Assembly: GCA_948144175.1 (NCBI GenBank) | Contig: CANXME010002579.1 | Location: 1,362,001-1,426,000, forward strand | DNA from: Closterium sp. NIES-65 | Taxonomy: Eukaryota > Streptophyta > Zygnematophyceae > Desmidiales > Closteriaceae | Length of the DNA stretch: 64,000 nt | Direction of reading: 5' to 3' | Shown here: one piece after another, positions 1-64,000 of the stretch | How the letters are laid out: every line of letters begins with the position of its first letter | Position numbering within the stretch: the first letter of the stretch is position 1 | The notes under the pieces: generated by a model | What the model saw: the letters and a program-made list of their open reading frames with translations, nothing else | The model's database searches: none | What the model was told of the DNA's origin: nothing | Position numbers and translations under genes: made by a program

Positions 1-342
1 GTATGCTCGAGCCCATCTCCCCAAGCCCGTCAGCTCAACCTCATTCGCTCTCAGACTCGTGTGCTCGAGCCCATCTCCCCAAGCCCGTCAGCTCAACCTC
101 ATTCGCTCTCAGACTCGTGTGCTCGAGCCCATCCCCTCAAGCCCGTCAGCTCAACCTGATTCGCTCTCAGACTCGTGTGCTCGAGCCCGTCTCCCCAATT
201 CCGTCAGTTCAACCTCATTCGCTCTCAGACTCGTGTGGAGCCCATCTCCTCAAGCCTGTCAGCTCAACCTTTTTCGCTCTCAGACTTGTGTGCTCGAGCC
301 CATCTCCTCAAGCCCGTCAACTCAACCTGATTCGCTCTCAGT
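1..342. repeat. 58-bp tandem repeat array, six copies
   Basis: Six head-to-tail copies of a unit of about 58 bp. The start GCTCGAGCC recurs at 5, 63, 121, 179, about 237 and 292, and each unit ends near GCTCTCAGACTCGTGT. Copies differ by a few bases and one is slightly shorter. The array is cut by the window edge, so it is probably longer. Open frames across it are proline/serine-rich and only reflect the repeat. Two further copies lie at 38861-38980, so this is a dispersed satellite-like family. Confidence 0.9.
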
Positions 343-681
343 GCGTGTTTCTACGGCCCCTTTTCAGGCCAACCTCTTACCGTCATCACGCGGATAAACC
401 CCCAGGCCTATGTTCCACTCATGCGGCTATAATCGGACTAGTGCGCTTATAGACGGTTGCCGATTATAGCCGCACACTATTTTCGGCCTATCTTAGGATA
501 AGCCCACCCCCTTTTGCCTGGGATGAGCCCACCCTCCCAAAGTCCCTGAAATGGCCTTGTAAGCACTCCTAATCATCTTTCATTAATAATTAAGCATCTA
601 GACATTTCTAATCCTAGTCATTTTTTAGATGCCTAGCAACGGGATCTTGGGCCTAAACCTTCTACAATAATTTTGCAACGT
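343..681. other. 3' flank of the pogo gene, non-coding
   Basis: No protein-coding signal is seen between the tandem array and the stop codon of the pogo-type gene at 682-684. Read on the minus strand this is the 3' untranslated and subterminal part of the transposon. It contains repeated GGGCTYATCC and GGCTATAATCGG motifs, and an inverted repeat described separately. Confidence 0.5.
421..475. repeat. Inverted repeat, candidate pogo terminal/subterminal repeat
   Basis: GCGGCTATAATCGG at 423-436 is exactly inverted at 460-473, with a 23-base loop that contains a related CTTATAGACGG motif. Repeated TTATAG/CGG-type motifs are typical of the ends of Tigger/pogo elements, and the position fits the 3' end of the minus-strand transposase gene. 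The partner at the 5' end is not seen, because a Copia LTR starts 64 bp upstream of the first ATG. The exact end and a TA target site cannot be fixed here. Confidence 0.45.
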
Positions 682-879
682 CTAATGGTAGCGGTCAATA
701 GTGGGGTCGTCCAGATCATCCCCCTCCCCCTCCTCCCCATCTGATTTAGGCTCCTCCACGTTGTTTCTAAAGAAGTCATTCGCCGCCACTTCGTCGTCGA
801 TATCAACGAACACGGGTTCGTCAATCCGGCGGTGGTGCATGCACAGGTCATCATGGAAGCCGTCGAGCGCTTTACTGAT
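682..879 (-). pseudogene. pogo transposase, C-terminal end (last exon, distal part)
   Basis: Reading down from 879, this stretch continues in frame from 6758 across the Gypsy-1 insertion. It starts in the sequence TCGISKALDGFHDD and runs about 65 codons to the TAG at 682-684, ending in an acidic tail (EEGEGDDLDD) and DRYH. The CGI...ALDG...DD motif is what pogo transposases carry after the DDE core. On its own the piece would look like a meaningless small reverse frame. Confidence 0.8.
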
Positions 880-1247
880 TGTGAGAGTACGTTGGCTTAT
901 GCTTGTTATTCATGCTTGCTATTATTTCCTTACGCTATTCCTAGCTTAGGATTATGTTATGCATGCATGAATTGCTTGATATCCTAGGTTCGTTGCTATA
1001 CTATAGTTATTATAGCTATAGGCACCGAACCAGGTTACGTGCACCGAACTCAAGCTATTCGGTCGCCACCGAATTGCTTTCTACCGAGTTCGGGAAGGTT
1101 CTGTTCGGGACGCTTCGTGACCCTCAGAACATTCGCGTAACACCTGGGTTACCTGCATTGTGTCGAGCCTATATGTAGCCTCATGTTGTACCCAGGTGAT
1201 AATTCAATTTACATTCTCTTTTCTGAGCTTGATCCTAGATCCTCACA
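880..1247 (+). repeat. Gypsy-1 5' LTR
   Basis: Starts TGTGAGAGTACG and ends GATCCTCACA, so it is bounded by short inverted repeats (TGTGAG/CTCACA). It carries two GAAnnTTC motifs (1094-1101, 1127-1134) that resemble heat-shock elements, and a TATA-like stretch before the region where transcripts would start. The same LTR family appears in Gypsy-2 and Gypsy F. Confidence 0.95.
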
Positions 1248-1249
1248 CT

Positions 1250-1261
1250 TGGTATCAGAGC
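1250..1261 (+). other. Primer-binding site (tRNA-iMet type) of Gypsy-1
   Basis: TGGTATCAGAGC begins two bases after the LTR end. It is the standard complement of the 3' end of plant-type initiator methionine tRNA, used to prime minus-strand DNA synthesis. Confidence 0.9.
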
Positions 1262-1404
1262 CCGTTTACACGCGAAGTTCTTTCGACCGCTAAAACCCAG
1301 TCTTCAAAAACCGCGAGGGTGACGCAGTTAAACATCGATTTCGGGTACGTAAAACCGGTTCCGTGTTTTTCCGCTCCTCCTCGATTCGGTTTTTCGGACG
1401 CGTA

Positions 1405-2391
1405 ATGTCAGGCATGGAAGGCCAGGGCGACAACTACGCAACCACGAGCGACGTCGCAAGCCTCCGCACCGACATGGAGCAGACGCAGGCGACGCTTCGT
1501 CGACTCGAAGCTATTTTAAGAAGCCACCTGGCGCTCGCCACGACAGCAGCAACGACTGCAACTACTGCAGCACCGACAATTCCAGCAGCAGTGGCGACAC
1601 CGATATTTCACGGCCCAATGGCACCACCGACGCCGAACCTCGAAGCAGCACGACCGAGGCTCCCGGAAGCGTTCGATCCAAGCGCAAAGGGATCCCACGT
1701 CCGGCGTTTCGTGGCAATCCTCGAGATTTACTTCGAGGCCATTGGCTGTTCGACCCCGACATACGACGCAACACAAATCCGGCTCGCAGCAACACTGTTA
1801 CGCGGACCAGCACTCGAGTGGATCTACAACACTGACGTGGCCCGCGGGGAGAAAACGTGGCAGCAGTTTCGGGCAGAATTTATCGGGCGTTTCGAACCGG
1901 TTAATACTACCTACATGGCGCGGCAACAAATTCATCGGCACAAGCAGTACGGTAGTGTAGCGCAATACACGCAGCAGATGGAGCTCCTGTTCACCCGCAT
2001 CCCCGACCTGACCGAAGGCGAAAAAATCACGGCATACACAGAAGGGTTAAAATTGGGGGTTCAGCGGCAGGTGATCACATCAAATCACGAAAGCTACAGG
2101 GACATCGTACGTGCAGCCGAGCGTATCGACGCGCTGACCCGAAGTCAACCCGAAACACGACGTTTCACGCCGAACTGTACATTCGGCACGGAGCAATCGG
2201 CACCCCCCACGTTCGCCGAACCGATGGATATCGACAAATTCGACGCGAAGCAGCAGCCGACAAAATGCGAATTTTGCGGCGCACCAAAGCACCAATTTTT
2301 GTCGTGCTACAAAATGAAGAAAGCATATGTGGCACTCCGGGACGGTAATAGTGGAGCACCCCCGAAGTTAAAAAACGGGAATCGCCAGTAG
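1405..2391 (+). CDS. gag: Gypsy-1 gag (capsid and CCHC zinc knuckle)
   Basis: Frame beginning MSGMEGQGDNYATT, taken as the start because Gypsy-2 starts the same way. Residues of about 90-230 form the retrotransposon gag capsid domain (LPEAFDPSAKG, ALEWIYN, RFEPVNTTYMARQQIHRH, AYTEGLK). Near the C-terminus is a CCHC knuckle, CEFCGAPKHQFLSC. The product would package the element RNA in cytoplasmic particles. This part still reads openly. Gypsy-2 and F carry homologues. Confidence 0.85.
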   Translation: MSGMEGQGDNYATTSDVASLRTDMEQTQATLRRLEAILRSHLALATTAATTATTAAPTIPAAVATPIFHGPMAPPTPNLEAARPRLPEAFDPSAKGSHVRRFVAILEIYFEAIGCSTPTYDATQIRLAATLLRGPALEWIYNTDVARGEKTWQQFRAEFIGRFEPVNTTYMARQQIHRHKQYGSVAQYTQQMELLFTRIPDLTEGEKITAYTEGLKLGVQRQVITSNHESYRDIVRAAERIDALTRSQPETRRFTPNCTFGTEQSAPPTFAEPMDIDKFDAKQQPTKCEFCGAPKHQFLSCYKMKKAYVALRDGNSGAPPKLKNGNRQ

Positions 2392-2447
2392 CCGCAGATC
2401 GAACTGGCGATCACGTAAAGATCCGAAAAGCGAAAAAGGGCGACGAC

Positions 2448-5400
2448 GTGGCGACTTTGGAGCGGGCGAAAAAAGGAGAAAATGATGGCGCGAATATAAA
2501 ACGTCACGACCGGCCGGCATCAGGGGAAATCGCCGAGGCGACTGGTGGCTCCGCGAAAAAAGACTCTGCACCGACCGGGAAACTCCAGCTGGACCCCCAC
2601 GAAAGTAATAAATCGTTAAAAGTATCCTATAAAGATACTCTAACGAAAAATATCGCTTCTCGTGGTTTTGAAGCCTTTGAAAAATTCAGGGGAGAACTAG
2701 AGGCCAAGAAAAAGCCTTTAGAAGTCATTCAGGTACCTGCAAAAATGGGCAAAGTATTACGGAGCGTAGAGAAGGGTCGTGCGTTCCGTGGTGTTAATAT
2801 TCTCTCCCCGCAGCAGAGTGTTAAGGCTCCCCGTTGCCCACAGGTGAAGCCTACACAGCTGCAAAGGCTTAGAGGAAAATTCCAGGCTCAAGAGAAGATA
2901 TACAAGCCTCTGAAAAATCCTCCTACCCCCCAGGTGAAGTTGGAAAGTGCTGAGTCGGGTATAGGAAACAGGGAAGGTATTCATTTTACTGTACCCTACG
3001 ATCCTATTAATGAGACCCTCTTTGGCTACTCAGCGCAGCAGAAACCACTACTCCTCGAGGTGTTATGCAATGGGCGACGCCTCTAGCCACTGGTGGACAG
3101 CGGTGCATCTCACTCAGTGTGTGACCGCAGAGCATTGGAGAAAATTGGAGAGAAGGCGGAGGAGACCCAGTTTTCAGCAACCATGGTGGACGGTACGAAG
3201 CTTCATATCCACGGCGAAGTATCACTGCAGCTGCATATCGGTGCGTTAAGGTGGAAGCCGAAGCTGCCAGTCACCAACATCAAAGGATTAGATTTTATCT
3301 TGGGGCGAGATTTCGTGAAGCGGTTCAACCCCGAGATCGGTTGGGTCAACAGCAAGGTGTGCATCTACAACAAAGGGAAGCGGATAGCATTGCGAAGCTG
3401 GACGGATACAGGAGACGTACCTGAAACGACTCTGGCACGGTTTGAACAGACGGTGAACGAGAGCAACACCGGTTACTTAGCACTTGTTATGGCAGAAACA
3501 GAGGAGGAGAAGCCGAGTTCGGAGCTACCTGCAGCAGTGAAGGAGGTCTTGGTGCAGTACAAGGATATAATGCCCGACGACCTACCTGCAGGCGTACCCC
3601 CTGCACGCACCCACGAGCACGAGATCGTGGAGGAACCAGGTGCGAAACCCGTCTCACGTGCACCACACCGACTGAGTCCGACCGAACTGACAGACATGAA
3701 GAAACAGATCGAGTATCTACTGGACAGACAACTGATCCGACCCTCCACCTCTCCCTACGGCGCACCAGTTCTCTTCACACCAAAACCAGACGGCAGTTTA
3801 CGGATGTGCATCGACTACCGCGCACTGAACAAACAGATACTAAAAAACAAATACCCCATACCGCGCATCGACGACTTACTGGACCAACTACGTGGTGCAA
3901 AAGTCTTCTCGAAGCTGGACCTACGGTCGGGTTACTGGCAGATCAAGATGGTGGACAACTCGATCCACAAGACGGCGTTCCGTACTCGATACGGCTCCTA
4001 CGAATACTTGGTGATGCCGTTCGGACTCTGCAACGCACCAACAACGTTTCAGGCGGAGATGAATCATTTCCTTCGACCCCTGCTGGACGACTGCGTAGTA
4101 GTGTACCTGGACGATATACTCATCTACTTCAAGAACATGAAGGAGCACGTGGAGCATCTATGGAAGGTGTTCGAGATCCTGCGGAAGAACAAGTTCTACG
4201 TGAAGCTGTAAAAGAGCGACTTCGCCCTGAAGAAGGTGCAGTTTCTCGGGCACATGGTGAGTGCCGAGGGCGTACACGTGGACCCGCGGAAGATCGAAGC
4301 CGTCAAGGAGTGGAAAGTTCCGGAGAACGTGAAGGAGCTGCAGCAGTTCCTAGGCTTCGCCAACTACTACAACAGGTTCGTGCCACAGTACGCTAAGATT
4401 GCAGCGCCACTGACCGACCTCCTGAAAAAGGATACACCCTTCAAATGGGATACTCCTCATCAGCAAGCCATGGAACAGCTACAGACCGCACTGACCACAG
4501 CCCCGGTACTCATCCTGCCAGACCCCGAGAAGGACTACGTAGTTGAAGCTGACGCTAGTGACCAGGCAGTCGGATCAGTACTGATGCAGGATCACGAGAA
4601 CGGTTTACAGCCTATCGCCTACCTCAGTAAGAAATTGCACGGAGCAAAACTGAACTACCCCATTCACGACAAGGAAGCCTTAGCCATAGTCGTAGCCTTC
4701 AAGGCGTGGAGGTGCTATCTCGAAGGAGCCAAGACATCAGTCTATACTGACCACTGTAGTCTCAAATACCTGAAGTCGCAGCCGATGCTCTCACGACGAC
4801 AGGTGCGGTGGATGGACTTCTTGGAGACCCACTTCCACTACAACACCATCTACAAGCCCGGGCTACACAACAAAGCAGACGCATTGAGCTGCCCAGGACA
4901 TGTAGCAGGCATCCAGCTCGACGGGATGAACCCTCTGCTCAAGGGTCTATTCCAACATGGGTACTCCGTGGACGGCGAGATAGCAACGGCAGAGAAACAA
5001 AAGCTATTACAGTGGGAGAAAGACCTAGCGGTAACGAAGGGTTCATGAAAGATTTGGGTACCGAATTACGCCCCGCTACGGCAGATCCTATTGGAGGAGT
5101 TTCACGACGTACCATACGCGGGACATTTCGGGAGCAACAAGACATTAGCAGGGATAGCGAAGTATTACTACTGGCCCGGGATGGCAGCAGACGTGCAGCA
5201 GTTCGTCACCTCTTGCGACACGTGCCAGCGGATGAAGAGTAGCAAGCAGAAGAAAGCAGGGTTACTTCAGCCTCTACCTGTACCGGAGCAGCCATGGCAG
5301 GTCGTTAGCCTCGACTTCATCACGGGACTCCCTTCGACCTTACGAGGACATGATTCCATCCTCGTCGTCATCGATAAGTTCTCCAAAATGGGTCACTTCA

Positions 5401-6374
5401 TTCCGACCAACGCCACAGCTACAGCCGAAGCAACTGCTCGCCTCTTCTTCGACCGCATCATCACCATCCACGGCATTCCCGCTACACTCATCTCAGACAG
5501 AGACCCCAAATTCACTGGTAAGTTTTGGAAGGAGCTCATGGGATTATTGGGGACTAAACTGGCGATGTCCTCAGCATACCACCCACAGACTGACGGACAG
5601 ACCGAGCGACTCAATCAAGTGGTTGAACAGCTACTGCGCACAGCTTGCAACAACGACATCAGCCATTGGGACACACAGTTACCGACCCTAGAGTTCGCTT
5701 ACAACAACGCGTCACATGCGGCCACAGGGAAAACTCCTTTCTTCATGTGTTACGGACGGGAACCACTCACACCACAGCAGCCAACCACACCGGCACATGT
5801 CCAAGCTGCACATGACTTCGTCACCACCATGCATCAGCTATGGGAGAAGACTCAGCGACGTCTCACCACGATGCAGAACTCTCAGAAGACGTATGCCGAT
5901 CGGCAGCGACGAGATCACTCAGTAGCAGTCGGAGATCAGGTGCTTCTTGACACATGCAACTTGAACCTGTCTCACCTTCCGTCCAAACTCCGACCTTGCT
6001 TCTTTGGTCCTTTTCTCGTTGAGACTCAGGTGACACCAGTAACATTCCGCTTGCGCTTACCAGATGCATGGAAGCTTCACAACGCTTTCCATGTCCAGCT
6101 ACTGAAGCCCTATAAGGACCCCAACCAACAGTTCCAGGGACGGCAGCTACCGCCACCTCCTCTTGTTCTCATCCAAGATGAAGCTGAATATGAAGTGGAG
6201 CGCGTTCTTTCTCATCGACGCCGCGACGGCAAGACCCTCGAGTTCCTGATACGCTGGAAGGGATATGACCCCATTGAGGATAGTTGGGTTGCAGAAGCTG
6301 ATATGGGCAACGCACGCCGTGCTCTCAAGGATTATCTTGTCAAGCAGGGTGTATCTCACGCCACCCAGCTTTGA
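2448..6374 (+). pseudogene. pol: Gypsy-1 pol (protease, RT, RNase H, integrase, chromodomain)
   Basis: A lysine-rich spacer (about 2.4-3.0 kb) precedes a retropepsin with DSGASHS. Then comes RT (about 3.6-4.2 kb) with [11 protein letters not shown] and YLDDILIY, RNase H (about 4.4-4.9 kb) with EADASDQAVG and the TDH motif, and integrase (about 5.1-5.9 kb) with an HHCC head, DFITGLP, and the YHPQTDGQTERLNQ stretch holding the catalytic glutamate. The end (about 6.18-6.37 kb) is a chromodomain, YEVERVLSHRR...LIRWKGYDPIEDSW, thought to guide integration to particular chromatin. The reading is broken at a few places, so it is a fossil. Confidence 0.9.
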
Positions 6375-6384
6375 GGGGGGGACG

Positions 6385-6752
6385 TGTGAGAGTACGTCGG
6401 CTTATGCTTGTTATTCATGCTTGCTATTATTCCCTTTTGCTATTCCTAGCTTAGGATTATTTTCTGCATGCATGAATTGCTTGATTTCCTAGGTTCGTTG
6501 CTATACTATAGTTATTATAGCTATAGGCACCGAACCAGGTTACGTGCACCGAACTCAAGCTATTCGGTCGCCACCGAATTGCTTTCTACCGAGTTCGGGA
6601 AGGTTCTGTTCGGGACGCTTCGCGACCCTCAGAACATTCGCGTAACACCTGGGTTACCTGCCTTTTGTCGAGCCTATATATAGCCTCATGTTGTACCCAG
6701 GTGATCATTCAATTCACATTCTCTTTTCAAAGCTCGATCCTAGATCCTCACA
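6385..6752 (+). repeat. Gypsy-1 3' LTR
   Basis: Same length as the 5' copy. Preceded by the purine tract at 6371-6384 and followed by the CTGAT duplication. It has a clear TATATATAG box at 6675-6683 and the two GAAnnTTC motifs at 6599-6606 and 6632-6639. Confidence 0.95.
6675..6683 (+). promoter_or_regulatory. TATA-like box in the Gypsy LTR
   Basis: TATATATAG inside the LTR, about 70 bp before the LTR end, with the paired GAAnnTTC motifs 35-75 bp upstream. The 5' LTR, Gypsy-2 and F keep similar versions (F: CTATATATAG at 60848-60857). Role inferred from position only. Confidence 0.5.
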
Positions 6753-8328
6753 CTGATGCCACAGGTCAGAAACGCCTTCTGGATGAGAGCTGCAGGAACT
6801 GCTTGCCACGCCTTCGCAATCCACTTGAGCGTCTGCTCAGGTGGGGGCTTCTTCAGGTTGCCTGCGTGCAATCCGAGCATTCCTGGTTAGACTAGCTAAT
6901 AAAGGACGAGGCAACGTGGCCAGCGTGACACATACAGTACCGTACCTTTGGCAGTGCAGGTGTTGATGCCCTCGCTTTTGAACCACGCCTGGTATTGCTG
7001 ACGCATAGAAGCCTTGAACGCGCTGTTAACAGACACGTCGAGTGGCTGCACCTCATACATGCAGCCGGCCGGGATCACGGCGGGGCCGATGTCCAGCTCA
7101 GCATACTTCTCCCTGACTGCTTCGGTAAGGTGTCAGCGGTAAGAGTCGAGGATTAGAAGGGTCCTGCGTGCATGATGACCGAAGGCCGGCCTGGTGTAGG
7201 GACGTACGGCCTCGTCGAGCCACTTGAGAACGCCGTCAGCGTCCATCCACCCTTTTGGTTGTGCGGCGACAACCACATCTGCCCAGGGACAGTGTAGGTA
7301 AAGCGAAGGCCGGTCGGTACTAGGCACAGTTCACGATCAAATGCAAAGAGAACTTACCGGGTGGGAAGTCACCGAGTGGCGGTCGCTTTCTCTTGAAAAA
7401 CACCCACGGCTTCAACTTCTCGCCCGAAGTCGTGCACGCCAACATAACCGTCACCCTCTCCTTGTGGTAACCGACGCTCCGAACCGGCACGGACCGCGCA
7501 CCAACCTCTTCGAGGGTTGTTTCACCAGGCATCTCGAGCCACAATGGTGTCTAATCCACGTTGATGATGTAGCGCGGGTCGATGTCGTAATTGCAACGGG
7601 TGTGGCATACAAACATCCAGAAATTTTGGATCTGAACCTCCTCTCTGCAGGCGCACAGAAAAAAGAACAACGACAAACAAATTAGACAAATTCCAAATAT
7701 TCGGCGGCAAAAAGCATGAGGAAACTTCCGAGAGTACTCACGGTCGGATAACTTCTGCTCGACTTTGGTTTTAGCTCGCACTGAAAGGTTCCAGCGGCGC
7801 CGGAAGCGCTTCGTCCAACCGTTAGACCCCGTCCAGGCGACATCGGGGTGCAGCTCCTTCATGGATTCGTGGGACCACTGCTGCAGCCTCCCCATAGACA
7901 CCGCAACGCCTTTCACGCGTGTCGCGGGGAGCTGCGAATACACCTGCAGCTCCATGTTGGGGTACCACGAGGACCGGCCGTGCCCGTGAAGACGCTTCCG
8001 ACACTTCGCAACTGCCTCCAGCTCTTTGCGCTTTGTGACCCATTCGGCAATCGAGCGCATAGAGATTCTAGATTCGCGTGACACCTCGCTGACGTTGTGG
8101 GTGACTGCGAGGCGGTCGACCCACTTCAGCTTCTCGCCGCCGGTGTAAGCATGCTGTTTACGTGTCGTAACCTTGCTTCTGGGGGAAGGGGGACGGGCAT
8201 CTCGATTCGCACGCGAGGGATGAGGCCGTTTACGGTTACGAGGGGGAAACGTGGGGATGGGAAGGTGTTCGGGGAGTCCGTCATGTGACCAGTACTCCAC
8301 ACCATCGGCGTCGCCATCAACATGTTCT
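6753..8328 (-). pseudogene. pogo transposase, DNA-binding and DDE core exons
   Basis: Central block of the transposase between the two Gypsy insertions. 8328-7742 encodes the CENP-B-like helix-turn-helix region (GEKLKWVDRLAV, RSIAEWVTKRKEL, then WTGSNGWTKRFRRRWNLS). 7642-7358 carries the first catalytic aspartate (YIINVD, then TPLWLEMPGETT). 7278-6946 carries QPKGWMDADG, the second aspartate (LLILDSYR) and VIPAGCMYEVQPLDVS. 6882-6753 carries PEQTLKWIAKAWQAVP. Introns 7643-7741, 7279-7357 and 6883-6945 all sit in phase 1 with GT-AG borders. The two nonsense codons, one after INVD in exon 2 and one after LDSYR in exon 3, show it is no longer functional. Confidence 0.85.
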
Positions 8329-8698
8329 TGTGAGAATCTAGGATCGAGCTCAGAAAAGGGAGTTTCAATTGAATGAATCACCTGGGTACAATACGAGGCT
8401 ATATATAGGCTCGACACAAGGGGCAGTAACCAGGTGTTACGCGAAGGTTCCGAGAGTCGCGAAGCGTCCCAAACAGACCCTTCCCGAATTCGGTAGAAGG
8501 CAATTCGGTGGCAACCGAAAAGCCCAGAATTTGATGTACGCAAGCTTGCTCGGTGCTATAACTATAATGAATTATAGGAAAGCACCTAGCCTACGAAATC
8601 AAGCAATTCATGCATGCATAAAAATAACCTAAGCTAGTAATAGCGTAATAAAGTAAAAGCAAACATGCATGGCTGGCATAAGCCGTCGTACTCTCACA
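8329..8698 (-). repeat. Gypsy-2 3' LTR
   Basis: Plus-strand start TGTGAGAATCTAGG, end TACTCTCACA. It adjoins the reverse-strand purine tract CCCCCCCTC at 8701-8712. Confidence 0.95.
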
Positions 8699-8702
8699 CG
8701 TC

Positions 8703-11700
8703 CCCCCCTCTAAGCTGGATGGCGTGAGATACACACTGCTTGATAAGATAGTCCTTGAAAGCACAGCGTGCGTTGCCCATATCAGCTTCTGCAACCCAAC
8801 TGTCCTCAGAGGGGTCGTATCCCTTCCAGCGTATCAGGAACTCGAGGGTCTTGCCGCCGCGGCGCCGATGAGTGAGAACACGCCCGATCTTGTACTCTGG
8901 TTCATCCTGCACAAGAACAGGTGGTGGTGGCGGTAGCTGCCATCCCTGGAACTGTTGGTTGGGGTCCTTGTAGGGTTTCAGTAGCTGCACATGGAAAGCG
9001 TTGTCAAGCTTCCACGTATCAGGTAAGCGCAAGCGGAATGTAACTGGTAAGTCGTAAATCCCATAGCTGCTGCATGGTGGTGACGAAGTCGTGTGTGGCT
9101 TGGACATGTGCCAGTGTGGTTGGCTGCTGTGGCGTTAGTGGTTCCCGTCCGTAACACAGGAAGAAAGGAGTTTTTCCTGTGGCCGCATGCGAGGCGTTGT
9201 TGTAAGCAAACTCTAAGGTCGGTAACTGTGTGTCCCAGTGGCTGATGTCGTCTTTGCAAGCTGTGCGCAGTAACCGTTCAACCACCTGATTGAGTCGCTC
9301 CGTTTGTCCGTCAGTCTGGGGATGGTATGCTGAAGACATTGCAAGCTTAGTCTCCAAGAGTCCCATACGCTCCTTCTAGAACTTACTCGTGAATTTTGGG
9401 TCTCTGTCTGAGATGAGTGTAGCGGGGATGCCGTGGATGGTGATGATTCGGTTAAAGAGTCGAGCGGTTGCTTCAGCTGTAGCTGTGGCGTTGGTCGGTA
9501 TGAAGTGACCCATTTTGGAAAACTTATCGATTATTATGAGGATGGAATCGTGTCCCCGTGAGGTCGAGGGAAGTCCTGTGATGAAGTCGAGGCTAACGAC
9601 CTGCCATGGCTGCTCCGGTACGGGTAGAGGTTGAAATAACCCTGCTTTTTTCTGCTTGCTAATCTTCATCCGCTGGCACGTGTAGCAGGAGGTGACAAAC
9701 TGCTGCACGTCTGCTGCCATCCGGGGCCAGTAGTAATAATTTGCTATTCTCGCTAACGTCTTGATGCTCCCAAAATGTCCCGCGTATGGCACGTCGTGAA
9801 ACTCCTCCAATAGGATCTGCCGTAGCGGGGCGTAGTTCGGTACCCAAATCTTTCCTGAACCCTTCCTTACCGCTAAGTCTTTCTCCCACTGTAACATTTT
9901 TTGTTTCTCTGCCGTTGCTATCTCGCCGTCCACGGAGTACCCATGTTGGAATAGACCCTTGAGGAGAGGGTTCATCCCGTCAAGCTGGATGCCTGCTACA
10001 TGACCTGGGCGGCTCAACGCGTCAGGTTTGTTGTGTAGCCCGGGTTTGTAGACGATGTCGTAGTGGAAGTGAGTCTCCAAGAAAGCCACCCACCGCACCT
10101 GTTGTCGTGAGAGCGTCGGTTGCGACTTCAAGTATTTGAGATTGCAATGGTCAGTGTATACTGTGGTCTTGGCTCCCTCTAAGTAACACCTCCACGCATT
10201 AAAGGCTATGACTATGGCTAAGGCTTCCTTGTCGTTGATGGGATAGTTCATTTCTGCTCCGTGTAGCTTTTTACTGAGGTAGGCGATAGGCTGTAAACTG
10301 TTCCCGTGATCCTGCATCAGTACTGCTCCGATTGCCTGAACACTAGCGTCAGCTTCAACTACATAGTCTTTGTCTGGGTCTGGTAGGATGAGTATTGGCG
10401 CTGTAGTCAGTGCTGTCTGTAGCTGTTCCATGGCTTGCTGATGAGGAGTATCCAATTTGAAGGGCGTATCCTTTTTCAGTAGGTCGGTCAATGGCGCTCC
10501 TATGAAAAAGGATACAATGGCACGAACCTGTTGTAGTAGTTGGCAAAGCCTATGAACTGCTGCAGCTCCTTCACGATTTCCGGAACTTTCCACTTCTTAA
10601 CGGCTTTGATTTTCCGCGGGTCCACGTGTACGCCCTCGGCACTCACCATGTGCCCGAGAAACTGCACCTACTTCAGGGCGAAGTCGCTTTTCGACAGCTT
10701 CTCGTAGAACTTATTTTTCTGCAGGATCTCGAACACCTTTGGCAGATGCTCCACATGCTCCTTCATGTTCCTGGAGTAGGTAAGAATGTCGTCCAGGTAC
10801 ACTACTACGCACTCGTCCAGCAGGGGCCGTAGGATATGGTTCATCTCCGCCTGGAACGTCGCTTGTGCGATGCAGAGTCCGAACGACATCACCAAGTATT
10901 CGTAGGAGCCGTATCTCGTACGGAACGCTGTCTTGTAGATTGAGTTGTCCACCATCTTGATCTGCCAGTAACCCGACCGTAGGTCCAGCTTCGAGAAAAC
11001 TGTTGCACCACGCAGTTGGTCCTGTAGGTCATCTATGCACGGTATAGGATATTTGTTCTTGACTGTCTTTTTTTTCAGTGCGCAGTAGTCGATGCACATC
11101 CGTAAACTGCCGTCTGGTTTTGGGGTGAAGAGGACTGGTGCTCCGTAGGGAGAGGTGGATGGGCGGATCCGTTGTCTGTCCAGTAAATACTCTATTTGAT
11201 TATTCATGTTTGTCAGTTCTGTCGGACTCAGTCGGTATGGTGCACGGGAGACGGGTTTCACACCTGGTTCCTCCACGATCTCGTGCTCGTGGGTGCATGC
11301 CGGAGGTACGCCTGCGGGTAGGTCGTCGGGCATTATATCTTTGTACTGCTCCAAGACCTCCTTCACTGCTGCAGGTAGCTCGGAACTCGGCTTCTCCTCC
11401 TCTGCTGCTGCCATAACCACTGCTAGGTAACCCGTGTCACTCTCGTTCACCGTCCGTTCGAACCGTGGTAGTGTCATTTCAGGAACCTCCCCTGTATCCG
11501 TCCAGCTTCGTAGCTCTATCCGCTTCCCGTTGTTGTAGATGCACACCTTGCTGTTGACCCAATCGATCTCGGGGTTGAACCGCTTCACGAAATCTCGCCC
11601 CAAGATAAAATCTAATCCTTTGATGTTGGTGACTGGTAGCTTCGGCTTCCACCTCAACGCACCTATATGCAGCTGTAGTGATGCTTTGCCGTGGATGGGA

Positions 11701-11940
11701 AGCTTCGTACCGTCCACCATTGTAGCTACGAATTGGGTCTCCTCCGCCTTCTCTCCAATTTTCTCCAATGTACTGAGGTCACATACCGAGTGAGATGCAC
11801 CGATGTCCACCAGTGCCAGGAGGCATTGCCCATTGCATAACACCTCGAAGAATAGTGGTTTTTGCTGCGCTGAGTAGCCAAAGAGGGTCTCATTAATAGG
11901 ATCATAGGGTACATCAAGATGAATACCTTCCCTATTTCCT
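8703..11940 (-). pseudogene. pol: Gypsy-2 pol
   Basis: Read downward on the minus strand: protease with [10 protein letters not shown] (about 11.8 kb), RT with [11 protein letters not shown] and YLDDILTY (about 11.3-10.7 kb), RNase H with EADASVQAIG and TDHCNLKYL (about 10.4-9.9 kb), integrase with HHCC head and YHPQTDGQTERLNQ (about 9.8-9.0 kb), and a chromodomain YKIGRVLTHRR...RWKGYDPSEDSW (about 8.9-8.7 kb). Domain order and most residues match Gypsy-1. It has several breaks. Confidence 0.9.
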
Positions 11941-13314
11941 ATACCTTACTCAGCACTTTTCACATCCAACTTCACCTTCAGGGTAGGAGGATTTTTCTGA
12001 GGCTTGTATAATTTCTCCTGAGCGTAGATTTGTCCTTTAAGCCTTTGCAGTTGTGAAGGCTTCACCTGTGGGCAATGGGGAGCCTTAACACAGTGCTGCG
12101 GGGAGAGAATATTAACTCCACAGAACGTACGACCCTTTTCTACGCTCCGTAGTAATTTGCCCAACTTCTCAAGTACCTGAATAGTTTCTAAAGGCTTTTT
12201 CTTGGCCTCTAAATCTCCCCTGAATCTTTCAAATGCTTGAAAACCTCGAGAAGCAATATTTTTCAATAGAGTATCTTTATAGGATACTTTTAACAATTCT
12301 TTACTTTCGTGGGTGTTCGGTTGGAGTTTCCTGGCCGGTGCAGAGTCTTTTTTCGCGGAGCCTCCGTTCGCCTCGGCGATTTCCCTTGATGCCAGCCGGT
12401 CGTGGCGTTTTAGACTCGCGCCATCATTTTCTCCCTTTTTCACCTGCACCCAAGTCGACACGTCGTCGCATTTTTCTCCTTTTCGGATCTTTACGCGATC
12501 GCCAGGTCGATCCGCGGCTACTGGCGATCGCCATTTTTTTACTTCGGGGGTGCTCCACTATTATCGCCCTGCAGTGCCGCACGTGCATTCTTTATTTTGT
12601 AGCACGACAAAATCTGATGCGCCGCAAAATTCGCATTTTGTCGGCTGCTGCTTCGCGTCGTATTTGTCGATATCCATCGGTTCGGCGAACGTGGGGGGTG
12701 CCGATCGCTCCGTGCCGAATGTACGGTTCGGCGCGAAACGTCGTGTTTCGGGTTGACCTCGAGTCGATTCGTCGTATCGCTCGGCAGCACGCACGATGTC
12801 GCGGTAACTGTTGTTGCTGCGATCACCTGTCCGTGAATCTCTGGTTTTAACCCTTCTGTGTACGCCAGGATTTTTTCGCCTTCGATCAGGTCGGTGATGC
12901 AATTGAATAGTAGCTCCATTTGCTGCGTACACTGTACTACACTACTGTATTGCTTGTGTCGGTGTATCTGCTGCCGCGCCATGTAAGTCGTATTAATGGG
13001 CTCGAAATGTTCGATTAGGTCTGCCCAAAACTGCGCCCACGATTTCTCCCCGTGGGCCACGTCAGTGTAGTAGATCCACTCTAATGCCAGTCCACGTAAC
13101 AATGTCGCTGCGAGCCGAATCCTTGCTGTGTTGTGTGTCGGGGTCGAACAGCCAATGGCCTCGAAGTAAATTTCGAGGTTGCCAGGAATTGTCGAACGTC
13201 AGATCCTTCCGTGCTAGGATCGAACGCTTCGGGGAGCCTCGGGCGTGCTGCTTCGAGGTTCGGCGACAGTGGTGCCATCGGTCCGTGAAATGTCGGTGTT
13301 GCCACTGCTGGTGG

Positions 13315-13456
13315 TCTCAGAATCCCAGCCACTAGACCACTGGGATAAAAGGGCTTGTTAAGTAGCGGGTCAGAGTGCGCCCATAACCCTCCAGGCAAAC
13401 GCGCCTGTAACCCCCCGTAGAATCAATCGGGCATCCACAGTGCAGATCTACTGACA
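13315..13456 (-). repeat. Mini-LTR array, LTR copy 3
   Basis: 142 bp. Plus-strand start TCTCAGAATCCC, end CTACTGACA. Nearly identical to the copy at 13758-13899. Confidence 0.9.
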
Positions 13457-13549
13457 CCCCCCCACACTGGGAGGCCCAGGACTGAGCACAACGGCAACGG
13501 CCTACATGTGCATACACCGAGATTCGAACCCGAGACCTTACTGACACCA

Positions 13550-13687
13550 TGTCAGAATCCCAGTCACTAACCACTGGGATAGAAGGGCTTGTTTAAGTAG
13601 CGGGTCAGTGCGCCCATAACCCCCCAGGCAACCGTGCCTGTAACCCTTCCCTAGGATCAATCGGGGATCACCAGTGGACCTCTGACA
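13550..13687 (-). repeat. Mini-LTR array, middle LTR copy
   Basis: 138 bp, same frame of ends but clearly diverged from its neighbours and closer to the LTRs of the 41304-41651 element (shares the GAGGTCCACTGGTGATCCCC start). Confidence 0.85.
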
Positions 13688-13757
13688 CCCCCCCTCACTG
13701 GGATGCCCGAAGTGCACACACCGGGATTCGAACCCGAGACCTTCGCTCTGGATACCA

Positions 13758-13899
13758 TCTCAGAATCCCAGCCACTAGACCACTGGGATAAAAGGGCTTG
13801 TTAAGTAGTGGGTCAGAGTGCGCCCATAACCCTCCAGGCAAACGCGCCTGTAACCCCCCGTAGAATCAATCGGGCATCCACAGTGCAGATCTACTGACA
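13758..13899 (-). repeat. Mini-LTR array, LTR copy 1
   Basis: 142 bp. The primer-like GGATACCA (13750-13757) directly adjoins its inner end. Confidence 0.9.
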
Positions 13900-14243
13900 G
13901 GTGGTGTTGTCGCTGCTACGTTCACTGCTGCATTCGCTGCTGCTGCGGTGGCGACTCCTGGTTGGTGTGTCAGAAGGGCCTCGAGTCGTCGGATCGCCGC
14001 CTGCATCTACTCCATGTCGGTGCGGAGGCTCGCGATGTCGCTCGTGGTCGCGTAATTGTCGCCTTGGCCCTGCATGCCTAACATTGCGCGTCCGAAAAAA
14101 CCGAAATGAGGGGGAGCGAAAAACACGGAACCGATTTTACGTACCCGAAATCGATGTTTAACTGCGTCGCCCCCGCGGTTTTTGAAGACTCGGTTTTTAG
14201 CGGTCAAAAGACTTTCGCGTGTAAACGGGCTCTGATTACGAAG

Positions 14244-14613
14244 TGTGAGGATCTAGGATCGAGCTCAGAGAAGAGAGTTTGAATTGAATGAATGACCTGG
14301 GTACAATACGAGGCTACATATACGCTCGACACAAGGGCCAGTAACCAGGTGTTACGCGAAGGTTCCGAGGGTCGCGAAGCGTCCCGAACAGACCCTTCCC
14401 AAATTCGGTAGAAGGCAATTCGTTGTCAACCGAATAGCCCAGATTTCGGTGTACGCAACCTAGCTCAGTGCTATAACTATAATAAAATATAGGAAAGCAC
14501 CTAGCCTAGGAAATCAAGCAATTTATGCATGCATATAAATAACCTAAGCTAGTAATAGCGTAATAAAGTAAAAGCAAGCATGCATGGCAAGCATAAGCCG
14601 TCGTACTCTCACA
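14244..14613 (-). repeat. Gypsy-2 5' LTR
   Basis: Plus-strand start TGTGAGGATCTAGG, end TACTCTCACA, followed by GTTCT. The adjoining primer-binding site is degenerate (the minus strand reads CTTCGTAATCAGAGC). Confidence 0.95.
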
Positions 14614-15088
14614 GTTCTGGCCAATCGTCCTCGTCTTGCCATACACGCTCTGGGTGCGGGACTCCGTGGTTTTCGGCAGTGCCTTTAGCCTCAGCAGTCC
14701 CAGAAGTTTTGTCTGCTGCAGCATCAGCCCCAGTTGGCTCGCTTGGGTGGTTGACTGGGGTAACTCCCGGTAAGAGCAGGGTTAGTACAAATTGACCATG
14801 CATAAACACAACCGGTAAAGGGGAAAAATTAGGAGCAGGTGGCGCCGGCGGGGCCGGTGGCGCTGGAGGGGCTGGCGGCGCAGGAGGATTCAGAGGAGCA
14901 GGAGGATGGGGGCGGTGCCATGGGTTATCGTGGCGGCCACGGCAAACTCCGGGTGATGGCGGTCTTCTAAAAAGAAACGCCGAGGCAGGTATTCGTGCCA
15001 TGGCGTAGGCTCTGGGATGGTTCCTCATTGATAACATGTGGGGCATCCACATGCTCGCAAAGAAACCAGGTGTCAAATCGAGAGGCAT
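14614..15088 (-). pseudogene. pogo transposase, N-terminal part of exon 1
   Basis: Open minus-strand frame from ATG at 15088 running into Gypsy-2. It has a proline/alanine-rich tract (repeated PPAP) and an acidic stretch ending QDEDDWPE, which continues exactly as HVDGDADGVEYWSHDG at 8328 once the duplicated GTTCT is counted once. The true start may be a later methionine, since the first 60 residues match no domain I know. Only 64 bp separate the ATG from the Copia C LTR, so the promoter and 5' transposon end are not visible. Confidence 0.7.
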
Positions 15089-15151
15089 GGAAGGACGGGA
15101 ATCTTTTGCATTTCCGTCCTATTCGACCGCACTTTCACAGACCCTGCCTTG

Positions 15152-15294
15152 TGTCAGAATGTTATTATTGTCTAGCCTGCAGTGGGGTACTCCATAGTGA
15201 GTACAGCCCAATTAGGGTTTGCTATATGTATCCAACTGCTTGCTAATGATACCCCTCCTTTCTTCATTCTTTCTTTCTACTGCTAGTTCTGATA
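15152..15294 (+). repeat. Copia C LTR
   Basis: Starts TGTCAGAATG and ends CTAGTTCTGATA next to the primer site. It contains the shared Copia LTR core CAGTGGGGTA...GTACA...CCCAATTAGGGTTT. Confidence 0.8.
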
Positions 15295-15624
15295 TGCTAT
15301 CAGAGCAGGTCGACCCTCCTGGGTCGATCCTGTGGGTGGGCCCACCACCTCACTGCTTCCGCTGCTACTGCTACTTTGTATGTTGCACGCCCCGTGGCGT
15401 GCAACAGATTTTTCATCCCACCGAGCGCTTGGAGCGTGCGGCGGTTTTCTGCCCGCCGTGCGCCCCGAGGCGCGCGGCGGTTTTCTGCCCGCCGTGCACC
15501 CCGAGGCGCGCGGCGGCTTTCTGCCCCATCACTTCGGGCGTCGCCCCCGGGAGGCGCTGCGACGGGCGACGGGGACCCGCGCGTCGCCCCCCGTTGCCCG
15601 TCGTGGCCCACGCGACCTGCGTAG
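15152..15624 (+). mobile_element. Copia C, 5' part only (fossil)
   Basis: LTR 15152-15294, primer-binding site TGCTATCAGAGC at 15295, then a GC-rich leader. The leader shares about 45 nt and its general make-up with the leader of element D, so C and D belong to one family. Copia A inserted here (CGTAG at 15620-15624 and 31276-31280), so the leader may resume at 31281. No gag-pol and no second LTR of C are visible. It lies just upstream of the pogo gene. Confidence 0.75.
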
Positions 15625-15754
15625 TGTCAAACATTGCATGTTCTATCTGGTCAGGCTACAGTGGGTTAGCCTATAGGGGGTACACAATTCTAGGATTTCC
15701 TACTTGTACTCATTTCACTACTAGTTCATTCATTCCTGTTCGCTCATTTCAACA
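15625..15754 (+). repeat. Copia A 5' LTR
   Basis: TGTCAAACATTG...CATTTCAACA. Directly followed by TGGTATCAGAGCAGG. Confidence 0.95.
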
Positions 15755-16519
15755 TGGTATCAGAGCAGGTCCTTCGTTAGGACCGATTTTTTAGGGCCCA
15801 CCGTTACCTACCTACCTACCTACCTACCTGCCCCTTAGCGCGCCCCGGTTTCAAGGCCCCCTAAGGCCCCTCGACTCGTGACCCGCTCCTTAGCGACCCG
15901 CGCGTCGCCCCACGCGCACCGCCCCTTAGCGGCCCCGCCGGCCTCGCGTCGCCCCTTAGCGGCCTCGTCGGCCCCGCGCTAGCCCTTAGCGGCCTCGTCG
16001 CCCCCCCCCCCCCCCTCGTCGACTTCTCACGGCCCCGCACTAGCCCTTAGCGGCCCCTCGCCGGCCCCGCGATCGCCCCTAGAGGCCCCGTCGCCCCCCC
16101 GCGCTTGCCCCTTAGCGGCCCCGTCCGCCCCTTAGCGGCCCCTGCCGGCCCCGCGATCCCTTTTAGAGGCCCCGCCAGCCCTGCACCTGCCCCTTCACGG
16201 CCCCGCGTCGGCCCCGTCCGCCCCATTAGCGGCCCCGTCGGCCTCGCGCTCGCCTCCCTACCGGCCCCTCGCGGCCCCGCGCCCGCCCCTAGAAGCCTCC
16301 TCACAGCCGCGCGCTCGCCCCTAGGCCGCACGAACCGCGTCGCCCAGTCCGAGCCGAACCGCGCGACCCGAGCCGAGCCGCGCGACCCGACCGAGTCGCG
16401 CCGCCCTAACCGAGCCGCGCCGCCCTACCTGAACCGAGCCGCGCCGCCTGTACTAAGCAACCCCTACTGCACCTACTGCTACTCCTACTGCTGCTACTAC
16501 TGCCGCTTCTGCTGCTACT
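15755..16519 (+). other. Copia A primer-binding site and GC-rich leader
   Basis: TGGTATCAGAGCAGG (15755-15769) is the iMet-type primer site. The leader is dominated by imperfect repeats of CCCCTTAGCGGCCCCG-like units from about 15.83 to 16.33 kb, a run of about 15 C near 16.0 kb, and then CTGCTACTCC-type repeats. No coding signal. Copia B and K have leaders of the same composition but other units. Confidence 0.75.
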
Positions 16520-17763
16520 ATGGCTAGCCCTCCTATGCTAGCTTTCGATACTTAGGGCCGCCCAGTGAAGTTTGAGACATGGCTAGATGACCTGCACCTC
16601 TTCCTACAGCTCACTGCCAAGGAGGACATCTCACTGTACGATCACGCCCTAGGCAATGCTCCTGCCCCTGATGCTACTGCTTCTAGTTTCACCCGCTCCT
16701 AGTGGCAGACTCGTGACGCCCACGCTCGCTTTGCTATTCGCAACTCCCTGCTGATAGATGAGCGCGAGCACTTCGGCCAACATAAGACTGCACATGCACT
16801 GTACACTGCTGTCGTTGCCCGCTACTCCTCACCGGCCTCTGCTGCACTAGGCTATCTCTCGCTTCCCTACCTGTTCCCCGACTTGGCCTCTTTCCACACA
16901 GACGCTGACCTCATCACGCATCTCCGCACTAGTGAGGCTCGCTTCCGCGCTGCGATGCCTGATGAGTTCCTTGCCAAGAACCCTCCCCCGCTCTGGCTCA
17001 CTCTCTACCACCTAGTCACCCGCCTCCTTGACACTCTGCGCTCCGTCAGGGACCAATTCCTAGCTCGCTGCCCCACCGAGCTCACCATTGCCCTCCTCGA
17101 GAAGGAACTGCTTGCAGGTGAGGCTAGCATAGTTGCTGTAGGTGCCTCTCGTGGCGACCCCCGCACCCCGCTCTTTGAGGGGTGTTCTCCTTCCCCCCTC
17201 CTTCCCTCTGTCGCCTCTGCTGCTGCTGTCGACCTCCTCGGTGCTGAGAAGTTCGGGACTGCGTCTGCTTCGAGCGGGCGCCGCAGCGGCAAGGGCGCAG
17301 GGGGCAAGGGAGGCGGAGGTGATGGCGTGGGAGGCGGTGGTGGGGGCGGTGGTGGCGGGCGGGGTGCTGGCGGGGCTGGAGGAGCCAGTGGCAGCGGTGG
17401 GGGTGGTGGCGGCAGCGGCGGGGGAGGCGGCAGGGGCGGGGGCGGTGGTGGGGGTGGCGGTGGCCGCGCCTGTGGCAAAGGTTGGGGTCGTCGTGGGAGT
17501 GGTGGCGGAGGCGGTGGTCGTGGAAGCGCTGGCGGTGGCCAGAGCCAGCAGCACACTCCGTCGCCCCAGGAGGTCCGTGAGTGGTACTCTCAGCACGGGG
17601 GTGGGGGTGGCTTTAGCTGCACGTACGTCGTTCGCACTGGGGACCGCAAGGGTCAGCCGTGTGGGGGACCGCATGCCACGCAGCGCTGCTTTGCTCGCCT
17701 CACTGACGCTTGGCGTATTCAGTACCCTCAGGCCATTGAGCTACCTCGCTGGGCTGAGCTCTA
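16520..17763 (+). pseudogene. gag: Copia A gag
   Basis: Starts MASPPMLAFDT, parallel to the B and M gags. The N-terminal half is the Copia gag domain (WLDDLHLFLQL, YTAVVARYSSPASAALGYL, LFPDLASFHTDADLITHL). A long glycine linker follows (about 17.28-17.53 kb), then the motif SPQEVREWYSQ and a zinc-binding stretch C..VVRTGDRKGQPCGGPH...RCFARLTDAW. The polyglycine linker is GGN-repeat DNA and reads as polyproline or alanine in other frames. It has a few breaks. Confidence 0.85.
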
Positions 17764-20700
17764 GAAGAAAGGGATTGATCTCTATGCTCTACACTTTCAT
17801 GCTATTCTCACTGCCATGTATGTGATGTCTACTAGTGGAGAGAGTGCTGAGTACCTGTGTGTTCCCCCCAACCCGGGCATTAGGACCAGTACGGCTGCCG
17901 CTCTATGTACTAGTGCATCCCCCCCCTCTGGTTCTCGCGTGTCTGCTACCCCAGGTGTTGGTGAGGCTGCTGATCTAGGTGCTTGTGCGTCTGCCCCCCT
18001 GGTACTGAGTCGACTGCCGCACTGCACACCTTCACACTGGACTCAGGTGCTTCTCGCTGTTTCTTTCGTGACCGCACTGCCCTTGAGCCGCTTGCTCGGC
18101 CAGTTGCTGTCTCCCTCGCTGACCCCTCTGGGGGTCCGGTCATTGCGACCTCCTCCACTGTCCTCCCTTGTCCTGCGGTCCCGTCGGGCATACTGTTAGG
18201 TCTCCACCTCCCCTCGTTCTCTACGAACCTGGTGGCAGGTTGTGCGCTCCAGGATGGGGGTGTTCACCAGTTCACCCTTGCCTACAAGCGAGTGACACAC
18301 TGCACTTGTGCTCGTACGGGCCGTCACTTGGCTACCTTCACTCGGCAGCCGGGGTCGGACTTGTACACACTGACCACAAAGTCCCCTCAGGTCGATGTGT
18401 CTGCGTCTGCGTCCGCATCGGGTCAGCTGTCGGCCCCCTGCTCTTGTCGCTCTCTGGCACACGAGACTGTCCGGTGGCACCACCGACTTGGTCACCCGTC
18501 TGTGCAGTGGCTTCGTGCCATGCACTCCCGGTACCTTGTCTCTGGTCTTCCCAGGGTCCTTCCGCCCCTCCCTCCCTCGCCTGCTCCTCCCTATCTTCCC
18601 TGTGTCGAGGGGCGGCAGCGCCCCGCTCCTCACTCCTCCTCGTTTCCCCTGACGACTGCTCCTTTGCAGACACTCCACATGGACGTGTGGGGCCCAGCCC
18701 GCGTCCGTGGTCAGAGTCAGGAGAGGTACTTCCTGATTGTTGTTGACGACTACTCGCGCTACACCACGGTCTTCCCCTTGCGCACCAAGGGTGAGGTCCC
18801 CGATGTTCTGATCCCTTGGATCCGCAGAGCCAGTCTCCAGCTCAGCAAGCATTTTCGTTCGGACTTTCCTGTCCTGCGCTTGCACTCTGACAGAGGTGGT
18901 GAGTTCTCCTCCGACCTCTTGACAGCCTACTGTGCTGAGCACGGCATTGAGCAGTCGTTCACCCTTCTGGCCTCTCCACAGCAGAATAAGGTTGCGGAGC
19001 GCCAAATTGGCCTGGTCATGGAGGTCGCCCGTACCTCCTTGATCCATGCGGCCGCCCCCCACTTTCTGTGGCCGTTTGCGGTCCGGTATGCTGCGCATCA
19101 GCTCAACCTCTGGCCCCGTGTCTCCTTGCCGGAGGCCTCGCCCACCTTGCTGTGGACGGGAGAGGTTGGTGATGCGTCACGCTTCCGTGTCTGGGGATCT
19201 CGAGCTTTTGTACGCGATACGTCTGCGGACAAGCTCTCCTCCCATGATGTTCCTTGCGTCTTCCTCGGCTTCATCCCGGACGCGCCTGGTTAGCAGTTTT
19301 ACCACGCCACCTCGCGCCGGGTCCTGCCCTCTCAGGACGTCACTTTTGACGAGTCCGTCCCCTACTACCGCCTCTTCCCCTACCGCACTGCCCCGCTCCC
19401 TCCCCCGCCTCTCTTCCTCGCGCCAGGTGCTGCTGTCGTAGACCCCCTCCCCCCTCAGGGTGCCGCTCCCTCAGGTGTGTCCCAGGTAGACCCGGTTGAG
19501 CCTACTGAGGTAGCTGTCGACTCTCGTCTTGCTGGGGGTGCGGAGCCTGGGGGTGCGGAGCCTGGGGGTGCGGAGCCTGGAGGTGCGGAGCCTGGGGGTG
19601 CGGAGCCTGAGGGTGCTGAGCCTGGGGGTGCTGAGCCGCGGAGTCCGGAGTCTGGGGTTCTGAGTCTGGGGGTGCTGAGCCTGGGAGTTTAACACTTGGA
19701 GGAGCCCTCTCCTCGGAGCAGCTGCGTGAGTGGTACTTGCAGTACTGCAGCCTCCGGCGAGGTGCCTCTGGAGCCAGGCGTACTAATGGGACTGGTGCTG
19801 GTGTTCTCCTCCTAGTCGCGAGCTCCCCTCTCTTGAGAGGATCCGTGAGTGGTACGAGCGGCGCTGCACTCTTCGGAGTGGCGCTCCTTGTGTCACGGAT
19901 CCTGCTGGTGCTGCTGGTGCTGGAGGTGCTGCTACTGCTGGTGGTGCTGCTGCTGGTGGTGGTGCTGCTGGCGCTGCTGGAGGTACTCCTGGTGCTGAGC
20001 ACCCGTCCGTTGGAGCTGCTGCTAGTGCTGCGGACCCTGGAGTTGGTGCTGCTGCTGGTGCTGCGGATCCTGGTGTTGGAGCTGCTGCTGGTGCTGCGGA
20101 CCCGGAAGTTGGAGTTGGTGCTGGTGCTGCGGACCCTAGAGTTGGTGCTGCTGCTGGTGCTGCGGACCCTGGTGTTGGAGCTGCTGCTGGTGCTGCTGAC
20201 CCGGACGTTGGAGTTGGTGCTGGTGCTGCGGACCCTGGAGTCGGCACTGCTGCTGGTGCTGAGGACCCTGGAGGTGTTGCTGCTGCTGGTGCTGAGGACC
20301 CTGGCGCTGGTGTCTCTACTGGTTCTGGAGACGCTGCGCGGCCGCGGCCGTACTTCGTTCCGCTCCTTCAGCAGGTTCTTGGTCAGCCTTCTCCTCCTTG
20401 TCCTCCTCCCTCCTTAGAGTGTCCTCCGTCTGTCCAGTCGCAATCACGGTTCCCGCCTACCTCCCCTCCCCCTGGTCCTGCTCCATACACTGGTCCGACT
20501 AGAGGTCTTACTGAGCGTCGTGAGCCTGAGTCTCGTCCTGCGTCGCCGGAGTCTCGTCGTGCGTCGCCTGTTCGTGCTACTCTCACTAGTCGTCGTGTCC
20601 CGCGTCAGCGTCGTCTTGCTGTCCCAGGCATTCACCAGATGGGGGTGCTGTGCTCGTGGGTGCTGAGCTTGGGGGTGCCGAGCCTGGGGGTGCTGCGTCT

Positions 20701-23325
20701 GGAGCTGCTGAGCCTGGGGGTGCTGAGTCTGGGGGTGCTACGTCGGGAGCTGCTGAGCTTGGGGGTGCTGCGTCTGGGGCTGCTGAGCCTGGCTGTGCGG
20801 AGCCTGCGGCCGCTGGACCTCCCCTTGTGGCGTCTGGCGGTGCTGGGCCTGGAGGTTCTCCGGGTGCTCCGTCTCGGCAGGAGCCGCTCTCTCCACAGGA
20901 GCTGCGCGAGTGGTTTGCTCGCCGTTGGAGGCGTACTACTGGTGCTGGAGCTTCTTCGGCCGCTGAGGGTGCTGGTGCCGCCGGTCCCGGAGCTGCTGGG
21001 CCTGCGGGTCTTCTTGGAGCTGGAGCTGCTGAGGGTGTTGGTGCTGAGTCTCCTGCCGTCTGTCCTGGCGGTGGTCCTGCTACTCGTGCGGCTGGAGGTC
21101 GTGCCGCTGGAGGTGCTGTTGGCGCTGGTCCTGCCGCTGAGGGTGCTGGTGCTGTCCCTGCTGTGTCTGGAGTCCCCGCACGGCCTCGGCCGTACTTCGT
21201 TTTGCTCCTGCAGCAGGTTCTTGGTCTTCCTCCTTCGGTTGAGTGTCCACCGCCTGTCCCGTCGCAGTCACAATTAGAGCCCGCCTCCCCACTGCCTGCT
21301 CCCTCTCCTTACGCTGGTCCTACTGGAGGTCTTGCTGAGCGTCGTGAGCCTGCGTCTCGTCCCGCGTCGCTTGTTCGTGCTGCTCGTGCTAGTGGTCGCA
21401 GTTCGCGTCAGCGTCCTCCTCCTGTCCCTGGCACGCACCGGATGTCTCTGCGTCCGTCCACTGCTCCTCTGCGTGCCCCTTTGCCTTCTCCTCCTGAGTC
21501 CTCTCTTCCTGCGCTTGCCGACCCGGAGTCGGACTCTCTTCGTGCTGCCAGTCCTACTGACACGCGTCTTCTTGCTACTGTCGTCACTGACCCCTCTTTT
21601 GAGTCCACTGCTGCGTCTGCTCTTGTTGCTGAGCTCGTCGACTTTGCTGCTCGCTGTCGTCTGAACTACGCTGCTAGTCTTGTTGCTGAGTCTGCGTCTG
21701 TCTGTCCTCCGTCCGTCGGGGGTGAGTGTGCTCTTGGCACGGACGTCCTTGAGGACAAGCAGGAGGAGTTCCAGTGTCTGGCTGCTGCTTCACCTCATCT
21801 CGCGTCTGTACTGCTTGCCCCTGAGGGAGACCCGGATGCGCTATACATCCCTACTCCGCGTTCTTACGCGGAGGCTGTAGAGGGTCCCTACTCCTCTCAG
21901 TGGCAGGCAGCTATGGATGCAAAGATGGCTTCCTGGAAGTCCACAGGCACCTACGTTGACGAGGTTCCCCCTCCTAGGGCGAACATCGTCAGTGGCATGT
22001 GGATCTTCAGGGTGAAGCGGCCGCCTGGCTCTCCATCTGTCTTCAAGGCGCGGTACGTCGCTCGTGGCTTCAGTCAGCGACAGGGAGTTGACTACTTTCA
22101 GACCTTCTCTCCCACCCCGAAGATGACTACTCTTTGGGTACTGCTGCACATAGCCGCTCAGCGCGACTACGAGCTTCACCCTCTTGACTTCAGCACTACT
22201 TTCTTGCAGGGCAGCCTGCACGAGGAGATCTGGCTGTGTCGTCCGCCTGGCTTCACTGGGACTTTCCCTCCTGGCACCAAGTGGAGCCTCCGACGGCCAG
22301 TCTACGGTCTCCGCCAGGCACCGCGTGAGTGGCACGACACACTGAGGACTACGCTTGCGGCTCTTGGCTTTGCTCCCTCTACTGCTGACCCGTCGTTGTT
22401 TCTGCGCATCGACACTTCTCTACCGCCGTTCTACATCCTCGTGTACGTCGACGACTTGGTCTTTGCCACTGCTGACACTGCTGGACTCTTCTACGTGAAG
22501 TCCGAGCTGCTAAAGCGACACACGTGCACAGACCTGGGTGAACTGCGCAGCTACCTTGGCTTGCACATCACTCGGGACAAAGCACGCCGCACCATTACCT
22601 TGACTCAGTCACACATGGTGCAGCAGGTCCTTTAGCGCTTCGGCTTCACGTACTCCTCGCCTCAGGCCACTCCTCTGGCTACTCGCCACTCGCTCTTAGC
22701 TCTGCCTTCGGATGAGTCCGTAGAGTCGAGTGGCCCGTACCCGGAGCTTGTTGGCTGCCTCATGTACCTGATGACCTGCACACGACCTGGCCTTGCATAC
22801 CCTCTTAGCATTCTTGCACGCTATGTTGCTCCTGGGAGACACCGACCAGAGCACATGGCTGCAGCTAAGAGGGTGTTGCGCTACTTGTGCAGTACATCGG
22901 GCATGGGGCTAGTGCTTGGAGGGCGGAGTCCAGTGGTCCTCACTGGCCACGCGGACGCTTCTTGGGCTGACGACCAGGCTACGCAGCGGTCGTCACAGGG
23001 GTACACCTTCAGTCTTGGTTCTGGCTCTGTCTCGTGGCGGGCTACTCGCTCGTCTTCAGTTCTCGGCTCCAGTTGTGAGGCTGAGATCTACGCCGGGGCC
23101 ATGGCTGCACAGGAGCTTCGCTGGCTCACCTACCTGGTGACTGACCTTGGAGAGCCGCCTCGTTCTCCTCCAGTAATGTACGTAGACAACAAGGCCATGC
23201 TGGCCTTGTGTCGAGAGCAGCGCTTGGAGCACAGAACGAAGCACATTGCTCTCCGTTACTTCCTTGCTCGTGAGCTGCAGCAGCGTGGTCAGTTGGGACT
23301 TGCTTACGTGGCCTCTTAGGCCAAC
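17764..23325 (+). pseudogene. pol: Copia A pol (protease, integrase, RT, RNase H)
   Basis: Protease with LDSGASRCFF at about 18.04 kb; GAG-pre-integrase HHRLGHPSVQWL at about 18.48 kb; integrase core with HMDVWGPARVRG, LHSDRGGEFSSDLL and QQNKVAERQ at about 18.65-19.1 kb; a long linker of PGGAE repeats (19.53-19.69 kb) and valine/leucine or alanine-rich stretches; RT at about 21.9-22.6 kb with ILVYVDDLVFATADT; RNase H at about 22.75-23.3 kb with GHADASWADDQ. The second REWY-type motifs sit in the linker. The frame is broken at several places. Confidence 0.85.
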
Positions 23326-23329
23326 ATGA

Positions 23330-23659
23330 CGTGGCCTCCGGCGGCTAGTCTACGGTATCCGCCAGATGCCACGTGAGTGGGACGACACACTGAGGACTAC
23401 GCTTGCGGCTCTTGGGTTCGCTCTTTCTACCGCTGACCCGTCGCTGTTTCTACGCACCGACACCTCGCTGCCGCCGTTCTACATCCTCGTGTACGTCGAC
23501 GACTTGGTCTTTGCCACTGCTGACACTGCTAGACTCGCCCACGTGAAGTCGGAACTGCAGAATCGACACACATGCACAGACCTGGGTGAACTAACAAGCT
23601 ATCTTGGCTTGCGGATCACCCGAGACAGAGCACGCAGCACCATCACCTTGACTCAGTCA
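23330..23659 (+). repeat. Copia A, second copy of the RT segment (left half)
   Basis: Right after the first RNase H the sequence returns to the RT stretch RPVYGIRQ...YVDDLVFATADT...ITLTQS, repeating about 22.28-22.6 kb. Copia B is inserted at its end, and the repeat resumes at 30094. The repeated unit (RT end plus RNase H) is about 1.1 kb and probably arose by template switching or unequal exchange. Confidence 0.8.
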
Positions 23660-23683
23660 TGTTTGATTATTATAGCTGATGCA

Positions 23684-24181
23684 CAGCACCTACCTTGGCG
23701 GCCCTCGCCACCTACCTTGGTGGCCCCCGCCATCTACCTTGGCGGCCCCCGTCGCTACCTTGGCGGCCCCCGCCACTACCTGCGCGGCCCCCGCTACCTA
23801 CCTGGCGGCCCCGCCTCTACCTGACGGCCCCGCCCCCCCCCCCCCGCTCTTCTCTGCGGCCCCACCACGCCGCCCAGCAGCATCGCCGCCCAGCAGCAGC
23901 GCCGCCCAGCAGCTGAGCCGCCGAGCCGCCGCGCTGCCAGTAGCTGAGCCGCCCAGCAGCTGAGCCGCCCAGCAGCCAAGCTGCCCAGCAGCCAAGCCCC
24001 CGAGCTGCCGAGCCGCCCAGCAGCCGAGGCGGCGAGCCGCCAAGCCGCCCAGCAGGCGAGCCGCCGAGCCGCCGAGCCGCCCAGCAGCCGAGCCGCCCGA
24101 GCTGCCCTGTCCGCTAAGAGCAGCGTCTTTCTCTCAGCACTGCCCTCACCCCACTGCCTGCGCTGCTAGTCGACTGCTATC
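23684..24181 (+). other. Copia B leader, low complexity
   Basis: Repeats of CTACCTTGGCGGCCCCCG-like units, a run of C near 23.83 kb, then GCCGCCCAGCAG-type repeats. No coding signal. The composition resembles the other Copia leaders. Confidence 0.7.
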
Positions 24182-25500
24182 ATGGCTACCCTCGGTGTCC
24201 TCAATTTTGACGCTGAGGGTCGGGCCATTGACTTTGACGTCTGGATAGACGACCTGCATCTTTTCTTACAATGCGATAGGGCAGACGGCCTCTCCCTCTT
24301 TGACCTCACGTCTGGTGCCTCCCCTGCCCCCGCTGCCGATGCTGACGCCACTGTTCGCTCACAGTGGGTCACGCGCGATGCTGCTGCACGTCTTGCTGTG
24401 CGTTGCCACCTGCCTACCTCTGAGCGTACGCACTTTAGCCAGTACAAGATTGCTAAGACCTTGTACGACGCTGTAGTTGCACGCTACTCCTCCCCCGCCA
24501 CTGCTGCACTGAGCCGCCTCATGCTACCGTACCTCTTTCCTGACCTTGCTGCCTTCGCCACAGTTGCTGACCTCATTACACACCTCCGCACTAGTGACAC
24601 TCGCTACCGCGCTGCGCTTCCTGCTGAGTTCTGCGCCAAGAACCCCCCCCCCATGTACATCACCCTCAACTACATAGTCACCCGCCTCCCTGACTCCCTT
24701 CGCGTAGTCAGGGACCACTTTCTCTCAGTCTGCCCCACCACTCTCACTGTTGACCTCCTCGAGAAGTCCCTCCTAGCAGAGAGAAGAGCATTCTAGCTAT
24801 AGGGGCCTCTCGTGGTGACCCGCGCACCCCCATCTTTGAGGGGTGTTCCCCCTCCCCCCTTTTGCCCTCCGTTGCCTCTGCTGCTACGGCCGACCTCGTT
24901 GGTTTGGAGTCGGTCGGTGCGGCGTCTGCCCCTAGTGGGAGACGTCGCTCTGGCAAAGGCAAGGGGGGCAGGGGCGATGGAAGAGCTGGCGGGGGCGGTG
25001 GAGGCGGCGGTGGAGGCAGCAGAGGAGGTGGGGGTGGTGGTGGGAGTGGTGGCGGGGGCGGAAGTGTCAGTGGTGGCAGTGGAGGCGGAGGCGGCGGCGA
25101 CGGCAGCGGTGGGAGTGGAGGTGATGGCGGTAGCGGAGTTGGTGGAGGAGGAGGAGGAGGCGGTCGTGGCTCTTTGCAGAAGAGTGACTCCGGTGGTGGT
25201 CAGCGCCAGCAGCAGCAGCGCAGTCAGGAGACCGTGTCCCCTCAGCAGCTCCGTGAGTGGTACGCTGCACGCCAGCGGGGTGGGGGTACTGGTCCGTGCA
25301 CCTACATCCTGCGCACTGGCGACCGTGCGGGTGAGCCGTGTGGGGGTCCGCACCGCACCCAGCGCTGCTTTGGCCGCCTGAATGACGCTTGGCGTTGCCA
25401 GTTCCCTGACGCCACTGAGATCCCTCGCTGGGACCAGCTGTCTAGGGCAGGAGTAGCTATCTTTGATCTTGACTTTGATGCTATTCTTCGTGCCATGTAT
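24182..25500 (+). pseudogene. gag: Copia B gag
   Basis: Start MATLGVLNFDAEGRAIDFDVW, the clearest example of this gag N-terminus in the window. The gag domain (DDLHLFLQCDR, YDAVVARYSSPATAALSRLMLPYLFPD, LITHLRTSDTRYRAAL) extends to about 24.78 kb. A glycine-rich linker (about 24.97-25.17 kb), SPQQLREWYAARQ and a zinc-binding CTYILRTGDRAGEPCGGPHRTQRCF follow. The GGN linker is common to all Copia gags here. Broken. Confidence 0.88.
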
Positions 25501-28500
25501 GCTGTGACTATTAGTGACGAGGGTGACTGTTACCGGTGTTTCCCGCCCGACACGGGCATTGGAACTCGTGCTCTAGGTACTGGTGAGGTTGCTGCTCCAG
25601 GTGCTGGTGAGGCTGCTGCTCTAGGTGCCAGTGAGTCTGCTTCCTTAGGTGCTGGTGAGTTTGCTCTCTCAGGTACCGCGTCGGCTTCGGCCTCCCACAC
25701 CTTCACCCTTGACTCGGGGGCGTCTCGCTCCTTCTTTCGAGACCGCACCACACTCACGCCGCTTAGTCGGCCAGTTGCACTCTCCCTGGCAGACCCCTCT
25801 AGGGGTCCTGTTCTGGCTCACTACTCCACTGTCCTTCCGTGCCCTGCGGTCCTGTCTGGCTCCCTGTCAGGTCTGTACCTCCCCTCGTTCTCGATGAACT
25901 TGGTGGTGGGTGCTGACCTACAGGATGGGGGGGTTGAGCAGTTCACCCCTGCGCGCCAGCGGGTGACCCACTGCACGGACGCGGACACGGGCCGACACTT
26001 GGCCACGTTTACGCGTCGGCCAGGGTCGAGCCTATACACACTGACGACCGTGTCTCGTCCGCCTGCTGCGTCCGGTCAGGTAGCTGCGTCAGGTCAGGTG
26101 TTTTCTGCGGCGTCCAGGTCTGGTCTTGAGTCTGCCCCCTGCTCGTGTTGCCTCTTGTCTCACGAGACTCTCCTCTGGCACCCCCGCCTTGGTCACCCCT
26201 CCCTGCTTCGTCTCCGGAGCATGGCCTCCCGTGTCCTTGTCTCTGGTCTTCCCCGATCCCTCCCTCCCCTTCCTCCAGGGTCACGAGCGCTACTTCTTGC
26301 AGGTTGTTGACGACTACTTGCGTTACACCACAGTCTTCCCCTTGCGCAGAAAGGGTGATGTCACCGACGTGCTGATCGATTGGATCCGCGCAGCTCGTCT
26401 CCAGCTCAGGCGGAGCTTCGGCTCGGACTTCCCTGTTGTGCGTCTGCACTCGGACAGAGGCGGAGAGTTCTCCTCTAACCTTCTGCGAGCCTACTGTCGT
26501 GCACGAGGCATCCGCCGGACCTTCACGCTTCCGGACTCTCCACAGGAGAATGGGATTGCTGAGCGCCGCATCGGCATGGTCATGGACGTCGCCCGTACGT
26601 CCATGATGCATGCGGCTGTCCCCCATTTTCTGTGGCCTTTTGCGGTTCAGTACGCGGCGCATCAGATGAACCTTCACCCCAGGGTCTCCATGCCGGAGAC
26701 CTCCCCAGCTCTGCTGTGGACGGGAAAGGTTGGCAATGCGTCTGCGTTCCGTGTCTGGGGATCTCGGGCGTTTGTCCGCGACATGTCTGCGGACAAGCTG
26801 TCCTCTCGTGCTGCTCCTTGCGTCTTCTTGGGTTTCCCCCCTGACACACCAGGGTGGCAGTTCTACCACCCCACCTCTCGTCGTGTTCTGTCCTCCCAGG
26901 ACGTCACGTTTGACGAGTCGGTCCCCTACTACCGGCTCTTCCCCTACCGCACTCCGTCCCTCCCCCTGCCACCGCTCTTCCTTGTCCCAGGTCCCCACCC
27001 GGTAGACCCCCTCCCTCCTCAGGGTCCTGCCCCTTCAGGTGTGTCCCAGGTAGACGCTGTTGAGCCTGTCGAGGTCAGTGGTGACTCTGGTGCTGCTGAG
27101 GATGCTGGGCCTGGGGGTGCTGAGCATGGGGGTGCGGAGACTGGGGGTGCTGCGCCTGGGGGTGCTGAGCCTGGGGGTGCTACGCCTGGGGGCACTGAGC
27201 GTGGGGGTGTTGAGCCTGGGGGTGCTACGCCTGGGGGTGCTGAGGGAGCTAGTGCCACGGGTCCCGGAGGTGCTCGTACTGGGATTACTGGAGCTGCTGG
27301 GCCTGGGGATGCCTCTGGAGCTGGAGCTGCTGCGGGTGCTGGCGCGGAGTCTACGGTTGTCGGTCCTGGAGGCAGTCCTGCTAGGGGTACTACTGGCGCT
27401 GCTGGAGGTGCTGGAGTTGGAGCTGCTACTGGTGCTGATGCTGCCTCTGGGGGTGCTGGTGCTGTCCCTACTGTGTCTGGAGTCGCCGAGCGGCCTCGGC
27501 CGAACTTCGTTCCGCTTCTTGAGCAGGTTCTTGGTCTCCCGTCTTCCACTGGTCCTTCTCCTCCCTTAGAGTGTCCACAGCCTGTCCTGTCACAGTTACA
27601 GTTATAGCCCACCTCCCCACTACCCGCTCCGTCTCCCTACACTGGTCCTGCTGGAGGTCTTGGTGAGCGTCGTGAGCCTGCGTCTCGCCCTGCGTCGCGT
27701 GTCCGTGCTGCTCGCACTAGTGGTCGCGGTTCGCGTAAGCATCCTCCTTCTGTCCCTGGCACGCATCGGATGTCTCTGCGTCCATCCACTGCTCCTCTGC
27801 GTGCCCCTTTGCCTTCTCCTTCTGAGTCTTCTCTTCCTGCTCTTGCCGACCCGGAGTTAGACTCTCTTCGTGCTGCCAGTCCTACTGTCACGCGTCTTCT
27901 TGCTACTGTTGTCACTGACCCTTCCTTTGAGTCAGCTGCTGCGTCTGCCTTAGTTGCTGAGCTTGTCGGCTTTGCTGCCGCGTGGCGTCTAGACTACGCC
28001 GCGAGTCTTGTTGCTGAGTCTGCGTCTATCTGTCCTCCGTCCGTCGGGGGTGAGTGTACTCTTGGCACGGACGTCCTTGAGGACAGGCATGAGGAGTTTT
28101 AGTGCTTTGCCGCCGCTTTGCCCCATCTCGTGTCCATGCTTGTTGCCCCTGAGGGAGACCCGGATGCTCTAGACATCCCGACCCCATGCTCTTACGCAGA
28201 GGCGATGGCCGGTCTCTACTCCTCTCAGTGGCAGTCAGCCATGGACGCAGAGATGGCTTTCTGGAAGTCCACAGGCACCTACGTTGACGAGGTTCCCCCA
28301 CCTGGGGCGAACATCGTCAGTGGCATGTGGATTTTCAGGGTGAAGCGGCCGCCGGGTTCTCCGCCTGTCTTCAAGGCGCCCTACGTGGCTCATGGCTTCA
28401 GTCAGTGGCAGGGAGTTGACTTCTTCCAGACCTTCTCTCCGACCCCGAAGATGACCACTCTTCAGGTTCTTCTGCACAACGCCGCTCAACGTGACTACGA

Positions 28501-29790
28501 GCTCCACTCTCTTGACTTCAGCACTGCTTTCCTACAGGGCAGCCTGCACGAGGAGATCTGGCTGCGCCGCCCTCCTGGCTTCACTGGGTCGTTCCCTCTT
28601 GGTACCCAGTGGAGCCTCCGGCGGCCAGTCTACGGTCTCCGCCAGGCGCCTCGTGAGTGGCACGATACACTGAGGACTACACTTCCGGCTCTTGGGTTCG
28701 CTCCTTCTACTGCTCACCTGTCGCTGTTTCTACACACCGACACCTCACTGCCGCCGTTCTACATCCTCGTGTACGTCGACGATTTGGTCTTTGCCACTAC
28801 GGACACTGCGCCGCTCGCCCACGTGAAGTCCGAGCTGCAGAAGAGACACACGTGCACAGACCTGGGTGAACTGACAAGCTATCTTAGCTTGTGGATCACT
28901 CGGGACCGAGCACGGCGCACCATCACCCTGACTCAGTCACACATGGTGCAGCAGGTCCTTCAGCGCTTCGGCTTCACGTACTCCTCGCCTCAGTCCACTC
29001 CTCTGCCTACAGGTCACTCGCTCTCAGCTGTGCCTTCGGATGAGTCCGTAGAGCCGAGTGGCCCGTATCCAGAGCTTGTGGGCTGCGTCATGTACCTGAT
29101 GTCCTGCACGCGACCTGACCTCGCATACCCTCTTAGCATCCTTGCACGCTATGTCGCTCCCGGCCGTCACCGGAAGGAGCACATGGATGCAGCTAAGAGG
29201 GTGTTGCGCTACTTGTGCAGTACGTCGGGCATGTGGCTAGTGCTTGGAGGGCGAGACCGGGTTGTTCTCACTGGGCACTCTGACGCTTCTTGGGCGGACG
29301 ACCAGGCTACTAAGCGGTTGTCTCTGGGTTACACCTTAAGTCTTGGCTCTGGCTCTGTCTCTTGGCGTTCTACACGCTCTTCTTCTGTTCTTAGCTCCAG
29401 CTGTGAGCCTGAGATCTACGCCACAGCCATGGCTGCCCAGGAGCTACGCTTGCTCACCTACCTGCTGACTGACCTTGGAGAGCAGCCTCGTTCTCCTCCA
29501 GTGCTGTAGGTCGACAACAAGGCAACCATCGCCTTGTGTGAGGAGCACAGACCGGAGCATAGGACGAAGCACATTGCTCTGCGCTACTTTCTTGCTCGAG
29601 AGCTGCAGCAGCGTGGTCAGCTTCGTCTGCGTTACGTGGCCACTGAGGCCAACACTGCTGATGTGTTCACCAAGGCGCTTTCGCCTTGTGACTATCAGCG
29701 CTTCTGCACTCTTCTGGGTCTTGTGCCCAGTGGGCCTCACTTGCTTACCTCTTCTCCTTGCTTGTACTATTGCATATATATACCTGCTCT
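25501..29790 (+). pseudogene. pol: Copia B pol
   Basis: Protease LDSGASRSFF at about 25.7 kb; GAG-pre-integrase HPRLGHPSLLRL at about 26.18 kb; integrase LHSDRGGEFSSNLL and QENGIAERRIG at about 26.44-26.6 kb; a linker with 15-bp GGTGCTGAGCCTGGG-type repeats at 27.1-27.25 kb; RT at about 28.2-28.9 kb with ILVYVDDLVFATTDT; RNase H at about 29.25-29.75 kb with GHSDASWADDQATKR and KHIALRYFLAREL. Broken at a few places. Confidence 0.88.
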
Positions 29791-29959
29791 TGTTTGTCTA
29801 GTACTGTTATATATATGCTCTCCTGCATGTGAACTGGCCTTGTGGCCTTGAACTTGTGCTCGGAATGTGTGGTGACGTTGAGATCCACCCTGAGCTTGCT
29901 TTGCTTTGCTTGACTTGTCTTGTGACCCCTTGTTCTCCCCCACTTTGCCTATGGGGGTG

Positions 29960-30093
29960 TGTCAGATTATTATAGCTGATGCATGTTTTGTAGGCTACAG
30001 TGGGGTAGCCCATAAAGGGTACAACCCAATTAGGGTTGGTACTTGAACTGCTTTGTTTCATAGTTAATCCAATTCACTCCACCTATTCTGAGA
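29960..30093 (+). repeat. Copia B 3' LTR
   Basis: 134 bp, TGTCAGATTATT...CTATTCTGAGA. Preceded by the conserved tail CCCCCACTTTGCCTATGGGG. The terminal hexamers TGTCAG/CTGAGA equal those of the mini-LTR family. Confidence 0.92.
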
Positions 30094-30914
30094 AGTCACA
30101 CATAGTGCAGCAGGTCCTTCAGCGCTTCCGCTTCACGTACTCCTCCCCTCAGCCCACTCCTCTGCCTACCGGTCACTCGCTCTCAGCTCTGCCTTCGGAT
30201 GAGTCCGTAGAGCCGAGTGGCCCATATCTAGAGCTTGTGGGTTGCCTCATGTGCCTGATGACCTGCACACGACCTGACCTTGCATACCCTCTTAGCATCC
30301 TTGCACGCTATGTTGCTCCCGGCCGTCACCGGAAGGAGCACATGGATGCAGCTAAGAGGGTGTTGCGCTACTTGTGCTGTACGTCGGGCATGGGGCTAGT
30401 GCTTGGAGGGCGAGACCGAGTTGTTCTCACTGGGCACTCAGACGCTTCTTGGGCGGACGACCAGGCTACTCAGCGGTCGTCTCAGGGTTACACCTTCAGT
30501 CTTGGCTCTGGCTCAGTTTCTTGGCGTTCTACGCGCTCTTCTTCTGTTCTCAGCACCAGTTGTGAGGCTGAGATCTACGCCACAGCCATGGCGGCCTAGG
30601 AGCTTCGCTAGCTCACCTACTTGCTGACCAGCCTTGGAGAGCGGCCTCGTTCTCCTCCAGTGCTGTACGTCGACAACAAGGCAGCCATTGCCTTGTGTCA
30701 GGAGCACAGACTGGAGCACAGGACGAAGCACATTGCCCTACGCTACTTCCTTGCTCGAGAGCTGCAGCAGCGTGGTCAGCTTCGTCTGCGTTACGTGGCC
30801 ACTGAGGCCAACACTGCTGATGTGTTCACCAAGGCGCTTCCGCTTGGTGACCATCAGCGCTTTTGCACTCTTCTAGGCCTTGTGCCTACTGGACCTCACT
30901 TGCTTACTTCTTGA
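30094..30914 (+). repeat. Copia A, second copy of RT end and RNase H (right half)
   Basis: Resumes at SHIVQQVLQRF exactly where the left half ends, then continues through RNase H (GHSDASWADDQATQRSSQG, EANTADVFTKALPLGDHQRF). It duplicates about 22.6-23.3 kb. Confidence 0.85.
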
Positions 30915-31145
30915 CTCTGTTTGTACTGTGATCTCTATATATACCTGCATGTTTACTCTTGCTAGGTTTTGATCTTTGTACCTCTTGTTCTATTATAAAC
31001 CTGCATGTGAACTGGTCTTGTGACCACTTGCTTGTGCTCGGAATTTGTGTGGTATCCTTGAGATCCACCCTGAGCTTGTTTTGCCTTGCTTTGCTTTAAC
31101 TGGTCTTGTGACCCCTAGTTCTCCCCCACTTTGCCTATGGGGGTG
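30915..31145 (+). other. Copia A 3' untranslated tail and purine tract
   Basis: Non-coding tail with AGATCCACCCTGAGCTTG and CCCCCACTTTGCCTATGGGG just before the 3' LTR. This tail is shared, sometimes on the other strand, with B, D, G and M, so it is a family signature. Confidence 0.8.
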
Positions 31146-31275
31146 TGTCAAACATTGCATGTTCTATCTGGTTAGGCTACAGTGGGTTAGCCTATAGGGG
31201 GTACACAAGTCTAGGGTTTCCTACTTGTACTCATTTTACTGCTAGTTCATTCATTCCTGTTCGCTCATTTCAACA
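31146..31275 (+). repeat. Copia A 3' LTR
   Basis: 130 bp, followed by the CGTAG duplication at 31276-31280. Confidence 0.95.
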
Positions 31276-31280
31276 CGTAG

Positions 31281-34094
31281 GGCCCGCGCGAGGCCCGTAC
31301 GGGCTGCGCCAGGCCCCATGTCGAAAAGCCCACCAAAACCAGGTGTTAAAGCCCGAGTTCCACATGGCATTTTTCAAATTCAAGATTCTTGAATATGAAC
31401 TCGCCAAAAACCAGGTCACCACCCAAAGTGCCGCTTTCCTTCACAACTCTGATGCATGATTGGCCAGCGACAAAAAAAACCATCCGCGTGAAGTGTCACT
31501 GGGAGTTGGTCCACTGTTCACCCTTAGTAAACTTGAAAACCAAGTTGTACTTACGTGCAGCCATATTGAGTCTAGGACACTTAGTGCGCTCCGATTTTCT
31601 AGACCACATGAGCGCGTAATATCGCTTTTAGACAATGGGCATGTGACGGCTAGAACCTTGCAGCAGTCTGACGGTTTTCTCCACTTACGAAAAAAAGATT
31701 AGCCAGCAACAAGAAACACGTCACCCGTCACGCCCAAATCTACAGGGTCAATGGAGCTCGCATGTTACGTTCGAAGCGCACGGATCAAGCGCACGAAACG
31801 GGCCCTAGCCTCACACTTACGTTTGACGCATCCGTCCCACTCTCTTACGCCCATCAAACTCCCTCCCGCCGTCGCCCTACTGCCCATCGCTCTCCCTAGC
31901 GCTCGTCGCACTCACTTCTGCCGCCACCTTCCCTTCCGCTCGTCGCACTCACCTCCGCCGTCACCTTCCCTTCCGTCCGTCGCTCTCACTTCCGCCGTCA
32001 CCTTCCCTTCCGCCCGTCGCACTCACTTCCGCCGTCACCAGAGCCAATCCGCCCGTCGCACTCACTTCCCCCGTGACCTTCCCTTCCGCCCGTCGCACTC
32101 ACTTCCGCCGTTGCCCTCCCTTCCGCCGTCACCTTCCCTTCCACCGAGAGCACTCATTTCCGCCGTCGCCATCCCTTACGCCCGTCACCCTCCCTTCCGC
32201 CGTCGCCATCCCTTCCGCCCGACACCTTCCCTTCCGCCCGTCGCACTCACTTCCGCCGTCGCCCTCCCTTCCGCCGTCACCTTCCCTTCCGCCCAGAGCA
32301 CTCATTTCCGCCGTCTCCATCCCTTACGCCCGTCACCTTCCCTTCTGCCCGTCGCTCTCAATTCCGCCGTCGCACGGCGTTCTGCCCTCACCTTCCCTTC
32401 TGCCCGTCGCCGTTCCTTCCGCCGTCGCCTCCCTTCCGCCCGTCACCATCCCTTCCGCCGTCGCCCTCCATTCCGCCCGTCGCCCCCCTTTGTCTCGTCG
32501 CGCTCCCTGTTGCTCATCGCCCTCCCTCCGGCTCGTCCCCTCGCAATCCCCGTATCTCTCGCCCCTCATCGCCCTGGCATTCCCGTCACTGCTTCCCCCG
32601 TGTCCCTTCTCTGCTTCCCCCCATGTCCCTGTCCCTGCTACCCCCCACGCCCTTCCATGCTTCCCCCCATCCCCTTCCCTGCGTCCCCATGTCCCATGTC
32701 AAAAAGCGTGAAGCGTCGATTCCGAGGCTGCAACCAGGTGTGACGTGCCCCAAAATTTGTCGAGGGTTAACCAGCAAAAGTAGACCAGAAACCGCGACGG
32801 AAAATATGCATTGCTTGAACTTAACTTATTTGTCCTCACATCGCCAGAATCATATGATATCTTCAGCAGTTGCAGCTGGTGGCACCTGACGTGGGCAGAA
32901 TCGAATTGGTTGTCGTGGGGCGGCCGAGCTGGGCAGATTGTCGTTAGTTGAGTTGGAAGTCCCGTCCCAAAGTCCTCTGGCCGTGAAATCGGGGTGTGGC
33001 GAAAAATGTCGAAAGTGAAAACGATTGGTGGCGATTTCGAATAAGAAATCGGTGACGTTCGTTGCAGAAGTAACCTGTTGGAAATCTCTTCATTCGGAAA
33101 CGCTGAACCCGTTCTTGGTGTCAGATGACGTCAGCTTCACCGGAAAATTTGTCCAAACTCGCCGAGAAATTTGTCGCAATGCGCCGAGTGCTCCTGGGCA
33201 GAGATGAGAAATTTGCAGCTGTCTCTCCCCCCTTCCACTGTTGCTGCTGCCTGCTTCAGTTCGTCGTTAGTTTGTCGTACCCCTTGAAAACTCCGTGTAA
33301 ATCTCACGGTGCTGTCCACGTCATTGTCACGCGCATTTATCCAAACGCCGAATACGCCTCCGAAATTGTCGCCCCTTCCCGCCGTAAAAACTGTTAGTCC
33401 CCACGTATAAACTCCGAACTTGTAGGTCAAAAACAGCCCCGTAAATCCGCAGTTACAGGTGCAGTTCGCCTCCGAAATCTTCGGTCGTGCTATAGCCGCC
33501 CACCTGGTCACCAGTAGTTTCCGTCAGTTCACCATAACCCATCTGGGGGCATATGGAATCGGGGACTAGCCCTGGGTTATTCCGAGACCGACTTTCACGG
33601 ATCCTAGCGGCATCAACGCCGTTGACTTCCGTAGTCAAAACTGCTCCAACCGTTGCTGCTTAACAAAATATCATGTTTCTCCCATTGAGAAGTCCCCGAA
33701 GCTACGAATGCTCCCATGCTCCCCTTTTTTTAAGAATTTCCCGAGGTGTACATTTAAACACCGGGGGTCCTAGGTATCCCTGCCGTTGTGCTTCTTGCCA
33801 GGCAACTTCGACAAGTGCCCTTCAGGCGAAGTCCCCCAACGACTCAACCCCACTCCAAGAAGCGAAGAAACCACAGCTCCAATATGTTTTTGTCGTTTCA
33901 CCCCCCGACAATTCCGCTTCCCGCCGTTCACCCAGCGTCCGCTTTTGTCGGATGGGGTATAGTCCGTGCTGCCCGCGTGAACCTGGCTACGGTGGAGGGG
34001 CAAAAACTATCGGGGTTGGGGACCCTTAAATTCAAAGGAACTATCGCTCAACCGTTTTGCAGCCCACCGTTTCCGTCGCACCACTAACGACGTG
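31281..34094. other. Non-coding stretch, no recognisable gene
   Basis: No conserved protein is seen. The first 60 bp are GC-rich and may continue the Copia C leader. Most of the rest is unassigned apart from a 37-bp tandem repeat. Short motifs of the type AAATTGTCG or TTTTGTCGGA recur here and again at 37.1-38.1 kb. After element D (34100-36566) the same unassigned sequence resumes at 36572. Confidence 0.5.
31905..32480 (+). repeat. Degenerate 37-bp tandem repeat
   Basis: Imperfect copies of a pyrimidine-rich unit built from GTCGCACTCACTTCCGCC and ACCTTCCCTTCCGCC, about 37 bp apart in the left part and irregular later. The 330-codon proline/serine/arginine frame over it is an artefact of the repeat. 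Confidence 0.75.
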
Positions 34095-34099
34095 TTGCG

Positions 34100-34308
34100 T
34101 ATTAGAATCTTAAGCAAGGGTAGGCTTAGAAGCCATAGTGTAGGTGCCTAGGTGATCGAGTTCGAGAGAGTTAGGAAAGTATCGAGAGATTTTTGAAAGA
34201 GAAGGGGTTTCACTAGCAAGAGTTGGGATACAAGTACAATGCCCTAAATTGGGTTGTACTCATTACAGAGTACCCCACTGCAGGCTAGACAGCAAATATA
34301 TTCTGACA
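34100..34308 (-). repeat. Element D 3' LTR
   Basis: 209 bp. On the minus strand it begins TGTCAGAATATATTTGC and ends AAGATTCTAATA. Confidence 0.92.
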
Positions 34309-36345
34309 CACCCCCATAGCCAAAGTGGGGTGTAATCAGCAGAGCAGGCAAAGCAGTACAAGCTCAGGGTGGATCACAATGTCACCACACATTCTGAGCA
34401 CAAGTTCAAGAAGCAATATTTAAAATGCACAATTATCAGCAAAGCTAGTGGTGGTCACAACGGGCAAGTGAGGAGGAGGAGGGAGAGTGAGAGGAGAGGA
34501 GATAGAAGGCGGCGGCTGAAGCTGCAGACACACGGGCAACAGGAGTGGCGAGCACAGTGGCTACCGGACTAAGCGCCCGGACTACAGGAGTAACAGGCCC
34601 CGCGGCTCAAGTAGCGGCAGACGGGCAACGGACCCACAGGCGACTGGCGCAGCGACAAGCTCACTGGGCTACCGGGACAGCGCCCCGGACTACAGGTGCT
34701 GCGGACGACAAACTGGCAACCTCCGCTCAACCTCCCGCACACAGTCCCACCCCCCCCGACACACACCCGCTGCTATACCACTAGCTCAACTCCCACCCAC
34801 CCCCCTTAAACCCTAAACCCAAGACTCCCACACAACCACCCCCCTCAGCGAGAGCTGTAGCAGTGGGAGACGAAGGAGGAGGAGGAGGAGGGGACGGCAC
34901 GCACAACCGACACCCCCACAACGAGCACCCCCACACTCACCCCCCACGGCTGCACCTGGTCCATGAGCGACTGCTGCAGGGGCCAGGGGCGGCTGCTGTT
35001 GGTGCGGCTGCTCCAGTGACTGCTGCTGCTGGGGCTGATGCTCCAGGGGCTGCTGCTGGGGCGGCTCCAAGGGCTGATGCTGGGGCGGCTGCTCCGGGAG
35101 CTGCTGCTGCTGCTGCGGTGGCTCCTCCAGGGGCTGCTGCTGGGGCGGCTGCTGCTGCTCCAGGGGCTGCTGCAGCTTGGGTGGCCGCCCCAGAGGCGGC
35201 TGCTGCCGGGGCGGCTGCTCCAGTGGCTGCGGCTGGGGCGGCTGGTCCCAGGGCTGCTGCTGCTGGGGCAGCTGCTCCCGGGGCTGCTGCTGCTGGGGCG
35301 GCTCCAGGGGCTGCTGCTGGGGCGGCTGCTCCCAGGGCTGCCGCTGCTGCTGCTGCTCCAGGGGCTGCTGCTCCCGGGGCTGCTGCTGCTGCGGTGGCTC
35401 CTCCAGGGGCTGCGGCTGGGGCGGGTGCTCCCTGGGCTGCTGCTGCTGGGGCGGCTGCACCCGGGGCTGCTGCTGCTGGGGCGGCTGCTCCACGAGCTGC
35501 TGCTGCTGGGGTGGCCGCGTCACGAGCTGCTGCTGTTGGGGCGGCTCCAGGGGCTGCTGCTGGGGTGGCCGTTTCAGGGGCTGCAGCTGCTGAGGCGGCT
35601 GCTCCCGGGGCTGCTGCTGCTGGGGCGGCTGCTCCACAAGCTGCTGCTGTTGGGGCGGCTCCAGGGGCTGCTGCTGGGGCGGCTGCTCCCAGGGCTGCCG
35701 CTGCTGCTGCTGCTCCAGGGGCTGCTGCTCCTGGGGCTGCTGCTGCTGCGGTGGCTCCTCCAGGGGCTGCGGCTGGGGCGGCTGCTCCCTGGGCTGCTGC
35801 TGCTGGGGCGGCTGCACCCGGGGCTGCTGCTGCTGGGGCGGCTGCTCCACGAGCTGCTGCTGCTGGGGTGGCCGTGTCACGAGCTGCTGCTGTTGGGGCG
35901 GCTCCAGGGGCTGCTGCTGGGGTGGCCGTTTCAGGGGCTGCTGCAGCGGAAAGTAGGACGAAGGGGAGGGGAAGGGCGTGGCCCCCGAAAGTGCCTCGAC
36001 GGGCAGTGAGAGGGGACCGCGCGCAGGCCCCTAAGGCGCCGCGACGAGGAAGCGGGAGGGGCCGGCTCGCGAGCCCCGAAAGTGCCGCGACGAGGCGACG
36101 GGAGGGACCTGCGTGCGGGCCCCCAAAACGCCGCGACGAGGCGACGGTTGGGGCCAGCGCGCGGGCTCCCAGGACGCCGCGACGAGGTAGGTACCCGCCG
36201 CGCGCCTCGGGGCGCACGGCGGGCAGAAAACCGCCACGCGCCCCGAGCGCGTGGCGGGAAGAAAAATAGGTGGTCGCGCGCCACGGGGCGCACGACACAC
36301 AATAGGGCAGCGGAATCGAGTGGGCCCACAGGCCAGGAGCGTTAA
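34309..36345 (-). other. Element D interior, low complexity, no domain
   Basis: Minus-strand tail, then non-coding sequence to about 34.8 kb, a CTG/CGG-rich array (34.97-35.94 kb), and a GC-rich leader. Long open frames exist on both strands because stops are rare in such DNA: glutamine/proline-rich in one frame, alanine/proline-rich in another. Competing frames of equal length argue against a real protein. Confidence 0.7.
34970..35940. repeat. CTG/CGG-rich imperfect repeat with 357-bp higher-order copy
   Basis: Built from GGCTGCTGCTGCTGGGGC-like units of about 25-30 bp. A larger block repeats at a spacing of about 357 bp: AGGGCTGCCGCTGCTG occurs at 35334 and 35691. Confidence 0.8.
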
Positions 36346-36357
36346 GCTCTAATACCA

Positions 36358-36566
36358 TATTAGAATCTTAAGCAAGGGTAGGCTTAGAAGCCATAGTGTA
36401 GGTGCCTAGGTGATCGAGTTCGAGAGAGTTAGGAAAGTATCGAGAGATTTTTGAAAGAGAAGGGGTTTCACTAGCAAGAGTTGGGATACAAGTACAATGC
36501 CCTAAATTGGGTTGTACTCATTACAGAGTACCCCACTGCAGGCTAGACAACAAATATATTCTGACA
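36358..36566 (-). repeat. Element D 5' LTR
   Basis: 209 bp, adjoining the primer site at 36346-36357 and followed by the TTGCG duplication. Confidence 0.92.
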
Positions 36567-36571
36567 TTGCG

Positions 36572-38330
36572 ACCCAAAAAGGTTGGTTTGGGTTGGGTCG
36601 AGCTGGTTGACCCGTGCATCGCGGCTCGGTTCGTCGAGGAATTTCTAAGAAATTTTGATACACCCTCGAAGCACATACACAGCAAAATTGCTATCCGGCT
36701 TCCCTACAAGCTAGGCGAGCTCATGACGAGTTTCCAAAACTCGCTGAACGCATGGTTACGCTGAAGCTTTGCCTCGCTAGATCTGATATTTGTACACGAT
36801 CTCAAGGCGATTTTTTTGCGAGAGGAATACGACTCGCTAGCTTAAGTAACTTGTCGCAAACCTGTCAGCTTGGGTCTGGTCGACCTGGTCGACCCAACCT
36901 CGTCGACCCGATTCGTGCAGACCCAACCAGACACGGTCGGGTCGACCTGGTCGGCTAGACCCACAATGCAGTCTTCCTAGAAATGATGGATCGGGGGTGG
37001 TCGACGCGACCTCTTTGGGTCGCAACAAGTCATAAAATTTCTCAGCTTCAGGGTCCCGCTTCGCCGCGGCGCCGTCACCTCGTGTAGACGCCCGGGTCAA
37101 AAGAAACCTGTAAACTGCACCATTGTTGTCCTGCGGCGCCCCAGTTTTTTTGCGTGCCGTTCACCCAACCCGCTTTTGTCGGAGCAGAACAGTGCCGCAA
37201 CTCCCCTTTTTTGTCTTTTCTGTACAGGTGTCGAACGGGTGCCAAAACAAGGTGCTTTAACCAGCGCAGAGTAGGCTTGTGTTCACCCCGTTATTCATCC
37301 GAATCAGGTTGACTGCATGAGTCGGAACCAGTAATCGGTGGGGATGGTGAGGTTCGGGCGAAGTAGGGCCATAGATCGGTTGCACCGGCTATTATCTGCT
37401 CCCCACGACGTTCTTCAACCCCCGCTTAGCCGCTGGGCAGTCTCTTTTCGCGTGTCCCGGTGGACTGCACTACACTCCAAAATTGTCGGGGTGGCACCTT
37501 GAGCACCGTTTAATCGTCCCCGAAACGGCTTCCTTGAACGGGGAAACCGATCTCGAAACTGTCGAACAGCTGGCAAGCAGCTCCAGACACGCAGCAACAA
37601 ACGAATATTTTTTCGAGTGTTCAGTCTCGATATGCCCTCGCGTCTGCGTCTCACTCCCGCTAAGTGCGATTTAGCCACATCGTTGTCTGTTGCAGCCCGT
37701 AAGTGTCGGCGGGTCCAAAGTTCCCGTTTGGCCGCAAACGCTTCTGCCAAAAATCATCGACAGTAAGCGTCGTACTATCGGGTCGGACGGGATAAAACTC
37801 AAACCCCGCTTAATTCGGACGGCTTCAGCGTCTATCTCTCCCAGCCGTTGGGATCCTCTGGCGCAAACTCCATTTGCGCCTGGCGAGTCATTCGAGCTGC
37901 CCTTTTCTTCACAGTAGAAAACCTCTAAAAATCTCGTCCATGCTGACGCAGGCCCGTTGTCGCCAGCTGCTGAAGATCTTCCCAAAATCTCCGCGTAACT
38001 GTTGACGCAGGTCCGCCGACGCCAGCTGCCACACATGATGACGCATTCGATGTGGCTCGTGCAAGTGCCAACTCAGGCCCACTAACGCCAGCTGCCACAC
38101 GAATCAACCTCCGAAATTGTCGGAAACGCAGCGGAAATTTCTCACATTAACACCGCGACAGCTACTGCTGCCCGTCGCCGGGGGGAGGGAGGCCACGGTC
38201 GATCGCGACCGTTCGAGGCAAGGATCCGGCGGTGCCAAAGGAGTGCCCATAAAATCGTAGCCGCGAGGAGCAACTAACTCGTTCTCCTGGCCGGCCTGCG
38301 CAACTCCTGGACCCCAGGACATCCTTCCTC

Positions 38331-38366
<36 letters not shown>

Positions 38367-38408
38367 AGGGATAATACACTTAAAAGAACGGGGCAGGCTA
38401 GGAAAGTA
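36572..38408. other. Non-coding stretch, partly interior of element J
   Basis: Continues the 31.3-34.1 kb sequence after element D. It contains GGTCGACCTGGTCGACCC-type short repeats at 36.88-36.96 kb and three copies of an approximately 30-bp ACGCAGGCCCGC...CGCCAGCTGCCACAC motif at 37.94-38.10 kb. No recognisable protein. The right end lies just inside the J primer site, so at least its last part is the J leader. Confidence 0.45.
38333..38365 (+). repeat. Run of 33 C
   Basis: Uninterrupted homopolymer in the leader of element J. The length may be uncertain in the assembly. Similar G/C runs occur near 16.0, 53.42 and 55.73 kb. Confidence 0.8.
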
Positions 38409-38691
38409 GCTCTGATACCAGGTGTTATGAATGAAGCAGAGTGCGCAGTAAAACGAATATCGAGAATGAGGATTCCAGAATGACGATACAATGAGGATGG
38501 CACGACTAAATAGGGGACATGCTAGCTAGGCGAAGAGGTAGGGCGAAGATGGCTTGGTGATGGTTCCGATTGGAGTGGAGGCCGAATCGGGAGTGGTTCG
38601 GCCGACGAAATAGGCCTAACAGGTTCGCCGCATAACCTTCGGGATATACTCGCTAAAGTGCGAGTACAGTAAGGAATTACGATTCCTTACA
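38409..38691 (-). mobile_element. Element J: single LTR with primer-binding site
   Basis: On the minus strand an LTR of 269 bp (38691-38423, TGTAAGGAATCG...TTCATAACA) is followed by CC and TGGTATCAGAGC (38420-38409). It is a 5' LTR whose interior runs leftward into non-coding DNA. No partner LTR or coding region is seen. The family is not assignable (Copia or Gypsy). Confidence 0.75.
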
Positions 38692-38860
38692 AATGTACCC
38701 TAAGCCCACCTACCAAATTCTCATGTTTTTTTACACTCCGACCTGGGGGTATATCCGGGTGATGACGGTATCTAGCTCGTGTCAAAACATACTGAGAAAT
38801 CCATAAACCGAAAGAAGAGGCTGACAAGAGCTTTGCCTGATAAGAGCGTAGGAACACGCC

Positions 38861-38980
38861 CTCAGACTCGTGTGCTGGGCCCATCTCCTCAGGCCCGTCA
38901 GCTCAACCCGATTCACTCTCAGTGTGCTCGAGCCCATCTCCCCTAGCCCGACAGCTCAACCTTGTTCGCTCTGAGAGTCT
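38861..38980. repeat. Two further copies of the 58-bp repeat
   Basis: CTCAGACTCGTGTGCTGGG...CAGCTCAACCCGATTC and a second unit with GTGCTCGAGCCC...CAGCTCAACC match the array at 1-342 with several differences. The surrounding 38692-39034 holds nothing else I recognise. Confidence 0.85.
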
Positions 38981-39039
38981 AGTGCTCAACCATTTTGGGG
39001 ACAGGTTTGGGACAGTAAGATTTAGGTGATGGTGAAACT

Positions 39040-39487
39040 TGCTACGATTAGAGAATGATTGCTTACTAGGATCTACTCAGGAAGGTTCACACGCAGGTGG
39101 ATAGTGTTGGTGGGCCCTCCTCAATAACAGTGTGAATGTAAAATGCTTTGAGATAATAAAAACATGCAAATACAGCGATATAAATAAGAGTATAGGGGAA
39201 TACGAAACGACCTAACTAGCCATGTACTCTAAGGGGTACATTCCCGTATTCAAATACATTCCCAACCGTGCGGCGCATCCAGTTACGAAACTGTTCCCGC
39301 CAAAACCATCCTGCTTGCAGCTGCCCGATGCTATTTGCTCCGACGGTCCAGATGCGCCCCAACCGTCTGACGCTTCGAGTCACTTTCATAACTGTCTGAC
39401 GCTTCGCGTCCGTGCTTCGATATTGCGTGCTTCTCTTTGCTACGGTGAGGAGTGCACAGTGATAATTAAGTATTACTATTCGTAACA
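39040..39487 (-). repeat. Copia I 3' LTR
   Basis: 448 bp; minus strand TGTTACGAATAG...CTAATCGTAGCA. It adjoins the purine tract GAAGGGGGG on the minus strand. Left part matches 55078-55378. Confidence 0.85.
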
Positions 39488-39494
39488 CCCCCCT

Positions 39495-41303
39495 TCACTC
39501 CTGGCCGTAGCTCGTCTTGACCTGGTTGACCACGCCGCTGAGTTCGGAGCACTGTTGATACTGCTGGCGTGGCAGTCGCTTCGTGAGGAAGTCTGCTGTC
39601 ATGTCACCGGTCGGGCAATAGGTCAAGTTGACTTTGCCCTTATCCACCTCGTCATTCACGAAGAAATACCGCAGTGCAATGTGCTTGGTGCGGTTGACAA
39701 AACCAGGTTTGTTCGCGATGCGAATCACGCTCTGGTTGTCACAGTGAAGGCGAAAGGTTGGCGAAGCTGGAATTTTTGCCTCTTGCAGGAGTTCCTATAG
39801 GTAGAGGCCTTCGCGAACTGCTGCGGTTGCTGCGATAAATTCTGCTTCGGCTGACGACAGGGCAACCAGCTCTTGCTTCTGCAAGTTCCAGGAGATTGGT
39901 CCCGTTGGTTTGAGTCGGAACAGGAAGCCAGTCCTGGACCGTCGATTGTCGGAATCTGCTGCATGATAGACGTCCACATAGCCGATGAGATTGAAGGATG
40001 GGGTTGGTGTAGTTGAGTAGCACAGCCCAATCTTGGGCGTCGAAACAAAGAATTGCAGAGCGCGCTGCAGGTCCAGGTGATTCTCAACAGTTGGTTTGCG
40101 TGAGTACTGGGCTAACTGACTTGCGATGTAAGAGAGATCTGGCCTGCAGGTGACGGAGGCGAAGAGGAGGCATCCCAACTGTTGATGGTAAGTCTGAACT
40201 CCAGCAGGGGATATGGCTTTGTTGTCGGGTTTGTGGTTCGGTCCGGGGGTTCGGTAGGGAGTTGAGAGGGGTGTAGGCAGAATGTTGAACCGCTTCCCTA
40301 ACTCCTCTACGTACTTAGCCGCTGAAAGGTGAATGGCTTCAGGCGCGTAGGAGATGTTGAGGCCTAGGAACTGCTTCACCTCTTAGTTGCACGTGACGTC
40401 AACACGCCCCGCCAAAGCCTTCTCGAACTACTCGAGTAGCTCGTTGTTTGAGCCTGTGTAGAGCAAATCGTCGACGTAGACCGTGAGGAGGATGTATTCC
40501 CCGCGGAAGTCGCGGCGATACATCCCTGGGTCGTGGGGCATCTGCTTGAACCCGATTTCAAGCAGGATGTTGTGCAGATACTGCTGCCACAGCCTCGGTG
40601 CCTGCTTGATCCCGTAGAGTGACTTGCGCAGTTGACACACGCGCGAGTCTCCTTCGCCGTAGGTGTGCGGCTGCTCCACGTAGATCACGGCGTCTACTAG
40701 CGCGTACAGGAACGCGTTCTTCACGTCGATCTGACGGAGTGGTAGGTGCCTTGCAGCTGCGATGGCGAGCAGGATTCGAACGGAGGTGTGGCGGTTGGCT
40801 GGAGCGAATGTCTGGTCGAAGTCGATGCCATGTCTCTGGTCATAGCCGCGCACCACCCAGCGCGCCTTGAAGCGCTCGATCGTTCCGTTTGCTGCGGTCT
40901 TCACGCGGAAGACCCACTTCCCCGAAAGGATTCTTGCACCTTTGATTGCCGCACGGTCGACTAGCACCCAGGTGTCTCGGGACTCAAGCGCCTTGATCTC
41001 CGCATCCATCGCCTCTCGCCACTCCTTGCTATGTGGCCCAGAGAGAGCTTCGCGCGGATTTCGGGGCTCGATGACACGTGGCGCCTTCGAGGTTGCGGTG
41101 TGAAGCCCGAGTAGTTGCAGTCCTGAAATGGTGCTGTCGTGGCGTCGTTGCGGGACGACTTCCTGCACATCATCGTTGTCGCTTTCTGGTTGAGGTGGCG
41201 CTGGTGGCGCTGCGCCTGTGCCGCTTCCGCCTAGTCCGCCCATTCCTCTTGTTGAGGAATCGTCGTCGTCGTCGCTGCTGCGCCGATCCTCCCATGTGAA
41301 CTC
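39495..41303 (-). pseudogene. pol: Copia I RT and RNase H
   Basis: Reading down: WREAMDAEIKALESRDTW and GKWVFRVKTAANG (RT start, about 41.03 kb), FAPANRHTSVRILL, QIDVKNAFLYA, LTVYVDDLLYTG (about 40.46 kb), then RNase H with CRPDLSYIASQL, GYVDVYHAADSDNRRSRTG and KHIALRYFFVNDEVDKGKV (about 39.6 kb). The tail DMTADFLTKRLPRQQY is the usual Copia C-terminus. It is separated from the integrase by the mini-LTR insertion. Confidence 0.88.
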
Positions 41304-41442
41304 TGTCAGAGGTCCACTGGTGATCCCCGATCGATCCTAGGGAAGGGTTACAGGCACATTTGCCTGGGGGGTTATGGGCGCACTAACCCGCTACTGAAAC
41401 AAGCCCTTTTATCCCAATGGTCTAGTGGTTGGGATTCTGAGA
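41304..41442 (+). repeat. Mini-LTR element, 5' LTR
   Basis: TGTCAGAGGTCC...GGGATTCTGAGA, 139 bp. Confidence 0.93.
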
Positions 41443-41512
41443 TAGTATCCAGAGCGAAGGTCTCGGGTTTGAATCCCGGTGTATGCACTTTGGGCATCCC
41501 AGTGCGGGGGGG

Positions 41513-41651
41513 TGTCAGAGGTCCACTGGTGATCCCCGATCGATCCTAGGGAAGGGTTACAGGCACATTTGCCTAGGGGGTTATGGGCGCACTAACCCGC
41601 TACTGAAACAAGCCCTTTTATCCCAATGGTCTAGTGGTTGGGATTCTGAGA
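41513..41651 (+). repeat. Mini-LTR element, 3' LTR
   Basis: 139 bp, differing from the 5' LTR at about one site. Directly preceded by GGGGGGG. Confidence 0.93.
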
Positions 41652-41656
41652 AACTC

Positions 41657-43944
41657 GCCCCTTGTATCCTGCTCCAAGATTGCTGCTGCGGCTTTGTCTT
41701 CGGGCGTTGCGTAGCTGTGTCCGTCATTCGCGTAAATGCGATTCGCGTTCGTCTCCTCGTCGTGATGGAACTGGTCGAGGAAGAACCGCTCGTAGAAGAT
41801 TACGTCGCGAGCGTGGGCGGTTTCCTGACTGAGGAGGTCCAGCACGATCCATGCTTTGTACTCGTGATTGATGCCGAGGTGAATTCTCCAGCGCGCGCGA
41901 CTGGCGAATTTGCCGATGGTTGATGTCGGCGGGCGGTACTGCACCATGCACCCCCACACACGGAGCATGGAGGTATCCCCCTTGGTCCCGGTCCATTTGA
42001 CGTGCGGGGAGAGGTTCCCGGTGATTGCGGTGGTTGAAAGCAGGTTGTGCACCCGCACGACATGGTGCATTACGTAGGTCCAGTAGATCGGCGGCAACTT
42101 CAATTGTTTCATCAGCGCCCGCACCTTTGTCATCAGTGTGCGGTTCGTCCGCTCGGCTACGCCCTGCTGCTGGTGTGCGTAGGGGAGAGAGAAGTGATGC
42201 TCGATCCCCTTTTGCGCCAGGTAAGTCTGCATCTGATTGCTCCTGAATTCTGCTGCGCCGTCAGATTGCCAGATCTTCAGCTTCTCCCCAGATTGCCGTT
42301 GCGCGTGCGCCAGCCAAAGGCGGAACACCTCGTAGGCCCTGTCACGAGTTTCCACGTTCACGACCCACACATAGCGTGTTCCAGTGTCGATGAAGGTGAG
42401 CGTGTATAGCTCGTCGTCGACCCTGCAGTGCCCCACGTTGAGAAAATCGCTGTACACTTTGTGCAGCTTGGGGTAGCGGTTCGTTCCTGGCTCGAGCAGC
42501 GGGAACGGTTGGTGGCTTAGCGCAGCTTTGGGGCAGACGGTGCAGTTGCGCGGATGTGTCGCGCCTCTCACTTCACTGCCATCTGGGCGCAGGAGCGCTC
42601 CAGGAGCGAAGACGCCTGCGTCGATGCAGTTTTTCAGTGTCGCGCGTGAGGGATGTCCGAGGCGCTGGTGCCAAAGTGCATCGTCGGCACGAAAGCCGGA
42701 GGTGCGCATGTAGTGCGCGCGGGCTTCTTCAGGGTCTTCATCAGGTACGGGAGCAGGTTCCGCTGCTGCTTCCTCTGCATCTTCTTCTTCTGCCGCGGTA
42801 GTCAGCATCAGCGCCAGAAATTCTCTGTCGCGAATCTCATAGAGCGGGATGTTGGTCCCAGGAATGGTTCCAAGGACAAGAGTTGGTTCGCGCGGTTTGG
42901 GAGCAGGTCCGTAAGCGGTGCAACGCGGGGTTGACGGCTCGTTGCCCCAGACGATGGTATCCCATGAATCGCGGCGCGGTGGGCTATCAGGAGGAGGTAG
43001 CGCGAGTGGGACATGGCGCGAGGGACGACCGAGGGGAACAACTGCAGATTCTCCAGCAGGTTCTTCTCCCCCCCTTTGTTTTTCGCAGGAAGCCCCCCAG
43101 GCTCTAGTAGAGGCGCCCCAGCCGCTCGTGTCGCCGCCAGATGCAGCGCCCCATCCGCCGGTTGCGGTTGCCCAGGTTCCGCCGGTGTTGCCCCAGTTGC
43201 CAACCTCATCTGTTCCCAATCCGCCGACGCTTCCCCACCCCCCTTCATTGGTGGCGCTCTCTTCCGCTTCGGCGCCCCATGCGGCGCAAGCGAATGTTCC
43301 GCGTGCCTCGGCGAGGCTCTGTTGGCGAAGCTCCTCGGCTTCGCGGCGCGCCAGTTCTTCCTCCTGTTCCACGGTGAGTATTGCCGTGGGGTCGCGCCAG
43401 TGGGGGTAAATCTTCAGAAATTCTTCGTGGGTGTAAGGCTGCGCCACCCCGCGTGTGTCGAAGGTTCCGCGGCGTTGTCCGCGCAGGATGCCTTCAAGGC
43501 GCTGAGAGGGTGGTCCAGCGTGGGGGCTTTGGTCGGTGCCGAACACACGCTGAGTGGTGACTTCAAGTTCGAATTGCGACATCCCTTCTTCTGGCGGCGT
43601 GTGGCGCTCTGCTTCGGCGATGGCGGAGAGTGCGCGGCCGGCAATGGCGCTGGTTGACGTCGTCGGCGTGTGACAGTTCCTGCAGATGCCGTCTGGGTCA
43701 GGGTTGTGCAGCGCCGTTTCACGTGGGTGGGGATGATGCGGCACCCACGGTCTCCCGTTAGGGTGCTTCCAGTCCCTGCGGTGAATGTGCTCGAAGGGGA
43801 GTGGCACAAGGTCGATTAACTCGTGCGAATCGCCGCTGCAGTCGGGGATGTCAAAGTTGAGGACATACACTCCATTCTCGGAGTGTGCTCCGCCAATCTG
43901 CTTGCGGGGAAAGGTGCGCGATTCGTAGTGCAGCAGAATATCGC
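41657..43944 (-). pseudogene. pol: Copia I integrase and upstream region
   Basis: From about 42.7 kb downward: GAG-pre-integrase ALWHQRLGHPSRATLKNC with a CTVC zinc pair, integrase core with FIDTGTRYVWVV, WQSDGAAEFRSNQMQ and HQQQGVAERTNRTLM, then VRVWGC-type sequence (LRVWGCMVQYRPP). Upstream of it lie about 400 codons without a domain I know, including tryptophan/glycine-rich GGWG repeats (about 43.1 kb) and a proline/histidine-rich zinc-like DGICRNCHTP. The left end of Copia K adjoins at about 43.94 kb. Confidence 0.8.
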
Positions 43945-45306
43945 GTGAAGCGTCTGCAGCGGAGCCTCTATCGGAGGAAACTCGGAGGAGTGAGGAGCGG
44001 CGCGCTGCCGCCCCTCGACGCAGGGAACGCAGGTGAGGCCAAGCCCCGGAGGAAGAGAAGGGAGGGACCGGGGGAGACTCGAGACAAGGAAACGAGAGGC
44101 CATGCCTCGGAGACGAGGCAGGGAGGGGTGACCAAGGCGGTGGTGCCAGAGGAGAGTATGGTGAGACAGGAGACGACACGAGTAGGGGGCAGACTCAGGA
44201 CCAGACCTGGACACTGCAGCAAAGACCTGACTCAATGCAGCTACCTGAGGAGACTCAGCAGTCAGTGTGTACAGGATCGACCCCGGCCGACGGGTAAACG
44301 TGGCCAAGTGTCGGCCCGTCCTAGCACATGTACAGTGGGTCACTCGCTGATGTGCAGGGGTGAACTGGTCAACCGTTGCGTCCTGTAGGTCAGCACCACT
44401 CACCAAGTTCGTAGAGAACGAGGGGAGGTAAAGACCCGACAGAGAGCCAAAAGGGGCCGCCAGACACGGTAAGACAGTGGAGAAGTGGGCAAGGACGGGA
44501 CCCCCAGAGGGGTCTGCCAAGGAGACTGCAACCGGCTGACTAAGCGGCGTGAGTGTGGTGCAGTCTCGAAAGAAGGAGCGGGAAGCACCCGAGTCAAGGG
44601 TGAAGGTGCGTAACACCTGAGACGACGTGGTACCTAAGAGAGCAGACTCACCAGCACCTGGGGCAGCAGACTCACCAGCACCTGGGGCAGCAGACTCACC
44701 AGCACCTGGAGGAGCAGACGCACTAGCACCTAGAACAGCAGCCTCACCAGCACCTAGAGCAGCAGCCTCAATGCCCGAGTCAGGCGGAACACACAGGTAA
44801 CAGTCACCCACATCACTAGTAGGAAATGCATACATGGCAGTGAGGATAGCATCATAGTCAAGAGCATAGATATCTACCCTCTGCCTAAGCAGCTCCACCC
44901 AGTCGGGGAGCTCAGCGGCGTCGCCAAACTCCGTACGCGAGACGTCGCTCAGACGGGCGAAGCAGCGGGACTCGGCATGACCAAGCATTCCGCAGGGCTG
45001 ACCAGTCCGAGCACCAGTGCGAATGACGTACGGACAGCGGGCAAAACTCCGTGACCCTCCACGCTGAGCGTACCACTCACGAAGCTGCTGGGGCGAAAGG
45101 ACCGCGGGCGGACTACGCTGAAGCTGCACCTGGCCACTACAAGTAGCTCCCGAACTCCTCACGCCAGAACGACTCCCACTACGGCCACCCCGACAACCGC
45201 AAGTAGCGTACCACTCATGAAGCTGCTGGGGCGTGAGGGACTCACGCGGACGTCGCTGGAGCTGCATCTGGCCACCGCCAGGAGCAGGAGGAGCAGTGGT
45301 AGCCAC
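43945..45306 (-). pseudogene. Copia K gag end, protease and GAG-pre-integrase
   Basis: Two LSPQQLREWYA-type motifs separated by about 140 bp of serine/glycine-rich sequence, then a zinc stretch CPYVIRTGARTGQPCGMLGHAESRCFARL, protease LDSGASRSFFRD (about 44.57 kb) and HHRLGHPSLPRLRG (about 44.1 kb). The REWYA unit is repeated three times at DNA level (about 45.07, 45.21 and 45.37 kb). Confidence 0.82.
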
Positions 45307-45539
45307 AGTAGCAGCAGTAGAAGAAGTAGCAGTATTCGTAGCGCGGCCACCCCTACAACCCCAACTAGCGTACCACTCACGAAGCTGTTGGGGGCGAGGG
45401 ACTCACGCGGACGGCGCGGGAGCTGGATCTGGCCACGCCAGAAGCAGCAGTAGCAATAGAAAGAGCAGTAGCAGCAAGAGCAGCAGTAACAGTACGAGCA
45501 GGGCAGTGCTCACCAGTGGCGAGAAGGGCAGGCGTACGA

Positions 45540-46605
45540 CTTCGGCAACGGCGAGGCCGCTACCACTGCAGGGCGAGGGCTCTGCGGCTGCTGCAGGGGC
45601 GACTGCTCCAGGGGCGGCTGCTGTAGTGGCGGCTGCTGCAGGGGCGGCTGCTCAAGGGGCGGCTGCTCCAGGGGCGGCTGCTGCAGTGGCGGCTGCTCCA
45701 GGGGTGGCTGCTGCAGTGGCGGCTGCTCCAGGGGCGGTTGCTGCAGTGGCGGCTTCTCCAGGGGCGGCTGCTGCAGGGGCGGCTGCTCCAGGGGCGGCTG
45801 CTGCAGTGGCGGCTGCTCCAGGGGCGGCTGCTCCAGGGGCGGCTGCTGCAGTGGCGGCTGCTCTAGGGGTGGTTGCTGTAGTGGTGGCTGCTCCGGGGGC
45901 GGCTGCTGCAGTGGCAGCTGCTCCAGGGGGCGGCTGTTGCAGGGCGCGGGTTAGGTCAGGGCGCCGCGGCAGTCAGGGGGCGGCGCGGCTGCTGCAGGGG
46001 GCGGCTGCTGCAGGGCTGAAATGGCGGCCGCTCTAGGGCGCGGGTTAGGGCAGGGCGCCGCGGCGGGCAGGGGTGACGCGGGAGCCGCAACGGGGCCGCG
46101 AAGGAGCCGCGACGGGGCCACGAGGGGCCTGGAGAGGGGCCGCGGAGGGGCCGCGACAAGCCGCGACGAGCCATGAGGGGCCGCGAACGGTCGCGGAGGG
46201 GCCGCGAACGGCCGCGAGGGGCCGCGAACGGCTGCAAGGGGCCGCGAGAGGGGCCGCAAGGGGCCGCGAACGGCCACGGAGGGGCCGCGAGAGGGGCCGC
46301 GAGAGGGGCCACGAGAGGGGCCGCGAGAGGGGCCGCGAGGGTCCGTGAGAGGGGCCGCGAGGGAGCGGCTAAGGGGCCGCGAGGGGCCGTGATAGAGGGG
46401 CCGCGAGGGGCCGTGAGTGGGGCCGCGAGGGAGCGGCTAAGGGGCCGCGAGGGGCCGTGAGAGGGGCCGCGAGGGAGCGGCTAAGGGGCCACTAAGGGCA
46501 GGGGACGCGGGGCGCGACTCGGGCAGGGGTGAAGTGCGCTCCGGGCAGGAAAAAAAACTTTCGAATTTTCGGTGGGCCCTAGGAAACGTTCCCACTAGGG
46601 AACCT
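45540..46605 (-). other. Copia K leader, low complexity
   Basis: CTGCTCCAGGGGCGG-type repeats of about 30 bp (45.58-45.95 kb), then GGGGCCGCGAGAGG-type repeats (46.08-46.49 kb). Alanine-rich frames across it are artefacts of the repeat. Composition is like the other Copia leaders. Confidence 0.7.
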
Positions 46606-46616
46606 GCTCTATCCTA

Positions 46617-46742
46617 TGAGAAAGAACAAGGAATGAATGCACTAGGAAACAGTTGGGTACACGTAGGAAATCCTAAAAGTGTTGTACCCCATATAGTCTA
46701 CCCCACTACAGCCTACACAGACTATAGCATATAAGTCTGACA
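46617..46742 (-). repeat. Copia K 5' LTR
   Basis: 126 bp; minus strand TGTCAGACTTATATGC...TTCTTTCTCA. It has the common core GTAGTGGGGTAG...GGGTACAAC. Confidence 0.85.
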
Positions 46743-47076
46743 GGGGGTTGAGCCATTTGTGTCGAGGGAGAAAGTTTGTGGGACGGCGTTCTGCCCAGTT
46801 GGGGCCGGTTGAGATGGTTGCGAGGATGTTCCCGCATCGCTGTTCCGCAATGTTTGGAGCCCCTGCTCCAGGCTGGTGAGTCGCTGAAGAAGTTGTGCGA
46901 GGACTTCGGTGCCGGACGTAGTTGTTTCCTCGCTTGTCGCAGCCGGATTGGTTCGCGCTTCAGCCGTCAGATTAGTATGACCACCAGATCCTCCGGCCAT
47001 TCTCACACGCGAGCGTGTGCCGGTAGCCACTTTCTGAATGTCGCAATTTCGGGAGTGGTGTTGCGAAGGATTCCCG
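46743..47076 (-). pseudogene. gag: Copia I gag N-terminal fragment
   Basis: Minus-strand frame with MATGTRSRVRMAGGSGG, then a leucine heptad stretch LAQLLQRLTSLEQGLQTL, as expected for a gag N-terminus. It starts just inside the Copia M insertion site and ends at the Copia K LTR. Assigned to Copia I because the sequence continues past M into the I primer site and LTR. Confidence 0.6.
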
Positions 47077-47218
47077 TGTTAATAACCTAAGGCAATGACG
47101 ATGAATTAGATGAAGGCTAGGGTACAAGACTAGGGTGTCGAAGAACTTTGTGTACCCCCTAGTGCTAACCCCCATACAGTCTAGCTAACCTAAACAGGTA
47201 TATATATATAATTTGACA
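47077..47218 (-). repeat. Copia M 3' LTR
   Basis: 142 bp; minus strand TGTCAAATTATATA...GTTATTAACA. Preceded on the minus strand by CCCCCATTTTGCCTATGGGG. Confidence 0.93.
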
Positions 47219-47456
47219 CACCCCCATAGGCAAAATGGGGGATAGCCAAGGCAAGCAACAGTCATAAGACCAGTCAAGAGAAGAAACAAAACACAGCTCA
47301 GGGTGGATCACAATGTCACGACGCAGTCTGAGCACAAGCAAAGGCCACAAGGCCAGTTCACATGCAGAGACATATATGTAGCAACAACAGCACAGTGATC
47401 TCTACCTACTAGAGCAAGCTTGCAAGTATATATATAGATCACAGTACAAACAAAGC

Positions 47457-49080
47457 CTACAGCAAGTGAGGAAAAGTGGGCACAAGCCCCAGCATAGTGC
47501 AAAAGCGCTGATGATCACCAGGCTGAAGTGCCTTGGTGAATATATCAGCAGTGATGGCCTGAGTGGCCACGTAACGCAGACGAAGCTGACCGCGCTGCTG
47601 CATCTCTCGAGCCAGGAAGTAACGGAGAGAGTTGTGCTTCGTTCTGTGCTCCTCACACAAGGCAATGGCAGCCTTGTTGTCGACGTACAGCACTGGAGGA
47701 GAACTAGGCCGCTCTCCCAAGTCAGTCAGCAGGTAGGTCAGCCAGCGTAGCTCCTGTGCAGCCATGGCTGTGGCGTAGATCTCAGCCTCACAACTGGAGC
47801 TGAGAACTAAAGACGAGTGAGTAGAACGCCAAGAAACTGAACGAGAGCCAAGGCTAAAGGTGTAACCCTGTGATGACCGCCCAAGAAGCGTCTGAGTGCC
47901 CAATGAGAACAACTAAGCGCCTCCCTCCAAGCACGAGCCCCATGCCTGACGTACTGCACAAGTAACGCAGTACCCTCTTAGCAGCATCCATGTGCACCTT
48001 TCGGTGCCGACCAGGAGCCACGTAGCGAGCCAGAAGGCCAAGAGGGTACGCGAGGTCAAGACGAGTGCAAGTGATCAGGTACATGAGGCAACCAACTAGC
48101 TCTGGGTAAAGACCACTCGGCTCTACGGACTCGTCCGAAGGTGGAGCTGAGAGCGAGTGACCTGTAGCCAAAAGAGTCGCCTGTGCCGAGGACCAGGTGA
48201 AGCCAAAGCGCTGAAGGACCTGCTGCACCATGTGTGACTAAGTCAGTGTGATGGTGCGGCGTGCTCTGTCCCGGGTGATCCGCAAGCCAAGATAGCTTGT
48301 CAGCTCACCCATGTCTGTGCACATGTGTCTCTTCTGCAGCTCCGACTTCATGTGGACGAGAGCCTCAGTGTCAGCAGTGGCAAAGACCAAGTCGTCGACG
48401 TACACGAGGATGTAGAACGGCGGCAGCAAAGTGTCGGTGCGCAGAAACAGCGACGGGTCAGCAGTCGACGGGGCAAACCAAAGAGCCGCAAGAGTCGTCC
48501 TCAGTGTGTTGTGCCTCTCACGTGGCGCCTGGCGGAGACCGTAGACTGGCCGTCGGAGGCTCCAATGGGTATGAGGAGGGAACGACCCAGTGAAGCGAGG
48601 TGGACGGCGCAGCCAGACCTCCTCGTGCAGGCTGCCCTGCAAGAAATCTGTGATGAAGCCAAGAGAATGAAGCTCGTAGTCACGCTGAGCGGCAACGTGT
48701 AGGAGCACCCGAAGAGTGGTCATCTTCGGGGTGGGGGAGAAGGTCTGGAAGAGGTCAACTCCCTCTCGCTGACTGAAGCCTCGAGCAACGTAACGAGCCT
48801 TGAAGACCGGTGGAGAACCTGGCGGCCGCTTCACCCTGAAAATCCACATGCCACTAACGATGTTCGCCCCAGGAGGGGGAACCTTGTCGACGTAGGTGCC
48901 TGTGGACTTCCAGGATGCCATCTCTGCGTCCATGGCTTTCTGCCACTGAGAGGAGTAGGGACCCTCGATCGCCTCAGCGTACGATCGTGAGGTCGGGATG
49001 TCTGGTGCATCCGGGTCTACCTCAGGGGCAAGCAGCATGGACACGAGATGAGGCGCAGCGGCCGCAAGACACTCAAGGTC
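47457..49080 (-). pseudogene. pol: Copia M RT and RNase H
   Basis: RT at about 48.95-48.25 kb with WQKAMDAEMASWKSTGTYVD, GMWIFRVKRPPGS, YDDLVF-type catalytic box ILVYVDDLVFATADT and TYLGL-like end. RNase H at about 48.2-47.47 kb with CTRLDLAYPLGLLARYVAPG, GHSDASWA, SSCEAEIYATAMAAQELRWL. Broken. Confidence 0.87.
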
Positions 49081-49397
49081 CTCCTGCCTGTCTCAAGGAC
49101 GTCCGTGCCAAGAGCACACTCACCCCCGATGGACGGAGGACAGACAGACTTAGACTCAACAACAAGACGAGCGGCGTAGTCTAGACGACAGTGAGCAGCA
49201 AAGTCGACAAGCTCAGCGACCAAGGCAGACGCACCAGTAGACTCAAACGACGGGTCGGCGACAACAGTGGCTAGCAGACGCGTGACAGTAGGGTGCTCAG
49301 CACGAAACCGGTCAGACTCAGGGTCAGCAACGACAGGTAGAGAGGACACAGGCGGAGACAGCAGGGGAACACGTGGCGGCAGAGAGGAAGGACGACG

Positions 49398-49535
49398 TCT
49401 CAAGATTAGCGAGGAGAAGCATGATGCATTAGGTATGGGGGGGGGGTACAAGAATGTTGAGAAAATTGTTGTACCCTCTAAGATATCACCCCTACACAAC
49501 CTAGAGATATATAATAACAAACATATAATTTGACA
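49398..49535 (-). repeat. Solo LTR inserted in Copia M
   Basis: 138 bp with minus-strand ends TGTCAAATTATATG...CTAATCTTGAGA, flanked by CGACG at 49393-49397 and 49536-49540. No interior or second LTR, so it is what remains after LTR-LTR recombination. A run of 11 G lies inside. It carries the Copia LTR core GGGTACAAC. Confidence 0.9.
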
Positions 49536-49720
49536 CGACGGACGACAAGGGAAGGGCCGGGCAGCCGGCTGACGCTGACGAGGAACCCAACGACCAGAAC
49601 GACTGGAAAGGACAGGTGAGACAGGACGCGACGCAGGCTCACGACGCTCAGCAAGGCCCTCGATCTGCTCAGCGTAAGGAGAAGGAGCAGGCAAAGGTGA
49701 GCCAGGCTGTAACGGAAGAC

Positions 49721-50504
49721 CAGTAGACAACGGGAGGCTAAGAACCTGGCAAAGCACGGAGCCAGGCGGGGGCAGAGACGACGGAGACGACGGAGCAAAG
49801 AACAGGCGCGGCTGTGCAGTGCCTCCAGCACCAGCAGCTCCAGCACCCTCAGCAACGCCAGCACCTCCAGCAGCTCCAGCACCACCAGCACCCCCAGCAG
49901 CTCCAGCACCCCCAGCAGCTCCAGCTCCTCCACCAGCTCCAGTACCCTCAGCAGCCCTAGCACCTCCACCAGCTCTAAAACCCTCAGCACCAGCCCAACC
50001 TGGTGCAGCACCCCCAGAACCGGAACCTCCAGTCCCAGGGTCTCCAACCGCTGTGCCACCAGCAGCAGCACCCTCAGACACACCACCGTCAGCCAACGGG
50101 AGACCAGTAGACCAGTAGACAACGGGAGGCTAAGAACCTGGCAAAGCACGGAGCCAGGCGGGGGCAGAGACGACGGAGACGACGGAGCAAAGAACAGGCG
50201 CGGCTGTGCAGTGCCTCCAGCACCAGCAGCTCCAGCACCCTCAGCAACGCCAGCACCTCCAGCAGCTCCAGCACCACCAGCACCCCCAGCAGCTCCAGCA
50301 CCCCCAGCAGCTCCAGCTCCTCCACCAGCTCCAGTACCCTCAGCAGCCCTAGCACCTCCACCAGCTCTAAAACCCTCAGCACCAGCCCAACCTGGTGCAG
50401 CACCCCCAGAACCGGAACCTCCAGTCCCAGGGTCTCCAACCGCTGTGCCACCAGCAGCAGCACCCTCAGACACACCACCGTCAGCCCCAGCACCTCCAGC
50501 ACTC
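49721..50504 (-). repeat. 392-bp tandem duplication in the Copia M linker
   Basis: The stretch starting CAGTAGACAACGGGAGGC at 49721 recurs at 50113, a period of 392 bp. The copies look identical by eye over nearly the whole unit. They encode the glycine/alanine-rich GAAGGAGAAG linker between integrase and RT. Either a very recent duplication or an assembly artefact. Confidence 0.85.
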
Positions 50505-51059
50505 CCAGTACGAGCACCTCCGGGACCAGCAACACTAACACCTCCAGCAGGCAAAGGACCAGCACCACTCTCAGCTCCAGTGACGCCAGCAGAAGAACCC
50601 CCAGCAATAGAACCCTGAGGTGCAGAAGCGCGACGCTGACGGCGACCGTACCAGTTGTGCAGCTGCTGGGAGGTAAGAGGCACACGCGGACGAAGACGGC
50701 TACTCCAAGGAGACCGCGGAACAGCATTCTCAAAACCCTCAAGTGACTCACCCCCAGACTCAGCACCCCCAGGCTCTGCACACGCAGGCTCAGCACCCCC
50801 AGATTCAGCACCCCCAGACGCAGGACCTCCAGGCTCCTCACTCGCAGGCTCAGCACCCCCAGGCTCCGTACCCTTAGGCCCCTCACGCCCAGCGCCCCCA
50901 GACTCAGCACGCCCACGCTGCAAACCCCCAAGCTCCACACCCCCAGGGACAGCACCACCACCAGCAGGACCGGAGTCACCAGTGACCTCAACAGGCGCAG
51001 GGACGGGAGGGTCTACCTGAGAAACACCTGAAGAAGCAGGACCTGGCGCGGGGAGGGGG

Positions 51060-52560
51060 TCTACGTGGGGAGGACCTGGGGCAAGAAAGAGTGGCGGGAG
51101 AGGGCGAAGAGCAGTGAGGTAGGGGAAGAGGCGGTAAAAGGGGACTGACTCGTCAAAGGTGACGTCCTGGGACGCAAAGACACGGCGCGAGGCGAGGTCG
51201 TAGAACTACGAGCCAGGCGCGTCAGGGACGAAGCCAAGGAAGACGCAAGGAATGGCACGAGGGGAGAGCTTGTCCGCAGTGGTATCGCGAACAAAGGCAC
51301 GAGCACCCCAGACCCGGAAACGCGACGCGTCGCCAACCTTCCCTGTCCACAGCAGTGTGGGCGAGGTCTCCAGCAAGGAGACACGGGGCCAAAGGTTGAG
51401 CTGATGCGTGGCGTACCGGACCGCAAAGAGCCACAAAAAATGGGGGGCAGCCGCATGGATCATGGAGGTACGAGCGACCTCCATGACTAAGCCAATGCGG
51501 CGCTCAGCAACCCCATTCTGCTGCGGAGAGGCCGGAAGCGTGAAAGTCTGGCGGATGCCGTGCTCCGCACATAAGGCGGCTAGGAGGTCTGAGGAGAACT
51601 CACCACCTCTGTCAGAGTGCAGACGCAGGACAGGAAAGTCCGACTGGAACCGCTCGCGGAGCTGGAGATGAGTAGCACGGATCCAGGGGATCAAAACATC
51701 AGGGACATCCCCCTTGCGCTGCAAGGGGAAGACCGTGGTGTAGCACGTGTAGTCGTCGACAACCAGCAGGAAGTACCGCTCGTGGCCCTGTCCACGGACG
51801 CGGGCTGGGCCCCACACGTCCAGGTGGAGAGTCTGCACTGAAGCCTCTGTGGGAGGGAACGAGGAGTGAGGAGCGGCACGCTGCCGCCCCTCGACACAAG
51901 GAATGCAGGGCGGCGCAGGCGAGGGAGGGAGGGCAGGCAGAGACCTGGGAAGACCGAAGACCAGAAAGCGAGAGTGCATGCTACGAAGGCGAGGCAGGGA
52001 GGGGTGGCCCAGGCGGTGGTGCCACAGGAGAGTGTCGTGAGACGGCCGGCGACACTCACATTGGGTAGCTACCTGAGCATACGCGTGCAGCTGGGGAGAC
52101 AAATGGGTGGAACGCGACGCATTGGTGAGGGTGTATAGACTGGACCCTGGCGCACCGGTGAACGTGGCCAGGTGGCGGCCTGTCTGGGAGCACGTACAGA
52201 TTGCCGCACGCTGTCGGCCAGGGGTGAAGGTGTCAACACCCGCATCCTGGAGGACAGCGTTGCTCACCAAGTTCGTAGAGAACGAGGGGAGGTGGAGACC
52301 AGACAGCTCACCAGACGGGACCGCCGGACACGGAAGCACAGTGGAAGACCGCGCAAGCACTGGGCCCCCAGAGGGGTCAGCCAGTGAGACAGGAACAGGT
52401 GCAGGAAGGGGGGGTGATTGTGGTACTGTCGCGAAAGAAACAGCGGGAAGCACCAGAGTCAAGTGTAAAAGTGTGCGAGGCCTGTGCAGGCGCAGTACCA
52501 AGGGGAGCAGACTCACAAGCACCAAGTGATGCAGGGGCTATACCAGGGGCTGTACCAGGA
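51060..52560 (-). pseudogene. pol: Copia M protease and integrase
   Basis: Protease-like LDSGASRCFFRD at about 52.45 kb. GAG-pre-integrase HHRLGHPSLPRLRSMHS at about 52.0 kb with CIPCVEGRQRAAPHSS. Integrase core HLDVWGPARVRGQGHERY, LHSDRGGEFSSDLL and QQNGVAERRIG at about 51.8-51.5 kb; then FRVWGARAFVRDT and CVFLGFVPDAPG. Broken. Confidence 0.87.
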
Positions 52561-52599
52561 TCCGGCGGCACACACAAGTAGCAGTCACCCTCAGCACTA

Positions 52600-53896
52600 A
52601 CAGACAATGCATACATAGCAGCTAGAATAGCCTCATAGTCAAGATCAAAGATTGGTACATCACGCCTAAGCAAGTCTGCCCAGTTGGGGAACTCGGTAGC
52701 ATCATGAAACTTGGCGCGCCAGGCGTCGCTAAGTCGAGCGAAGCAGCGCTGCTCAGTGTGAAACCCTGTGCACTGGCAGTTAGCGCGGGGACCTGTGCGG
52801 ATGATATAGGGGCAGCGACCAGGACCCCCAGAAGCCCCACGCCCGGCATACCAGTCAAGAAGCTGCTGGGAAGTGGGGGCCTGGTGCTGACGCTGCTGCT
52901 GCTGCGGCTGCTGCTGCTGGCCCTGACCACCACTGGCACCACCGCTCCCTCCTCCCCCACCGCCGCTGCCGCCCCCTCCACCGCCCCCAGTGCCTCCGCC
53001 GCCCCCACCACCACCTCCACCCCCTCCACCCTCGCGACCACCCCCACCACCTCCACCGCCCCCGCCGCCTGCACCACCGCCGCCCCCACCGTCCCTGCCA
53101 CCCTTGCCGCCCTTGCCGCTGCAACGCTTCCCACTAGGAGCGGAAGCAGCCCCGACCTCCTCAGCACCAAGGTAGTCATGAGCAGCAGCTGCGGAGGCGT
53201 ATTGGGGGTGAGAGGGGAGGGGGAGCACCCCTCAAAGAGGGGAGAGTGCGGAGTGCCACGAGCAGCACCTACAGCAAGGATGTTCTTCTCTACTGCTAGG
53301 AGGTGCTTCTCGAAGTCATCGACAGTGAGACTTGGGGGGTCTAGTGCTAGGAAGTGGTCCCTGACCGAGCTAAGAGTGTCAGGGAGGCGGGTGACGAGGA
53401 AATAGAGAGTGAAGTACATCGGGGGGGGGGGGGGGGGGGGGTTGCGGTGCAAAACTCGGCTGAAAGGGCGGCACGAAAGCGAGTGTCAGTAGCGCGCATG
53501 TGGGAAATGAGGTCCTCAGCAGTGGTGAATGAAGAAAGGTTGGGGAACAGGTAGGGTAGCATGAGTCGACCTATGGCTGCAGTGGCCGGGGAGGAGTAGC
53601 GTGCAACTACAGCGTCGTAAAGTGCCTTGGCAATTTTGTGCTGGCTGAAATGCGCGCGCTCAGTGATCGGCAGATGGTTCCTAATCGCTAGGCGTGCAGC
53701 ATCATCGTGAGTCTGCCACTGCGAGCGTTCGAGAGCGGGAGCATCAGCAGCAGGAGCAACGGCAGTGCCAGACACATAATCGAACAGTGAAATCTTTGGC
53801 ATCAGTCAGAAGGAACAGTTGCAGGTCATCTAGCTACACAGTGAACTCTATGGGGCGACCGTCAGGTTCGAACGCGAGAACATTAGGCGTCGTCAT
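52600..53896 (-). pseudogene. gag: Copia M gag
   Basis: Starts MTTPNVLAFEPDGRPIEF at 53896. Gag domain HFSQHKIAKALYDAVVARYSSPATAAIGRLMLPYLFPNL at 53.65-53.5 kb; a glycine linker (about 53.13-52.93 kb); SQQLLDWYAGRGA and a zinc stretch CPYIIRTGPRANCQCTGFHTEQRCFARLSDAW (about 52.85-52.7 kb). A 21-G run at 53421-53441 lies in the coding part and may be length-uncertain. Broken. Confidence 0.85.
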
Positions 53897-54483
53897 AACA
53901 GCAGTAGGCAAAGGCGCAGAAAGCAGGCAGGCAGTAGACACGACGCAGTAGGCAGTAGGCAGCAGGCTAAGACTTAGGCAGTAGGCAGTAGGCAGTACAG
54001 GCAACGTGTAGGGCAGTACTTGCTGCACCCGAGCTCCTAAGGTGGGGCTCTAGACTGTGAAAGGCCGTACAGTGTGAAGGCAGTGGGTTCGGCAGCAAGG
54101 AGCCTTACAGGCAAGCACACAGGTAGAGCGCGCGCGTCTGCTGGCTACGTAACCCTAAGGGCCGCACGTGGCTCTCTGCTGCGCATGGCTACGTGCTGCG
54201 CGCGGCTCTGGCTGTACGTGGCGACGGGCGGCGGGCTCTACGTCGCGCGTGGGCGGCGGGCTCTGCTTAGGCTGCGCGCGGGCGGCGTAAGGTGGGGCGC
54301 GCGGGCTCGACGTGGGCTACGCCGGCGACGCCGACCGGCGCGCGGCTCTACTGCAGGGTCGCGAACTCAAAATAAGCGACGCGCGCGCTAGAAACTGAGG
54401 CGCGCGCGAGAAAAAATTAAGTGATGCGCGCTGCCGCCGAGGCGCGCGCGAGCAGTAGGCAGGGCAGGCAGTTGGGTGGGCCC

Positions 54484-54863
54484 CAGGCCCTCAGATATTA
54501 GGAAAAAAACCCTGAAATTTCTGATTTTCAGGGTTTTTTTGTACCTACCCTGATTTCTCAGTGTTCAGATTTTAGATTTTATCAAAGTGGACCATTTCTT
54601 CAATATTATGGTACAATTTAACAAAAAATATATACAGCGACAGGTTATACTGTCTCAGTCAGTTGATTTCGCTGTCGAAGGATGAGATCTTCGGTTCGAG
54701 TCTTGTGATTGGTACAATCAGCAAAAAAATATGTGAGTACAAATCAGGATTTTTTTTGGGAAACTCTGAGAATTCAGGCTTTTTTTAGGAACAATGATTT
54801 TCAGCCTTTTTGAAATAGGGACCCTGATGCATCAACGTCCCTAAAAGTGAATTTGAGGCCCTG
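54484..54863. mobile_element. hAT-type MITE, 380 bp
   Basis: Ends CAGGCCCTCA and TGAGGCCCTG form inverted repeats with one mismatch. The 8-bp target duplication GTGGGCCC (54476-54483 and 54864-54871) is exact. 8-bp duplications and CAGGG-type ends are the hAT signature. AT-rich interior with several CAGGNTTTTTTT motifs and a hairpin AACCCTGAAA...TTTCAGGGTT near the left end. No coding capacity, so it depends on a hAT transposase encoded elsewhere. Confidence 0.88.
54610..54732 (+). repeat. tRNA-like sequence between 22-bp direct repeats
   Basis: GGTACAAT....AACAAAAAATAT (54610-54632) recurs imperfectly at 54711-54732. Between them is a 78-bp stretch with TGTCTCAGTCAG (A-box-like, weak) and GGTTCGAGTCT (54693-54703, B box with one mismatch). 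It looks like a small SINE or tRNA retro-copy inserted in the MITE, although a chance pattern is possible. Confidence 0.45.
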
Positions 54864-54909
54864 GTGGGCCCGATTCGTAGGTCCTAGAGACCTCTTACTC
54901 TACTTACCA

Positions 54910-55051
54910 TGTTAATAACCTAAGGCAATGATGATGAATTAGGTGAAGGCTAGGGTAAAAGACTAGGGTGTCGAGGAACTTTTTGCACCCCCTAGTGCTA
55001 ACCCCCATACAACCTAGCTAACCTAAACAGGTATATATATATAATTTGACA
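54910..55051 (-). repeat. Copia M 5' LTR
   Basis: 142 bp, followed by the TCCCG duplication. Confidence 0.93.
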
Positions 55052-55056
55052 TCCCG

Positions 55057-55378
55057 AGCCGCTCCCATACCATGCTATGCTACGATAAGAGAATGATCGC
55101 TTACCAGGATCTACTCGAGAAGGTTCGCAGGCAGGTAGATAGTGTTGGTGGGCCCTTGACCTCAATAACAGAGTGAATGTAAAATGCTTTGAGATAATAA
55201 AAACATGCAAATACAGCGATATAAATAAGAGCACAGGGGAATACGAAATGACCTAACTAGCCATGTACTCTAAGGGGGACATTCCCTTATTCAAATACAT
55301 TCCCAACCGTGCGGCGCGTACAGTTAAGAAACTGTTCCCGTCGAAACCATCCTGCTTGCAGCTGCCCGATGCTATCTG
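55057..55378 (-). repeat. Copia I primer site and 5' LTR (partial)
   Basis: Minus strand: LTR end ...CTTATCGTAGCA (55078), then TAGCA and the primer-like TGGTATGGGAGC (55073-55062). 55078-55378 matches 39040-39345 of the 3' LTR at most positions and then stops where a hAT-like end begins. Confidence 0.8.
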
Positions 55379-55834
55379 CAGGGCCCGTGCTAGGATTTGG
55401 GGCACCCTGAGGCCTCAGGGCACCTTTCCAGAATCTTAAAAAATGCCCTGATTTGTCAGGGCAAATTTTCAAAGCCTTCCTGTATGTTCAGGGCTTTTTC
55501 AGAACTATAACCCTAAACCTGTCAGGGCAAAAAAACAAGTGTTCAGGGTTCGAAGGTTAGTTAGAGTTATGGTTAAAGTTATTTACACGGGGGTCAGTTC
55601 GCTTCCAGAACCTTCTCTATCGGATGCACCTCTCTACCGACTAGGCCACTTCTGGATTGTTGGGTGGTTGAATGAACACTATACGACGACTTGCCTACGA
55701 AGGGAGAAAATTTCCCCAGGAACGGGACCCCCCCCCCCCCCCAACGGGACAAAAAACGCGTTAGGGCAGGCCTCGGTGTTGGGCTGAGAAAAGCCCTTAG
55801 GATCTTTTGCAAGGGTGAACTCGGGGTAGAGTAA
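55379..55834. other. Unassigned stretch starting with a hAT-like end
   Basis: Begins CAGGGCCCGTGC exactly where Copia I LTR similarity ends. It contains CTGAGGCCTCAG, GCCCTGATTTGTCAGGGC and CAGGG(C/T)TTTTT motifs like those of the MITE at 54484-54863. The second end is not found, so the size is unknown. Run of C at 55731-55742. No gene seen. Confidence 0.45.
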
Positions 55835-56225
55835 TGTTGTAATAGCGGAAGCGTTAATGAAGAGTTGTGAACCACCTTCCGCTAGTGTGTGAGGGCAAAG
55901 TAAGTTAATTAAAACAAAGATATACAAGAATATATATAAGGGTACATGGAATACGAAGAGATGCAGTTATAACTACTTTTATGTTTGCTGTTGCGGTTCG
56001 ATACAGTGACGACTCGGGCAACTGTTCTGTAGCGAGTCAGTTTTGTGTCCTTACTATCGCGCTGTATTTGCCAGGTCAAAGGTCGCTGACCTTTGACTTT
56101 CGCGTAACCTCCAGCAACCTCTCAACCTCCAAGGGTTGACTCGCGGGTGCTTCGATACGGTTTACTTCGCTTCTAGTGCAGTGTTTTGACACGACAGAGG
56201 CGCTTAAGATTCACTGTTTCCAACA
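55835..56225 (-). repeat. Copia H 3' LTR (left border tentative)
   Basis: Minus strand starts TGTTGGAAACAG directly after AAAGGGGAG. The end is placed at ATTACAACA (55835) because LTRs here end in CA. A matching 5' LTR is not in the window, so the left border is a best guess. Confidence 0.55.
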
Positions 56226-56921
56226 CTCCCCTTTGCTTCTGGAGTGTCGCTGCTGATGACGTGGCTATGTCCAGTCAGCAGCTTGCAGTACTCGAATTTC
56301 TGCTTTCCGATTTTCTTGGTCAAGTAGTCAGCTGCCATCTCGGATGTGGGGCAGTATGACAGCTCGGGTCTCCCTTTCTCGATATCGTCTTTCACGAAGA
56401 AGTAGCGTAGGGCGATGTGTTTCATCATGTTCGCGAAGCCGTTCTTGTTGGCGATGTGAATTGCCGACTAGTTGTCGCAGAACAGGGTGAAGTTGGGTAA
56501 CTCAGCTAACTTTGCCTCTTCCAGTAGCTTGCGAAGGTTAAGTCCTTCCTTGGTGGCTGAGCAGACTGCCAGGAGATAGGACCAATGGGCTCGAAAAGGT
56601 AGATGTAGCCGGTGCGCGAGTGTCTGTTGTCGAAGTCGCCGGCGTGGTCGGCATCGACGTAACCGATTAACATAGCAGGTGTAGTTGCGTTTTTGTAGTA
56701 AGTTAAGCCGATCGTTGGAGTGCTGATGAAGTAGTGAAGAGCGCGGTCGAGTTCCGCCAGGTGTTCTGCTTCAGGCTTCTTGAGGTAGGTAGCGAGCTGG
56801 CTTGCGGAGTATGAGAGGTCGGGGCGGCAGGTGACGGCTGCGAAGAGAAGGCAGCCCAGCTTTCTCTGGTAGTCGCGTATGCCGGCGGGCTTCAGTAGAG
56901 CAGATCCTCCCTTGTCAGTTT
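55835..56921 (-). mobile_element. Copia H: 3' end of a Copia I-like element (fossil, continues beyond nested G)
   Basis: 3' LTR 55835-56225, then RNase H read from about 56.9 to 56.23 kb: LGCLLFAAVTCRPDLSYSASQLATYLKK, IGYVDADHAGDFDNRHSRTGYIY, KHIALRYFFVKDDIEKGRPELSYCPTSEMAADYLTKK. Closest to Copia I in style. Copia G is inserted at 56921/56922, so the RT and the rest lie beyond the window. Broken. Confidence 0.8.
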
Positions 56922-57054
56922 TCTCAGAATAGGCGGAGTGAATGAATGAACTATGAAACAAAGCAGTACAAGTACCAACCCGACTTGGGTTGTACCCCTT
57001 ATGGGCTACCCCACTGCAGCCTACAAAACATGCATCAGCTATAATAATCTGACA
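56922..57054 (-). repeat. Copia G 3' LTR
   Basis: Minus strand TGTCAGATTATTATAGC...CTATTCTGAGA, 133 bp, closely matching 29960-30093. Preceded on the minus strand by CCCCCACTTTGCCTATGGAG. Confidence 0.9.
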
Positions 57055-57263
57055 CACCTCCATAGGCAAAGTGGGGGAGAACAAGGGGTCACAAGACCAG
57101 TCAAGCAAAGCAAAGCAAGCTCAGGGTGGATCTCAACGTCACCACACATTCCGAGCACAAGTTCAAGGCCACAAGGCCAGTTCACATGCAGGAGTGCATA
57201 TATATAACAGAGCTAGACAAGCAAGAGCTGGTATATATATATGCAACAGTACAAGCAAGGTCA

Positions 57264-60200
57264 AGAGGTAAGCAAGTGAGGCCCAGTGCGCACAAGACCT
57301 AGAAGAGTGCAAAAGCGCTGATGGTCACAAGGCACAAGCGCCTTGGTGAATACATCAGCAGTGTTGGCCTCAGTGGCCACGTAACGCAGACGAAGCTGAC
57401 CACGCTGCTGCAGCTCTCGAGCAAGGAAGTAGCGCAGAGCAATGTGCTTCGTCCTGTGCTCCAGTCTGTGCTCCTCACACAAGGCAATGGTTGCCTTGTT
57501 GTCGACGTACAGCACTGGAGGAGAACGAGACCGCTCTCCAAGGTCGGTCCGCAGGTAGGTGAGCCAGCGAAGCTCCTGGGCAGCCATGGCCGTGGCCTAG
57601 ATCTCAGCCTCACAGCTGGAGCTGAGAACAGAAGAAGAGCGTGTAGAACGCCAAGAGACAGAGCCAGAGCCAAGACTGAAGGTGTAACCCTGAGACGACC
57701 GCTGAGTAGCCTGGTCGTCCGCCCAAGAAGCGTCTGAGTGCCCAGTGAGAACAACCCGGTCTCGCCCTCCAAGCACTAGCCCCATGCCCGACGTACTGCA
57801 CAAGTAGCGCAACACCCTCTTAGCTGCATCCATGTGCTCCTTCCGGTGACGGCCGGGAGCGACATAGCGTGCTAAGATGCTAAGAGGGTATGTAAGGTCA
57901 GGTCGAGTGCATGTCATCAGGTACATGAGGCAGCCCACAAGCTCTGGATACGGGCCACTCGGCTCTACGGACTCATCCGAAGGCAGAGCTGAGAGCGAGT
58001 GACCTGTAGGCAGAGGAGCGGACTGAGGCGAGGAGTACGTGAAGCCGAAGCGCTGAAGGACTTGCTGCACCATGTGTGACTGAGTCAGGGTATTGGTGCG
58101 CCGTGCTCTGTCCCGGGTGATCTGCAAGCCAAGATAGCTTGTCAGTTCACCCAGGCCTGTGCACGTGGGTCTCTTCTGCAGCTCAGACTTCACGTGGGCG
58201 AGTGCCGCAGTGTCCGCAGTGGCAAAGACCAACTCGTCGACGTACATGAGGATGTAGAACGGCGGCAGCAATGTGTCGGTGCGTAGAAACAGCGACGGGT
58301 CAGCAGTAGAGGGAGCGAACCCAAGAGCCGCAAGTGTTGTCCTCAGTGTGTCGTGCCACTCGCGCGGCGCCTGGCGGAGACCGTAGACTGGCCGCCGGAG
58401 GCTCCACTAGGTACCAGGAGGGAACGACCCAGTGAAGCCAGGAGGGCGGCGCAGCCAGATCTCCTCGTGCAGGCTGCCCTGTAGGAAAGCAGTGCTGAAG
58501 TCAAGAGAGTGGAGCTCGTAGTCACGCTGAGCAGCGTCGTGCAGAAGAACCCGAAGAGTGGTCATCTTTGGGGTCGGAGAGAAGGTCTGGAAGAAGTCAA
58601 CTCCCTGCCGCTCACGGAAGCCACGAGCCACGTAGCGCACCTTGAAGAAAGACGGAGAACCTGGCGGCCACTTCATCCTGAAAATCCACATGCCACTGAC
58701 GATGTTCGCCCCAGGTGGGGGAACCTCGTCAACGTAGGTGCCTGTGGACTTCCAGAAAGCCATCTCTGCGTCCATGGCTGACTGCCACTGTGAGGAGTAG
58801 GGACCGGCCATCACCTCTGCGTAAGAGCATGGGGTCGGGATGTCTAGAGCATCCGGGTCTCCCTCAGGGGCAACAAGCATGGACGCGAGATGGGGCAAAG
58901 CGACGGCAAAGCACTGGAACTCCTCCTGCCTGTCCTCAAGGACGTCCGTGCCAAGAGCACACTCACCCCTGACGGATGGAGGACAGGCAGACTCAGACTC
59001 AGCAACAAGACTCGCGGCGTAGTCTAGACGACACGCGGCAGCAAAGTCGACCAGCTCAGCAACTAAGGCAAACGCAGCAGCGGACTCAAAGGAAGGGTAA
59101 GTGACAACAGTAGCCAGGAGACGCGTGACAGTAGGACTGGCAGCACGGAGAGAGTCCGACTCCGGGTCGGCAAGAGAAGGAAGAGAAGACTTAGGAGGAG
59201 AAGGCAAAGGGGCACGCAGAGGAGCAGTGGACGGACACAAAGACATCCGGTGCGTGCCAGGGACTCGAGGAGGACGCTGGCGCGAACCGCGACCACTAGT
59301 GCGAGCAGCACGGACGGGCGACGCCGGACGCGACGCAGGCTCAGGATGCTCAGCAAGACCTCCAGTAGGACCAGTGTAGGGAGACGGCGCAGGCAGTGGG
59401 GAGGCGGGCTGTAACTGTAGCTGCAACTGGACAGGCTGTGGACACTCTAAGGGAGGAGAAGGACCAGTGGAAGACGGGAGACCAAGAACCTGCTGAAGGA
59501 GCGGAACGAAGTACGGCCGAGGTCGCGCGGTGACTCTAGACACAGCAGGGACAGCACCAGCACCCCCAGAGGCAGTACCAGCACTAGCAGCAGCTCCAAC
59601 TCCAGCACCTCCAGCACCGCCAGCAGCACCCCTAGAGGCAGCACCAGCACCAGTAGCAGCTCCAACTCCAGCACCTCCAGTAGCGCCAGTAGTACCCCCA
59701 GCGGGACCGCCTCCAGGACCGACGGCCGTAGACTCCGCGCCAGAACCCGCAGGCCCGGCAGCTCCAGTACTCCCAGTACGAGCACCTCCGGGACCCGTGG
59801 CACCAGCTCCCTCAGCAGCAGCAGAACCTCCAGTACCCGCAGCACCTCTAGCTCCAGTAGCTCGCCTCCAGCGCCGGGCAAACCACTCACGCAGCTCCAG
59901 GCTCCCGGCGAGAAGAAAGACCTGTAGAACCGCCAGGAACAGCACGAGCAGGCTCAACACCCCCAGGCGTAGCACCCCCAGGCTCCGCACCCCCAGGCTC
60001 AGCAACCCCAGGCGTAGCACCCCCAGGCTCAGCACCCCCAGACTAAGCACCCCCAGGCTCAGCACCCCCACTCTCAGCACCCCCAGGCTCAGCACCCCCA
60101 GGCTCAGCACCCCCAGGCTCAGCACCCCCAGGCCCAGCACCCTCAGCAGCACCAGAGTTACCAGTGACCTCGACAGGCTCAACAGTGTCTACCTGGGACA

Positions 60201-60552
60201 CACCTGAAGGGGCAGGACCCTGAGGAGGGAGGGGGTCTACCAGGGGGGGACCTGGGACAAGGAAGAGCGGTGGCGGGGGAAGGGACGGAGTGCGGTAGGG
60301 GAAGAGCCGGTAGTAGGGGATCGACTCGTGAAGCGTGACGTCGTGGGAGGACAGAACACGACGAGAGGTGGGGTGGTAGAACTGCCACCCTGGTGCGTCA
60401 AGGGGGTAACCCAGGAAGACGCAAGGAGCAGCATGAGGGGACAGCTTGTCCGCAGACAAGTCGCGGACAAACGCCCGAGATCCCCAGACACGGAACGCTG
60501 ACGCATCGCCAACCTTCCCCGTCCACAGCAGAGCTGGGGAGGTCTCCGGCAT
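57264..60552 (-). pseudogene. pol: Copia G pol (integrase end, linker, RT, RNase H)
   Basis: From the right: MPETSPALLWTGKVGDASAF and FRVWGSRAFVRDLSADKL (integrase C-terminal, 60.5 kb); CVFLGYPLDAPGWQFYHP; a linker with 15-bp GGTGCTGAGCCTGGG-type repeats (59.94-60.14 kb) and REWFARRWRR; RT at 58.8-57.9 kb with ILMYVDELVFATADT in place of the usual YVDD; RNase H at 57.9-57.27 kb with GHSDASWADDQATQRSSQGY. Broken. Confidence 0.86.
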
Positions 60553-60556
60553 GGAG

Positions 60557-60927
60557 TGTGAGAGTACGACGGCTTATGTTGGCTTTGCTAGCTTGCCTAG
60601 ACTTTATTACGCTATATCTAGCTTGGGTTTTATTTATCATGCATAGATATGCTTGATTTCCTAGGTTAGGTGCATTCCTATATCTTATTATAGTTATAGC
60701 ACCGAACCAGGATACGTGTACCGAACTCAAGCCTATTCGGTTTCCACCGAATTGCTTTCTATTTGAGTTCGGGAAGGTTCTGTTCGGGACGCTTCGCGAC
60801 CCTCAGAACATTCACGTAACACCTGGGTAACTGGCCTAGTGTCGAGACTATATATAGCCTCGTGTTGTACCCAGGTGAATCATTCGATTCACATTCTCTT
60901 TTCTGAGCTCGATCCTAGATCCTCACA
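60557..60927 (+). repeat. Gypsy F 5' LTR
   Basis: 371 bp, TGTGAGAGTACG...GATCCTCACA, same family as Gypsy-1/2. TATA-like CTATATATAG at 60848-60857 and GAAnnTTC motifs at 60773-60780 and 60806-60813. Confidence 0.93.
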
Positions 60928-61358
60928 CTTGGTAATTTAGAGCTTGTTTAGAAGCGAAGTTTTTCGACCGTGAAAACCTAGCTTTTAAAACCGCGGGGGC
61001 GATGACGGAAAGCGCCGATTTCGGGTACGTAAACCAGTTCCGCGCTATTTTTTAACGTCCTAATCGAACCGGTTTTCGAGCACTCCTCAGGTCCAAAGGC
61101 AAAAAAGTTGGAATTTCGACCGTCATATCAACTCGAATCTCAACGGCCCTGAGAATTTCGCCCAAAAAAGTTGGAATTTGGAGCGTCAGATCAAATTTCT
61201 CTCAACGGCCAAGATCAGACGCGAATTTCAATTAAGGGGGAATTACGCGACCTACAGAATCAGTGCTCGTCATTTTTACAGTCGACTTGACTCACAGTAA
61301 GATGCCCAGCGCCTAGAATTTGTTTATTTTCGTCGCAAATCTTCCTGTAAATCGCCAA
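60928..61358 (+). other. Gypsy F leader
   Basis: Non-coding. Contains two AAAAAAGTTGGAATTT motifs (about 61.09 and 61.16 kb) and related TCAACGGCC repeats. Gypsy-1 has a much shorter leader, so this is extra sequence peculiar to F. Confidence 0.6.
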
Positions 61359-62441
61359 ATGGAGGAAAACGGTGATAATTCCGTACGAAAAATTGCGGAG
61401 TTACACACCGGCCTGGACCAGACGCGAGCGGCACTCCAGCGAATAGAGGAGCTCCTCGCGAACCAGTCGGCAGCCGCCACAGCAGCAGCGAACACAGCAG
61501 CGAATCCAGCAGCGACGTCAGCAGCAGCAGCGGCGACACCGACACTTCACCCAGCAGCAGCGGCAGTGGCTACAGTGAATCTTGAGGCGGCACGTTCGAG
61601 GCAACTGGAGATGTTGAATCCGAATGCGAGAGACACTGACGTTCGTCGATTTATTGCGACTCTCGAAATTTACTTCGAGGCCGTTGGCTGTACGACCCCG
61701 ACACACGATGGAATGCAGATTCGGCTCGCAGCGACACTGTTACGAGGCCCGGCGCTCGAGTGGATTTACAACAACAATAAGATCCGAGGCGAGGGGTCAT
61801 GGACGCAGTTTCGGGAAGCTTTAATTCAACGTTTTGAACCAATCAACTCTAGCTACATGGCGCGGCAGCAGATTCATCGGCATAAACAGTTCGGCAGTGT
61901 AACACAGTACACGCAGCAGATGGAGAGCCTTTTCAACCGAATTAACGACCTGACCAAAGGGGAAAAAATCCAAGCGTATACTGAGGGGCTAAAGATGGAG
62001 GTCCACCAACAAGTGATTGCCGCAAACTACAACAATTACCGCGACTTGGTGTCTGCAACAGAGAGATTCGATGCGCTGATACGATATGAACCTGAGACAC
62101 GACGCCACGTGCCGAACCGATCATTTGGCACGAAGCGATCGGCACCACCCACGACCGCCGACCTGATGGATATCGACAAGATTGACGAGAAGCAGCGGCC
62201 CACAAAATATGAGAAGTGCGAATTTTGCGGCGCAGCAAGACATCGACTCTTGGCGTGTTGGAAGTTGAAGAAGGTACTAGTGGAGCTGCAGGGCAACAAC
62301 AGTTCGACATCCACGATGGCGAAAAAAGGAGGACACGATGGCGCGAATTTAAAACGCCACAACCGGCCGGCAACAGGGGAAATCGCCGAGACAAATGGAG
62401 GCTCCGCGAAACAAGACTCTGCACCGACCGGGAAACTCTAG
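61359..62441 (+). CDS. gag: Gypsy F gag (capsid and CCHC knuckle)
   Basis: Start MEENGDNSVRKIAELHTGLDQTRAAL, aligned with the Gypsy-1 and 2 starts. An alanine-rich stretch, then the capsid domain (ALEWIYNNNKIRGEGSWTQF, RFEPINSSYMARQQIHRHKQFGSV, AYTEGLKMEVHQQV) and a knuckle CEFCGAARHRLLAC. The frame also covers the start of the lysine-rich spacer. About 70% similar to Gypsy-1 gag by eye. Still open over this length, although the element as a whole cannot be judged. Confidence 0.85.
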   Translation: MEENGDNSVRKIAELHTGLDQTRAALQRIEELLANQSAAATAAANTAANPAATSAAAAATPTLHPAAAAVATVNLEAARSRQLEMLNPNARDTDVRRFIATLEIYFEAVGCTTPTHDGMQIRLAATLLRGPALEWIYNNNKIRGEGSWTQFREALIQRFEPINSSYMARQQIHRHKQFGSVTQYTQQMESLFNRINDLTKGEKIQAYTEGLKMEVHQQVIAANYNNYRDLVSATERFDALIRYEPETRRHVPNRSFGTKRSAPPTTADLMDIDKIDEKQRPTKYEKCEFCGAARHRLLACWKLKKVLVELQGNNSSTSTMAKKGGHDGANLKRHNRPATGEIAETNGGSAKQDSAPTGKL

Positions 62442-62569
62442 CCGAACACCCCCGAGAGTAAGAATATTCCCTCTCGAGGTTTTCAAGCCTTTAAAAAAAT
62501 GCAGGGGAGATTTCAAGGCCAAGAAAAAGCCTTCAGACATTAATGAGGTACCTGAGAAGTTGGGCAAAC

Positions 62570-62700
62570 TGTCAGAATATTATTCTTATGTTCTAGCCTG
62601 TAGTGGGGTGCTCTATAGCGAGTACAACCCTTCTAGGGTTTGCTATTTGTATCCCCATTTCTGCTAGTTCATCCCTCTTTCTTTCTTCTAACTTTTGTCA
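62570..62700 (+). repeat. Element E 5' LTR
   Basis: 131 bp, TGTCAGAATATT...CTAACTTTTGTCA. Confidence 0.9.
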
Positions 62701-62712
62701 TGCTATCAGAGC

Positions 62713-63790
62713 TGTAAGCTCCTGGACCTACGTCTAAATGGGCCCACCCTTTCGTAGCAATGACGCCCCTGCTAGCGCACAAGCGCAAATACTGCAGAAG
62801 CTTCATGCTCGTTTCTGCCAGCTCACGGAATGGCAGCTCCTACGCTCGTCGCTCGCCCCGTCGCCCTGCCGCTGCAGTCGCCGCGGCGCTCCGCGTCCCG
62901 TCGCCGCGGCGACCCACGATCTGTCGCCGCGGCGCCTCGCATCGGCGCCCCTCGTCCCGTCGCCTCGGCGCCCGCTTCCAACGCGGACGCCTGCTCCCGA
63001 CGTCGTCGCGGACGCCACCGCCAGACGCAAGCGCCGACGCCAGCGCCAGGCACCAACGCCGACGCCAGCGCCCAGCGCCAGCGCTGACGCCGTCGCGGAC
63101 GCCAACGCTCGAAGCGGACGCCGGTGCCAGGCGCCAGCGCGGATGGCAGAAGCCAGCGCCAGCGGCAGGTTGCGGGGGGAGGGTGAGGGAAAAGGGGGAG
63201 AGTGTGAGGGAGTGACGAGAGAGATTCTGCCGAGCCAGCAGCCGCCCCTCCTCCTCTCTCTCTCACTGCCGCGTGTGCTGCCGTGGGGGGGAGGGTGAGA
63301 CAGTGGCGAAATTCAGCCGGGCATCTGCTGCTGCCGCCAGCTGCTACTGTGGCACCTCCAGCTGTCGCCCTTGTCGCCACCTGCCCTGTCTTTTGCTACC
63401 TGCTGCTGGGACCTGCAGGTGCTGCCGTCGAGCCGCTACTGTCCTGCTGCACGTTGCAGCCACAGAGCCTGCTCCTCAGGCGACCTGCCGCCCCTACACT
63501 TGCTTCTGCTGCTTCTATCTTGGCTGAGGGGTTGGTGCAGCTGAATCTGCTACCACTGCACTGGTTGCAACTGCTCTTGCTTGCTGTTGCTGTTTTCTCT
63601 GTCTATGATGTACCCCTGCAGGTTGTGTCTTGCACTTGGCTATTCCTGCATGCAGTTATGGGGGGATGTCAAAATTATATTGTTATAACTGCATGTAGTT
63701 CTAGCTGTAGTGTAGTTATCCTAATCATCCTGTTTGGTGGTGCACCATCTTGTCTTGCTTCTTGCCTATTTGTACCTTTGATTCCGTCTC
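62713..63790 (+). other. Element E interior, no recognised gene
   Basis: CGCCGACGCCAGCGCC-type repeats at about 62.85-63.15 kb, then CTGCTGCTGC-rich sequence. Arginine/alanine/proline-rich frames occur on both strands and look like composition effects. A second possible LTR start, GGGGGGATGTCAAAATTATA, lies at about 63.66 kb. Confidence 0.6.
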
Positions 63791-63791
63791 C

Positions 63792-63914
63792 TATTATTCT
63801 TATGTTCTAGCCTGTAGTGGGGTGCTCTATAGCGAGTACAACCCTTCTAGGGTTTGCTATTTGTATCCCCATTTCTGCTAGTTCATCCCTCTTTCTTTCT
63901 TCTAACTTTTGTCA
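63792..63914 (+). repeat. Element E 3' LTR (conserved part)
   Basis: 123 bp identical to the end of the 5' LTR. The first ten bases before 63792 do not match, so the left border is uncertain. Confidence 0.85.
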
Positions 63915-64000
63915 CAAACCACTCCGAAGCGTTGAAAAGGGTCGTGCGTTCCAAGGAGTTAATATTCTCTCCCCGCTGTAAGAACATTTGTATAGCTTAT

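What the first reader, a model, noticed from the sequence alone, without database searches (positions are those of the whole stretch)
41304..41651. 348-bp LTR miniature that carries a tRNA-like Pol III promoter across its LTR/primer-site junction
Seen: 139-bp terminal repeats with about one difference, an exact 5-bp duplication (AACTC), a 70-bp interior with primer-like TAGTATCCAGAGC at its start and GGGGGGG at its end, and no protein. TGGTCTAGTGG in the LTR fits the Pol III A-box consensus fully; GGTTTGAATCC in the interior fits the B box with one mismatch; about 36 bases lie between them. Known: TRIM and SMART elements are tiny LTR elements, and Cassandra TRIMs carry a 5S rRNA promoter in the LTR. 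Inference: this is a tRNA-type counterpart, in which a tRNA-like body spans LTR end, primer site and interior. It blurs the line between SINE and LTR element. If transcription starts at the A box the RNA would lack most of the 5' LTR, so how it copies itself is an open question.
Basis: partly seen in the sequence, partly recalled or inferred. Interest (0 to 1): 0.9.

Follow-up and report, generated by a model that had tools for sequence, protein, structure and literature searches.

The report
Mini LTR retrotransposon, split tRNA-type promoter
This is a tiny, very abundant parasitic DNA element in a plant-like genome that seems to borrow a tRNA gene's start signals, split between its repeated end and the site where copying begins; elements of this kind were described in 2024, but this split layout looks new.

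Summary
In detail: 139-bp LTRs with one difference, a 70-bp interior, an AACTC duplication, no protein. It is a TRIM with thousands of relatives in its 874-Mb genome: 10,590 A-box LTR ends and 3,258 exact primer-site+B-box places, each with 0 control matches. Of 79 sampled distinct elements with two or more LTRs, 71 have an exact 5-bp duplication. Sampled copies mostly carry an initiator-Met-tRNA primer site (TGGTATCAGAGC, or with an extra C); 86 of 94 sampled interiors have a perfect B box, so the window copy's mismatch is decay. A and B boxes have tRNA spacing and resemble the host's tRNA-Glu, with the anticodon arm replaced by LTR end plus primer site. Junctions with many Copia leaders suggest Copia as helper. 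The kind is known (Helenus/TRIMp3, Kojima 2024). Here the B box lies outside the LTR, so only the 5' LTR can be a complete promoter. Transcription is untested.

The parts
41299..41303 (.). 5' target site duplication AACTC
41304..41442 (+). 5' LTR (139 bp, TG...GA; the commonest ends in sampled LTRs are GAGA and GACA)
41400..41402 (+). CAA, proposed Pol III start motif (role recalled from plant tRNA genes, no call); CAA in 176 of 188 sampled LTRs
41407..41410 (+). TTTT; end of the proposed R region in the 5' LTR; 179 of 188 sampled LTRs
41411..41435 (+). Inverted repeat ATCCCAA/TTGGGAT with the 11-nt A box as its loop
41418..41428 (+). A box TGGTCTAGTGG; exact in 164 of 188 sampled LTRs
41443..41455 (+). 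Primer-binding site, decayed TAGTATCCAGAGC (in other copies TGGTATCAGAGC or TGGTATCCAGAGC; the first is the complement of the initiator Met tRNA 3' end)
41466..41476 (+). B box, decayed GGTTTGAATCC (86 of 94 sampled interiors have GGTTCGANTCC)
41506..41512 (+). G7 polypurine tract next to the 3' LTR
41513..41651 (+). 3' LTR; has an A box but host sequence instead of a B box downstream
41616..41619 (+). TTTT in the 3' LTR, proposed Pol III terminator
41652..41656 (.). 3' target site duplication AACTC
13315..13899 (-). Second element of the family: three LTRs, two interiors, TSD GGTGG; the middle LTR is of another subfamily than the two outer LTRs

Best explanation
[quoted passage not shown] Shown: paired LTRs, 5-bp duplications, an initiator-Met primer site, a polypurine tract, an A box at the LTR end and a B box in the interior at tRNA spacing in most sampled copies, tRNA-Glu likeness, and junctions with Copia-type leaders at the primer site. 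Inferred: TFIIIC binds the A box of the 5' LTR and the B box behind the primer site. Pol III starts near CAA (41400-41402), reads about 219 nt and stops at the T4 of the 3' LTR. The RNA then has about 10 nt (AANCCCTTTT) at both ends as R, the tRNA 5' half as U5, and U3 near its 3' end. The Met-i tRNA primes, Copia reverse transcriptase uses R for the first jump and the primer site for the second, and Copia integrase inserts the product. Because the B box is outside the LTR, the 3' LTR and solo LTRs cannot be complete promoters, while each unit of a tandem array can.
For: TSD: 71 of 79 distinct elements with two or more LTRs, against 7 of 1209 offset comparisons (69 of 79 and 6 of 1222 with one query end one base off). 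Copy number with zero control matches. A box exact in 164 of 188 LTRs, TTTT in 179, CAA in 176. B box GGTTCGANTCC in 86 of 94 interiors; A-to-B start spacing 44, 47 or 48 in the 91 units where both were found. In a listing that did not ask for an A box (30 loci of 3258 primer-site+B-box places, the first listed), 25 of 30 have it with at most one mismatch. The host's tRNA-Glu-CTC (37 of the 51 places) has the same 53-nt length from GTCTAG to TCC as the second subfamily; alignment with the primer site masked gives z = 7.3 against 5000 letter shuffles. No TTTT inside the predicted transcript in 77 of 77 units (of 94; the other 17 lack AANCCCTTTT in one or both LTRs), 49.1 expected from shuffles; predicted RNA 219 or 218 nt in 59 of 77 and 244-246 nt in 14; 92 of 94 5' LTRs lack TATA. 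Copia: family LTR end joined at the primer site to 32 different leader strings, 15 clusters, in 41 places; L062, L066 and L076 show an LTR-like end of another element, primer site, family unit(s), primer site or a mutated one, foreign leader; in the window a leader of this type precedes integrase and RVT_2 genes.
Against: No RNA data. The tRNA covariance model and ARAGORN find no tRNA, so only promoter likeness can be claimed. The alignment test compares with shuffles, not with other tRNAs, and the T-arm is common to tRNAs in general. Sampled subfamilies are close relatives: their majority letters agree at 41 of 42 positions in the promoter part of the LTR and 88 of 97 in the rest, not a significant difference (Fisher p = 0.28). 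Copies are related, so the 77 of 77 are not independent. Of the 90 fetched loci 30 came from a pattern that demands the B box. A T4 lies only a few nt after the proposed start in the 5' LTR. Elements with the same interior but no A box exist (5 of 30; 16 places), and one (L067) has A-less LTRs and a TAGCT duplication.
Confidence: 0.7

Rival explanations
1. An ordinary Pol II TRIM. The tRNA-like boxes are a relic of a captured tRNA or SINE and are carried along without driving transcription.
For: Elements with the same interior but no A box before the primer site exist (5 of 30; 16 exact places), and one of them (L067) has two A-less LTRs and a 5-bp duplication. SMART FRetro129 has TATAAAA in its LTR (PMC3281118, passages), so such small elements may use Pol II.
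Against: 92 of 94 sampled 5' LTRs have no TATA. A box, B box, CAA and T4 stay together in most sampled copies, including classes whose two LTRs already differ. A-less forms are a minority, and 4 of the 5 read (L062, L066, L076, L085) have an LTR-like end of another element in front.
Confidence: 0.2
2. The conserved segment is kept for RNA structure (hairpins at U5, primer site and T-arm-like loop for packaging or primer annealing), and likeness to a promoter is incidental.
For: ATCCCAA/TTGGGAT encloses the A box as a loop; LTR end and primer site form a 5-bp stem with a 7-nt loop in L057. One stem pair occurs as A-T in 171, G-C in 11 and A-C in 5 of the 187 aligned cells.
Against: Folding energy is ordinary (z -0.40, -0.38, -0.61). 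A prediction failed: none of 14 copies with TTAGGAT had the matching ATCCTAA, and 11 of 14 had ATCCCAA. The double change may be inherited once.
Confidence: 0.08
3. A tRNA-derived SINE or satellite-like tandem repeat that only looks like an LTR element.
For: tRNA-Glu-like body, arrays of period about 209 (C1725), unit length near a SINE's.
Against: Fixed 5-bp duplications, TG starts, primer site, polypurine tract, paired LTRs; no A-tail at the ends read.
Confidence: 0.02

Closest known systems
Helenus (TRIMp3), Kojima 2024, PMC10886601 (parts 1 to 5 of 6 of the text and passages seen; supplement not seen)
   Same: TRIM with tRNA-derived A and B boxes, primer site, polypurine tract; plant and fungal families make 5-bp duplications; the Selaginella family has a 120-bp LTR and 85-bp interior; fungal families tied to Copia; in most families the predicted RNA is not a functional tRNA.
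   Different: There the tRNA-derived sequence, with both boxes, is described inside the LTR; here the B box lies in the interior and the primer site sits between the boxes, in place of the anticodon arm.
Cassandra TRIM
   Same: Pol III promoter in a TRIM; same primer site TGGTATCAGAGC and tandem arrays (PMC7215508, passages); RNA with a short repeat at both ends (18 bp, as told in PMC10886601).
   Different: 5S rRNA promoter, wholly in the LTR. Here tRNA type, split.
SMART (FRetro129), PMC3281118 (passages)
   Same: 292 bp, 85-bp LTRs, 5-bp duplications, no protein, primer site and polypurine tract shared with an autonomous element.
   Different: TATAAAA in the LTR; the terms polymerase III and tRNA do not occur in its main text.
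tRNA-derived SINEs (general knowledge, and the introduction of PMC10886601)
   Same: tRNA-type A and B boxes as promoter.
   Different: Insertion by target-primed reverse transcription, no LTRs, no fixed 5-bp duplication.

Membership tests
TRIM | Two LTRs, under 1000 bp, no protein | tested here: met
   348 bp, LTRs of 139 bp; interior 70 bp, 65-94 bp in 94 sampled units
TRIM | Primer site and polypurine tract at the ends of the interior | tested here: met
   TGGTATC(C)AGAGC and G7; initiator-Met-tRNA-like 3' part CGAAACCTGGCTCTGATA at 8 of the 71 places (identity of the tRNA recalled)
TRIM | Fixed-length target site duplication | tested here: met
   71 of 79 with exact 5 bp, control 7 of 1209
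Helenus | tRNA-derived sequence with A and B boxes inside the LTR | tested here: not met
   A box in the LTR, B box in the interior
TRIMp3 (TRIM with a small-RNA-gene Pol III promoter) | Pol III promoter sequence from a small RNA gene | tested here: met
   A and B boxes at tRNA spacing, tRNA-Glu likeness; but no match to the whole-tRNA model
TRIMp3 (TRIM with a small-RNA-gene Pol III promoter) | Transcribed by Pol III | not testable with these tools
   No RNA or occupancy data at hand
Cassandra | 5S rRNA sequence in the LTR | tested here: not met
   No 5S match in the window at gathering score or in 41250-41700 at E up to 10
SINE | No LTRs, variable-length duplications | tested here: not met
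SMART (FRetro129 lineage) | Sequence homology to FRetro129 | not tested
   FRetro129 sequence not at hand

The most novel reading that the evidence does not exclude
The element is a fusion in which the anticodon arm of a tRNA-Glu-type Pol III gene has been replaced by the joint between LTR end and primer-binding site. One 53-nt segment is thus promoter, U5 and replication origin at once, only the 5' LTR of an element can fire, and every 209-nt or longer repeat of a tandem array is a complete transcription and replication unit. Such elements could arise when a tRNA-derived transcript whose anticodon arm matches the Met-i primer site is captured by Copia, a route from SINE-like RNA to LTR element that differs from SINE insertion into an LTR.
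Probability: 0.35. Interest if true: 0.75.

Novelty: new variant of a known kind. Interest (0 to 1): 0.6.

Why it matters
It shows a second way to put a Pol III promoter into an LTR element: split over LTR and interior, which makes the two LTRs unequal as promoters. It offers a concrete R region of about 10 nt, and it gives sequence evidence (junctions with many Copia-type leaders at the primer site) about which autonomous elements may mobilise such TRIMs, a question that PMC10886601 leaves open for Cassandra. The high copy number and near-identical copies make it testable by RNA sequencing in the host.

Tried and rejected
A real tRNA gene in the element: ARAGORN and Rfam found none. The best Rfam hits (Plastid-ycf2, tmRNA T-arm) are far below gathering score.

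tRNA-Glu ancestor with exactly TAGTGGTTNGGAT: the 46 and 14 places all look like copies of this family. One search, allowing one more base, found the host's tRNA-Glu-CTC (37 of 51 places).

A different primer tRNA that would fit TGGTATCCAGAGC: one search found two places with CTCTGGATA, and both look like the family read on the other strand.

Selected hairpin around the A box: the compensatory prediction failed in 14 of 14 copies.

Stronger conservation of the promoter part than of the rest of the LTR: difference not significant.

First TSD count used LTR queries cut at the wrong ends. One search mended two of them but left one a base too long; one search repeats the count with all ends right. 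Searches use the LTR list.

Full report
Observation. The element at 41304-41651 is as described: two 139-bp LTRs that differ at one position, a 70-bp interior, exact AACTC on both sides. It sits, in opposite sense, between a reading frame with an integrase core (41621-44179, rve) and one with RVT_2 reverse transcriptase (40431-41243), so it probably interrupts a Copia element.

Host. The window lies in an unnamed 874-Mb assembly of 2400 contigs. It holds a plant-type RuBisCO large subunit. The PDB sequence scores do not settle the lineage: best 1069 bits (9chz), while chains that I recall as spinach (1ir1 group, with 8ruc) and Chlamydomonas (1gk8) score 1032.6 and 1031.9. I take the host to be a green alga or land plant; no name is claimed.

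Copies. The 348-bp query gave 45 matches, with only 40 of 1855 first-look candidates scored, so this is a lower bound. The CC-type junction pattern (up to two mismatches) has 1159 places, the exact TGGTATCAGAGC plus B-box pattern 3258, and the LTR-end A-box pattern (up to two mismatches) 10,590; each has 0 reversed-pattern matches. Of the 30 best copies 27 have an exact 5-bp duplication; two of the other three have the same flanks, and the third lies in an array. Over the 90 fetched loci L001-L090 plus the window, 103 chains of LTRs were found and 10 repeats of the same flanks were dropped. Of the 79 elements with two or more LTRs 71 have an exact 5-bp duplication, including 8 of 10 with three or more LTRs; of the 14 single LTRs 1 has one. 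Offset control: 7 of 1209. One search, with one query end a base off, gave 69 of 79 and 6 of 1222. The loci were chosen by three queries: best matches to the 348 bp, the junction pattern, and the primer-site+B-box pattern.

Boxes. In 188 distinct LTRs the A box is exact in 164, TTTT present in 179 and CAA in 176. In 94 distinct LTR-interior-LTR units the B box is GGTTCGANTCC in 86. In the 91 units where both boxes were found (up to three mismatches each) the A-to-B start distance is 48 (53 units, CC class), 47 (15) or 44 (23). The CC class looks youngest: 27 of 44 comparable LTR pairs of its main form are identical, against 2 of 14 and 0 of 14 in the other classes listed. The third batch of 30 loci was selected for the B box but not for the A box; 25 of these 30 have an A box with at most one mismatch, 18 of them exact. 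The window copy's B box and primer site are both decayed.

tRNA likeness. The second subfamily reads GTCTAGTGGTTGGGATTC-TGACA-TGGTATCAGAGC-GGTCTCGGGTTCGAATCC, 53 nt from GTCTAG to TCC. The host's tRNA-Glu-CTC is also 53 nt over the same stretch (37 of 51 places; the other 14 are copies of the family). With the primer site masked the alignment scores z = 7.3 above 5000 shuffles; other tRNAs were not compared. The LTR end and the primer site take the place of the anticodon arm and can form a 5-bp stem with a 7-nt loop (L057). Overall folding is no better than in shuffles (z -0.40, -0.38, -0.61), and no tRNA is called. So this is a promoter-like arrangement, not a tRNA.

Transcription model. CAA is recalled as the usual start motif of plant tRNA genes; here it lies about 10 nt before the tRNA-like body, with T4 between them. 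Where AANCCCTTTT is present in both LTRs (77 of 94 units), no T4 occurs between the two, 77 of 77, against 49.1 expected from mononucleotide shuffles; predicted RNAs are 219 nt (46), 218 (13), 245 (10) and a few neighbouring lengths. These copies are related, so the 77 are not independent. R would be about 10 nt; Cassandra's is 18 (told in PMC10886601). TATA is absent from 92 of 94 5' LTRs.

Helper. The exact LTR-end|primer-site joint occurs with 32 different leader strings ending GGGCCCACC, in 41 places, 15 clusters at edit distance up to 4; only the joint was read there. In three loci read further, an LTR-like end of another element is followed by primer site, one or two family units and a foreign leader: L062 has one interior and two family LTRs back to back, then an exact primer site; L066 one interior and LTR, then a mutated primer site; L076 two interiors and LTRs, then a mutated primer site. 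A second copy of the foreign LTR was not sought outside the 3-kb loci. In the window a leader of this type at 15755 precedes integrase and RVT_2 genes. The likely cause is strand transfer between Copia and TRIM copies at the shared primer site inside one particle; that is inference. A gypsy-type element in the window carries the same primer site (position 1250; RVT_1 gene), so use of gypsy proteins is not excluded. L067 is a composite: A-less LTRs of 116 bp and TAGCT on both sides enclose two interiors and a whole family LTR with its A box.

Known work. Kojima 2024 (PMC10886601; text parts 1 to 5 of 6 and passages seen) described Helenus, TRIMs with tRNA-derived A and B boxes in the LTR, and proposed the term TRIMp3. 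Paper searches list no other report of such a layout, judged by titles and starts of abstracts; most subscription papers are not in that library. Gao 2016 (PMC4717578, passages) reports tandem TRIM arrays as common in plants.

Verdict. Real and abundant; known kind, apparently new layout. Pol III use is likely (0.7) but unproven.

Noticed in passing
window 13315-13899 (-): Three-LTR member of the family with TSD GGTGG; the outer LTRs are of one subfamily and the middle one of another, as if two different templates were joined before insertion.
   Followed up: partly
L062, L066, L076; 41 places: Family units joined at the primer site to many different Copia-type leaders, suggesting recombination during reverse transcription.
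   Followed up: partly
L067:1385-1922: Composite element with 116-bp A-less LTRs around two interiors and a whole family LTR, duplication TAGCT; the A-less LTR end plus primer site, with up to two mismatches, occurs at 1071 places.
   Followed up: partly
CC-class copies such as L003-L027: The youngest-looking class has an extra C in the primer site relative to the initiator Met tRNA; no fitting tRNA found.
   Followed up: partly
window 15295 (+) and 36346 (-): Sequence before the primer site and the primer site itself are complementary in two probable LTR elements (TCTGATA/TATCAGA and TCTAATA/TATTAGA), possibly a hairpin kept by paired changes.
   Followed up: no
LTR positions 108-132 (window 41411-41435): Perfect inverted repeat with the A box as loop; one pair occurs as A-T in 171 and G-C in 11 LTRs, but a further compensatory prediction failed.
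   Followed up: yes
G000 C75, C97, C162, C824, C1848, C2174, C40: rbcL in two or more copies and both orientations on each of these contigs, probably plastid DNA assembled into odd contigs.
   Followed up: no
window 49717-50408: Exact repeat (300 nt reported, 100% identical) at spacing 392 in a stretch with Copia-like reading frames.
   Followed up: no
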